Assembly: GCA_025617745.1 (NCBI GenBank)
Contig: CM046868.1
Location: 23,365,608-23,429,607, forward strand
DNA from: Heliocidaris erythrogramma
Taxonomy: Eukaryota > Echinodermata > Echinoidea > Camarodonta > Echinometridae
DNA: 64,000 bases
Reading direction: 5' to 3'
Shown here: positions 1-64,000 of the stretch, piece by piece
Numbering within the stretch: the first letter of the stretch is position 1
Layout: each line of letters begins with the position of its first letter
Program-made: the position numbers and the translations under genes
The notes under the pieces: model-generated
What the model saw: the letters and a program-made list of their open reading frames with translations, nothing else
Told to the model about the DNA's origin: nothing
The model's database searches: none

Positions 1-375
1 GCAAATTAGTTCATTCTGCGAGAATGAAGCAAGGGAACTGCTATCTTATTTCATGATGGTCTCTCAACTTGTATATTTCAGGACATAATTTAGTTAATCC
101 GACATCCGTTCTCCATTCAAGGACGGTCTTCTCCAAATCATTCTCATTAAATCAAACAATTTTATTGTCTTATCCCATAATCTACGACGCATCTGAACAT
201 TATATCAATCGAATAATTTACATTTCTTACCATAATTATTTATATATCTATTCAGCTATATTTTGAATTCCTCTTTAACAATTTTGACTATCACACCGAA
301 TGTAGATCATTGAGGAGAAAACTTTGGAGCATTCAGGACGCATATCCAAATGGCTTCCACCTAAACAATCATGAC
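1..375. other. unassigned AT-rich DNA
   Basis: No credible coding region, RNA gene or repeat unit was recognised. The short open frames here have no recognisable domain. Confidence 0.5.
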
Positions 376-379
376 AATA

Positions 380-700
380 GTAGCTCGGACAACTAAATAA
401 CCTGCTCATAGAAATCTACCCCCGGACAACTAGCCCATGCAAGGAAATTACCTCAGTACAAATACCCTCCCCCTTAAAAGTTACCCCTAGGACTGTCACC
501 CCTAATAATTACCCCTTACTAATGTACCCTAATTCGCCTCAGATAACGCACTTGGAGCAATTGAATACGGGGCAGTTGTCCGGGTGGTTCATGTAGAACA
601 TAGTTTTCCAAGGGGGTACTTGGTGGTGGGTAGTTATCTGGGATCTATCGTTCTTGGGGGAGTTGTCAGGAGGTCTATTTGTCTCGGGATAGTTTGCCAA
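380..700. repeat. degenerate inverted-repeat region with TTACCCC / CCGGACAACTA units
   Basis: The left part repeats variants of TTACCCCT and contains CCCGGACAACTAG (about 421-433). The right part carries the complement, for example GCAGTTGTCCGGGTG near 573-587, and GGGTAGTTATCTGGG near 628-642. The two halves could fold on each other imperfectly. It looks like an old foldback or MITE-type repeat, and no coding is visible. The boundaries are approximate. Confidence 0.45.
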
Positions 701-877
701 AGAGTGAGTTTTTCCCTGCGTTGATAGCGGATATTTGTCTTGGAATCTCCAGAAAGAATGATGGAAAAATCGTTATAACAATTACCCGAGAACGTATTTG
801 GCTCTTTTTGTAAGAAACAGTGAGAAATATAGTGCACTTATTAGAGAGATAAGGAGGCAATTTTCAGATTTGGAAAG

Positions 878-1032
878 GGGCACTTATCATGAGGGAAAGG
901 GCACTTATTAAAAAGGAAAAGGGGCACTTTTAGTAGTAAAAAGGCCACTTTTCAGAGAGAAAGTGGGCATTTTTTCAGATGTAAAATGGGCACTTTTGGG
1001 GTACTTGAAAAAGTGGGGGGGGGGGGGGGGGG
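878..1032 (+). repeat. degenerate GGGCACTT tandem repeat ending in an 18-nt poly-G tract
   Basis: About six copies of (G)GGGCACTT(A/T)T are separated by purine-rich spacers of roughly 15-25 nt, with GGCCACTTTT and GGGCATTTTT variants. The block ends in 18 consecutive G at 1015-1032, followed by GCACTG. It is a short diverged minisatellite. Confidence 0.6.
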
Positions 1033-1146
1033 CACTGCTGGTTGATTAATTGGTTTCAGCTTATAGATGTACTATTTATCTCATTGTCATTTTCCCATAA
1101 TAGATACCGTTTTAATCAGTATTAATAACAAATATGACATGAAAAT

Positions 1147-1334
1147 GAGAGAATAATGGTTGCGTAGCTTAAATCAATTAAAGTTCCCCAGAGCTGTCCT
1201 CCCTTTTTGATTTTTTTGCAAAGGTTGAAAAAATGTCTCCGCCGCGAATCGAACCCGGGTCGTTGGCTTAGAACACCAATGCCTTAACCACGAGACTTGC
1301 CGAAGCTGTTGTATATGTTATTTCCTTACAATTA
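1147..1334 (-). repeat. composite SINE with a tRNA-Arg-like head (family copy 1)
   Basis: Read on the minus strand, this starts with AATTGTAAGGAAATAACATA, runs into a 72-nt tRNA-like module (1235-1306), and continues into a body containing GGGAGGACAGCTCTGGGGAA and ending near TACGCAACCATTATTCTCTC. A (TA)n tract abuts the tRNA-side end. Related modules recur at 4171-4375, 22694-22843 and 52155-52258, so this is a dispersed family. It is a tRNA-derived SINE or a composite element; no protein is encoded. Confidence 0.65.
1235..1306 (-). tRNA. tRNA-Arg(TCT)-like SINE head, probably a pseudogene
   Basis: On the minus strand the 72 nt can be folded as a cloverleaf. The acceptor is GCTTCGG against CGGAGAC, with five of seven pairs when a wobble is allowed. 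The anticodon stem is TTGGT/GCCAA around loop GTTCTAA, with T33, anticodon TCT and A37. The T-loop is TTCGATT, inside the B-box-like GGTTCGATTCG. The A-box is close to GTGGTTAAGGC. The acceptor and T-stem mismatches, the absence of a T-run terminator directly after it and the repeat context argue for a SINE head and not a functional tRNA gene. Anticodon identity is inferred from the fold. Confidence 0.55.
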
Positions 1335-1345
1335 TATATATATAT

Positions 1346-2500
1346 AATTATACGCTTCTATTATATACAGTTATATATAATTTTTCAATACTATCTTCGC
1401 TACCATTATAGAGAGTGGAGCAAAAGGGGGGAAAACACCAATTGCAATGTCTTCAAATAAAATATGATGATAAACACGAAAGGCCCTAAATTAGAGCCTT
1501 GTGGAACGCTACATTTAATTTGTAGTATTTTTGTAAGGAGTACGAGGCCTTTTCCAATAATAATATAGCAGATGAATTTATAAAGCGTGTAATAGACCGG
1601 AGGTTCTTTCTATGCGTTAAACAAGGTAAGTACAACTAGAAAATGCCATTCATTCTTAAGTACTCTATTGCGTGCACAAATAAAGATCCCTTATCTTAAG
1701 ATCCAATGTAAGAGAGCATTACCTCACAACATCGCCAAAGCGCGGCCCTTGATCGTAGTTTATGACTTCGACAAAATAACATCGATTAAATTCTATTTAG
1801 ATTGGCACCTATTCGAATGTTTATTTGTCTGTCTCTGTCTTTCTCTCTTTAGTGTCGTTTCCATCAAATAAAAATAAACAAGGAGTGATAGACAGACGGA
1901 CAGACAGATACACAGCCAAGGATGATAATGATTATTGCTTTTATTATCATTGTCAAATCTATTAGCCGTCTAGGAAATATTTATGAATAGAAATGCAAAT
2001 ATTTGTGCTAATTCTAACGTTCACATATCCTCAAAGCCTCATGAATTTAGGACCCCTTAGTGTCAGTAAGCAGTAGTAAGAGAGTTTTATGTGGGGGTTA
2101 CAAGGTGTAAAGTTCGCTCTTTCATTAAACATAAAAGCGTAAGATATATTTATGACGGAGCAATGGACATCAACATTTCAGACATGATTTTCCTCGTCAG
2201 GTTCAAGCTTAAAGTTTATTCATAGTGCTGTTACTAGTAATTGTGATTATGTCTAGTCACCTTTTTGAAAGGCATAGCCAATTTTTTTATCTTGAGTGGT
2301 CCTGTAATCTTGCGCTCTTATAATTTACCATTTTTGAAGAAAATAGGTAACAAAGTGGTGGAGAAGGTGAATGGTAAGGAAAGAATCGTCTGCTTTAATA
2401 GACACAAAGGTAACACCCTTCTGGCGTTCAGACTAAATGTTGGAGGAATGGGGACAGGAGAAGGGATCTGATAAGACAAGCAAAGCAAGATATAATATTG
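1346..2500. other. unassigned DNA
   Basis: AT-rich and without recognisable genes. There are short TA-rich patches near 1338-1380 but no clear repeat boundaries. Confidence 0.5.
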
Positions 2501-2516
2501 TCAACAGCTTTGATAT

Positions 2517-2990
2517 CATGTCTTCATGTTGTGTAAAGAGAAAAATTAGCCAATCTGAAAAGTACTTTTTCAATATTTAGGTAATCAGTTTCTCTCTTTT
2601 GCTTTTAACTGCAAAGCTAATCGTACCTGCACTAGAAAATATTAAAGCAATGTAATTGTGTTCGATGTCTTCGTGTACTGTGAATAGGCAAACAAGCCGA
2701 TCTGGAAAATAAAAAAACACCTTTCATTTGAAATATTTCAGTAATAATTTTCTCTCTTTTCTTTTGAGCTGCAAGATAATTGTCCATGCACTATAAAGAG
2801 TAAACATTTGCCATTATGTTTCATGTCTTAGCTCATTGTGAACAGGCAAATAAGGCAATCTGTAACCAAAAAGAAAAGAAAATCATGTTTCAATATTTCA
2901 TCTGAGATTTTCTATCTTTACATTTGAGTGACAGCGATAATCGTCCTTGAACTAAAAAAATAGTAAAACATTTCCATTATGTTCATGTCT
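2517..2990 (+). repeat. three tandem copies of a ~155-bp repeat
   Basis: Units begin with CATGTCTT-like sequence near 2517, 2663 and 2822, with a partial fourth at 2984 (spacings about 146, 159 and 162). Each unit contains a TGTGAAxAGGCAAAxAAGxC-like segment, a TTTCAATATTT segment, TTTCTCTCTTTT, and a GATAATxGTCC segment, in the same order. The copies are clearly diverged. No conserved reading frame runs across the units. Confidence 0.75.
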
Positions 2991-2999
2991 TGCCAAAGG

Positions 3000-3957
3000 C
3001 ACAGCGTTCTCCTGTGATTGCAGAGTATGAAGATATATCAACCAAGAGATATAATGTTGCATTAGCGCTAAGTCATTGATAACCAGCAAACTCATTTTAT
3101 CTTTTACATACTATTCTCTTCCAAGAACATCAAACGCCATGTTCAAATTAAAATATGAAATTTAAAAAAAGCACTCTTCTGCTTTAACCGATGAATGTTT
3201 GGTTTTTTTTTTAAGAAAAGGGAGGGTGATCTGATCGAAGTTAAGTGAGTCATCATTTTGTCTTAGTTTTATCTTGACATGCATTAATGTATGGGCCTAA
3301 TCCTCGCCAATCTGTCGCTAATGGAATATTTAGCATAGGGAAATTGGGAGAGGAAACAATTTTTGCAATCATTTTGCCTCTGGTCAAAAAAAAAAATCCC
3401 CAATTTGTGATTATTATTATTATGACGATGGTAATGATGATAACGTATATCATTCTACCAAGTGGACGCCGTTAGCGAATGGATTCCCATCGTTACTTAT
3501 AGAATCCAGATTTGCAAGCGTGACGTGGAAACTCGAGTAATCTGATGGAAATCTCCAAAATGCAGCTTTTGCGATCTTACTCTGATAAAAATAATGATCT
3601 TAGAAATCATAATTATTTCGAAATATATGTATATATTTCTCTTTATTGCGATGAGTTGTATCTTTCTATATGCTGACGATTCGTTGTGGTTTTAGAAAAT
3701 ATGAAAAATTCCCAAGTAAAAAGTTTTATCTAACATTCTCAAGTTAATGGTAGAATTGTGCATTTATCTTTTCTGAGATGGTTAAAAGCCATATTGAGAA
3801 ATTTTTTTTCAGTGAAGTCATCGTTTAGTATGTCAAATGAGAATTCTGAATCTTTTTTCCAATCTGTTTTGTTTGTTTGTGTTCTTGCTCTTGTCCTCAA
3901 AAGTACAGGCCGCATTTAGCCGTATGTATATATATATATATATATATATAACTCTAT
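3000..3957. other. unassigned DNA
   Basis: No gene was recognised. A fourth, very degenerate copy of the preceding tandem unit may extend to about 3110. A (TA)n tract lies at 3926-3950. Confidence 0.45.
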
Positions 3958-4095
3958 ATGGTACCTTAGCAGGACAGTGCTTTGTTAGGAGCATTGTCTG
4001 AATGTCCTGCTAATGTCCGCGAGTGTCCTGCTAATGTACAGCAATGTATTGTGACGGAATAAACCTCATTGTTCACTGTCCCGCTAACGTACCAT
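3958..4095. mobile_element. small palindromic MITE-like element
   Basis: Imperfect terminal inverted repeats: ATGGTACCTTAGCAGGACAG at the left, and the complement of CTGTCCCGCTAACGTACCAT at the right end. The motif TGTCCTGCTAATGT occurs twice internally (near 4003-4016 and 4024-4037). The element sits between two (TA)n tracts. There is no coding capacity, consistent with a non-autonomous DNA transposon. Confidence 0.6.
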
Positions 4096-4105
4096 CCAGT
4101 GATAT

Positions 4106-4109
4106 ATGC

Positions 4110-4170
<61 letters not shown>
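4106..4170. repeat. (TA)n microsatellite
   Basis: An almost uninterrupted TA dinucleotide run between two dispersed repeats. Confidence 0.95.
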
Positions 4171-4173
<3 letters not shown>

Positions 4174-4375
4174 AGATATGGGAATGAAGGAATAAGGGTT
4201 GCGTAGCTTGAATCAAAGTTCGCCCAGAGCTATCCTCCCCTTTTTTGTGAATATTTTGCAAATTATAATAAAAATGCCCCCCCAAAAAAAAATAGGGGGG
4301 GGGAGGACATTTCTCACAATCATATTATTTCCACGAGAGTTGACAAAGCTGTTGTATATGTTATTTCCTTACAGT
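4171..4375 (-). repeat. composite SINE-like repeat (family copy 2), lacking most of the tRNA head
   Basis: Shares GGTTGCGTAGCTT and AGAGCTATCCTCCCC with copy 1 in the same order and orientation. It ends with the CCACGAGAGTTGACAAAGCT / GTTGTATATGTTATTTCCTT module. Only the 5' part of the tRNA-like head is left; the anticodon and B-box half is replaced by a C7A8-like and G-rich stretch. The copy is bracketed by (TA)n on both sides. Confidence 0.65.
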
Positions 4376-4395
4376 TATATATATATATATTTGTG

Positions 4396-4755
4396 TGTAG
4401 ATTTCTCTCAAATTGCATTATAACTGAACTACTAAGGATTACATTTTAATTCCTCATGAGAAGACTATTAATCGATGTTTATATGGTCCGTTACGAGCAA
4501 ACCCCGATGCCGCTTCATAAATAGATAAACTGTAGACAATTAAAATACGAAAGGCAGATGAAAACGTGAGAAGACAGGATGAGAGAAGTTTGAGCTCTTA
4601 CGATATAAGGATAAATGGATGGAAAGGATTGTGTTGGAGGAACCCGAATGAGAAGAAGGAATACTTCCCGGTCGCGAGGGAACTATATAACATCAAAAGA
4701 TTCACGCACTGCGAACGTTTAAAAAGACACTTAAAACAATAGCATTAAGAGTCTT
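4396..4755. other. unassigned DNA
   Basis: No gene or repeat recognised. Confidence 0.45.
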
Positions 4756-4759
4756 TTGC

Positions 4760-4941
4760 GTGTGTGTGTGTGTAATTGGGTTTTTACAGACGTGTATCAA
4801 TCAGATATAATTATTTACGTCTGGGACCGACCTTTAACGTCACCATCCGAAAGACGTGACTCAGTCTCGAACCTGGGTCCGCCGAATCAGTTTATAACTT
4901 CCACTGGTAGCTGGATTACAGGCGCACGCCACAACGCCCAG
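4760..4941 (-). repeat. SINE with a 7SL/SRP-RNA-like head
   Basis: On the minus strand the head (4901-4941) reads CTGGGCGTTGTGGCGTGCGC followed by CTGTAATCCAGCTAC. This closely matches the 5' Alu domain of metazoan 7SL RNA, including the conserved TGTAAT. A B-box-like GGTTCGAGACT follows at 4863-4873. The body has GATGGTGACGTTAAAGGTCG then GTCCC (4823-4848) and a short hairpin CAGACGT/ACGTCTG (4797-4823), and the copy ends in T/A-rich sequence and a (CA)n tail. This is head-body-tail SINE architecture. The 7SL match is judged by eye from knowledge of the family; a chance tRNA-type head is the alternative. Confidence 0.5.
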
Positions 4942-5194
4942 TTCTTTTGCGTAGGGAGAGGTTTCATTTTTACAGTCGAAAGCCCATGGTTTTGTGTGAA
5001 ATTCATCAGCGTTTATTAGCCCGGCAAAGCGAGAAGTAAGACTACAATAAAAGGAAAGATATGTGATCGGTTTAATCCTACGCTTTTTGTGTTCGGAGGA
5101 ACGAACGTAATGAAGGCGATCTTTACGGTCAATAACAGCACTTGAAGCAAAGCCAGCAAATATGCAAGGGATGGTTATCATTCTTCTTCTTTCT

Positions 5195-5242
5195 CTTTCT
5201 TTCTTTTTTTTTTTTGGGGGGGGTGGGGGTGGGGCGGGGGCT
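5195..5242 (+). repeat. pyrimidine run followed by poly-T and G-rich run
   Basis: A CTTTCTTTC tract passes into poly-T, then GGGGGGTGGGGGTGGGGC. Low complexity. Confidence 0.8.
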
Positions 5243-5245
5243 GTA

Positions 5246-6750
5246 GTCTTGATACATGTTGGCCTCTAAACTTGCATTCACTAGTAACATCGATTGGCTT
5301 TAAATAAAATTAATTCATTATTCATGAATTTCGAGAAACTTTTTCTTACATATAAAAGGAATATGAAACTCAATTGTTGCCATATTTGTTGCCATATTAG
5401 GAATGTACATGACTAATTCTGATATCTTTTTAATCGCTTACGTTTATATTTCTTTTAAGTCTGAATAACGATATTTTTGCTATACTTAAAAAATCTGTTA
5501 TTGTAGTGTCTGAATTCCATTACATGTATTCATTATTTTTATCTATTTTCATTAGTACGTTTATCTTTTGATCAATACTACCAACTGAATTTTTGTTTAT
5601 CGTTATATCGTAGTCCTTAAAGGATTAACTTTCTGTTTGGTGAAAGATGAAGCCAATCGCTATACAATGCTTGAGCATCAGTGCTGCCCCTAAAGATTGA
5701 AATCCTATGCAGATTCCGCAGACTGCTGAAAAAAAGGTAAATATGCGTGTCACTACACATGGTAAGGCTGATACGGAATACACACAAACAATAACGATAA
5801 TAGGGTTATAATGTTGTTAAATGCCTCAAAACGTTATCGGCTTCGAAACCATGGGTAAACTCATAACTTTCCTGACTTCTCTTTACATTTCATCATACCT
5901 GTTTGATATTATTGTTTCAGATTTTAGTCCCTTGTTTGTGCACCTCAGGGAGAAGGTATTTCTAAAACACTTCCTTTTACCATAATTCATCTTTATCTCT
6001 CTTCCAAATCGCAAATCAATCCTCCATTCTCATAATCATCAAAATCGCTCAAATTTGTCCCTCGTGATTTGGGATTTGAAGGGAAAGCAAAGCCTAATGT
6101 CAAGGAACATGTCAGTGCAGTCATCCGGAGTTTATGTAGTATGAAATTGGAAGTGACTTAGGTTACAGAGAATAATAACTGCAGCAGCCAGAGAGGGGGC
6201 GCGGACGACAAAACACGTGCGAAACGGTGGTGACATGTGCCGGAAGTAATAGACAAATAAATAGATGTACCAAAGTTCTTTATGGGAAACCATATATATC
6301 CATACTAAGTTGGATTGAATGGCAGCAGAAAATCTGCCAGTAAGTGAAAGTTTATGAAAACCGGAATTGGAGAGGTATGATTTTTTTTTTAAATATTAAG
6401 ATCACTAACGATGAACACCACCAATCGGCCAATCGTTGTTTCTGTTGTCATACATATACATGGATTTCTTATCCATTACATAAGAAGATAAAATAAGAAT
6501 ATCAGATTTGTAATATTTTGATGATGGACACCAACCTATATCATTTCATATCACGTGTAACATATTCACAAATGACATCACACGTCAAATCGAATGCCAA
6601 TAGTGGGTTTTTCTATGATCTTAACTATAAAAAGTTCATAAATTTCTCTTACTTTTTGTGTGACTTGTCTCAAACAATAAATACATGTAGTCTATTTTCT
6701 GATTTTTTGTTTTCTTCCACTCAGGTCATCTTGATTATACTAGATGTTTA
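5246..6750. other. unassigned DNA
   Basis: No gene or clear repeat. The composition is ordinary AT-rich intergenic sequence. Confidence 0.5.
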
Positions 6751-6754
6751 TAAC

Positions 6755-6932
6755 ATTTATGTATTCAATATGTATTTGATTATGTATTCAGTTATGAATT
6801 CATTTATGTATTCAAATATGTATTCAAATATGTATTCAAGTATGAATTCAATCATGATTCGATTATGACTGTATTGAATTATGTAGTCAATTATGTACGC
6901 AATTATGTATTCGATTATGCATTCAACAAATA
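6755..6932 (+). repeat. 12-bp minisatellite, TATGTATTCAAT
   Basis: About 14 degenerate copies of TATG(T/A)ATTCA(A/G)T occur, with variants such as TATGAATTCATT and TATGTAGTCAAT. Part of it stays open and reads as Met-Tyr-Ser-Asn/Ser repeats, but this follows from the repeat period being divisible by three and is not evidence of a gene. Confidence 0.8.
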
Positions 6933-7017
6933 TAATTATGTACTTTGTATGAGATCTGTACCTTTCCGAAAAAAAATGTAAATTATGTTAAAAATGATGC
7001 AGAAACCAATAAATCAA

Positions 7018-7060
7018 ATAAAACAAATTCAATTCAAATCAAATCAAATCAAATCAAATT
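7018..7060 (+). repeat. (AAATC)n-type microsatellite
   Basis: AATTCAAATC followed by several TCAAA/AATCA repeats. Confidence 0.85.
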
Positions 7061-7061
7061 T

Positions 7062-7630
7062 GAAGAATACGATACGTGTGGGTGCGCGCGCGTGAGTGTG
7101 GTTGTGTATATATTTATGAGTTGCATAATGATAGATGTAGATGGTATAGTTACAATCTTTCTATATCACCATGGTAACTGAATTTAGAAGACATGAAAAG
7201 AAGTTAGGAGGGTGGGAATAGACCGACGAAGAAAATGCAAACAGGATAAGAAATGTTGAAGAAAAATAGACCATCCCGTAAAGAAGAAGAGGTAAACACC
7301 TAAAAAGTAAGACGATGTTAAAATGACCAAGATGACAACAATTACCTATATGGACCGTAATGAAGATGAAATCAAAATCAGCACTGTCGATGAGTAAAAT
7401 GCAAAAAAAAATAAATATTTGCATCGCTTACTGACTTTTGTCTGCAGAAAGAATAGAGGTAACATTTTTTATTTCATTTTATATTATTATAACCACTGAT
7501 TGGCACAACATGCGCATTCCCTTCTCACTGTTTATAGGCACTGTTTCTCTGTTGGTCTATCTGTTTCCTTCTTTCACCTTTACTTATTCATTCAACCCAC
7601 CGTTTATTGTTGGATAGTTACTGCGCTTTA

Positions 7631-7666
<36 letters not shown>

Positions 7667-9325
7667 CATCATCATTATCCAACTTGATATACTGCAATCA
7701 TTCTTTCATCTACGAATAGAAAACTATACAATTGGCAAGAGGGTAACTCATTTTTCATCACTATATTCTGCCAACTTTTTTGTCCGAGGTCCTTTTGGTG
7801 GTTTGGGGACCCTTCGAGTTGACAGATAGATAGAGATACTTGAAGATAAGATGGTTAAACCTAATACCACTCATGTATTTTCTCCGTCACCTCTTACCTC
7901 ATTTCCAAAATAGTGACAGATTTTTATAAATGTCCGGAAAGTTGTTTCCTGTTACTGAAGTCTTGAAGGTATCAATTACACTTCATTTATATATCTGGGT
8001 TTTATTTATTATGCTGTTCCAGCGTTTTTGTCTTGTTTTCTTTCTTGGTTTTATTTTGCTTTACATTTTGCTTTTAATCTTTGTTTTGTTTTCGTTTTGT
8101 ATACAACCAAGCTAGAGTTATGTGGACTGGAAGATGGTCAGGACAAACACGTACTGAGTTAGAGACGACCTTATACGTTTCTTCGTCACTTCCCCAAAAC
8201 TCAACATGAAAAAAAAAATGTTTGCGTGACAATTTTTTTTTCTTTAACACGCTGAACGTCGGTATTTTAAAAATTAGCACATGGTCATAATTGCATATCT
8301 GAACACCTTAATATGGAATCATACTAAATGCAGCCTCCTTTCATTTTCAATTGAATATATTAATGGTAATTTACATAGATAGAAAACAATAATTAATACG
8401 ACCATGGATCATATTACTTAGTACAGTGTTATTCATCATACATAACTACAATAATATAGAATAATATATGTGTTTTACTCAAGATATAGGGGTAAATATA
8501 GACTTATTTTGATATTTCTTATATATTAAACCTTTTTTAGGCGAGAATCTAACTGCTCCAGAAATCATGTGTTTTCTACTATCCCACATCTTGAATAGGT
8601 TATCTATTATTAACGTGCCACTGTTTATTAGATATGCTTAAGCGGTAAGTATCGAATGATACAATAGATCATCATAAGTGATTTATCTAACTTAAATTTC
8701 ATTTGGGTTTCGAAATCAACATTCAAGTATTTGGAGAGACCGCACAGCAGGTGGATTCGTTGTTATATGTATACATGTTATTTTTGTGTACCTGGCATAT
8801 GCATGGTCTACTTCCATTGATAAAGTTCCTAAAGCATGGATGTGTGGCTGGTGAAGATAAAAAGATACATTTTCAATTGACACAACATCATTTCCTCACC
8901 AGTAGATTACTAACCCATCTGATAGCGATTGCCGCTTTGAGGATCTAAGATGTAATTCCTATCGATTGTATTTGTCTTTATATTGCTTTGATTACATTTG
9001 AAAGGATTTAAGTGTAAAACAGATCGTTTTTTTTAGTTTACATGATTTATATGAAGTGGAAATGGTGCCTTACAAAGGTATATTTAATTATTTGGGGAAT
9101 GAGGGAAATACCTCAGCGTAAAAAGAATAAACAGATGCAAAAAGATTTTCTGTAAAGTTCCCTCGACTGATCATTTTAAAAGCATTTTCGCATAATGTAG
9201 CATATGCAATTACTCACATTGCAAAGCTTATCCCATCTTTGTCGCTCCTTAAGATGTTATTTTGAAGAGAAATTTGTAGATCTTTTTACTGTATTATATT
9301 CAGTTTTTAAATAACGTATACAAAG
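7062..9325. other. unassigned DNA with one (ATT)n tract
   Basis: No gene recognised. A trinucleotide ATT/ATC run lies at about 7630-7677. The open frames are short and low-complexity. Confidence 0.5.
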
Positions 9326-9329
9326 GGAT

Positions 9330-9996
9330 TCTGATAAGCCAACACAAAAAATTCAAGAATCATTGTTGGGGCAAATCCGCTAACTCCGACTGTGCAGGTT
9401 TTTAATCGTATTCAATGGGTGCCAGTTGGAAAAAGGTGGATATTCCACAAATGTAAAATGGTGTATCATGAATTGAGTGATGTTGGCCCATCGTACCTAG
9501 CAAATTTGTTTACTACATCACAGTCTGTTCATGACCATAGAACCCGTAATAATACAAACCCAGGACTTAATTGCCCTACCTCGTACCGGAACTCAAATGG
9601 GAAAACTTTCTTTTTCCCACGAAGGTGCCTAATGATGTAACCAGCTACCGTATTCTATTAGAATGCTCAATCAAAACACACATTTGCTATTAAATCTGTA
9701 TTGGAGGATAGTTTAAGTATATCAATTATTAATTTTCTCCTGTTCTGCCTTGGAAAATTTCAATTTTTCCTTGAATGTTCACAGGTAGCACTGAGTATGC
9801 TGGTCTAATATTATTTCCAATTTCATTTCGCGTTGTAATGAAGGAAAGTAATCTTTCTATTGCTATGTCATGTATATTCAATGTTTGCTTATGTATGTAT
9901 AATTTACACAGGGCCTCTTAGAAGAACAGTTATCTAATTGAAAGAGTTACCCTGTTTAAACAAACAAATAAATAAATAAATGAATAAATAAATTTA
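9330..9996 (+). pseudogene. 3' end of a decayed non-LTR retrotransposon (LINE)
   Basis: The frame at 9392-9640 contains segments typical of the C-terminal tail of CR1/L2/jockey-group reverse transcriptase proteins: RIQWVPVGKRWIFHKCKMVY, then GPSYLANLF, VHDHRTRN and a GKTFFFPR block. The frame is broken: the preceding KIQESLLGQIR-like stretch is in a different frame and meets a stop. Downstream there is an AT-rich 3' region with TTACCCTGTTTAAACAAAC, then a short tandem tail of AAATA units at 9960-9995, as expected for the 3' end of this LINE group. The fragment is 5'-truncated and cannot move. The clade is uncertain. Confidence 0.6.
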
Positions 9997-10068
9997 TATA
10001 ACAAAATATACAAATACATCCTTTAGTAATAATGTAAGCAGCAATATCATAATTTATACATGTGCGTG

Positions 10069-10071
<3 letters not shown>

Positions 10072-10132
<61 letters not shown>
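10072..10132. repeat. (TA)n microsatellite, insertion site of the Tc1 element
   Basis: A TA run directly abuts the left end of the Tc1-type transposon. It continues after the right end at 11800-11815, so the transposon appears to have landed inside one TA microsatellite. Confidence 0.9.
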
Positions 10133-10135
<3 letters not shown>

Positions 10136-10157
10136 TGTTGGTCATAAAGGTGGAATA
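10133..10157 (+). repeat. left terminal inverted repeat of the Tc1-type element
   Basis: Starts CACTGTTGGTCATAAAGGTG and pairs with 11775-11799 with two mismatches. It lies immediately after the TA target. Confidence 0.9.
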
Positions 10158-10314
10158 AAATATTTTTGAATAAAAATCGACAGTTTTGTTGGTATTTGAA
10201 AGGCTACGCGTAGACAAAATGGTAATTGAGTGATTACATAATGTTTCCCCATTACACAGGTGACATTATAACATGATAAATTTGGATTACGTAATAAATT
10301 CTTTTGTTGTAGAC

Positions 10315-10322
10315 TATAAAAG
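10315..10322 (+). promoter_or_regulatory. TATA box of the transposase gene
   Basis: TATAAAAG lies inside the transposon, about 120 bp before the preferred start codon and after the left terminal repeat. Placement and sequence fit a Pol II core promoter. Confidence 0.55.
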
Positions 10323-10440
10323 CCTATGCATATGATATTCTGTCCCTTTCCCTGTTTTAGCACTGTGTATAAGAAGGTTGCATTTTTTCGAGTTCCTTGT
10401 ACCGTTTGAAATAAAAATCGGTAGAGACGTTCGCTGGACT

Positions 10441-11463
10441 ATGCCTGGTCCAACGGCAACAGCAACACGCGAGAGAGTGGTAGCACTGCGACAGGAGGGC
10501 TACAAGCAGACTGATATCGCAGAAGTCCTAGGGATATCACAGAGTGCAGTCTCTAAGATCCTGAAACGTCAACGTGAGGCGGGGAATGTGCGGCCACGGA
10601 AATCTCCAGGACGTCCCAGAATGACCACAAGAAGAGATGATCGCCAACTGTTGAATTTCAGCCGCAGAAACCGGAAATTGCCCACGAGCCGTCTTCGTCG
10701 CTTGTGGAGGAGATATCATGGGATTAACGTTTCCCGGTCAACCGTTAATCGCAGATTGCTCCAACATGGTTACCGAGCACGACGGTTGACCAAATGTCCA
10801 CGCCTGTCTGTTCGCCACAGAGTAGCTCGTCTTCTTTGGGCTAGGGAGCACAGAAGGCTTCATCCAGGACATTGGCAACATGTGGTCTTCACGGACGAGA
10901 GCCGGTTCATCCTTGACCGAAAGGATGGGAGACAACGAGTTCGTCGATTAGCCGGGGAAAACCTTCGCGATGAATGTATCCACGAGACGACTCAAGGCGG
11001 AGGCGGCTCAGTGATGATATGGGCCGGCATCCATTATGGAGGGAAAACGCCACTGGTGGTTCCGGACGGAAACGTCAACGCCGCCGCCTACAGGGATATA
11101 TTGGAGTTCCACTGTCTTCCATATGCAAGACGAGTGTATGGGCACAATTTCCGACTGCAGGATGACAACGCTAGACCGCACAGGGCCGCTGCAGTCAGGG
11201 AATTCCTGGAGGCAGAGGGCGTCGTACAGTTGCCATGGCCAGCTTGTTCGCCGGATATGAACCCCATAGAGCATGTATGGGATGCCCTAGGCCGAGCCAT
11301 CAACGACAGAGAGGTCATTCCTCAAAATCTGCAGGAGTTGGCAGATGCTCTGAGGGAAGAATGGGACGCTATGCCTGTTGACGTCATCAACAAGCTAGTG
11401 GACAGCATGCCACGACGTCTGCATGCGCTGGTTCGTGCCAGGGGTGGACATACCCGATACTAG
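10441..11463 (+). CDS. Tc1-family transposase (DD34E), intact
   Basis: This encodes 340 residues, the usual Tc1 transposase length, from ATG at 10441. An in-frame upstream ATG at 10378 would add 21 residues (MHFFEFLVPFEIKIG...) with no family match, so the later start is preferred. The protein binds the element's own terminal repeats and catalyses cut-and-paste transposition in the nucleus. Residues about 10-50 form the first helix-turn-helix (TDIAEVLGISQSAVSKILKR). An AT-hook-like GRPR follows at 57-60, and a second HTH spans about 65-115. The RNase H-like catalytic domain shows D152 (FTDESRF), D242 (QDDNARPHRA) and E277 (MNPIEHVWD), with 34 residues between the last two. A glycine-rich GGGGSVMIWAG segment, typical of Tc1 proteins, is at 186-196. 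The codons are markedly more GC-rich than the surrounding DNA. There is no frameshift or internal stop. Confidence 0.95.
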   Translation: MPGPTATATRERVVALRQEGYKQTDIAEVLGISQSAVSKILKRQREAGNVRPRKSPGRPRMTTRRDDRQLLNFSRRNRKLPTSRLRRLWRRYHGINVSRSTVNRRLLQHGYRARRLTKCPRLSVRHRVARLLWAREHRRLHPGHWQHVVFTDESRFILDRKDGRQRVRRLAGENLRDECIHETTQGGGGSVMIWAGIHYGGKTPLVVPDGNVNAAAYRDILEFHCLPYARRVYGHNFRLQDDNARPHRAAAVREFLEAEGVVQLPWPACSPDMNPIEHVWDALGRAINDREVIPQNLQELADALREEWDAMPVDVINKLVDSMPRRLHALVRARGGHTRY

Positions 11464-11554
11464 TGACTGAGTAAGAACAATGACTCAAGTTTGATGCAAA
11501 TTTGTCCATGAAATCACAAAAAAGAAGTCATCTGGAAAACTGAGAGAGATTGAA

Positions 11555-11560
11555 AATAAA
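11555..11560 (+). terminator. polyadenylation signal AATAAA of the transposase gene
   Basis: AATAAA about 92 nt after the stop codon, inside the transposon. Another AATAAA lies near 11686. Confidence 0.5.
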
Positions 11561-11774
11561 TACTGTATCTCATGATCCTTTAATTTACTGTATATTTTCG
11601 TCATTGTTGTTCTATGCTCATGACATCCATCGCTTAGGACATAAACTTGTAAAATATCACTGTCAAACGTGTGTAAAAGGCAGAATAATAAAGTAAAGTG
11701 GTTATCATGCACCATAAATGCCATATTCAAATCATGTTGTAATAATTACGCTGTGAAAATTTGGTGAAAAAAAA

Positions 11775-11799
11775 TATTCCACATATATGACCAACAGTG
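11775..11799 (-). repeat. right terminal inverted repeat of the Tc1-type element
   Basis: Reverse complement reads CACTGTTGGTCATATATGTG, matching the left end. It is followed by TA. Confidence 0.9.
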
Positions 11800-11880
11800 T
11801 ATATATATATATATAGTTCAAAAGTTCTGCGACGGAGTTTAATAAGTAGACAGAGACACAGAATAAATTACTCCGTTAGA

Positions 11881-11937
<57 letters not shown>

Positions 11938-12000
11938 CCGTTATATATACCGTTATATGTATAGAAATAAATATATATATAGAGAGAGAGAGAGAGATAG
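11800..12000. repeat. (TA)n and (GA)n low-complexity DNA
   Basis: TA runs at 11800-11815 and 11885-11932, then AGAGAG at 11980-12022. Between them lies a short imperfect palindrome with ACGGAGTTTAAT and ATTACTCCGTT. Confidence 0.8.
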
Positions 12001-12465
12001 AGAGAGGGGGAGGAGAGAGAGAAAATAATGAACTTAAGATTAGATTTCCTCTGAAGGCAATTACAAACGTGATTTTAAAAGATCCTTATATAATTACTAA
12101 AAGGTACGACTTGGGGAATTTCCCAAAGTTATATTTCAGAATGCAAATTTTGATTTGAAAAAAATATAGTTGTTTTAGTATACATATATTTCTGTATTTT
12201 ACGTATAATTGATTTCTTAGCTTCATTTGCATTCTTATCACATTTTTCACAATGATTTACTGTTATTTGACTTTTTTGACAATACTTCTTTTTTGTTTAC
12301 CAAATCAAATGTTTAATAGAAACGAAATAACATTGCATACACCTAAAATGAGAAAAAATTTCAGAAAAAAAAGTCAGAATTTACATGTATATATATATAT
12401 ATCTATATATATATATGTATGTATCAAAAATCAAAAGTTCTGCTCGGAGATGAAAAATTATTTAA

Positions 12466-12514
12466 AAAAAGACACTCCGTGAACAATTTAGATTGTTCAC
12501 GGAGTTTCTTTTTT
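12466..12514. repeat. short perfect hairpin
   Basis: ACTCCGTGAACAA and its complement TTGTTCACGGAGT are separated by a six-nucleotide loop TTTAGA, with A- and T-rich flanks that extend the stem. A similar ACGGAGT motif sits at 11833-11840, so it may be a relic of the same small element. Confidence 0.65.
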
Positions 12515-12725
12515 ATATTTTTTTCGAATTATTCATATTTTGAATGTGCAAAATATTAGTTTAAACTATTAAAAAGTAATTCCGTACTCTATGTAGAAAA
12601 CTGTTGCATCTCAGCGTTCGACTTTCTTATCTAATAGTTTTGGGCACTGTGCATGATTATGAAAATCGACAGCTGAATTAGCGAAAATAGACAGATTTGG
12701 TGGTGTTAATAAAGCTACACAATGA
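12515..12725. other. unassigned DNA
   Basis: AT-rich spacer before the large foldback element. Confidence 0.4.
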
Positions 12726-12730
12726 AGACC

Positions 12731-12990
12731 CTGTAGAGCCCACAAATGTAAAAATCAACAACAAATGTAAAAACATTCCACCTGCAAATGTCAAAATAAC
12801 CACAAATGTCATAACATGTCAACCACAAGTGTAAAAATAACCACAAATGTAATAAAAATCTCCCACAATTGTAAAAATCTGTTTAACCAAAAATGTAAAA
12901 ACATTTCGCCTACAAATGTAAAAATTTCCATTTTTACCACAAATGTCATAACACGTCGACCGCAAATGTAAAATACTCATTGCTTGCAAA
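12731..12990 (+). repeat. outer arm domain of the foldback element (CACAAATGTAAAAA units)
   Basis: About 12 units of C(A/C/G)CAAATGTAAAAA or C(C/G)(A/G)CAAATGTCATAACA are spaced 15-35 bp apart. The order of unit variants mirrors the right arm: CTCCCACA, then GTTTAACCA, then CATTTCGCCTACAAAT, then CGACCGCAAATG. Confidence 0.85.
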
Positions 12991-13014
12991 TAATGCAAAT
13001 AATGCAGTTATTAT

Positions 13015-14005
13015 GGTAAATTGCCACTTTGTCTAATGCCAATTGGTTAAAAACTAAATGGTCCAACATTATTCGGTCTATTCGTCCATCACCAATTCGT
13101 CTAATATACATTTCGTCTAATAGCCATTTGGTCTAATAGTCAGTTTAATCACTTCGTCTAATCACCACTTCGTCTATAGCCAATTCGTCTAAAACCTATT
13201 TGGTTTAATACCCATGTGGTCTAAACTCATTTAGTCTAAACATCACTTGGTCTAAAAATCAGTTTGTCTAACGTTCACTTGGTCAAATCTATTTCGGCTA
13301 AAAACAATTGGTCTAATAACCAAATGGTCTAATCATCATTTCGTCTAATAGCCATTTTGTCTAAACCCAGTTGGTCTAACACCCACATCGTCTAATCATC
13401 ACTTCGTCTAATTACCATTTTTGCTAATCATTGTTTGGTCCAATTCTCAGTTCGTCTAATAGCAGTTTGGTTTAATGTTCACTTGGTCTAATATCCATTG
13501 GTCTAATACTACAGACAAACTTTAGCCTGTCACAGTTATATAGGTTTATTGCCACTTGGTCTACAGCCAGTTGGTCTAATAGTCAATTGGTCTAACATCA
13601 TTCCATCTAATATCAGTTGGTCTAATAACCAATTGGTCTTATCATCATTTCGTCCATTTACCATTTGGTCTAATTTTCACTTCGTCTAATTACCATTTTG
13701 TCTATAGTCAATTCGTCTAATGGCCATTTGGTCTAAAACCATTTGATCTAATAACCATTTGGTCCATTATCAATTGGTCTAATTGCCATTTCGTCTAATC
13801 AACAAATTGTCTAAACCCAGTTGGTCTAATACCCATGTGGTCTACACATCATTTGGTCCATTTGTCAGTTAGTCTAACCTCAGTTGGTCTATAATCATTT
13901 AGTCAACACTCATTTAGTCTAATAACCATTTGGTATAATTGTCATTTGGTCTAATTACCATTTGGTCTAATCATCATTTCGTCTAATGACCAATTGGGCC
14001 AATTT
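13015..14005 (+). repeat. inner satellite domain of the foldback element (GTCTAAT units)
   Basis: Around 50 degenerate ~19-bp units alternate between TTTGGTCTAATxxCCA and TTCGTCTAATxxCCA, with short variable joints. A break at about 13505-13540 (non-repeat, ending ATAGGTTTATTGCCACTTGG) divides it into two blocks. The second block begins the stretch that pairs with the right arm. Confidence 0.9.
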
Positions 14006-15194
14006 CTTGTTTTCCCTCTACAATACTACTCTAGGTGGCTTTGACTAAACAGGCCGAATTTTGCCGAAATTTTCGATTTTTTTTTGGCACTAATTGTATA
14101 TATGTTATTTTTTGGTTTGGGGGGGGGGGGGGGGTGGGGGAGTACAAAAAAGAGGAGAAAAGGGTGACCTGATCGAGCATGACATGAATTAATTACATGT
14201 GCTTAATTGATTATCTAGTGAATAAATTGATTAATCAATGAAATATGTTTAGTGAATTTTCAATTATTGTTTTAATGCACTTTGCTTTTGTTATATTGTT
14301 TTTATCCCTTCATTTCTTTCGCTATCTATATATATATATATAAAGCTTTATCCTTCTATAATTTCTCTCTCTTTCGTTATGTTATTCCTTGGTTTTATCC
14401 TTTCATTTTCCATATTTCCTTTAGTTGTGTTATTCATTAATTCCTTCTATCACCTCTTCCATCTTTCCATATGTTAATCTTTACATTATTTCTTTTATCA
14501 TTTTTCTCTTTCTCTCTTTATTCCTTGGTTTATCTTTCTATCATTTTGCCTATTTTGCATTATTCTTTCTTTTTATATTTTTTCTTCTGCTTTTCATCTC
14601 TAATTTCGTTATGTTATTTTTCTTCTTCTTCTTTCTTGTTTTTGTTTGGGGAGCGGGGGGGGGGGGGGGGGCTTGTTTACAATCTTCTCTTCCATCTTTC
14701 GCAATGGTTTTTTTTTATTCTTCTACCATTTCTCTCTCTCTCTCTCTCTTTCTCTATCTTTACGTTAGGCCTATGTCTTTATCCTTCCATCCCATTACTT
14801 GCAATCTTCCCTATTGCATTGTTATTCATTGATTTTTCTTCACGTCCGTCTTTCCTTATATACTCTTTATATTCATTCTTCCATCATCTCTCTCATTGTG
14901 CCATTCTGTTTCTATTCATTATTATCATCAATATAAATACATGTACTACAATGCAGGGAAATGGAACGTTTTTGGAAGTGGGGACTGACGCCTATCAACT
15001 ACACTTTTCAACATTTTGCGAGCGAGCGAAGCGAGCGGCCAAACATTATTACAATGTATATCTTTAAAATGTGATCTCTTAAAAAAATATATATATATTG
15101 TGCATAATCATTAAACAAAATTATATGAAACGTGTCTACTCAAAAAGTGAATGGGCTGCAGCCCCATCACCCCCACCCCAGCCCGGTTCCAAAA
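14006..15194. other. non-coding middle segment of the foldback element
   Basis: Contains a 16-nt poly-G run (14119-14134), a ~650-bp pyrimidine-rich strand-biased stretch (14270-14930) of TTTCTTC-type sequence with a 17-nt poly-G run at 14655-14671, and a GCGAGCGAAGCGAGCGG patch near 15020-15036 related to dispersed repeats elsewhere in the window. The long open frames in the pyrimidine tract are Phe/Leu/Ser-rich and reflect composition only. Confidence 0.6.
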
Positions 15195-15398
15195 TTGCCA
15201 AATAGACCAAATGGCCATTAGACGAATTGACTATAGACCAAATGGTAATTAGACGAAATGACAATTAGACCAACTGGTAATTGGACGAAATGATGATTAG
15301 GCCAATTGGTTATTGGACCAACTAATATTAGACCGAATAATGTTAGACCAATTGGCTATTAGACCAACTGGCTGTAGACCAAGTGGCAATAAACCCTT
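15195..15398 (-). repeat. right inner arm (inverted GTCTAAT units)
   Basis: Its reverse complement aligns collinearly with 13541-13735: GGTTTATTGCCACTTGGTCT, then ACAGCCAGTTGG, and on to CTATAGTCAATTCGTCTAAT. By eye the identity is well above what the shared unit alone would give. Confidence 0.85.
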
Positions 15399-15945
15399 TA
15401 TTTTTAATCAAAATAACAGCGTGCGTCGTATAGTGTAGGCCCTTTACATTTGTGTTATATTTGATTTCGGGCATTCAGGTTTCAGGCATTTCTCAACCAT
15501 TAAATATTTCATCATTAAAAATCGCGTGAATAAAAAAAGTAATATCATTACCATATCAGACATCTGGGCAATGCAATTTTTACATTTTATTGCCCGGCTT
15601 TAACAGGCTAACATAATTGTGGGCCGATAAATTGTGTATTGCGCTGTTTCGAAAGGCAATGGGATTTTGCGTGTTAATTAGCGGGCAATACATTTTATTT
15701 TTACAATGGTTTCGAGTTTGCTCTAGACGTCTGATTCTGTTAATAATAATGATATGGAATGGCTACTTTCGGGGGATACAACATTAATTGCCCTCACTAG
15801 AATCGTATTAGTTGCTGTTCTATGTAGAGATCGATGGATTATCTGAATTTTTCTTGCCATTGAAGTTTATGATCAGCTCCTCGACCCCCGTCTCTGTAAA
15901 CTGATCATAAAAGGGAAACCACTAGTAAACGACTAGTTTAATAAA
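15399..15945. other. unique spacer inside the right arm
   Basis: Non-repetitive DNA between the two inverted domains of the right arm. It has no counterpart in the left arm, so it may be an insertion or captured flanking DNA. No coding recognised. Confidence 0.5.
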
Positions 15946-16296
15946 TTTTTACATTTGCGGTTGACATGTTTTGACATATTTTGTGGTAAAGGGTGTTTCA
16001 ATATTTTCATGATTTTAATGGTCAGGAGAACCTCTCACACATGCATGCACGCGAACAAACACATACATCTCATAATAATCTTACATGGGTACATTATGCA
16101 AGCAATGAGTTTTTACATTTGCGGTCGACATGTTATGACATTTGTGGTAAAAATGGAAATTTTTATATTTGTAGGCGAAATGTTTTTACATTTGTGGTTA
16201 AACCAATTTTTACATTTGTGTGGGAGATTTTTATTAAATTTGCGGGTGCAATGTTTTTACATTTGTGGTCGATTTTTACATTTGTGGGCTCTACAG
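15946..16296 (-). repeat. right outer arm domain (inverted TTTTTACATTTG units)
   Basis: TTTTTACATTTG(T/C)GG units mirror the left arm; the best pairing runs from 16100 to 16296. One further unit at 15946-15990 is separated by ~110 bp of unrelated sequence. Confidence 0.85.
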
Positions 16297-16299
16297 ACC

Positions 16300-17215
16300 C
16301 CAGCCTCTGTCGTGCTCCCGACACATATCGCCCTAATCACTTATTTTACCACATAGTTGGCGCCTTTTTTGACAGCGATGTTGAGATGGTGATTTCAAAA
16401 GGCGGGCTTATAAGATGTCAACTGCATCAGAGGAGAAAACATGGATGGAAAACAGGAGACAACAGGAAGGAAAATCAAGGAGAATACCCTCGCAATGAGA
16501 AACAGTTTCCTCTTTATGTAGGATGACCTTCTTCACTCATTTTTTTCACTGCCTTTGGCCTAATCCGTGTCAGGACTAACCTAGCTGGCGCAGATCTTAG
16601 GGAGATCAATTACTCGAAACTCGTCACATTTGTCAGTCGTTCTATTCGTAAGCAGGCATTCAAATCAATTTCATTTAATGAAATTGCTTGGACGAACGTC
16701 ACAATAGCTGGATTAGTCCAGCTCAAGCCCCTATCCTCTATTCACGCAAGTGGCCCTCACTAATTTAAAAGAAAAATAATAAACCGACACACAAAATGTG
16801 ATATATCACAGCACGTCTCGACCAGCTAGCCAATATCGGTCCATTCAGGGTTCAGGTTGGGTAATCGATTTTAAAGTGACATTTTGATTGGGGGTTAATG
16901 AATGTGGGTTCTTGAAAAAGTTTCGAACATTTTCTTATACATTCAGACGATTGATTAGTATTAATGTTGAGATAACGAGTTGATTCTCGATCAATTGTTG
17001 TATTTGCTAGCTCCCTCAGTGTACTTAAGATGTACGATCGATATGCCATGACAAACTCAGCGAAAACATTAAGGTGAAAAACCTCTCGGTCTTGGTCCCA
17101 GTTTAAGCATCTGGAGAGGATTAATGCATTTCACTGTTATACACTAAACTTCTACATGGCTTTTCAGGTGAAAAGATTAAATCGACAGCGCTTGTGAAGT
17201 TAAAACCATGCTCCT
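16300..17215. other. unassigned, apparently single-copy DNA
   Basis: No repeat or gene recognised. The composition is less simple than that of the neighbours. Confidence 0.4.
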
Positions 17216-17257
17216 CGTGTGTGTATACGATGTTGTGAACTTTATTTTATGCATAAT

Positions 17258-17258
<1 letters not shown>

Positions 17259-17319
<61 letters not shown>
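17259..17319. repeat. (TA)n/(GT)n microsatellite
   Basis: A TA run passes into a GT run that directly abuts the 195-bp repeat. Confidence 0.9.
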
Positions 17320-17320
<1 letters not shown>

Positions 17321-17514
17321 GTTTGTTTAGCATTATGTCCGAGGACATTTTCGGACAGAGAACAAAAAAAAAATCATGACAACAATGGTCCTCGGAAGCC
17401 GGACAATAGTCCTCGAACGTCGAACAATGAATTTATGCCTTATTCCGTCGACTGTCCGAGGACGAGTAACAATAGAGGAACAATAGTTGTCCTCGGAAGT
17501 AAAGCCATGTAAAC
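17320..17514 (+). mobile_element. 195-bp microsatellite-bracketed element, copy 1
   Basis: Nearly identical to 63545-63738 (two substitutions and a one-base poly-A length difference by eye). It contains repeated complementary motifs: GTCCGAGGACATTTTCGGAC, TGGTCCTCGGAAGC, CAATAGTCCTCGAACG, CGACTGTCCGAGGACG and TTGTCCTCGGAAG. The ends show weak inverted similarity (GTTTAGCA...GTCCGAGGACA against GTTTACAT...TTCCGAGGACAA). It is bracketed by (GT)n on both sides. No protein is encoded; it is a non-autonomous mobile or locus-copied repeat. Confidence 0.7.
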
Positions 17515-17560
17515 CTGTGTGTGTGTGTGTGTGTGTGTGGTTGGGTGTGTGTGTGTATAT
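17515..17560. repeat. (GT)n microsatellite
   Basis: A GT/TGG run directly follows the 195-bp element. A complementary (CA)n run lies at 17728-17780. Confidence 0.9.
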
Positions 17561-17799
17561 AGTGCGAAAATGGCTACTTTAGTAAATCTCGCAAATGTTG
17601 GTTTGCGCAAAAATGCCTCAGTCTTGAATTTGATCAAAGTGCCTATTAGGCAGTAAATGCAAGTTCGCTGTGAAGTATCGATAATTGATTTAAACATTAA
17701 TTTAATCCTATATCAAGCCGCACACTCACCACACACACACACACACACACAAACACAAACACACACACACACACAAACACACTATGTGGATGTGGATGT

Positions 17800-20700
17800 G
17801 GGTGTAGTTGTGATCGAATTCAAAATAACATTTTCCTTAACAAATATTCAGGGATACCACGTTTATTTATCTTAGTTTAAAGTTGCTTGAATATGGTATT
17901 TAGTTGGCCAACCTTAAAGAGAGTGTTGCTGATACAATAAATGCAAATGATTTGTTTGATTTTAATCTTAATGTAAATCATCTTTTAGTAATTTTGGTAA
18001 CATCGCTACTTTTGCTAAAAAACGTTAAATATTATTCTGTATTTTGTTGTTGCTGTTTTAATTGTTGTTATCGTTTTTCATACCACATGTACCACATGTA
18101 ATATTCTAATTGATGAAGGGTAGTGCTGCCTATACCCTTGGCGTTCATACAGGATGCTCAAACGACGCCATTTTGTGCTCACCGATAGGGTGTCGGAGAC
18201 TTTATTTGAATGCATCTTATCTTGCCTGCCCAAGACATTTGTCCCCCTTCCTCAGATTAAGACACCGGTATATTCTTTTGTAACTTTTGGTTGGGGGTTC
18301 GTGTAGATTGCGTAGATTTCCGAGAGCTAAGAGATTAAATAAAGCCGAACAAGTATCAGCTGCTATAAGCCTAATAGTAAAAACGGTATACCAAAGGCCT
18401 TTAATCGGAGTATAAGATTTAAGATATTGACATCTTTTAAGTTTGGGAAATTTATCTGACTTATTCATCATTTCAAAACAGGGCTCCGCTTACGCAAACT
18501 TTTTAGATAACTGGTCTAGAAATGGAAATGAAATAGAAAAAAATAATTATCTTATTTTCTACCGACGTATTTTTTCCTTTTCTCTTCATAATTTTTATGA
18601 AGTTGCTTTAGAAGATTGCAAATAAGTGTCAATCTTCAAAAACATAAATGAATGCTTAAACTTAAAGCAATGATGTAAGGGTTTTAGATTTTAGAGCTGA
18701 CTTCTACAAACAAAAATATTTGGAAAGTATTTTTAATGCTATGTTCCCAACATTGATCATGATTGTTATCAGATAAAGAACGAAATGACCCTAATCATAT
18801 CTATTTACATAAAATTATTATGTCATAACTTAGAATCTAATGGAAATGTTTTGTTAACAATAAAGATATAGATAAAAACCGATTAAAGTCGAGCTGATAT
18901 CAAAACATTCTGTGATTGCAACCACTGACTAAAGGTTACTTCTCATGTTCAGAGTTAGGCTGAAGAAAAAACAGAACAGACCCCTTTCTAGGCTTTGTTA
19001 ATTTTAACGTTGAGTTTTGGTCATGCGATTACATTGTGAAAGAAACTGTCTCAAAGCAATTGGGAAAGGTTGGTCATGTCTACATAAGAATCGGTGTATA
19101 CTGTGATGTTTTGGAAGTATTCGAATAATAAGAAATTGACCAAATTTCCCTGAAAAGCACATGCAATGCACATATAAATGGACATATGGGACTGGACACT
19201 CATGTGATATGAAAGTTCGGCCCGAACACTTCATCTATTTCTCGTCATATTTCGAAATTGAGGGGATTTGAAGAGCAATCCTTTTCAGGGGACATGTATA
19301 CTAAACTGACATAAAAAGGAATGAGAAAGCTCACAAATTATTTCTTCAACTTTCCCAGAACTCAACTTTCTCTTTAATAGAAAGTGAATTCTACAACTTT
19401 TATTTCTGGATTGCAATAGCGTTATTTTCTTAAAATCAGTATACCTGTCTGCAGTTTATCTTATATAAAAAGTTTCTAGCTCATTCAGTGACTTTTCTGA
19501 GAACAAAACATAGTCGTACAAATGGTTTGAAATCGAGAGTGTTTTCATTGAATAATGTGTTTAACATTAGTAGTTTCAAGCCAATTATGTGTTTCATAAA
19601 AGCAAGAAGCAAAAGTGCCACTCATTTAGAGTACTCTAAAAAATGGAATTAAATACTGTTACTAGTGACCTCTTGGCCTTTCAGTCTAAGGGTTATTCAC
19701 CTCATGTTAAGAATTCATCTCCATTCATCTAATGATTATGCTTCGCTCTTTTATATCTAGTTTTCCTCTTTTCTCCTCTTCAACTGGAAAATGTCTCCTT
19801 ATCCCCTGATCAAAATGATCTCTCTTTACAAACTATTTTCCTTCATTAAGAGGAACATTAAACCAGACACAAATCAAGTCAGGGCAAATCGAGCGCGTCT
19901 CAAAAGCCCTCTCCCTTTTATTCCCCTGATTATGTGACCCGCTAAATAAATTAAACTGACAACCTGCGACTGCTCACTTTTCTGAAAAAGTCGATTTTAT
20001 TGGATGATTGTATGCGGCATTCATTTTACCATTAATAGTTTACCGAATGTGCAGAGGTCATACACCCGCAAAACCTACAAAGCCTATTCAGCCAGCGTAA
20101 GAGAAACTCATCAATACATAGAAATTGAAAACTTACACGAACAATGGGAAAGCGACGGGCTAAATTGGTTTTTACAAAGCCTCTTGTTAAGGAGAGGCCA
20201 TCCACTTATCATGTAGATAAGATGAAAACACAATTGACAATTCTGAGACAATTCAGAGTGGGCACAATGCTATTTGATTCGCAACATTTCGCCTCATACA
20301 GCGGCATGCATTTAACAGTTGCGATTTGATAGTCATTTTAGGTCACTTTTTGATAATGGGTGGTCTGTTAAAACGCGATGATTAACCGGGAACATGTTAC
20401 ATAGTTTAATCTGTAAATCGCAGATGTAATGTATTTTCGTGTAATTACTTTTTTTTTAATGTGATATGCAAAATTGGAGGAACGAAAACTTGGGGTTTTA
20501 CATGGCTTGGTAACCTAAATCCGTTTTACTTCCAAGAACCGTGACAAGCTCAAACTTTACAAGACTGGAATGTGTGGCATTTTCATTTTGCCCGGGAGAA
20601 AGAACCGTGTCTTCCATTTCATACCTATTCCATTATTCTTCTCTACCTGTGTTTAAGCATACTATTTATACTAACCCGGTTCTGCTTTCTTTAATAAAAG

Positions 20701-21355
20701 CAAAATAAAGTAAGCAAAAAAATCTTATCTATTTCAAATGATTAACCTATATCTTCACTGCAGAATAATAATCATTTTCATTTTACTAATGTACTTGTTC
20801 AGAAAAAAATACTAGCAATTATTTCAAAATTAGATCTATGACACTAATTCCTTTGAAAAATAGTATGGAATATTACATTCCATGTCTCTTTTAAAACTAT
20901 ATTCAATCATAATTATATGAAAATGTTTTTGTATGTCGTACAGTATAATTTCTTTGGCTAGAGATTGATCATAGAATCGTTCTCGAGGAACATGTAAGGA
21001 AAAGGATAAGGAAATCCAGATCCTAAGAAGCTTTAATTTTTTTATTTTTGTTTAATTTTTAAGATTCATAAATTATTGAATGTGTTTGCTATGGTTCTCC
21101 CAGTGAAGTAATAACATGACTCTTTCCCAGTGAGGTGTGCAATAGTAATGTCCCTTAAGAAAAGGTTAAGTTGTGGTAAAGATAAGCCTTCTCATTATTC
21201 GTATTCGTCTCGTCTTTTCAGATATGACTCGTAATCGTTCCAGACTTTTAACCCAATATACCCAAAACTATGTTCAGTGTTTTTCTTTATTAATGATTTT
21301 CGTTAAGATTTGGTCATTTGCTTAAGCTTTCATGATTCAAATTGTTTCTATATAA
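17800..21355. other. unassigned DNA
   Basis: About 3.5 kb with no recognised gene or dispersed repeat. The stretch 19860-20340 is less AT-rich and complex, which is compatible with a conserved non-coding element, but nothing in the sequence proves this. Confidence 0.4.
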
Positions 21356-21363
21356 TGTAAATA

Positions 21364-21553
21364 CAGTCAAACCTGCTTTAGCGACCACCTGTATAGAAAG
21401 ACCACCTGTCTATAAAGACCACAATTGTTGTATCCCCTGAAAAGTGTTTCTCAATGAAATGTGTATTAAACGAACCTGTAAATAAAGACCACCTGCTCAT
21501 AAAGACCGCTTTTCTTGTCTCCCTTGAGTGGTCTTTATAGACAGGTTTCACTG
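21364..21553. mobile_element. TA-flanked MITE, CAGTCAAACCTG...CAGGTTTCACTG
   Basis: The ends are imperfect inverted repeats (CAGTCAAACCTG and the complement of CAGGTTTCACTG), flanked by TA on both sides. Internally, AAAGACCACCTG(T/C) motifs recur three times and the complement TGGTCTTTATAGACAGG lies near the right end. 190 bp and non-coding, typical of Tc1/mariner-derived MITEs common in marine invertebrates. Confidence 0.8.
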
Positions 21554-21955
21554 TAGTTCCTATTTACTACATAGTAAACCATTTCAGAATAACTTCTATA
21601 AGGTTCTTCCACAATGACAAGCACACAATATCATATTTAAATGTATGCATACTTCATGCAATCAATTGAGATATATTCTCTATACATTAAAGACATAGTA
21701 TAAGCTCAAATTGAAAACATGAAGACACGATGACTGACAATGACATTGTATCTGTTGATTTAAAGAAGATGTGTTTTGGGACTCCTATGACATTAACCAT
21801 TTAATCAATGGTAATGAAAATAGATCATGTACCATAATCACATATACTTCCAAACATGAAATTTTTATTTTAGAATTATGCTTTCACTTTCAGAATGTAT
21901 GAAGTATATGCTTTTATGTTTTTATGACAGTGTTCATGAAAGCATTCATAAAATA

Positions 21956-22167
21956 CAGCCATGGAAAAAAGTATTAGACCAAGCATGGTTACTGATAGTG
22001 TTATTTTTGTGGTAAGAAGGAAATAAAATTACATAAAAGCAAGGTATAATTGCTGGAATTTGGTATTCATTCAATGAAATACAAAGACGAATCATTTATA
22101 TAATTTTGTATGCATATTATGGTACCCATATTACAGAAGCTTGGACTAATAATTTTTTCCAGGGCTG
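21956..22167 (+). mobile_element. TA-flanked MITE 'CAGCC', copy 1
   Basis: Terminal inverted repeats of about 29 bp with three mismatches begin CAGCC(A/C)TGGAAAAAA and continue TATTAGACCAAGC. TA flanks each end. 212 bp and non-coding. Copy 2 (25080-25292) is in the opposite orientation, and a partial copy lies at 56951-57050. Confidence 0.85.
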
Positions 22168-22473
22168 TATATCGTCTATTCCAAGGTTTTTGTTAATTTC
22201 GTGTTTCATACGTAAACAATTATTGTGGCGTTATGGACATAACCTGACATTAATTGTGCTATCTCAATTTATATTTGGTTTCATCCAAGCTTTACAAGGG
22301 CTATTCACTTAACACAGTCATCAGATACCATTTTAGGTGTAGTCGGTAATTATTTTCCATCTTACTCTGGATGGTATCTCAAAACTATTACAACATTCGC
22401 AGGACAACATTTCGGGAACTTCCCAGTAAAGGACTAAAGACCCGCCGGCTTTGGTTTCATTAACGTGTTCCAT

Positions 22474-22515
22474 TGGCGTAGACAGGTCCCCATTACGGGG
22501 GGGGGGGGGGTGGGG
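22474..22515 (+). repeat. fragment of a TGGCGTAG-type repeat with poly-G
   Basis: CATTGGCGTAGACAGGTCCC followed by a poly-G run. Resembles the CAGTGGCGTA(T/G) modules at 48262, 49020 (inverted) and 56051. Confidence 0.45.
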
Positions 22516-22587
22516 GCTGATTCTCCTAAAGGCCATGAATGGATATATTTTTTTATATATGGGTGTGTGTGTGTGAGAGAGAGGGTA

Positions 22588-22640
<53 letters not shown>

Positions 22641-22648
22641 ATGTGTAT

Positions 22649-22840
22649 GCATCTTTTCAGATAATTAATATAATTAATATATATATATATATATTTCAGC
22701 CTTTGCAAAAATTCCAAAAAGGGAGGACAGCTCTGGGGAACTTTGATTTAAGTTACGCAACCATTATTCTCTCATTTCCTTTCGCATTGTATTTATTTCC
22801 ACGAGAGTTGCCAAAGCTGTTGTATATGTTATTTCCTTAC

Positions 22841-22886
<46 letters not shown>

Positions 22887-22902
22887 TTATCTGAAAAGAT
22901 GC
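22649..22902. mobile_element. inverted-repeat-bounded composite SINE-like element (family copy 3)
   Basis: Two perfect 21-bp inverted repeats (22649-22669, starting GCATCTTTTCAGATAATTAA; complement at 22882-22902) enclose (TA)n tracts and a core at 22694-22843. The core has the CCACGAGAGTTGCCAAAGCT module at 22799-22818. It also has the body module (GGGAGGACAGCTCTGGGGAA ... TACGCAACCATTATTCTCTC), but that is inverted relative to copies 1 and 2. So the modules of this family have been shuffled. Confidence 0.7.
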
Positions 22903-22904
22903 TT

Positions 22905-24165
22905 GGTACTATACTGAATCGGAAAATGGTGTTGAAGAGAGGCATACTTAAGCTTTTAGCCTTGCACTCATCATATTAATTATATTAATTAATTCTATAT
23001 ACCAAAGAAAATGTATTCATTAATATGAAAACGACAGAATTGTACATGAATATCCCCCTGAAAGCTGGGGGTGATGATTGTACACCCCCACTTGAAAAAG
23101 CATCCCCATCCCCCTGACGTGTTCAATATGTTATCACTTATAATCAGAAGTTTTTTTATGTTTTTGTTGGGGTTTTTGCTTTACAACTTTAGGATTTATG
23201 ATTATTTTTTGAATTGCTACTGATCTGTCAAAAATGGGGGGAAATTCTACGTAATTAGCTTTTTTTATTACTGTTATGCCACGCCGTCAGAATAAATCAC
23301 AAAGGAAAAAAAACTGACGTAGTTTTGTCATCATTTAATAAACACATACAACTTTCATGTGTCATACACACCAATGAATTTAAAAGATATAGCACACTAA
23401 ATTGATTTAATAGACATGTATTACATGTTACACGAGGTTGCAATTATTATCAAAGTTGTACTATTTAGAGCAGTACCTGTTCATGGTGATAGTACTTTCA
23501 TTCAGACACATAAATGAAAATAAGCATAATTTGAATACAATATGCTTTAAATGACTCCAATTAAAATGTTCAAGATGAAAAAGTATACAGGAGTGGCGTC
23601 GTCAACATATTTTTGTCAAACTCTTCACGCAGCAGTATTTAATGAGTGATATATGAACCTCGAGAGTTACTCTTTATTTATACTATATTTCTCACTTGAA
23701 TATTCAAACTCATATTTGGCATCAGTCACAATGAATCGGCTTCAGAATGGCTTTCTCTTCACTCTTCCTGCCATTAAAGTTATACTTCACATGTCACGCT
23801 TTGTACAATGCAATGTATATTATACGGGGACTCTGGAATTCTGGCTTTCAACAGGCGATATAACTGAACTCGTGTAAAAGATGTCCGTGGACACTTTATA
23901 ACCATTCTCCCGGCAGTAGTAATAAAAGCATTGACAAGATTTGCAATTTCCTTACAGTGTCCTATACCTCATGTAATTCCACATACACAATCTCTTTACT
24001 TATCTATAATATGTACTTTTAAAAAACGACGGTATACCACCGTATAGTTTATTTCACTGTTTTTTTCCATTTTCACTTAATTTCAAAGAAATCAAACGTT
24101 TATATGGAACATAGCAACTGGCATGAAATAAAGGAATTGAATATTTTTGACTACCAGGGATTTTT
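22905..24165. other. unassigned DNA
   Basis: No gene recognised. Confidence 0.45.
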
Positions 24166-24167
24166 TC

Positions 24168-24600
24168 TTAAAGGCCAAGTCCACCCTAATATCAAGTTGA
24201 TTTGAATAAATTGCAAATATATTTCAAATATTTCAATTTTTATAGATTTGATAATAAAGAATCCCTTCCTTGTATGAAAATAAGTTACAATAATGATGAT
24301 TTTACACGTTCCATGTGGAGTCAAACCATGTTTTACATTATTGAAGCAAAAAAATGAAATATATGATATTTCATATAATAGAATACATAAGGAAAAGTGA
24401 GTGCATGACATCATCGGTTCACTCATTTGCATGCCGCCCATGTTATGCATATCACTGTTTCATGAAATAATGCAAAACTTCAAAATGCCGTAACTTTCTT
24501 ATTTTACATCCGATTTAAATAATATTTTCACTGTTATGCTTGTTTAAATTAAATCTATTTATTCCAGTCAACTTGATATTAGGGTGGACTTGGCCTTTAA
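24168..24600. mobile_element. 433-bp MITE with TTAA ends
   Basis: Perfect inverted repeats of 33 bp, counting the TTAA, begin TTAAAGGCCAAGTCCACCCT and continue AATATCAAGTTGA; similarity then fades. The TTAA target suggests a piggyBac-type or similar mobilising transposase, which is inference. The open frame on the minus strand inside it has no recognised domain. Confidence 0.85.
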
Positions 24601-25079
24601 TCATCATTGACTAATTATATAATTTCAAGAATTTCTACATTTGTTTCTTTTCATCATGTGTACCTTATTGGAGATCGACATTTCATAAAATAAGTGATGC
24701 AAATTCGAACAGAATCAATTTCGCATATTAGTATAATCATATACGTCTCTTGCAGGAATGGTAAAATCTGTATACAAATTTCGAATCTTCAAGGGTATTT
24801 TTTTTCTTCCTTCCTTCTCTTTTTACCTATTATCTGTTGTTTAATCTCACACCTGTCCTATTCCAACATTTTCAGTAAGAAGACGTAATCAAAAATATTA
24901 TCATCTTCTTGATAAACTAAAAGGAAGTCCTGAGAAAGATATTTGGAGACTGATTTCTCAGTATTATTCCAAGATGAAAGAGGTAATGTTGTCAATTCTC
25001 TCAACACCTGTTCTTAAAAGGCAATGACATTTAACCGACTCCTAACTGATCAAGTAATATCAAGGGATCATAATATACA

Positions 25080-25292
25080 CAGCCCTGGAAAAAAATTATT
25101 AGACCAAGCTGCTGTAATAAAGGTACTATAATATGCATTCAAACTTATGAAAATGATTTGTCTTTCTATTTCATTGAATGAATAACAAATTCCAGCAATT
25201 GTACCTTGCTTTTATGATATTTTATTTTCTTCTTATCACAAATATAACACTCTCAGTAACAATTCTTGGTCTAATAATTTTTTCCATGGCTG
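25080..25292 (-). mobile_element. TA-flanked MITE 'CAGCC', copy 2
   Basis: Ends are CAGCCCTGGAAAAAAATTAT and the complement of ATAATTTTTTCCATGGCTG. The interior is the reverse complement of copy 1, including AAAGCAAGGTACAATTGCTG. 213 bp. Confidence 0.85.
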
Positions 25293-25294
25293 TA

Positions 25295-26830
25295 CATTCA
25301 CGATGCCACATCTTTATTTTGGAAATTTGTACATTTACTCATGTTACTTAGCACAGGGTTTTGTTTTTGATCATTTGGCCCTAGATCCCTTTCCCCTCTA
25401 TTAACAGGCTTCTTTCTATTTCCCTCTACAATATCGAAATGATTCAACTGCTTTGAAACAGCCATTTTCAATGATTATCTGACAGGAAAAGACAGCGAGA
25501 AACAATTAACTCCATGTTTCAGTGATGTCTGAAAAATATAACATTTCGGGGATTCCAAATATCAAATTCAGAATTTAGATCATCTATTAGTATTCATGGG
25601 ATATTATCAAACCACTTATGATCATTACAAATTCCACTTAAGCCAAAAACCATGTTTCAATCCAGAAAAAAAAATGTTATATTGGGTGTGAACAAAGCTC
25701 ATGGGATCAGAGATATCTTAATTGAATCAGGTTTGTAATTGCAAATCTAATCTTGATGATGATGAGTCTCAAAATTAAGGGATCATTAATATTCACTTCA
25801 TAAAATGATTGCTTTTCAACTGGCCAAAACCAAACTCAGATTTTATGTTTAGAAGGAAAAAAATGCCTAGCGAATTTAAAAAGTATTACGGATAGTTCTT
25901 CAAAAAAAAACATATCACTCATCTTGTATAGAATAGAAGAGATAACTTAAAGGTGCAAAATTGCTTATTATTAGCAATTTCCTGGTATCAACTGCTTACA
26001 ATCATCACCAAAGTGGATACACAATAAAATTGGAAAATACAAAAATCAGGTCTTTTTTCAAGAAATAGTTTAGAACGGAGTACCTTCTGGTGTCTCCTGA
26101 GTGATATTTACGATCTGCCAATAATTAGGTAAGGATTTATAATGACTGACTTCAGTAATGAGGAGGAATTAAGTGTATATTGGGGGAGGGGGAATGGTGG
26201 CTGACATTTTAATATGAAGGATATACACTGTAGTTACATTTATACATGATACATCAACATATACAGACAAATCATTTAACTGTGAATATCTTATAAACTA
26301 TCAATCTCCTCTGTTTTTCTTCTTCTGTTCTGTCCAAGATAACAATTTCTCACATTTTGTGAATTTGTGCTTTTAAATACCGTGTTTTTTGTGAATATGA
26401 GCTTCAATAATTATTTACACCAATTCGTTAACATCTATCTCCCTTCTTCCTTAGCATGCTTAGAGTTCTTGGAGTAGAAAAGTGTTTTTTTTTCCTTTCC
26501 ATTCAGGTATCAGAAAATGTGTACTCATGAAATGAGTGGTACCGGCATAACTTTCTCCAGTCTTGACGATACGAAGAAGAAAAAGGAGTTCTTTGATAAA
26601 TAACTGATTCTGTTTAACAGTTAATCAAAAGAGAATACAAGATGACCATTCATTCCGGCTGTGAAATAATGTTTGTTGAAAACATGGCTAGTTTTATGTA
26701 CACGGTGATAGGTGAAGTTTATAACGTGTATGGCAAGCGAACGGCACAGATCGAGCTTTTCAACATTTTCAAAAAGAAAGTTCAAAGTAAGCCCAGGTCC
26801 TGTTCTGGACTAGGCGCCATGTAATCAGGG
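25295..26830. other. 3' flank and probable 3' UTR of the NK1 gene
   Basis: Lies immediately downstream of the homeobox stop codon on the minus strand. A minus-strand AATAAA is present at 25313-25318 and an ATTAAA near 26207-26212; neither can be chosen from sequence alone. No other gene recognised. Confidence 0.4.
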
Positions 26831-27613
<783 letters not shown>

Positions 27614-28857
27614 TTATGATAGTTCAGAAATATGCTGAAAATATTAACATTCATATCAATTGTTCATAAGGCCAGAAATGGTTAAATAAAAGAAAAACAT
27701 AATTTCATCCGAAAATTATGAATAAAAAGTAAAAATGAAAAAAAAAAGGTATTGCAAGGATGATTTCAAAAAGACTGAAAAGGTCAATTAGACTCCTTGT
27801 CTACGCAACGGACCAAAAACAGAATCTTCTCACTGCTAATCAATTTCTGTGTCTATAGCACAGAATATAAAATAACAAGCCGCCTCAAAAGACCAATCGA
27901 CCTTTATAAATATGACTGAAAAAATGATACAATGATTATCGTAACCTCGTGACACAGTATTTTCACGACTAAATTCGCTTGTCACATAGATCATTGGCTG
28001 TAGCATCCACAATGTCAATTTGCAAGTCACATCATGCAATCAAATTTGGATCAATTAAATCATCCCCAGGACGAAGCAGCCAACCAAAAGAAAACAAGGG
28101 GTGATCCACTCCAAGGGCTACAGCCGCAACGCCGACATCAGATACCTAATTGGCAACGTCAAACAACGTCGTCCAAAATCAGCCGCTCTGTTCAGCCTCA
28201 TCACGTACCCGTGTAATGGCATAAAACAGTGATGGTAATCTCCAATCATTTTCTCTTCCTTTTTTTTCCACGCTATCTTTCTTCATAATTTCCATCGCTA
28301 AATGGAGACTGTGTGTTCCTCACTGACACGGGGGACTTCCCGATTGCTTGATAAGACACATTCGGAGAGAGAATGGACAAATGCATGCATTTGGGAAGGC
28401 GAGAGTATAATCTGCAATTTCATTATACAAATTATGGCTCGGAATTTTTTCACGGAGCGTTAATGGAAGATAAATTGTGTTTTCAGCTGCTACTTGTGGG
28501 CTTGCGAATATTGCCATTTCCGCCGAGTATATTTGTTTAATCTGACAGCCCATTTTTACGAGAAAATGAGCGAAAATAAGGTCAGAAAAGTCTCTTCGAA
28601 TTATGATTACAAACGGAAATGAGCTAAACTATTGCTCTTGAGAGCCGGTAGGAGGATTTGGTTCTAATTTCCATAAATCAAATAAAATCAGTAAATAAAG
28701 ATAATAGAAGCATTATCATGATTAATAGGCCAATATTCATAGGGATTGTTAACTTTTCTTTTTCCAAAGATGAATGAGAAAGCCTGTAGGAACTATCTAT
28801 ATTAAGCGATACATCGCAATAAGACAAGCAAAATCGATCGATTATAACAACAATTGT

Positions 28858-29110
28858 TTATTATCACCATTGAAGATAAGCTATTGTCAAACACTACCCC
28901 CATCATAATGGAATATGACTAATAATAGTTATTTTCGCGAGGCTTTCTTTATTATTATTACCAATGAAGATAGGCTGTTATCAAATTTTCTATCCCCCTT
29001 CATGAATTATAAATATGAAATCTGACCAATAATATTTATTTGCGTGAGGCTTTTTTTTTTTTTTTATCATTACCACTGAAGATAAGCTATTATCAAAATC
29101 CATCTCGTTC
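28858..29110 (+). repeat. three diverged tandem copies of a ~100-bp unit
   Basis: Each unit contains TTATCA(C/T)CA-like sequence, TTACCA(A/C)TGAAGATA(A/G)GCT, a C-rich patch, a CATAAT/ATGAATTAT patch and GCG(A/T)GAGGCTTT. The starts of the conserved GAAGATA motif lie near 28872, 28967 and 29079. Confidence 0.7.
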
Positions 29111-29159
29111 ATGAATTATGAATAAGTAATGCAACTGGGCAGCCCGTTGTACTGTACAC

Positions 29160-29720
29160 CCATTGCAAGTCGAGTTGAGTTGATGAGTTGAGTTGATGTA
29201 TTGACTCTTTCGACCCTGGCCCTTTCGCGGTATGAGAGTACAATTAAAACGATGAACATATCAAGGTGTATACATAATAATATAATATAATATAAAATGA
29301 GATAAACAATACATAATAAACAGATTGATTATAAACTATAGTAGATAAACAATTCTAACAAACAAAGAAGACAAGTTAAAAATGTTATATAAAATGTTAT
29401 AAAGATACAAGTAGTGATACGAAAACCATAGAACATAGTTATTTACAAGTGAAGCCGTTAAGGTGGCTTACAAATAATGATCCGAACAGCATGTAACATA
29501 CATAATTACTTACAATTCAAGCCTAAAAGGGTGGCCTAACTACTCTACCAATCTATGAATCTACTCTTGCATCATAGGCTCTTTGGTAAGTGCAAGCCGT
29601 ACTGACTTTTTTATGTACCTTCAAACGGGGATGAGGCGTATACCCCTGCTTCACTCTGTACTGGATACGCCACCAGATACATGCTTTTGGAGCAACCCAG
29701 TGGTTCAATCGATCAAATTA
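29160..29720. other. unassigned, repeat-like segment inside the intron
   Basis: Starts with GAGTTGAGTTGATGAGTTGA-type short repeats. It continues with ATAATATAATATAATATAA and ends around a TACTGGATACGCCACCAGAT patch. It resembles an old retrotransposon 3' region read on the minus strand, but no coding remnant was identified. Confidence 0.3.
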
Positions 29721-29894
29721 ATAGCTTTCAAAGCAAAATATGAAAGAGTTGTGATTCTCAAAAACCTGACTCACAATGACCTAACCCAATAGGAATTCTT
29801 CGTATCATAACCACTTTCTATTTCGAAAAATAGTCACTAATAAACATGGGATTTCTACTACTGATGTCACTTTTAACATTTGTTTAAACTGGCT

Positions 29895-29956
29895 TGGCAC
29901 TCAGAGCAAGGGGTTAATCTCAGAACTGTACTGTGATAACTCCTTGCTCAGAGCCA
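29895..29956. repeat. imperfect hairpin, TGGCACTCAGAGCAAG...CTTGCTCAGAGCCA
   Basis: Arms TGGCACTCAGAGCAAGGGGT and the complement of AACTCCTTGCTCAGAGCCA are separated by about 20 nt. Small palindromic relic or structured element. Confidence 0.65.
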
Positions 29957-30332
29957 TTCCTGAATTACACAGACACCCCCTTAAGATTTATTCTTAGCAT
30001 GTTCTCTGTTGTCAAGTCTAAATTGGTCAGTTACTTCATCAGGTAAAAGTGAAAGATTTATCACTCGCCTCTTTGTGTTCCCAGTGCACGCCCGAGGGGG
30101 ATATTACGACGCGCACGCCAGCTTGACAACCCAAAGTCCATTATTTTTTTCATATCATTTTTTAAAAGAACATGTGATTATTATATTCAGTAAAATTATT
30201 TAAGTGATCCAAATGTACAATAAGGTATAGACTTATCTTTATTAATACATCTATTAAATGAATCAAAACATTCACTTTGCCAATACTTGGAGTCTGGTAA
30301 TTAGTTGGACATTAATGCTCACGTTATTTCCT

Positions 30333-30500
30333 CCCCCCCCCAAAAAAAAAAAAAAAAAAAATAATAATAATAATAAAAATAAGAGAAAGAAGAAAATGAT
30401 AATGATAATAATAATAATAAAAATAATAATAGTAATAATACAATTTTAAAAATGAAAAATAAAGAATAAATAAATAAATAAATAGATTAAAAAAAAATAA
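30333..30500 (+). repeat. poly-C/poly-A/(TAA)n low-complexity tract
   Basis: Nine C, then about 20 A, then TAATAA/GATAATAAT-type repeats and AAATAAATAAAT. Confidence 0.95.
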
Positions 30501-33500
30501 AAAATATAAAAAATATAATATTGACCTATTTATTTTCCCCAAGACTTCAATGATTCAATTTTGAAAAGGAAGTATCGTCACTCAACGTGTTCTTCAATTC
30601 TTCCGTTGTTCAGCAAAAAGAATACATGACCTTCGATGTTCAAAACTAAGATTCAGTTGTGGGCCCGTAATACTTAATTACACCCGCTATACACCGATAC
30701 CGAACAAACAACGGCGCTAAAAGGTAAGCAATAACTTAACGAGATTAAAATGAACGGAGGTGTTTAATTAAAAGGGTATCATCATTGGGCGGAAGCGAAT
30801 GAAAAAAAAACTCGAGACATGGTCATGTCGTAAATGTAGCTCCCCTTTTATTGGTGGATCAATTCGGGGTGCTTAGTTAGTGATTCATTTATAAGTATCA
30901 CGGAATGGGGTGTTAAACCCTAATTGATTGGTATACCTGAGAGAGTTAAGGGGGGTAAAGATGAAAGAGACCGAAGACCAGTTTGACGCTTTTAGCCCTC
31001 ATCGATTCATAGAATATTTTGGATGAAGGAGAGTGAATTTTAAAGAGGGCGTGTAGTGTGTGGGGTCGATGATATTCAATTAGGAGAAATGTTTTGGCTT
31101 TTAATGTATTCCGTTACGCACCTTTTCTGCTAATCAATCCAGCAATCAATTAGCATTAAGCGGTGTTCCCCGTGACGGTTAATAACCCCTCCTACCATCC
31201 CAGCATAACAGGTGGTAGGGTATCTGGGTTCTGCTTTAAGGGTAATTAATCTTTGTTTTCGGTGATGGGAGTGGATCTTAATTGGGAATAATTACAATGA
31301 TGCCTTGTTATAACGATTGCAATGTTTTGGCATTGAACGCTAAGGATAGTATAATTGTTGTTGGAATTTATAATTGTGCTTAATACTGATAATAGGCTCG
31401 TGTAAAACTCTGAAACATGTCCCAGTCTATACATATTGTATAATGTGTTTTCATTATCTTTCAATATGAGTCGTTATCGTATCTCTCTTTGAAATCTCTT
31501 ATGATGATTAACAAATGACAATCGCATCATTGCGCTTTAAGGTTATCCATATCGTTTGTAGATCTTCGAAGAAATGTCTCTGTAGTAATGCTTGAAAGAA
31601 GAAATTTTAGATACCATAAAACCTAATTATAGCAAAGACAATCACGGATATTGCTTATTTTATGATCGGGCAACATTAGCTAATTTTCTGACATTTACCG
31701 TTCGGCACATTAAAGAAAACTGATGTCGCGAGATACATCAGGTGTGCAAAGATCGGGCAAAATTATCCTCCAATCAGTGTTGCCTTTCCTATCATATCGC
31801 TGATGCCATAATTAGTTGCAACCATTAGCCTCATTTTCCGTCGTATCCGTGGGGCAATATCCCGGTCTCGATGTAAACGCCAAAAAATGCAACAACTGCA
31901 GTAATGTGTTTTGAGTTCAATTTTGTATGACCCGATAAATAAAGGTATACAGGTTGGGTGCAAGACATTATACCCTCCCTCCAGTAACTCGCCCCGTTTG
32001 ACGATCTTACCGAAGCAATTTCATAGCAATTCACAGCCGATCTGCCCCAATCCTTTCTCTGTAATTATCTCTCAAGCACCGACTCAAATTGGCGTTGAAG
32101 CTTAGCGTGAAGGCAAATTAATCTCCCGGAATTATGGTATTAATCTCAAACGCTAAGATTTTCTTCTTTTCCCAAGTGACACGCATTTGTTTTGAATATT
32201 CTTTTCCAACTCCAAAAGACTCGGGTCGTCCGATGTGAGACAGAGTCATAAACGCAGAAAGCGCTTAGAGTTTGAGGAGGTACTGAGGTGAGGTTACACG
32301 CTCGATTCACTGCTGAAGTCCCCCGCTGGTAGCTCAGAGAAAAGTCGGTAGGGAGCGGTTCCTTTGAACTAAGTTATCCCCGTGAAAGGAGGGGTCGCTT
32401 ACGACGTCCAATGGGCCGAGTAGACGGTAAAATTGGCGTGCTAAATACAGGCGCGGCATCGGAAAGCTAGACCAGGTGTTCGGTTCAAATGATATACTTT
32501 TTCTTTCAAAACCAAGATCAACTCACAAAACAGTTCCAAAAGTTACATTCTGATAAAAAAAAACCCACATACAACAAAATTATAGACGAACTTCAGCGCC
32601 TACAAAGAGTTGCCGTCTCAGTCAGCGTTGCGCAGACTCTGCAGTATGTTGCATTAGTAATGGTCTTTTTGTAGTTGCGTAGGGATAAAGTTAGTTTTAT
32701 ATGGTGTTAAAGGACGGCTTTATAGAAGCCATTTCACGGCTAAGTTAGCGTAATTTTGAGCAATTGAACGTGACTTCTGTGAAAGCAGATCTGTTACTTT
32801 GCCGACTCGTCACTTTCATCTCGTCCTTACCCAGATGCGGCCTTGTGACAAACGAGAAGTAAGCATTTATCGGTCTTGTTCATGTTGTTTGTGTATGCTC
32901 CTTCTCACCCCGCTTCTCCCATTGAAAACTATTCCTGAACTTGCATAATGTTACTAAGTATTATAACCGCCATGATAATCATCTCCCTATCTGATTGAAC
33001 AACAACTATGTAATGATTCAGTACGGCTAAATATTGTCTATTCGTATGAAATTTTGGTGTAATCTCTGGGAGGAATAAAAAAGTGAGACTGTACATGGAG
33101 CGAGTATTAAACCCAATCCCTCTCGTAGGTTCACGATCCAATACAGTCACGCACAATCATTATATGACTGTAATTTTTACCGACACATGCTCCAGTGACA
33201 ATTGCTCTATTTTCCGATTTTCATCAAGTGTCTTGTCAGTGACTTTTACCAACAAATTTGCTCTCAGCCAATCGATGCTAGGATTTCAGTAGCTTACAAC
33301 AGCAGCTTATAACTTGTCATCGATGACACGTTTTATGAAGCAGGGCCCTGAATCCCCAATTGGAACCCTAGCCAATTTTTAGCCATATATCTCTGACGAA
33401 ATTAAGCAAGGAACAAATGTGATACCACTGATGGTAGAGATAACAAAGTGCGCATTTCATTTTTAACATTTTGTTTATGGAATGTGAATTAGCATGTACT

Positions 33501-34495
33501 GGAATCTATTCTCTCAATAACAAGTGATGAATCATTTTGTGAAAGAGGTAGAAACGACAATTCAGTCAAGTTAATAAATGGGATTTTCTTTTTTAAAATA
33601 CGCCAATCCCTCTTGATATTGGATGCGTCATTTCCCCCACATCTTTATTCAAGTTCCCTCACCGTTAAAGTATACATGCATATTTCTTGCATGTATACGG
33701 AAATTAACGGAAATCCATCTCTAATTCACCGAAAAATCAAATTCATAAATTCATACCTTGTCGATAGTCAGCAGATTATTGTGAAAATGAATTCCACTAA
33801 TAAAAATTCTCAACATTATAAAACGCGAAGATTTGCAGTATCATAATCTCTTTTAAATAAATTATTGGTTAAAAATGAGAGCCTGAATAATGCGACATAA
33901 ATTCTTACACGAATATTATTTTGTCAAAGCCGTGAAAATTTGACAATCTTCTCTAAAGCCTATGTGACAGTTTGCAAGCTGGTGTAGAGATTTACTTAAA
34001 CATGCATTAGATTTGAATCCACGTTAATCAAGTATTCATTATTAAACTTAAATACGGTTTACTGAGCTTGTCACTGTTTAATCAGTTTGCATATATTTCT
34101 GAGGATGAAATCAAAATGCTTTCTACGATTAGGTTTGTCTGCAGATGGAGTTTCATATGAGAAATCCAATAATTTAATCCAGACGGGATACATGACGATC
34201 GACTGCCAAATCTTGGGATAAGCGCTTAAAAATTCCTAATATTGATTAATTATACAAACACTTTCCAGCTTCCAGTCTGCATAATTACTTACCAGCAACT
34301 TCTTAATATTATTCCACCATAAAATATTTTTAAGAAGTAATCAGCGAGTAATCAGATTCATATTGCTAAAGATTAATATACTGGTTGCTCTGAGCGTCAT
34401 TGAAAAGGGGCTTCACATAAGACACAGTTATTACTTTATAATCTTTTGACGGGAATTTAATATCTTATCAAATTGTCAGGGGGAAATTAAACGGC

Positions 34496-34534
<39 letters not shown>

Positions 34535-34556
34535 TACATATATATATATATATGTC
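34496..34556. repeat. palindromic (TA)n microsatellite
   Basis: Two TA runs separated by AAATATACA. The ends CATATGTATA and TATATATGTCG form a near-palindrome. Confidence 0.9.
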
Positions 34557-35674
34557 GTGTAATTTTGACATGTAAATTGAATTCGAGCATGTAGAATCGA
34601 CATCATATCTCACTCGCATATTTTGCGAAAACTTAATAGTAAATGTAAACCTGCGGGTATCAATCTGGTAGGTGCAATAAAATATCGGATATAGACAGAA
34701 TTATATAATATGAAATTCATTTAATACCCTGTCCATTAATTCCTTTACAATATTCATTTACTAGCAAGCATAAGTTTCTCACTTTGTATTTAATGAAATG
34801 TGAAGTGATTATTACATTAATATGTGCTTGCCATATCTACTGTTTGTATTCTATAACGGAACGGAATAAATCTATCAAATGAAAATCTATCCCTATACCC
34901 GAGCACCGAATGAAAGAAAGAAGAATGACTAGAATAAAAAATGTGCTGCTCATAATTTTGATAATTTTTTTTCAAACTAAAACGTGCAGAGGTTAACAAT
35001 AAAATGATAAAACAAATCAGTACAGTTATTTCCCCCTCTCTCCTCTCATCCATCGCCTCTCTCTCTCTCTCTCTCCCTCCCTATGGCGAACTACCAGCTT
35101 GATGGCGAGGGCCTTGATGCCCCTTCAGATTTTCTGTCGTTAAATTTTTGAGAGCCGTTGGTACACAACCTTCATAAACATGATAAATATTAGAAATGCT
35201 GAATAAAAATGGGGAAGGAAAAAGGGGGGAAAAAGACGGAAGAATAAATGAAGGTAAAAAGAGTGGAAAACATCCAACAACGAAAAAGAGAAAAATAAGA
35301 AAAACGGGGAGAAATGTAAATGTCATGCAAATAAAGGAAACATCACATTAATATACCTCAAAGTATTTAAAAGCCGACAAAATGTCTAAAAGATATACAT
35401 TATTTTCTCTAGCTACAAATAAAATACCCAACGAAAAATTGTTAATGTGACGCCCCTGCAGCCCAGTCAAGTCTTTATGATGATGCCGCCAGGCGGGTTG
35501 CGTTACCTACTAATAGAGAATTGGACACGGCCAATTGCTCTTGAAGATCGAGCCCCACGACCGGACAGCCCGGCGTGGTTAACCTGACCCGATGACTGAC
35601 ACCGCTGAGGCAGGAGTGAGGCAAAATATTGCAACACCAAGCAAAACGTTTATCAAATGGTGCCTGTTTTCGCT

Positions 35675-35687
35675 GTCTCTCTCTCTC

Positions 35688-35724
<37 letters not shown>

Positions 35725-35770
35725 ACACACACACACACACACACACTCACACACACTCTCTCTCTCTCCC
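35675..35770 (+). repeat. (CT)n-(CA)n compound microsatellite
   Basis: A CTCTCT run followed by a CACACA run and again CTCTCT. Confidence 0.95.
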
Positions 35771-37042
35771 AATCTCTTCCTATCTCTATCGCTTGTTCTC
35801 TCACGTCTTTCCCCATTTTTTTTCTAAATGCCTATCTCTTTGAAGTATGTTTGTCTTCCTGCATATCTTAATGTTAACTCGATATATCTCTATCTCGTTA
35901 ATGTGTACCAAAATGAATTACTTTGTGAGAAGATACCAAACTGATATTGAATTTTGGGGTACAAAGAACCATACGAAATAGTAAATTCACATAAACATGA
36001 AAATCATTGTGCTATCACAAATCTCGGGAAGAAATGACATCAAGGAGAATACTACAATCACAAACAGATACAGTAATATAAAATTTGAATATGCAAAATT
36101 GTAATAAGTGCCCATACTGCGTGTCAAAATGTCAACATTTTTAGGGCATTATTAAAATTCTGATCCCCCCCCAACTACATCTCCATCAGAAAAAAAAGTA
36201 CATCTTGGTCTGCCAAATTTTCAGGTTAAGCTTGGAAAGCTGCTCTTGAAAAACAAATATGTAGTTTCGAGGCAATCAAATATTTCGTGCTAATTAAGCC
36301 ACTGTCTTTAAAGTCAACATTGAGTAGTTTTGGTTTTGAAAAAAATTAAAACATACAATTCTCAAATAATGAAACAAAATTTACATCAAATCTTCAAAAA
36401 AACAGGAGTTGAAAAAGGAGCAAATAACGACAGGGTCATCGTGTCTGTCGGGACTACATGCAGTACGCTATATATCCCAAAGAGCATTTTTGTGTCGGAG
36501 TTTTGCAGTGGCTGAATCGTCCCCTTGACATAGCCAACTATAGACGAAGATCGTGATCGACAGATATATGAGTTTTTTCAGACAAAACTCTTGAAATGCA
36601 TTTATAACCAGAACTCAAGTTTAATAGCACAAACAATACATGACGTGTAGACATTTCACCTGTTGAAATTAACCTATTTTCTTTTTCAATCTTTAAGTAA
36701 GCCCCGCGTAGAGGTGGTATATATATATATATATTTTTTTATTATCTTCCAATTATGATTATAAAGCATATAGTATTACTATTTTCCACAGTATAGCATT
36801 CTTACACAGACATGATGAGGCATATAAAAACGCTCGGAAAATTGTTCAGTTACATTCTATTTAGTAGAAACTAAACGAGCAGTCTTGCATATTATACAAA
36901 GTAATAAATAAACAGTCAACAGATAATAATTTTTATGAAGTAACAATATCATTAATATGACGAAAAGAAGAAGAAAAAAGGAGAAAGATGAAAGGATAGA
37001 GAGGGGGAGGAGAGCGAGATTAAAATAAAGAGTGACTATATG

Positions 37043-37086
37043 AGATAGATAGATAGATAGAGAGAGAGAGAGGGGGGGGGGGGGGG
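37043..37086 (+). repeat. (GATA)n-(GA)n-poly-G compound microsatellite
   Basis: GATAGATAGATAGATAG, then AGAGAGAG, then about 14 G. Confidence 0.95.
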
Positions 37087-38186
37087 AGGTCTAGAGAATA
37101 GAGAAATATAAAATTAGAATATACAGCATAAATAATAGACAAACATGTCTACATAGTATATGTACTTTCAATTATCCCCCTTCAAATATTGGAGGATTTC
37201 ACGAATTTTGTGGCGTATCTTTTGCAATCTGTCTCTCCAAAATATAAACGGAAAAGCAATTAAGAGCAAGTCCCCTTTATTGGACTTCTATATCCATTTC
37301 TAAATTGGTTTGATCGCTTTAATGGAGTAAGATTCTGTGTAAGAAATCTGTCCTAAAGGTCGCGTAATAAAGGCTTGCTTTTGAATAAATCCCTTCAGAG
37401 TTTCTACAATTTCAGTAGAGCTTAAGGAGCTTAACGTAGAGATCCCCCAGGTAATGTGCACAAGCTTTTAGCGGGTATATAAAGCCCAGGAGGGTCTTCA
37501 AAGAAATGGAATGATAAGCTGAAATTACTCTCAATTAATAACATTCCCGTTAATGAGAACGATAATGACATATGTCAATATATTCGTTCCGAATGGATTA
37601 GGTAAAAAATTAACTGAAATATCCAGTTTATAACCACTCCTTTAATTCCCTACGCTGTGCCTTTTTTCGTTAATAAGAATTCGTGTGTTCGCATTCGACG
37701 TATACTGGTTCGAACTGCGTTTATTCTAAAGCAAGCTTATAACAAAAATTAATTAAGATTTTTTCCTGCGACTTTATGTTTAAAAGAGATGATTGATATT
37801 ATGTTCAATTAGCTATCATAAGTGCAATTTCAAAGTTATTTCTTTGGATTATAAGGCACTATCCACAGCCTGAACTTTGAACCTTTCAGTTATTTTTTGA
37901 ACCAAAATACTTTGGACATCTAGGCACTAATTACAGAAATGAATTAATTTGTATTCCTGGGTCACATGAATGTGCATTAACTGAAGCTGCTCGTAGCTTC
38001 TCTTGACATTTAAAAAACGTACATAAATCTCATGCATCTCCGAAATCCATATTAAAAATGAAATTCCCTTCATAAATATAACGAGTAATTCCTCCATTTT
38101 ACTTTGCATTTTCGAAAGAATAATCGTTCATGGGTAGCGACATTCAAATACACATTTACAAAATAGCTTCCGTACATAGCTGTGTT

Positions 38187-38316
38187 CTGTAGGATTTCTC
38201 AGAGAAAAAGAAATACTTTTGATTTTTCACATTAAAAAAAAAATCAGTCCATTCAATCTTACTAAATTTAGTTAGATTGAATTCACCGATTTCTTTTTCT
38301 CTGAGAAATCCTACAG
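38187..38316. mobile_element. small hairpin element with perfect 28-bp inverted repeats
   Basis: 38187-38214 (starting CTGTAGGATTTCTCAGAGAA) is perfectly complementary to 38289-38316. The 74-bp loop contains a second weak inverted motif around TTCAATCT/AGATTGAA. No TA duplication at the edges was established. MITE-like. Confidence 0.7.
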
Positions 38317-41300
38317 ATTTTTTACTCCTCCCATTGGTTATTAATAATTGAAACATTTTCACTGTACTTGGAATACCTTTGTATGCAATTAAAATGCATA
38401 TGAAACCAAAATAATTTCTGCTCTTTACTCATTTTCAAAGGACCCAAATTAGCAAGAACATGAGGTCAATTTAAATGACATGTTTTGTGTTGCATTCGGC
38501 AGCCTAATAACATATTTTGATGAGAAAAAAGAAATGAAACATCTAAGGACAAAAACTATCTCTGAAATAGTTAAAGAGTTTTAAGTTCTAAGTAATATCA
38601 TGTTATAGAGGTTGTCAGAATATATAAACATCGCTGGAATTGAGATATATATTTTCCATTCAAAGACAATTACGTACAAAAAACAACACGATTTTTTTTT
38701 TATCCAGAGTAACTTTTTCGTTAAATAGACTTTTTATAATTTGTTCAAAAAGTTGTTCAAAAAGTTGTTTTAAAGTAGTCGATGAAGTACAATGCCTTTG
38801 TTTCCAACGCGAAATCCAAACCTGCATAAATTCTCTCAGCGGGTCTCTATTTTCTTTTTTTTTTCTTCTCCCCCTTTCCTTTCGCCTTTCAGTCAGAACA
38901 TTTTATTGTCAGGGACCTGCTGAGAACGCGTAGGTACACCCCTTTGGTGTTATTTCCTAAACATTTCAGGTTTATCACCCCCACGATCCTTGGTGAGTTT
39001 CGTGATATTTCTTCCCCTTTTATGATTGTAAAAATACGTTTGTATATTTCTCTGAAAATAACAAATAACGATAAAATTAATAATAGCAATAGTCATATTT
39101 TTTTCTGATTCTACTCAATATTTTATAGTATATAGTACAATACAGTATTGTCATTACGATGCTCTATTTTAATGTCTGAATTATTTCACTCGGTTTTGAT
39201 TATTCATCATGCAAATAATGTGGTTTATACTTGGCTGGGAAATGTCAAATCTTGAGGTGGCCTTTTTCGTCTTGATCTGACTCAATCGTTTAAATCCGCG
39301 CCGAAACATTATTCAGGCTGCCGGCGAAAAGTAATATTATACAACTAACCTATATCCAAATCTGTAAAGTATATCATTTCAAGAAATTACTTCGTTCTTA
39401 AGGAATTGGCACGGTTACATCACCCTTCTCCAATCGCGCTAACAAATGCCATCAAAATCATGTCTAGTTATTGGAGTAAAATTGAGAGGAGAGAGATAGC
39501 GCTTTGCACATAATTCGTCTATAGCCCCAGGATGGCATAGCATTATCGTGACTGCGATAAATGGACACAAACGCCCTACTTAACTCCGTATACAATTTGC
39601 TATTAAATATGAAAGCGCGCGTGTCGAACGCATATCGCTACGATCTCATACGGATACAGGAACATATGGCGTAAACTTATTTCTTTATTTCCACACGAAT
39701 AAAAAATGGGAAAACAAAGATCCCGTCTGTGTTATGAGAAAGAATCACCGATATTTTTTTTCTCACGCCTTATTTTAAAAATGATTTAAGAGCATTTTTT
39801 CTTCGGATATTTTGACATCATACGATATTTTTGGAACGAAAAAAGAAGAAAGAAATTGATGCATGATAATACAGGTTACGCTCAATCCATGCATAGCCTC
39901 CCTTTTCTATCCCTATTTCTACCCTGTTCGTCTCCTCTTTCATATCTCTCTCTCTATCTTTCTCTCTCACCTTCTTTATTTCACTCACTCTCTCTCTCTT
40001 TTCTCTATTCTGCATGATATAGAGGTCAAGCTCAAATAATCAATTTACCCTAGCCCTATATTTCTACCCCCATCCTTGCTATCTCCATCTCGCTCTCTCT
40101 CTCTCTCTTTCTCTCTCTTTCTCCCTCTGAAAATAAGGAGGGTAGTGTTACAACGGACCGCCGACTGTTGACAACTTTTCAATAGAGTTTAAACAGTTTG
40201 GTGTGGACTGTACTGTTTGTTTTCGGAGCTCAGTAACAAATAGAATATATTGCGGTGAAAAGAAAAGAGGGAGAGACACCAATAGCTTGTAGCGATATTA
40301 TTCTGTTGTCGCAAAACGGAGATCAAGAGAAGAAAAAAAAACAGCCAACAGAAATACATAGGTCTGGGTGCTTCCACAATAAACACACACCTACTGACAG
40401 GAAACCACCGTGAAGAAATTGCTTAATGTGCAATCAGATTGAATCAATTCCTTTCATTCATATTATCAACATGTTTGAATATTATTGACCCGATCATGCG
40501 CTGGTAGAAATGAACTTCATTATCACTCAAACTTTGTATCATCGCAGTTGGTGCATGCCTGCTCGCTACATAAAGCTAAAACTATCAAAATTACCTTAAA
40601 TATATGCCTAAACTTCTAAAAATAGACAGCTTATGAACAAAAATATATAATTTCATAATGTTATTACGTTCGTACAGTTATACAGTCTAAGCAAAACTGG
40701 TTATGTAGTTTTCCTTTTTTCCTCTTTTTTTGGTTATATTTTGTTGGTTGTAGTTGCCTAGCTCCGTTTCACATATTATATATTTTTATTTTGAAATAAT
40801 TGCAGAAAATTATAATGTGGTAACTAAAATCATTCATAATAGTTCCACTTCATCTTAAAGTCTTTCAAGCCTCCATATAGTCATGATAGGTTATGTATAA
40901 ATTAGGCCTATATATCAAATAAAATTTGTGTTGTAACTGATCCATCCACAGCAACGGCATTTATAATTATGTGAGGAAAAGTATCCACTCTTAAATAACA
41001 CGTTACTCCTGCTCCTCATTAGAAAACAGAAAGAAAGAAATAGAAGCCAATGCTGCATCTATACATGGCATATATTATATACCGTTACGGTAATATTATT
41101 TGGATAGATAAATCAAAATAAAGTACGTAGAGTTCCCATAATTCTTCAATACTATATTCCGCCGCGCTCGGCTATACGTTACCGAATAATAGGCCTGCAT
41201 TGGCTGTTGGCAGCGGGGTGAAGCCATTTCTTACCGAGACCAGACATGCCAGACAGACAGGGTCGTAAACTATCAATAATCAACATGGCATGGGCTTCAC

Positions 41301-41520
41301 ACACAAAATAAGGTTGGCATTTTTAGGCTTTAAAATCCTTCAAATTAACCCTGTCAGTTGAATAAATGTTTATATAAATGAAGTGACTTCATTATTCACG
41401 TCAACGAATTCATGAGTTTGGCAAACGCTTCAGTCTACTAGTATCTTGCGGCGATCTTACATTTCTAGATAAAATTTATAGTTCAGTAGCAGCGCTACAA
41501 TATATCAGTGCGTATGTTGG

Positions 41521-41556
41521 TATAGCCAAGGAGTTCTGTGGTAACTCCTTGGTATA
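41521..41556. repeat. short hairpin TATAGCCAAGGAGTT...AACTCCTTGGTATA
   Basis: A 14-15-bp stem with one unpaired base and a ~7-nt loop. The AACTCCTTG motif also occurs in the hairpin at 29895-29956. Confidence 0.7.
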
Positions 41557-43024
41557 GCTATCGAAATTCACAGTATACTGTCATGACTGTCGAAGGTATA
41601 CACACCATTTGTTGTTGTTGCCATGTCAGTCAATACCAACACCTTATTGCACGTGTAAACTTCTAAAAAGTTGATTGCTCCTTCAAAGGAACCCTCTTGT
41701 CTAGAATGTCTAGCTCAATATTATAAGTCCACAATTTATTTTGTATACACCATGCCATTCCACGCACACTTTTTATCGGAAACTTTACATTATAGCACCA
41801 ACTTTCGCTTACAAACACCAATTCTTCATATATTATAAATACGACTTGCAATTGTAACCTGGATGCGTCATTGTCATAATTTGTATAATTCATTTCGATT
41901 CATATTAGGAACTCAAAGCAGATAAAATTTGTTTATTATGACGTATGCCCATGATGCTTACATGCTTCCGAATTTTATAAACTTTTTGCTCAATAATCTT
42001 CTCCCAAATTACTGCGTTGTCTTTATTGATAAGGATCTAAAATTGGTTTGATTGAATCTTATTTCTTACAATCATACATGAATACTATAGTATTCTGCTG
42101 CTAAATTATAACTATTCTAAATAATGAGGTTTTAGTATATCATGGCTTCAGTGAATTACATACATTTCGCAGCATACAATTGTAATTGTAGCTCCATCGT
42201 TCAAAGGAATCAAATGATTTTGATGACTATCAAGACAAACCTTGACAAAACATTGAACAATTATTTTAGACTTTTATAGTATCCCTCATTTCCTTTTCAA
42301 CACTCATGCAACATCAAAGTATTTCTTAAAACATCTGCATAAATATGTAGATGTTATAATAAATCGGCATAATCATTAAATGGAGCTATGATTATTGTTA
42401 GATTCATTTCATTGATTTCCTCCTTGGCATCCATGAATTACGATTATTCCTCGATCATAACTATCCAATTAACTGATTAATATGTATCTATTTGATGTTA
42501 TTAATATAGTTTGCCCACTAAAATAAACTTAATAGAATATAATGAGTGAAATCATGAGAGCAGATATTTTTTGTCCTTGTTGAATAGAAGTTCGAGAATA
42601 TTTAACAACTGCGATTTCGTCATTTGTATTTCTTACATACAATGCAATACTAATGTATAAACTAACTATAAAGTGATGGTGTTGTTACAAGTAACAATTA
42701 CTCATGTAACGGTTGAGGATAAAGTGTAACAACTGGAAAGAAAATTTGCCTTTAATGTATGCCAAAATATTGAGAATAGTTTATTTTTAAGTATTATGCA
42801 CAACTGCCTTTTGTTTGTCTTTTTGAAAGCATTTTCTCCTTCTCTCTCGAAACACCAGACTTTAAAAGCTGGTGTGCATCTTTATGAAAGTCATTAAGAA
42901 AATGATAATCAAGTGTAGAATATGGAGAGTAATTATCATCTTGAAGTAATGTGTTAATTGCATGGTCCGCGGAGTAAGGGGAGAGGTGATAATGGATAAT
43001 GACCTAGTGATTAGTGACTCTCAC

Positions 43025-43658
43025 CTGCTCCACACGTATCACTGTCGTGTGTTACGCCGGGTGATGAGCGGGGACGCACGGCTAGCAACCGCCCCGGAGT
43101 GCGATGAGAAAAGAAAGGCGACGCCGTAGCCACTGCGTGATGGGCCAGCGAGAAGTCCGGCGACATTCGCTCATCCTGGTCATCATTTGGAGACGACAGG
43201 CTTTCCGAATCTCGACCCGATATCGGCGACGATTTTGTGAATTTGTTAGGGTCTAGGATGTCCAGCACAGAGAATGGGGTGAGTTTAGGAGGTCGCGTTG
43301 GCGATTGTTCTCGGTGCTCCTGCCTCCGCATCACTGGCGGGCTGGGCTGGGGGTGATGGTGGGGTCTGATGGCGTTGAGATTGCGATTCTCCAGCGGAGG
43401 TTGGCATGTATGGATAGCTGCTGTAGTAAGATCGGGTGACGATGGCGCCGCCCCCGGGCTCATGGCGGGGCTTGAATCCGAGGTCCCGCTGGGTGATCGC
43501 GCTCCACTCGAATAACTACGATCTCCATCTCCACGACCCGGGCTCCTAGTAGCGTCCTCCATCGGCTGCATAATGTCCTTTCTACGTTCTAGATTTCTCT
43601 TCCTTTCCTCTGTAGGTAAATCACCGATGTTACTCGGGGGGTGAGTTAAAACCAGCAT
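43025..43658 (-). CDS. NK1: NK1-class homeobox protein, exon 1 (N-terminal, TN/EH1 motif)
   Basis: This exon encodes residues 1-211 plus the first base of codon 212. The start ATG is the first in frame after an upstream TGA (43677-43679). A second Met at residue 30 (MQPMED) is an alternative start. The sequence is Ser/Pro-rich and low in order, with the key motif PFSVLDILDPNKF at about 128-140. This is the TN/EH1-type segment found near the N-terminus of NK-class proteins; in this family it recruits Groucho/TLE co-repressors. The donor GCAG|GTGAGAGT on the minus strand is a strong consensus. Linking it to exon 2 rests on matching phase, strand, order and the shared NK1 identity, and not on transcript evidence. 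If the donor were skipped, the frame would end four codons later, near 43011. Confidence 0.9.
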
Positions 43659-44100
43659 TGAGAGTCTCCTAGCCGCTCAGTATTACAGATGAAACCAAAC
43701 TACACATGTGCTTCCTGCAGACGATCAACTATATGATCTAAACAATAGAAAATCAGTGTCACAAGTCAGTTGTGATTCACTGCGTAATGATGATGTCACA
43801 CTAATGAAGTGATGTTTGTAGCTATAGCAGACGATACTTGTTTCTCTCTGCCTCTCTTGCTCTCTGCTACAAAATGAAGCAGCGCGCGCACACTCGAGCC
43901 ACTGACCTCTATTACCAGCTGGAAACCAATCTTGTGCGAACTCACTGCGCAGGCGCAATACCATTCATTACTTCTAATAATGGCAATGGAATGGAGAGAG
44001 GGCCCGGGTCGCGATCATTTTAGGAGTAATTGAAAAGGACCATTCACAAATGATTCTACAGTCTCATTAGCACGGAACGTTTTAATTGGTGACCAAAAAA
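43659..44100 (-). promoter_or_regulatory. probable promoter/5' UTR region of NK1
   Basis: Lies directly upstream of the start codon on the minus strand. It is less AT-rich than the surroundings and contains an NRF1-like palindrome TGCGCAGGCGCA at 43946-43957 and a CCAAT pentamer on the plus strand at 43926-43930. No convincing TATA box was seen. The transcription start cannot be placed. Confidence 0.4.
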
Positions 44101-46260
44101 CCCCACCAAAACCAAGCGGTGTCGCAATGCGTACACAGTCACATCTATCGACCCTCCCACTTTTCACCCCAAAGCAATTAACTGCCTAAACACCTCCTTC
44201 AATAGATTTTAGATCGTTTTTAACCATTTCAATACACGCCGCCGACAAAATATCGACAATAGCATCAAACGCAGTGGCCTGTTGCCCACCTTTAAATGAA
44301 AATAGGGGAATATATCCGTTCCCCTTTAACAGTACCTTTCTCAAATCCTCGCCAAAATAATTGAGCAATAAAAGTTTACAAGGAGCTATGAATTGGCGAG
44401 CGCAGATCAAAGGGTGCCGACGGTAGGTAATATCTTTTTCTTTTCCATCCTGTTGAATTCTTGGAGGGCTATTTCAGCGGCGATCAATGACGCATGTTTA
44501 TTGTGAATCCACATGTTTAGCTCGCTTCACGGGACCTTTTGGGTTGTAAACAACGATGTAACCTCGACTTGAATACTAAAATCAGATCCAAAGCATCCAC
44601 CACCCCCCCCCCCCCACTTCTCTCTCTTTCTCTCCGATATTCTTACACAGAAAAGAGAATAAAATGGCTTCATTCAGTGTACAACGATTAATAACAAAAC
44701 AGTCTGAGGCAGTCGGTAAGAGTTTATGGCAGCCGAAGTAGACCCACAACTCGCCACCTGTGGTCAAGATCATCCTATTAAAACCTCAATTCCTGGCTCT
44801 TAAAACCCCCATATCAGCCCAAATTACCGTCTATCATCCCACCGCTCACGGCCGAAAATCGCTCGTAAAACAGGAAGAAAAGCGCCGAGGAATATTAAAT
44901 GATTTTTTGATGGCACTTGCGAATGAGAGGGTTCTTTTTATGTGGGCCACACGGATCTGTGCCGTAATACAACATAATGGTACAAACGAAGGAAATAATG
45001 AATAAAATGTGTTTTTATTGAAGGAGAAAGACAGTTTACAAATATCAAATTGAATGAGTATCCGTTATTTTGTGTGGTTTTTTAAAAACTCTAAACGCGA
45101 GTGTATATTTGGAGTAAGAATGTGTTATTTTTTACTCCAGTTAGGCTGTCTATTTAATTAGGTTGTTTTTTTTCCAGTCATGTCCTACCTTTAACCGTAA
45201 TGTAACAAGAAATAACACAGTGTCTCTAATTTAAATGGATACTTCAATAAGACTTTGATTCTCTCCAAACGTTATCTTTGTTTTGTTTTGTTTCGTGATT
45301 TTATTCAAAAAAATAATGGGCTCACCTGAACTGAAGAAGATGTGTTTACAAAGAGGTTTCTATTCGATATCCACCAATATAATGCCCGGAGAGATGGTAT
45401 ACGCATGGCAATGACAGCCAGTCTAAACATCGGCTTATACATCACTTCGGACCTTAAAAGAATTGTCAAAATTCAAAGAATCTACACAAAACCCCCACTT
45501 CATTTTTGATTGCCCCGGGTATAGACATACCATAAGCTGCTTTTAGGGGGTGATCGGTGGAAGAGGGGGTCTCCTTAGTGCACCCATGGGGTAAATGTCA
45601 TGGATAGGGGTAATCGTATTGTTCGTTTCGCACCCAGATGGCTGAAAGAGGCACGCGGAATACACCCATACACCACAACAAAAGGGGTTCGATACCAAAG
45701 AAACAATGTGGCTTCATCCCTGCCCCCTTTGTCATCCCAAATCCCAGCCCGCTAACCCGTGTCTCAAATTGCCGCAATGTAATTAGGAAATAACCCCGCT
45801 GACACTTCTTCGTGCTTTGGTACATTGCACTAAACCCCACCACAAAGGCATTGATGGGACTAATGAGAATATTATGAACGCAGGGATATCATTTTCACAC
45901 ATATTTACCAGATTAATCCCCGAATATCCAATTAAGCCGGGGGTGCAAATCGCATCGGCGAATTGGGGAGGGCTTAATGAATTTTAAACGCGTTTTTTAA
46001 AAGGCGGTTGTATTTGTTTGGGATTAAATGGTTCAAATCTCCGTAACACAGTCCCGTTTTAATCGCTATCAGAGGCGGCCGAGCTTCGTTTTTGGACAAC
46101 AATGAGTTATGAATTAATTTCATATTATTATGACAATAATCTTTTCAATCAGCTCAAGAAAGATAGTTGTTTTCAGAAGGGATATCACTATAAGTAAACC
46201 ATCATTTACTTGATGAAATTACGACTCTTCTGATTAGGAGAAATTAATCTTGCGGATTCA
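44101..46260. other. single-copy upstream DNA of NK1, candidate cis-regulatory region
   Basis: No transposon recognised. The segment 45840-46110 carries TAATCC (45914-45919) and its complement GGATTA (46021-46026), the core preferred by Otx/Gsc-type (K50) homeodomains, plus several ATTA cores. This is site-level evidence only. Confidence 0.35.
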
Positions 46261-46337
46261 AAACTATGTCACAAATAATTAAGACGCCAACCTTTTCTTC
46301 ATCTCCAGAGAAAATTCGCGTAATCACATTTCCGAGC

Positions 46338-46555
46338 CCCCCCCCCCCCCAACACCAAAACTATGAGGGGAGAATGCTCCTTTACAACCCCAACCCCCCA
46401 CTCATACGCACTGAAAGACTGGAAGGTCTGGAGGCATTTGACGTTTTGTATCATTATTATTATCATTATAATTATTTTCCGGATAAAATCCTGGCGAGAA
46501 CGAAGTGCTCCTACCCCCCCCCCCTTCCCCACAAACACACACACACACACACATT
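46338..46555 (+). repeat. C-rich and (CA)n low-complexity patches
   Basis: Poly-C runs at about 46339-46350 and 46514-46525, an ATT/ATA-rich patch at 46450-46480, and (CA)n at 46533-46552. Confidence 0.85.
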
Positions 46556-46559
46556 CTCT

Positions 46560-47175
46560 TCTCACTAATTACAAAAACACTTGGAGAGGGGGCGGGTAGC
46601 AAAAACGGGAATGTGATTTAGGAGGGAATTATGTTTGGGTAGTGGAATTTCGCTGTTTCAAATATTTCGCCCCTTCATCATGCATTCTGAAAATGTTGGA
46701 TTTCTGTCCCTGACTGGGGAGGCTTCCCTTTCATGATATGATTACAGACACATCTTGGAGCTTTATTTACTTTAATTGCCAAAATTATGAAGTACTTTGC
46801 AGTACCTAGAAATAGAAATCTGGATTTTAAAGGTTTCCTATCGCTCCGAGTCCAGACAGAGTGTGTTAAAATTGCCAAAAGTTGTCCTGTCGCCCTCTGT
46901 CGTTCTTTATCTCTCTTTGGATGTGCCATAATGTACAGACTCTGAGGCTTATGGTGTGTTAGCATTCATAATTCTAATTCTAATTCATGCAGTTAATTCG
47001 TTTGCACTCGTATATATATATATTTTTTTTTTCTAAATTTAATTAGATCAATTACATGTACCTCATCTTTTCTCTCCTACATTTCCTTCTTATATTGTAC
47101 CTAATTCCTTCTTCCATACTTTCTCATTTTCTTTCTTTATATAAGATCTATTTTGATATGAAACTATTTTGAAAA
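46560..47175. other. unassigned DNA
   Basis: No gene or repeat recognised. Confidence 0.4.
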
Positions 47176-47180
47176 CAGGG

Positions 47181-49084
47181 GTGTCGATCCGTATTCACGA
47201 TTGGGGGGATGACCGGCGAGGGAGCGAAGCCAGGGCTTATCCAGGGATTATGGCGCCTGGTGAAAAAATATGAAGTTACGCCCCCCCCCCCCCCCGCCAC
47301 CGAGTGCCCAAACTTATCCACGTTAACGAGGGAGCAAAGCAACCGAGCGGCAAATTGTTCAATTTTTAACCCTAAAAAACGCAATTTCTTGTCTATTTTA
47401 CCCAGGAATTTGTTTTTATTATGCATTGATAAACGGTTTTCTATTCACTCATTACAATCGGGAGCAATACTAACGAAAACCCTATATAGGCTTGAGAAAG
47501 AGTCGAGATATTCAGCAAGGCTACCTAAAGTTGAGATTTCTTTGAAAAGTTGAACCAATATTTAGTAGGAGTCATAATTTTTATGGAACTTACATGATAT
47601 AGAGAACAAAGCAATTACATCTTATTTTTCCTTCAAATTTTGAACCCTTTAAGGCTATTTAAGAACCATATAGGCATACTGGGCGCGCGAAATTACGAGA
47701 TCTGGAAAGAAAATAATTATGCGACGGAGCAAAGCGACCGAGCTTTGGAAAATCTTCGCATTTCAAACCCTCAAAAACAATATTTCTAGTCTATTTACCC
47801 TGCGGATTCTTCATTTCCCTCTTTTTTCTTTCTCTCCTTTGCGTGTTTACGCCCCCTCCAAGTGCCGCCCAGGGCATGTGCCCCCTGCCCCCTAGATAGG
47901 CCACTGAGCGAAGGGTGTGGAAGGGGGTATCCCCCTCCCACACCAGGGACTTTTTCAAAAATCTGTCTGTAAACTTGCATTTTAGAGCATCCCAAAATGC
48001 TTGTTTTTTATGAAAAGAAGGAATGCACGGATCTACACCAATGGACGGAACACCTCAATTGAGAATGACAATGCGAGCGAACGAATTTTCTTCGATATTT
48101 CCGCATTGAAATTATGGCATTTCTTATTTCCTTACTTCTAATCATTAAAGAATTTGATGGTATTTCAAGATCAAACATAATGAGTTTTAAGTTAATGTAT
48201 CATAATTCTTATTTATTTCATCCAAAATATTGGGGGATGATAATACAGGCCATCCCCCTCCACCCAGTGGCGTATCTAGGGGGCAGGGCGGCACGTGCCC
48301 CGGGCGGCACTTGGAGGGGGTGCATAAAATTCAAAAAAGAAAGAAAAAAAAAGGGAAAATGAAGAAAAATCACAATGCTTAAGGATTATGCGCCCCCCCC
48401 CCCCAAATCGGTATAGGGTAAATGCATTAAAAATACAGTTTTTGAGGGTTCAAAATGCGAAAACTTTCTTTCAGTCTTTCAGGATCTCGTAATTTCGCGC
48501 CCCCAGTATATAGTTTTTTTAATGGCTTTTTTAAAATAGAGTTCAAAATTCCAAAATAAAGATGCAATTGTCGTTGCTTTGCTCGCTATCATGTAAGTTT
48601 CATCTGCCTCTTGCTAAGTATTGCACCCCAATCATGCCAATATAGGATAAAATGCATAAAACGGTATTTGCAGAGGTTCAACATTTAAAAGAAATCTCAA
48701 CTTCCAGTCGATTTGCTCAATTCCTCGACTATTTCTCAAAGGTTTTCGTTAATTATTTTGCTCCCAATTTTAGAATGGAGTGAATAGAAAACCGTTTATC
48801 AATGTACAAAATTCGAACTTGTCTACCGCATAGTTGCAGTGGTCAGTTGCAAAATTTCCTGGGTAAAATACGCAAGAAATTGTGCTTTTCAGGGTAAAAA
48901 ATTCAACAAAGTTGCCGCTTGGTCGCTTTGCTCCCTCGCTGTGCAATAACGTGGATAGGTTTGGGCACGGGGGGGGGGGGGCAACTTCTTTATTTGCCCC
49001 GGGCGCCATAATCCCTAGATACGCCACTGCCCGCACCTCAATTTCTTTTTTTATATACCACCATCCCTCCCCCGGGATCGACAC
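47181..49084. mobile_element. 1.9-kb foldback element
   Basis: The ends are perfect inverted GTGTCGATCC (47181-47190; complement at 49075-49084). The arms pair almost continuously: 47181-47915 with 48262-49084, diverged. Shared landmarks in mirrored order are GGGATTATGGCGCC, poly-C/G, CCCAAAC(T/C)TATCCACGTTA, GAGGGAGCAAAGC, TTACCCAGGAA, ACTTACATGATA, GCGCGAAATTACGAGATC, and the CTCCAAGTGCCGCCC / GGGCGGCACTTGGAG block. The ~345-bp centre (47916-48261) is unrelated and non-coding. No transposase. The arms contain the CAGTGGCGTATCTAGGG and AAAGCGACCGAGC motifs common in the dispersed repeats of this genome. Confidence 0.85.
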
Positions 49085-49089
49085 GCATG

Positions 49090-51255
49090 TTTGAAGTTAT
49101 CATCATCTCCACTGCAGTCGACTTTGCAGGACCAATGCCTTATCTCTTCCATTTTTTGGTCATCACTATCATTTTTCCATAAACCATTAATAGTTATAAA
49201 TAATATTTTTGTATTCTCGCTTTTTCTTGTTAATTGTAAATGCAAAAGAATAGTTATATGATATCCCATTTAGACATTCTCACTGGTATTGACCACAATC
49301 ATCATACAGAAAATAGTTCAAAATATACACCTCTTTTTAAATTGAAACTGAAATTCAAGTTACCTATTATTGTCCATTTTGAAAAAAATGCTTTGAGTGG
49401 TATGACTATGAGTTCGAAAATAAAGAATTTATGAATAGAAAAAAAAAAGATCACAAAATTATAAATTGTTACACTATTTTCTCAAACAGAATATTAACAA
49501 TTTAGTGGGTAGGATAGCTTGGTATCTGATCTTATTCAAATAGAAAAAGTGAGAATCAGATCAGACAGCGACTGAGAGTTAAACGAGTTTAAAAGTGTGA
49601 TGAGGAGTGCGTAAGTGTCGTGAGGGAAAGGCAAAGAAGAAAAGGGAGGAAAAGAAATAGAAGAGGAGTCACATGATGTGTATAAACAGCATTCATATCT
49701 GCTTCGAACTACTGACTAAAGATGACAGAGTAATCAGTAAACGCAACTTTGATCTGTTCAATGAACATCCTATTTTAGAATGAGCATTGCAAGGATTGTG
49801 TGTGTGTATGTGTGTGTGTTTATCTGTATAAACGGGTATGTCAAAAGAAATCTTAGTGAATAATGCATCAATAAGGCGTTCAAATTAAAATGAAAAATTG
49901 TTTAAATTAAATTCTACATTGCGTTTCGGCAAGCCCTACTCATATGAAAAAAACCTATCTAGACTTTCTCATCTTGTAAAGAGGAAGTTTTCGTGAACAA
50001 ACAGATCACGGGGGAAAAAATTGAATTAAGTTTTACATTTGGTTTGCGATTTATGATGGATCGCAATCGCGGTGTAATGAACAAATTTCTTCAAACTACT
50101 CTTTCTCCTTCAGGTAATACATTGTTTTTATTATATGAAATGTAGAAATAACTTATACGAAGATTACTATCCGAAGAAGGAAAGAGAAACATGTAGGTTT
50201 AAGAGTGTTAGGTCGGAAAGTATAGATGATTGATATTTCTACTCAAAGAGAAAGCAAAATATTCAGTGTTAGGAATCAATAAGCAGGTTATCACTCATAT
50301 TCAGCCGTTTCAGCGAGGAAACACTTGCAAACAAGCATTAGGAATAGCAAAGAAAATAGCAACGTCGAACAAGAAACGACCGTTGTCGAGTCTAAGTCTT
50401 GGTGGAGCGCGGCGATGAACTCATTTGGTAATTGCCTGATTATACGGAAAATCTCGAATTTGTCTCTACGGGCCCTTCCCGCGATTCATTATCCCACCTA
50501 GATCTATGGCTGAGTGTGTTTGAAATTGCCGGCAATTGATTTGCCAATGCAATAAACTAAATTATATCGCACTTTTAGATGTACTTACGCTCAATAACCG
50601 AGCCCCGCCGAGCGCGCAATCATATTAAGCAATGCTACCGTGGTGGATACGGTGGGGTGAAAAAAAAAGAGAGAGAAAAAACAGAACGGCAATAGTGTGG
50701 CGTGAACATAACATGACACGCATCATCGGGTCTCCATCTCACGCTTAGTTGGCTGGTGGAATCATGACACTGTGTCCATTAACGAGGAACACCAATTCAT
50801 CATCGTGCTCCCAGAAGACCTGACTCCTACCGCCACCATCCTCCAATCTTCTACACCTTCTTCCATCGTCTTTTTTTACCTCCTTCAGTCTTTCTCACCC
50901 CCTTCCCATCCTCCATCCGCCTCTCTCTTTGGAGGAACATTAACCCAACTAATTTGTCAACATGTCGAGGAATCCTCTAAGGAGGGCCTCCTCCTTGTAT
51001 TGTTTTGTTTTATAAGTGGGTAGTTTTGTGGAAGAATTAAGAAATGGCCCGCATCCGAGCAAGGAGCAAAGTTTTCTTTTTTCCTCTAAGCATCCTGTCA
51101 ATGATCTTCCGACAGTGTATTCATTAAGGTGTTTCTTGCGTACATCGTCCTATTAAAACGTTCAATAACCAGACGAAAAACTCTCAGGCAATACGTTTTC
51201 CAAATGGGAGAAGCAAAATCAAGGTGTATTACAGCTCGTTTTGAAGCCGTCTTTT
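49090..51255. other. unassigned, mostly single-copy DNA
   Basis: No gene recognised. A GT-rich patch lies near 49798-49820. The segment 50440-50760 is complex and less AT-rich and could be regulatory. Confidence 0.4.
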
Positions 51256-51257
51256 TG

Positions 51258-51480
51258 CCATTACGACCTTTCCAAAGGAGAAAGAAACTGGGAAAACCCC
51301 GCTTGCCGTTGCGTTTGAAAAAGAGACGACCAACACTATGAGGACTTTCTTAATAACAAAATCAACACTTACAACAATTTTATCCCTTTACCATAACAAC
51401 CATTTCAAAAGTGAAAGAAAACGGGAAAACTTGAGTGCACCGCTTGACGTCGCGTTTGAAAAAGAGTCAACCGACATTAT
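51258..51480 (+). repeat. diverged tandem duplication, ~135-bp period
   Basis: Copy 1 (about 51258-51338) and copy 2 (about 51393-51478) share ACCxTTxCxAAxGxGAAAGAAA, CGGGAAAAC-like, CCGCTTGxCGT(T/C)GCGTTTGA, AAAAGAG(A/T)C(G/A)ACC and CAxxxT in the same order. No shared reading frame was identified. Confidence 0.65.
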
Positions 51481-51489
51481 TTTGGAAAC

Positions 51490-52130
51490 GTCCTTTGTAG
51501 CAGTCAAGGATGAAATGCAGTATGATCCAATTCATATTTTTTTTTTTAGCATGGATCATTCTTAAAAATCATTTACCTGAAAGGCATTGTGTAAGATTAA
51601 GACAGACATAATAAAAACTGAAAATATACCCTCTTCAAAAAATACTGTGTACAAAGTGCCTAGGCAGGGAAAATCCCTGGTCTTGGCTAGCTATGTAGGC
51701 TAGCTGTTCTACCCATTATTTTGTGTCACTATGCCCAAATGAGGGGATATTTGTCCAATAATCACTTTTTACCGAATAATGGGCTATATATTCTTGTATT
51801 GGCAACATCTTCCTAATTTCGATTTGAGGGCGCTGACGTATCCAAGCGCTATCCCTTCCATGGCGTCCTGCCTACATTAACCCATGGACTACTGCATTAT
51901 CCGATCCCCATAGGTTTGATGCAGGAGTTATCCGGTTCCCGTAGGCAGTGGGTTGAGTATCATCCCTTGTTTTCTCATTACTCTATTTTCGAAGATGTAA
52001 AGTTTGCAAATAATAGAATTGTGGGTATGTTTAAACTAGAAAACGACCACAATTGAAGGGGAATTAAAATTGTGTAATTATAGGGCTAAGAAAAGAAAAA
52101 CGATGCCAGATTAGTATAAGCAGTAAACCA
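51490..52130. other. unassigned DNA
   Basis: Contains a short palindrome near 51666-51690 (CAGGGAAAATCCCTG) and repeats of a CCTACATTAACCCATG / GTAGGCAGTGGGTTG type at 51870-51955. No gene. Confidence 0.4.
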
Positions 52131-52154
52131 CATAATATATATATATATATATAT

Positions 52155-52258
52155 TTATAAGTGTAAGGAAATAACATATACAACAGCTTTGGCAAATCTC
52201 GTGGAAATAAATACAAATGTGAAAGAAATTGCGAGAAATCGCAATTTCTTTCACATAT
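52155..52258 (+). repeat. composite SINE-like repeat (family copy 4) with perfect hairpin
   Basis: Carries GTAAGGAAATAACATATACA, ACAGCTTTGGCAAATCTCGT and GGAAATAAATACAA, as in the other copies. The body is replaced by a perfect 15-bp stem (GTGAAAGAAATTGCG at 52219-52233 with its complement at 52240-52254). (TA)n brackets both ends. Confidence 0.7.
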
Positions 52259-52284
52259 ATATATATATTTATATATATATATAC

Positions 52285-52945
52285 AATGGGTAATATTAGT
52301 AGTCTACTACAGAAGAGAATAGAAATAGAGGGAAAGTAAGAGGGAAATGGGCCCATGCATATTTACACACACTGTTAAGCATTGTTACGCAAATAAAATC
52401 AAAGCGATGTTTGCACCTTTCATGTTGCAGTCACTTTTTGTACGATATCACCCTATCAACATGATCAAAGACTTCGGCAGTAGCTAACGCACTCCTTCAT
52501 CAGGGAAATTACAGCTCGTGTAAACTGGTAAAAGAAAAAGAAGGGAGAAAGAAAGGTTGAAGTAAAGTGAGATGAAAGACAATGTACAGATAATCATTCG
52601 ATGGAAAATACAGACTCAAAACAGTTTTCAGCTATACACGAAGGGGAAAACGCATAACAATGAAGATTCTAATTCGAGTTGACTGGGCATAAACAGGATA
52701 AAGCGCGGTTAAGTGGACGGAACAGAATTAATTATAAGTACCACTGAAATAAGCTTCAATTATCCTATCAACCTAAATTGATTACTTGTAATTAGTGCCA
52801 TGTATACACAATATTTTGTCTTCATTAACAATCCTTCCAATTACCTAGCAATATGGCAAACTATACCCCAATTAACCCGCTTTTGCCAAACTAAATAACG
52901 AATGGTCGTTTCATCGTTGACGTACTCTGACTCTGACTTGGCTCA
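52285..52945. other. unassigned DNA
   Basis: No gene or repeat recognised. Confidence 0.45.
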
Positions 52946-52951
52946 CATATA

Positions 52952-53240
52952 CAGTGCGTCCCAGAAAAAAACGAAACCCTAAGACAAAGGGTTATTGTGA
53001 CCACACTATGTGCTCTATGACCATAATTGTATATTTCCCATAAACTAGAAGTATTATGCTTTTAAATAATACCTTGATGGCATCCGTCCGTACATGCTTT
53101 ACCGAGCAGCAGCAGTTTGAAAATGACATGTAAAAACTCAGTTGTGCCAGATTTGGGGAAAACCGTGAAAACGTTAGTATCATAAAGTGTGATCGCAATA
53201 ACCCTTTGTTTTAGGTTTCGTTTTTTTCTGGGACGCACTG
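52952..53240. mobile_element. 289-bp TA-flanked MITE with long terminal inverted repeats
   Basis: The ends begin CAGTGCGTCCCAGAAAAAAA and continue through CGAAACC, CAAAGGGTTATTG and CACACT for about 60 bp with few mismatches. TA flanks each side. Non-coding. Typical of Tc1/mariner-derived MITEs. Confidence 0.88.
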
Positions 53241-53366
53241 TATAACATACCCTTGCGTAATTGGTATAGCGCACTTTGTATCGTATCGTATTGTATCATA
53301 TCATATCTATGAAAATGGTTTTAATGCATGTATTCATTGAATACACAAAGAGAAACACAATTTACA

Positions 53367-53529
53367 ACTCTCAGAAAAGTTTCTAGGTTGGTTAAAATAT
53401 GAACCTACTAACTGTTGGTTTTAAAAAATATCCCCATGCGTTTAACATACAGGTTTTTTTTTCAACCAACAGTTTGGTAGGTTTATATTTTAACCAACCT
53501 AATGATTTTTAACCAACATTGCTGAGAGT
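53367..53529. mobile_element. palindromic MITE-like element, ACTCTCAG ends
   Basis: Ends ACTCTCAG / CTGAGAGT. Long inner arms (53385-53420 and 53464-53500) are complementary: AGGTTGGTTAAAATATxAAC followed by CTAC and AACTGTTGGTT. A ~43-bp loop. Non-coding. Confidence 0.8.
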
Positions 53530-53534
53530 GTATG

Positions 53535-55535
53535 CTTACTGTTAAATTCCATTTCATGGATGCCATATTCATCGCTTTATTTTTCTATTTGCTTCTTCTT
53601 CTTCTTCCTCGATAGAATTTATCCATCCTTTTAAACATCATATTCGTGTTAACTATTTTTCTGCCTATTTTTTCCTTCCCGTTCATTCTTCCTCTTCTTC
53701 TTTTGCTTTTCACTTCTCCCTGTCATTATTTTCTCCCTTCCTTTACTAAATTAAATCAAGTTGAATATATTACGCTAAAATTCGTCAGTACAAGCGCTAT
53801 CCCAAAGATCTGTTTTTCCGAAGAATCGATTTTGCAAGTAATAATATTGGTCTCTATATTGATTCTTTGTTTACTTCACCCGTGCGTCAATAAAGCAAGT
53901 TACACTTGTAAGTAAAATATGTAAGCTTCGTACGGGATCTACAGCGTTAAGTTTTAGTCCGATTTTAGAATATCTGGGTGGTAATGAATTTCATAACTAG
54001 ACGAATTTGGAGGCTAAATATTTTGATTAGCATAAAATTTAATGAAAAAAAATCTCACATTTTCCGAGGCATATTTCATGTCTTGTAATAGTTCTCTATC
54101 ATGTATATTTTGGCTGGGGTGGGGGATGCACGAGTACACGTTTTTCTACCGTACCCGTTGTTACTCCTGGTGTGTATTAAAATTAAGACATATTTGGTAT
54201 GGCGGGGGAAGGGGCGGTGTCCCATGCTCCCCCTTTGTACGCCATAGGCTACCACGGGTGATATACAACGTGGACATGCAAGCAGGTCATTCTTAGTTCA
54301 CCCTTTCCTATCTATACCCCCTCCTAGCTTTCTAGAACGCCGTTAATTAAAGAGGCTCAAAACAGAATCTGTAATAGTCTGTCACAGCTTATATGACATA
54401 TCAACGTGTTCATCCACCTGAGATAATTATACGCTGTTATGAAGGTGTCGCACCATAGGGCATAAGGGGCAGCTCCTTCCCCCTGAAACCATAAGGACAC
54501 ATACATATATATGATGTATATTGATGTATATAACTTACACATAGAATGTAGTCACTTTGTCAGAAGCAAATCTTACCATTGCCATCATGCATTGTGGAGC
54601 AATATCCATGATATTGCCTATAGTTACTTTTATACTTTTAATTTTACGAGATGGAGGGAAATCGATAAATAAACAAGAGCAATTAGTAGACTGACTTACC
54701 ATTTTACCGCCTATCCGAGGGTCTACATAGTTGAAGATTGCTGGTTAAGCCAATGCACCGTCATAACATGGTTTTGAAGCCGGGATCCTACCATTTCAAG
54801 ACCTGTGACCTATTTCGAAGACATACATTTACCCTCTCCTTGAACTGGAGATAGTGTAAAAGGTTGTAAAGGTATTACCACGTCGGGAGCCAATAGAAAG
54901 GACTTTGGTATGTCGTTTACAAGTGGAAGTCTGTCAAGGTGATATGCAGACATGCATACAGGCCGGTACAGGTCGAAAATAAAACAAAATGAAAGAAAAA
55001 GAGGTTCTTACATTTTTTCCAAAGCCTTATAATTATGTGTCCATTGCCGAAAAGCAGCGACAAAACCAAAACCCAAAACCAACCAAACAAACAAACAAAC
55101 AATCACTCCAAATAAACCTCCCCCACAAAAAAAAGTTCCCATAATTGTTTTCTGTTTAGTTGTAGCATCTTCACGTACAGCCTAACGTTTTCGAGACAGT
55201 GTACATTGTCCACTTCATTTGTTGTTTGAACTATAATGCAACATCTATTCCATCAATTTTGTTCAAATGTTATAGACGCTAATGAAACTGAGCCGATAAT
55301 ACCATCAAAAATAGAATAGGTTAATATCTTCATGAGATGTATATGCCGAAAAGCAGATATATCGCCAATTCCCGCTAATGCTCCCATCTAATGTCATAAA
55401 GAAAAAAATCTTTTGGGCCTCTGCCTTCAAAATAATGATGCTGCAAATAATTAACAATTTGTCCTTGGGAGGGAAATAAGTTGATAACAATCTCAGGTCT
55501 TCTGTTTTACATATTTTAATCTCGACTAATCAACC
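53535..55535. other. unassigned DNA
   Basis: CT-rich patches (53585-53740). A G/C-run patch near 54205-54235 resembles the GTGGCGTA-type repeats. No gene recognised. Confidence 0.4.
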
Positions 55536-55539
55536 TTAA

Positions 55540-55960
55540 TCAATGTTAAGCCACAGCGATTTTATTTGGCGAAGCTTGACTATACATCTTGGGCTTTTAA
55601 GTGCACTTAGTAGCAATTCGTGGCCTCCTCTCATTAAACCGTTAAATCTTTTCCGGCCCATTTCGGTTATCTCACACCCGTGGGGGCGCCCAAGCCTCCT
55701 CATACGTCATGCGCAGAGCCTCTATTAAGCATTTAATTTTCCCCTGTGTTATCGAAACCGATCGATACTTATACCGGTGGATTTTTATATCGTGGTCGCA
55801 TTAGCATGCGTGGTAGGCACAACCCTCTTGCGATCAGGCAACTATTAATTAATAGTCAGGGTTGCACAGATAATCAAGTCATTAGACAGGATTACATTGA
55901 ACACAGATCTTCTTTCTTCATTAGTGACTTTTTATAGCCTACTATAGGTCAAACGTCATC
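55540..55960. other. complex single-copy block with homeodomain-type palindrome
   Basis: Less AT-rich than its neighbours. Contains the perfect 16-bp palindrome ACTATTAATTAATAGT at 55841-55856, within a larger dyad (CAACCCT at 55820-55826 and AGGGTTG at 55858-55864). TAATTAATTA-type cores are classic homeodomain dimer sites; the regulatory role is inferred. Confidence 0.35.
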
Positions 55961-56050
55961 ATTAATGTTGGTTACTTTTAAGAATTCACTGAACTGCCTT
56001 GCTTCTCGACAACTATTTTTGTAGCATCTTCTCAGCTAATAGTGATGCTG

Positions 56051-56290
56051 CAGACAGCGACGTAGATACGGGGAGCAGGGGGCATATGCCCCCCCCCCCC
56101 CCCATGGAATGGCGAAAAATGAAGGAAGAGAAAAAAGAAAAAACGAGAGAGAAAGGGAATGGAGAGGGGATAGGGATCTTGAAAAATATGAACAGATGAA
56201 AGGATCCCTCCCACACCCTCCCCTTACTTCGAGGCCTTATTAATTCACCGAATAAGCCCGATACCCGCCCCCCCCGGTCCCCATGATACC
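56051..56290 (+). repeat. fragment of the GTGGCGTA(G/T)-type dispersed repeat with poly-C
   Basis: CAGACAGCGACGTAGATACG, then GGGAGCAGGGGGCATATGCC and a C run, related to the arm motif of the 47181-49084 foldback. Purine-rich GAGAAAAAAGAAAA follows, and further poly-C/G patches occur to about 56420. Confidence 0.5.
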
Positions 56291-56930
56291 AGTGCTCCTT
56301 AACTAGGGGGCGGTACCTTGGATGGGGGCGTAATGTAATCCGGACAGCTTCCTAGACGAACTGAATTATTGACTTTTTTCCCCTCGACATTCAAACAGGA
56401 GGGGAGGGGGGGGGGGTCTTTGAAATACACTTTGAGCTGACAAGTTGCCTGAGCTAAAGCAGAGGTAAAACTTTCCAAATTATATAAGAATATGCTATAT
56501 ACCAAAAACGGAAATAATTTAGTTATTTTAGTTCAGTTTAGTCTTATATTTCCACAAGTCAATCAAAATACAAATCCTACATTCTGGAATAATAGAAATC
56601 GATTATATCATACAAGAATATGTACAATATGTTATGCTTGATTTTCTTTTTTTTTATAGAAGTTATAGTAGTTTTGAAGCATAACATATACTTGATTTAT
56701 TAATGACTTATTGCTGATTTCTGTTAATTTATGTATATATATATATATGTGTGTTGATTGTTATATATTGTTTTTGATATCATATGGAATCAATAAAAGA
56801 TTACTGAAAAACAAAAAAAAAGAACATACATCTCACAATAATACAAGAAAAAGAAAATAAGAAAGTAATTAAAAAAATTACATCCATGTCTAGTGAAGTA
56901 AGGCTTGTTGTGGATAGGCCCCGGATTGTA

Positions 56931-57136
56931 TACCGTGTGACTAAAAAAAAATTCCACCAATTGTACCTTGCTTTTATGATATTTTATTTCCTACCACAAA
57001 TATAACACTTGCAGTAACCATTTTTGGTGTAATAATATTTTCCATGGCTGTATGTATATTCATTTTGCGTTCATAACTGAGTTTTAAACAAACTAGAAAT
57101 TTTCTAAGTGTAGACTTTTTTTTTACTCACACGGTA
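56931..57136. mobile_element. MITE with TACCGTGTGA ends, containing a truncated second MITE
   Basis: Inverted ends TACCGTGTGACTAAAAAAAA (56931-56950) and the complement of TTTTTTTTACTCACACGGTA (57117-57136) differ at one position, besides poly-A length. The interior 56951-57050 is a 3' portion of the CAGCC-type MITE. Confidence 0.75.
56951..57050 (-). mobile_element. truncated 'CAGCC' MITE, copy 3
   Basis: Matches copy 2 from CCAxCAATTGTACCTTGCTT to the terminal TTTTCCATGGCTG. The other half is missing and is replaced by the outer MITE's A-rich end. Confidence 0.8.
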
Positions 57137-57233
57137 TTAGTATCAATCGCTTACAATTTAATACTGGTATACTGATTTTTCATCTTCTCCTTCTTTTTCC
57201 CCACTGCAATAATTATGTCGAAAATTGAGCAAG

Positions 57234-58064
57234 GTCCCTTAACTTTACATCACTTCCTTAATCACTCCCTTATTTTTACATCACTCCCTTTTATCACTCC
57301 CTTAACTTTACACTACTCCCTTTTATCACTCCCTTAACTTTACATCACTCCTTTTATCACTCCCTCAACTTTACATCACTCCCTTTATCACTCCCTTAAC
57401 TTTACATCACTCCCTTTTATCACTCCCTTAACTTTACATCACTCCCTTTTATCACTCCCTTAACTTTACACCACTCCCTTTTATCACTCCCTTAACTTTA
57501 CATCACTCCTTTTATCACTCCCTCAACTTTACATCACTCCCTTTATCACTCCCTTAACTTAACATCACTCCCTTTTATCACTCCCTTAACTTTACATCAC
57601 TCCCTTTTATCACTCCCTTAACTTTACATCACTCCCTTTTTTCACTCCCTTAACTTTACATCACTCCATTTTATCACTCCCTTAACTTTTCATCACTCCC
57701 TTTTATCACTCCCTTAACTTTACATCACCCCATTTTATCAGTCCCTTAACTTTTTATCACTCCCTTTTATCACTCCCTTAACTTTACATCACTCCATTTT
57801 ATCACTCCCTTAACTTTTTATCACTCTCTTTTATCACTCCCTTAACTTTACATCACTCCCTTTATCACTCCCTTAACTTTACATCACTCTTTTTCACTCC
57901 CTTAACTTTTCATCCCTCCCTTTTATCACTCCCTTAACTTTACATCACTCCATTTTATCTCCCCCTTTTATCACTCCCTTAACTTTTCATCACTCCCTTT
58001 TATCACTCCCTTAACTTTACATCACTCCCTTTTATCACTCCCTTAACTTTTCATCACTCTCTTT
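57234..58064 (+). repeat. 32-bp minisatellite, TCACTCCCTTAACTTTACA-type, ~26 units
   Basis: The unit reads TCACTCCCTTAACTTTACAT followed by CACTCCCTTTTA. Each unit holds two ATCACTCCCTT half-repeats. Variants (CCTCAAC, TTTTCATC, CCATTTTATC) recur. The combination CACTCCTTTTATCACTCCCT followed by CAAC appears at 57345 and again at 57503, about five units apart, so blocks of units were duplicated together. No spacer sequences and no reading frame of interest. Confidence 0.95.
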
Positions 58065-58069
58065 ATATC

Positions 58070-60635
58070 TTATTTCTTTGATCATGTTGAAAAACAATAT
58101 AGATTGAAAGTGTTTATGAGTAGTATACGAAGTGTCTAAATGCAAGCCAACTTAAGGTTAATTGAAATCAAAACTATTTTCCTTTGATATTCATTCTAGA
58201 CTAATTAAGCCATTTTTGGATATTGATTTCCGCGGATCGATAGCAGAAATCCCGAGGCAACTCGGCCGAGCGCATTTCCCCTCCTTTCATTCGCCCCACA
58301 TGCAAGGCTCGAGAAACAAAAGCCAATGACCCCTATAGAAGTACACAGTCATAACGACTTCAACCTGGATGAAACCTCAAAGACATAGACCATACTTTTA
58401 GCCAGTGAAGCACGTGGAAACAGGGGTCTGGTCGAGAAATAGAAAACCAATTTACTAGGTCGCCTTCCTTTGTATTTAAGAGAAGAAAACTGCGAAAGCT
58501 AACACCCGGCCGCGTTGTTGATTTTGTCTTCTGTATTTGATTATCACAACGAATCAATAGCCATATTTGGTGCTATTGTCAAGATATTTTACGCGTTTTT
58601 AATCCGACTATTACGCCTATTCATAATACCGTCTTTATGACCATTTCCGAAATATTGATCGCATCATTTTGGGTCAGCGCGCCCGTGCGGGTAGCATTGT
58701 TACACGCCAACAATACTGCCAAAAAGAACTTGCGGTTAGGTGCCGCTGGCGAACATCGTAGCAAGCGCACGAGCGCATTGGGGACCTTCCCTGGCTCGGC
58801 ACCCCGGGGGAGCTCCCGGGTTCGAGCGGCATTCGTTTGAGCCTCACCAAATATGACAATATCTCGACGGTTTAGGTGTTCAACAAGCCGGAAGAATTAT
58901 TAGCGACAAATAAAAAAAAAACTGATCAAGATCTCTGCAGGCCCTTTGATCTGCTATTTAAGTTGGATATCAATAACTCCCCAGATTTCTATATTTTGTA
59001 CTTAGTCAATAGTTCTGGCACCTTCCGACATATCCGACAAGACTTCTAAAAAGGCAAATCGGCATGATAATTACCTCAAAGCTATCACGCACATGAACCC
59101 CGCTGGATATACAACCAGCTATCATTCTACTTTGACGCCTTTTAATAAGAAAAATCTTGATTCCTTTGACATTTAATCGCCGTAAATGCAATCACAAATG
59201 ATTCCGACAGAGTTTGTCTCTTTTCGGCAACCCCAGACGTCAACTTGTATGTTTTCGACTGTGGGAAAATTAAACAAAATCATTATCTTGTTTGTTATAA
59301 CTGTCTTCTTGTCTTTATTCACTTGTACTTTTAGCTCGAGATGAACCCTGTGTTACAAAAAAAAAACAGGAACATTTTAATCCGTGCTACAAAGCCACCG
59401 CTGTAACCGATATGTTCTAAAGAAGCAAAAATGAAAGAAAAAGCGGCACGATTTCAAAAGAAAACAATGTTAATATTGACAATATTTACAGAGAAATGTA
59501 ATTTCATTCAAATCAAACATTTATTAATGACTCGGTTGAGCATATGGATTGCGACTGCCCTGCCGACAGAGAGATTTGCTAAATATTCCAGCTGCACAAA
59601 AGTTTTCCATCTATATACATAACATAGTAACAAAGAGGTCACATCTAACTAGGTCTTCGTGCTCTATAGGATGACGGGATTGAAATCATGACATAGTTGG
59701 TATTAACTTGAATTGGGGACGAAAATTGGGGAATACAAAAGTAACACATTCACTGATAACTTGAAATTATGAAATAATTATCATTGTTTCTGCTATACTC
59801 AGCATGCTCAATAGACATGATAGCTGTGTTTGAGTGCTTGTTGTTTATGGTGGGGTAAAGTAAAGCTTAACAACTGAGGTAGCATTTTAAAATGTTATTA
59901 CTGCAAAAATTCACGGGAAAACAAGTTAACAGGAAAAGTTTGGATAGCATGAATATTTTAAGAATATATACTCAGAAACGCCAATACTTGATTTTCATTA
60001 TACGAACTTAGTGTTTTAAAAATGTTTATGTGTAATTAAGCAAGAAAGTATGACAGTTTCTTTCTTTTGTAAAAATTAGGGCAGCATTGTTATTCGAACA
60101 TTTTTCGTTACTCTAACTACGCCGGAGTTAGAAATCATGACATTTTGCTGTCCTTATGATATCAGATATCTCGATGTATTTATACACATGACATTTGATA
60201 CTGTACGGAGAGAGAAATCCTATATTACTATCAAGACTTGGCTTGCATTATAATAGTGAAAATCCCTTTGTGTCAAGGTATATCATTTTTGTAAAGAAAA
60301 GCACCTCCTTTGTTTGATTTTTATCTGACGAAGATAGTAAATTATAAATAAGAAAGCAAGTCATTATGAATTGATTGGTAGAGGTAGGAGATTTCAACAT
60401 AAATCAAGTATCATTTCGTGTAACTTTCCTATTGTCAAAGAAACAATGTTGTTTTATTTCCATGTTGTCCTATATTATCTTTACGCAGAAATAATCCATT
60501 AAATTTGAAGAAAGTCCAGAGTGACTTTTTCTACTCTGTTTCTTTTATTCACTGCATCCAATGCAAAGTCTGAATAGGGAAAATTGCAGTGATAATCACT
60601 TAGGAGCTATAAGTTCGTTATTGTGCTTTACACGG
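58070..60635. other. unassigned DNA
   Basis: No gene recognised. 58240-58330 and 58660-58850 are locally GC-rich and complex, with CCCGGGGGAGCTCCCGGG (58803-58820), a short palindrome. Possible regulatory DNA; unproven. Confidence 0.4.
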
Positions 60636-60642
60636 GGGTTAC

Positions 60643-60890
60643 CTCGCTAGTCATAAGGACCGCTATTCATGCGGACCGCTATCCATAACGCGTGACTAAA
60701 TGAATAGCGGTTTTGTATGAATAGCGGTCCTTCTAACTAGCGAGCAAACCATAGACAATTAACTCGCTATTCATAAAGAACTCCATTCATAAGGACCACT
60801 ATTCATACCTATTCATAAGGACCGCTATTCATAACGCGTATTAAATGAATAGCGGATTTCTACGAATAGCGGCTCCTTATGAATAGCGAG
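60643..60890. mobile_element. pair of tandem palindromes with ATTCATAAGGACCGCTATTC units
   Basis: The first palindrome (60643-60744) has arms CTCGCTAGTCATAAGGACCG and the complement of CGGTCCTTCTAACTAGCGAG. The second (60763-60890) has arms CTCGCTATTCATAA and TTATGAATAGCGAG. Both carry internal AAGGACCGCTATTCATAACG and ATGAATAGCGG repeats and an ACGCGT centre. A compound MITE or foldback element; non-coding. Confidence 0.8.
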
Positions 60891-61100
60891 CTGACCCGCT
60901 TTACACCATTTGATCAAACAGAAATTACAAGTCATATCTGCTACTACTTGGAGACACACGGGTACAATAGGCTGATGAAATGATCCCGACTCCTCCTTAC
61001 TTCAACAGAGGACTAAAAAACCTCTACCTATCCCTAATCCTTACCCTAAACATAACTTCAAACCCAATCGCATCCTTCACCCTATGTAAATCCCATTTCT

Positions 61101-62055
61101 TTGACATAGTCAGACAGCAGAGTGAAATAATTGTGCGTTTTGTGATAAAAAATACCAAATTTGGCATACAGGTAGATACAATTATGTGTTATAATCAAAA
61201 GTGGCTATTTGGCCACCTGGGTTCATTTGGGGCCCATTGGGCCCACTTTTTTAATGGCTGCACTCGGGTACATGATCCACTCATTAAGGGATAGCAATTC
61301 TCGAGTAGAGTTAATCAGATATATTGCATTGAAATGTAAATCTTTAAAAAATTTTAACGTGGCCCAAATCCGTAGATTGAAACAACTGTAAGACACCGAT
61401 ATTTTACAGCACCAAATTTGGCACACAGGCAGATAGATGTTATAGATAGATGTTATATACAAAACAGGATATATGGCCACCTAGATTTCGATACCTGAGG
61501 CCCGCTGTGCCCATTTTTTAAATTGCCCGCAACTCGGGCACATTCCTAACTCACTGTGAGATATCACTTTTCATATTGGTGTAATAAAATATATCGCACT
61601 AAAATATATAACTTTCAGCTCCCCAAATCCATTTCAATGTCATTTATGCGCCTGTTTTTTTTTAAGGGGACCCAAATTCATGGATTTAAACAATGGTAAG
61701 ATACAAAATCCTACAGCACCAAATTTGGCACAGAGGTAGATGGATATGTTATAAACAAAATTGTATAGCTTGCCACCTAGAATAAGCCACTGTTTTTAAT
61801 CTGTTAAGGTGTCGACATTTTCTTTCTTTTTGTTTTTGAAATAGATGCCTATTTTATATACAATGGAGGCGTGATGGGTCAGTGGTAGAGTCTTGTGACG
61901 ATCATTTTGAAAATTGGGTGCAACAGGCCCCAGGGGCCAAATTCTAGGTTGCCAAATAGCCGCTATTGTTTGCCTTTATGTGCCAAATTTGGTGCTTTTA
62001 TCACAAAATGCACAATTGGGGAAAAAATTGACGCTCTGCCGCCTGACTAACATAA
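61101..62055. mobile_element. foldback-like repeat with three internal tandem modules
   Basis: The outer arms are about 150 bp. The left holds CATAGTCAGACAGCAGAG, GTGCGTTTTGTGATAAAA, ACCAAATTTGGCA, GGCTATTTGGCCACCT and GGGGCCCATTGGGCCCAC. The right is the mirrored complement, ending CTCTGCCGCCTGACTAACAT. The ACCAAATTTGGCA(C/T)A module also occurs in direct orientation at 61154, 61411 and 61718, each followed by TTATAxxCAAAA and a CCACCTxG segment. There is no coding capacity. A tRNA A-box-like TGGGTCAGTGGTAGAG lies near 61875-61892 without a matching B-box. Confidence 0.65.
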
Positions 62056-62059
62056 TTAA

Positions 62060-63515
62060 TCAGTAGCAAATTTCACCGAAGCTAATGTCGGGTCAACGTA
62101 GTTCTTTTCTGTCATTTAGATTTCATGAATTATCCGATTCATTGGAACCTTGATAGATATGACTTCGAATTATTTTACAATTTTCAATGAATGTGCATGT
62201 TTGGTAGACATTTTTGTTTGTTTGTTAATAGTCATCAAACAAAACTAAAAAGGAGATATTTTGGCCATGAAATGTCAAGATTATGTGGGGGGGGGGGGTA
62301 GTCTTGCATCGACTGCCTAACTTGATGTTTGCTAGCTGTCAATTACCAAATAATATTACACTAAACATTCCAACGCGGGAACGAGTCATTCATTTAGTTT
62401 GATGTTTTCGTATTAAGCGATATAACTTCATGTTGCATTTCATTACCCTAAATCATCTGCATATAGATATACTGTCTATACATGCCTTCTATATCATACA
62501 TCGCCCAGCTACATATATCCAACTGTGATTGGCTGATCACCGATGATCATGTGATCATGTTGACGATATGCCCTGATACTGATAATCGACATGCGTTTCT
62601 GCACGGGCTTTCTGAGGCTACTAGCATTCAGTGAACGGAATTCAAATGCTTGAACTGAATATATAATTACACATTTTCATCCCGAGGTGGGTGTCCTCAA
62701 CAGAAGTGCAACAATAACAAATTGCCAATAAAAATCTGAGAAATTTGCTCCGCGTGGGTCGGGTCAGCCGCGCACCCCTCCCTCGTTTCTCGCCCTTTTC
62801 TCTTCTCCGTCTTCCTGTTTGTGTCGTTTGCCTTGGACCAACAGCATCGCGCGATGGGGAACATGAGGGCGCCCCAGTGCGGCAATATTTTGGTCATTTC
62901 AATCAAATTAAGTGGTTAAATGCTTGACATGGACCCTGCCTTCCCGGTTTGATATATTGTTTTACAAGCATCAGCGGGATACAAGGGGACGGTGCATGAC
63001 CGACTGGCATGGAGTCATTAGAAGATGATGGAAAGATGAAGATGAAACTGGCTACAATGTTTCCATTCAGAAGGGAAAAAATCAAAACAGGCCAAGCTAC
63101 GAGCTGTGAGTGAATGAGCGATGACATCGGATTGTACATCGGAAACATATCACTTGACATAATAGGCTCCGTTTACATGTGTCTTATCATTTGTAATAAA
63201 TTTCTCTCAGAATTCCTGTATGAGGACATGCATGATAAAGAAACGCTGAATAATTTATTAACCAAAACATTTTTTTCTGATAAAAGTGATGCCTGCCATG
63301 TCTTCATTCTTCGAGTTGATTAGTCAGATTTATTGGCGTATCCAGCATGTGCAGTCGGTGTACGGCGCTTGTCAGGTGAAGGCCGATAATCCCCGTCGAC
63401 CTTCGCCCAATGTTAATTCTATTCCTTTGTAAAATATAAAATTTCTCACTTTGCAAAGTTGCATTACTTTTGCAATTTTGAATTTCTGGTTACACTACTG
63501 ATTACACATTGCACG
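62060..63515. other. unassigned DNA
   Basis: A poly-G run at about 62287-62297. The segment 62700-63120 is complex and moderately GC-rich. No gene recognised. Confidence 0.4.
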
Positions 63516-63544
63516 GTGTGTGTGTGTGTGTGGGTGTGTGTGTG
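63516..63544. repeat. (GT)n microsatellite
   Basis: A GT run immediately before the second 195-bp element copy, as at copy 1. Confidence 0.9.
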
Positions 63545-63738
63545 CGTTTGTTTAGCATTATGTCCGAGGACATTTTCGGACAGAGAACAAAAAAAAATCA
63601 TGACAACAATGGTCCTCGGAAGCCGGACAATAGTCCTCGAACGTCGAACAATGAATTTGTGCTTTATTCCGTCGACTGTCCGAGGACGAGTAACAATAGA
63701 GGAACAATAGTTGTCCTCGGAAGTAAAGCCATGTAAAC
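63545..63738 (+). mobile_element. microsatellite-bracketed element, copy 2 (194 bp)
   Basis: Same orientation and boundaries as 17320-17514. It differs by ATTTGTGCTTT for ATTTATGCCTT and one fewer A in the poly-A run. It again lies between GT runs. Such high identity implies recent duplication or strong constraint. Confidence 0.75.
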
Positions 63739-63830
63739 GTGTGTGTGTGTGTGCATGTGTCTATAGTGTGTGTATGATGTGATGTGTATGATGATGAGGT
63801 GTGTGTGTGTGGGGGGGGGGGGGGTAGATA
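63739..63830 (+). repeat. (GT)n and poly-G low-complexity tract
   Basis: GT runs with ATGATGTG interruptions, then about 14 G. Confidence 0.9.
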
Positions 63831-64000
63831 TTTTAATGTCTGTTATATATGTAAGTGACTTCATTCAATTTTGTTTGTTCTTCAATGTATGAATTGTTCA
63901 TGAATTAAGTTTACTGGAAAAGAATTGTATTTTGTATTCAGTTAAGTGGAAAAGAATCGTATTTTGAAGAATAAGTTAATTTTTGTGATGAGATCAGAAT

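Follow-up and report, generated by a model that had tools for sequence, protein, structure and literature searches.

We describe, in the genome of Heliocidaris erythrogramma, what is probably (at a probability of roughly 0.8) one insertion of a non-autonomous foldback-type DNA transposon that was moved in trans. The element lies in a window of 64,000 nt, which is the whole stretch of DNA analysed here (GCA_025617745.1, CM046868.1, 23,365,608-23,429,607, forward strand), spans about 3,564 bp at window positions 12732-16295 and has the ends TGTAGAGCC...GGCTCTACA. Inverted arms built from satellites had been predicted at this place, and they were recovered by sequence reading, self-BLAST, an inverted-repeat scan and a comparison of tiles. 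In the latter, the window was divided into 34 overlapping 3.6-kb tiles with the low-complexity filter on, and its strongest inverted repeat was that of the element's tile (290 bits vs 179 bits for the next). Both arms consist of two unrelated degenerate tandem repeats, an outer and an inner one, arranged in mirrored order and each with one privileged register of matching. The terminal inverted repeat (TIR), the target-site duplication, these composite repeat arms and 36 reading frames free of transposase domains together support the foldback-type, non-autonomous nature that the original prediction had proposed. From left to right, the features are:

12727-12731, + strand: left target-site duplication, GACCC; if read asymmetrically, AGACCC beginning at 12726
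12732-12756, + strand: left terminal inverted repeat, perfect over 25 bp, starting with TGTAG (self-BLAST, end-pair scan)
12741-12985, + strand: left outer satellite, 11 units of CACAAATGTAAAAA type at a spacing of 18-27 bp (loose unit scan, tandem-repeat scan)
13028-13510, + strand: left inner satellite, block 1, TTSGTCTAAT in 15/16-bp units (unit scan)
13511-13542, + strand: short non-satellite interruption between the inner blocks (sequence reading, unit list)
13543-14004, + strand: left inner satellite, block 2, mirrored on the right at 93% over its first 193 bp
14006-15202, no strand: middle domain, with no transposase domain
15203-15395, - strand: right inner satellite with 12 units, corresponding to 13543-13735 in inverted form
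15396-16090, no strand: right-arm spacer of about 695 bp, absent from the left arm, with a piece of outer satellite at 15940-15990
16100-16286, - strand: right outer satellite with 8 units, their order mirrored (loose unit scan)
16271-16295, - strand: right terminal inverted repeat, perfect over 25 bp (self-BLAST, end-pair scan)
16296-16300, + strand: right target-site duplication, GACCC; if read asymmetrically, AGACCC beginning at 16295

The limits of the element were set by an end-pair scan, which covered positions around both ends and duplications of 3-10 bp. It returned a single best solution with mirrored ends, 12732-16295, bounded by the perfect 25-bp TIR TGTAGAGCCCACAAATGTAAAAATC and flanked on both sides by an exact GACCC. 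In an asymmetric alternative (12732-16294), the duplication becomes the 6-bp AGACCC and the ends are no longer mirrored, so that the length of the duplication is ambiguous, 5 bp or, asymmetrically, 6 bp. The place given in the original prediction is correct, but its limits, 12731-16296, include one duplication base per side, because the first and last letters of GACCC are complementary and lengthen the apparent TIR to 26 bp. For the same region, ACC had been put forward as the candidate duplication; it sits inside GACCC and is better read as the longer word. The ends had also been described as perfect inverted copies, which is true of the outermost 25 bp (26 bp in the earlier bounds), whereas longer matched stretches are 86-93% identical. 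When random flanks of fixed base composition were simulated, a duplication of at least 5 bp at any of four symmetric offsets arose in 0.6% of them; given that the duplication is short, a chance origin is not negligible. A target duplication at the ends of inverted arms is a mark of foldback elements and is present here in one copy; being exact and located at the ends of the TIR, it supports insertion, though not overwhelmingly. The evidence for mobility as a whole comes from one insertion: neither self-BLAST nor an end-pattern scan detected a second copy within the 64-kb window, where the 25-bp TIR had no match at 0-6 mismatches beyond the two ends.

The correspondence between the arms is specific to one register in both satellites. 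In the outer satellite, the 120 bp at 12854-12973 are 92% identical to the inverted right arm, against 52% in the next-best ungapped register, which bears out the predicted mirrored order of variants; the outer arms differ by a K2P distance of 0.088. In the inner satellite, for which mirroring had been predicted over the second block only, it is indeed the first 193 bp of block 2 (13543-13735) that match the inverted right arm, at 93% and with a K2P of 0.071, whereas the next ungapped register reaches 62%; in gapped alignment by self-BLAST, values rise to about 75% in other inner registers, as a tandem repeat would predict. The proposal that the inner unit comes in two flavours likewise agrees with the data: one unit position is mainly G or C, and the base at this position, counted by eye from the unit list, is the same in 10 of 12 homologous units, including three C units common to both sides. 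Since a tandem repeat alone gives no privileged register, the arms appear to share descent as inverted copies or to have been homogenised. A rival account without any mobile element, in which two satellite arrays arose independently and face in opposite directions, would explain why both domains are tandem repeats and why the window holds a single copy. However, such arrays would not be expected to share a variant order in one register, nor to terminate together in a perfect 25-bp TIR flanked by a duplication, and we consider this explanation very improbable.

Under the favoured reading of a foldback insertion, the two arms have had unequal histories. The unit scan matched 61 inner units in the left arm and 13 in the right, with a spacing of mostly 16 or 15 bp; a small number of these are borderline, and 12 right units remain once the first, which lies outside the array, is set aside. 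The right inner domain is about one fifth of the left, making the arms very unequal. The two left inner blocks are about 70% alike over 502 bp, block 1 being a diverged tandem duplicate of block 2 that the original prediction had not noted, and the word TTGCCACTT opens both left inner blocks as well as the right inner block; given this common start of the three blocks, the block duplication looks older than the separation of the arms or their last homogenisation. The spacer of the right arm had been described as 550 bp long and unique. It measures about 695 bp, and its segment 15940-15990 matches the outer satellite (86% over 51 bp, E 4e-10, self-BLAST). This BLAST-supported piece is the only one kept, because matches of the loose unit scan are at background level (213 and 189 on the strands of the window), and extra outer units at 15590 and 15454 were rejected on these grounds. 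Within the middle domain, positions 14275-14925 are 75% pyrimidine with two G-runs. Unmasked self-BLAST aligned 115 bp of the pyrimidine-rich part at 70% (E 8e-9); a third, decayed repeat in this part was considered but is not claimed, the autocorrelation z of 5.2 being above the 95th percentile of the shuffles (4.8) and below their maximum (6.6). Single-strand folding of the satellite units is weak (z -1.7 to -2.1). Elsewhere in the window (57235-58069), about 26 well-conserved copies of a 32-bp unit form a tandem array that is unlike both satellites of the element in sequence.

In line with the original prediction, no transposase domain was found inside the element. All 36 stop-to-stop frames of at least 45 aa that overlap it were compared with Pfam, and none of the 36 contains a transposase or integrase domain, the search covering the MULE transposase and the Gypsy-like integrase, both of which a non-autonomous copy would lack anyway. 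Pfam gave two weak matches below the cut-offs, one with TssN and one with a plant cysteine-rich domain, both of them unrelated domains, and the window has no Rfam match at gathering thresholds. In a viral collection, neither the 18-base end pattern nor the inner-unit pattern had any match. The end pattern was found 4 times in bacterial genomes, against about 7 matches expected by a rough estimate for 257 billion bases and two strands, and the outer-unit 20-mer occurred once in each of two viral contigs; we take these bacterial and viral matches as chance. The repeat words were also searched for in the literature, where the papers among the matches listed look unrelated by their titles and the starts of their abstracts, most subscription papers lying outside the search.

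The window holds several other features. A Tc1/mariner-like element at 10133-11799 has both inverted ends (CACTGTTGGTCATA) adjoining TA repeats and contains transposase domains within a stop-to-stop frame of 375 codons; its transposase (10336-11463) was rejected as the mobiliser of the foldback element, since the ends of its own element differ, CACTGTTGGTC, and adjoin TA repeats. An inverted pair at 21954-25294 was considered as a sister element and rejected, because it looks like two separate, oppositely oriented Tc1/mariner-like miniature elements (about 21954-22169 and 25077-25295). The ten letters TTGGTCTAAT occur both in the inner unit and in their Tc1-like ends, which we take as coincidence. 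Nested, decayed inverted repeats at 47234-49025 (outer pair 70% over 373 bp, inner pair 82% over 113 bp) are perhaps an old long-TIR element, and a 208-bp stretch at 56930-57137 with 28-nt inverted ends, 89% complementary, is possibly a miniature transposon. On the minus strand, an open frame at 26831-27613 contains a homeodomain (Pfam), presumably NK1-like.

The TU elements of the sea urchin Strongylocentrotus purpuratus have a tandem-repeat outer domain in their inverted arms, a variable middle and an 8-bp duplication. The present element resembles them in the layout of its arms and middle but differs in its duplication of 5 or 6 bp, and a relation to TU elements is not favoured. Other foldback-like elements offer further comparisons, within the portions of the published descriptions drawn on here. 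Tetris of Drosophila virilis is likewise apparently non-autonomous, with long multi-domain TIRs that carry tandem repeats and a non-coding middle, of variable size in Tetris; it differs in having a unit of about 220 bp and duplications of 8-10 bp, whereas the arms of the present element are made of two short-unit repeats (PMC4079207). The Mutator/foldback element Tm1 of root-knot nematodes also has composite TIRs, with four domains and a redundant motif of about 14 bp, and the mean identity between the paired TIRs of an element is 93%, a likeness to the present arms; unlike the present element, Tm1 has duplications of 8-10 bp, mostly 9 bp, in 45 of 53 elements, and asymmetric terminal motifs outside the inverted repeat (PMC3169594). 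Galileo, of the P superfamily, shares the long, internally repetitive TIRs, but its transposase is known, whereas the 36 frames of the present element contain no such enzyme (PMC3688188). The second satellite domain, which the original prediction regarded as perhaps new, is present; given the multi-domain, repeat-bearing arms described for Tetris and Tm1 (PMC4079207, PMC3169594), it amounts to a modest difference. By analogy with these two foldbacks, the composite tandem-repeat arms count in favour of the foldback reading. Against it stand the single copy, the very unequal arms, the short and ambiguous duplication and the more diverged tips: the outermost 69 bp of the arms, compared ungapped, have a K2P of 0.126, above that of the inner parts, so that the arms are not equally alike along their whole length.

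The length of a target duplication reflects the stagger of the cuts made by the mobilising enzyme. The 5-bp (or 6-bp) duplication and the terminal TGTAG, in one copy, lead us to lean towards an integrase-type enzyme, and within the foldback reading an enzyme of the Gypsy-integrase/Ginger type, as opposed to a Mutator type, can be proposed tentatively. TGTNR termini are described for Ginger1, Ginger2 and most Gypsy LTR elements (PMC2836005), and TGTAG at both mirrored ends fits this motif. Ginger1 and Ginger2 further resemble the element in their duplications of 4-5 bp (PMC2836005); by group, duplications are given as 4 bp for Ginger1 and animal Ginger2, 5 bp for TDD-4/TDD-5 and 6 bp for GingerRoot and Polinton, a range that includes 5 or 6 bp (PMC2836005, PMC10045372). 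However, GACCC fits neither the CCGG/CCGT target of Ginger1 nor the RTATAY target of Ginger2, and the TIRs of both are not described as satellite arrays in the parts of the source consulted (PMC2836005). Moreover, TGTNR is a short motif, seen here in one copy, and the gene for the enzyme was not found in the 36 frames.

A foldback of Mutator (MULE) type, with a true duplication that is either decayed or exceptionally short, is doubtful. Most foldbacks have been assigned to Mutator, with duplications mostly of 9 bp in Tm1 and of 8-10 bp in Tetris (PMC3169594, PMC4079207), and IS256 and MuDR together are given duplications of 4-10 bp (PMC10045372). The window itself contains a 264-bp element at 60634-60897 with inverted ends of CGCTATTCATAAGGAC-type repeats and an exact 9-bp duplication, GCTTTACAC (60625-60633 and 60898-60906), as expected for a Mutator-type miniature element. 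On the other hand, Mutator-like duplications are put at 8-11 bp (PMC6446971), whereas the end-pair scan, over 3-10 bp, found 5 bp at the mirrored ends. The 9 bases beside the two ends of the foldback element, TGAAGACCC and GACCCCAGC, do not match as a 9-bp duplication.

Transib ends in general start with CAC. The RAG-like transposon AanRAGL makes a 5-bp duplication, as would suit an element of Transib/RAG-like type here, and its ends, too, are described as beginning with CAC (PMC9435367). The present element, however, begins with TGTAGAG, its first CACAAATG lying 9 bp inside the end, and we regard this origin as quite improbable.

For one insertion of a foldback-type transposon moved in trans, the following course can be envisaged. 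A DDE enzyme encoded elsewhere would cut at TGT...ACA, and the ends would be joined to nicks staggered by about 5 bp. For the DNA-binding domain of the enzyme, the repeated outer units, perhaps together with the inner ones, may provide multiple binding sites. In Galileo, the tandem repeats carry binding sites for the THAP domain of the transposase, which binds them in vitro (PMC3688188); by this analogy, a binding role of the subrepeats is reasonable here, and plausible. The arms would have originated by inverted duplication, or become alike by later homogenisation, and unequal gain and loss of repeats would then have doubled the left inner block, cut the right one to 193 bp and left a spacer on the right only. 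The fuller proposal, of a foldback family moved by a Ginger/Gypsy-like integrase-type enzyme with the two arm satellites serving as two sets of binding sites for the enzyme or host factors, is rather unlikely as a whole.

Most likely, the element is a foldback-type transposon of familiar architecture, with a hint of an unusual enzyme in its end letters and short duplication. Should the 5-bp duplication and TGT...ACA recur in other copies, this would mean an origin of the foldback architecture in a further lineage of enzymes, and the element could serve as a natural substrate for asking why repeat arrays build up at the ends of transposons; if they do not, it would be one more foldback. Either way, short satellites are carried and mirrored inside an apparent mobile element.
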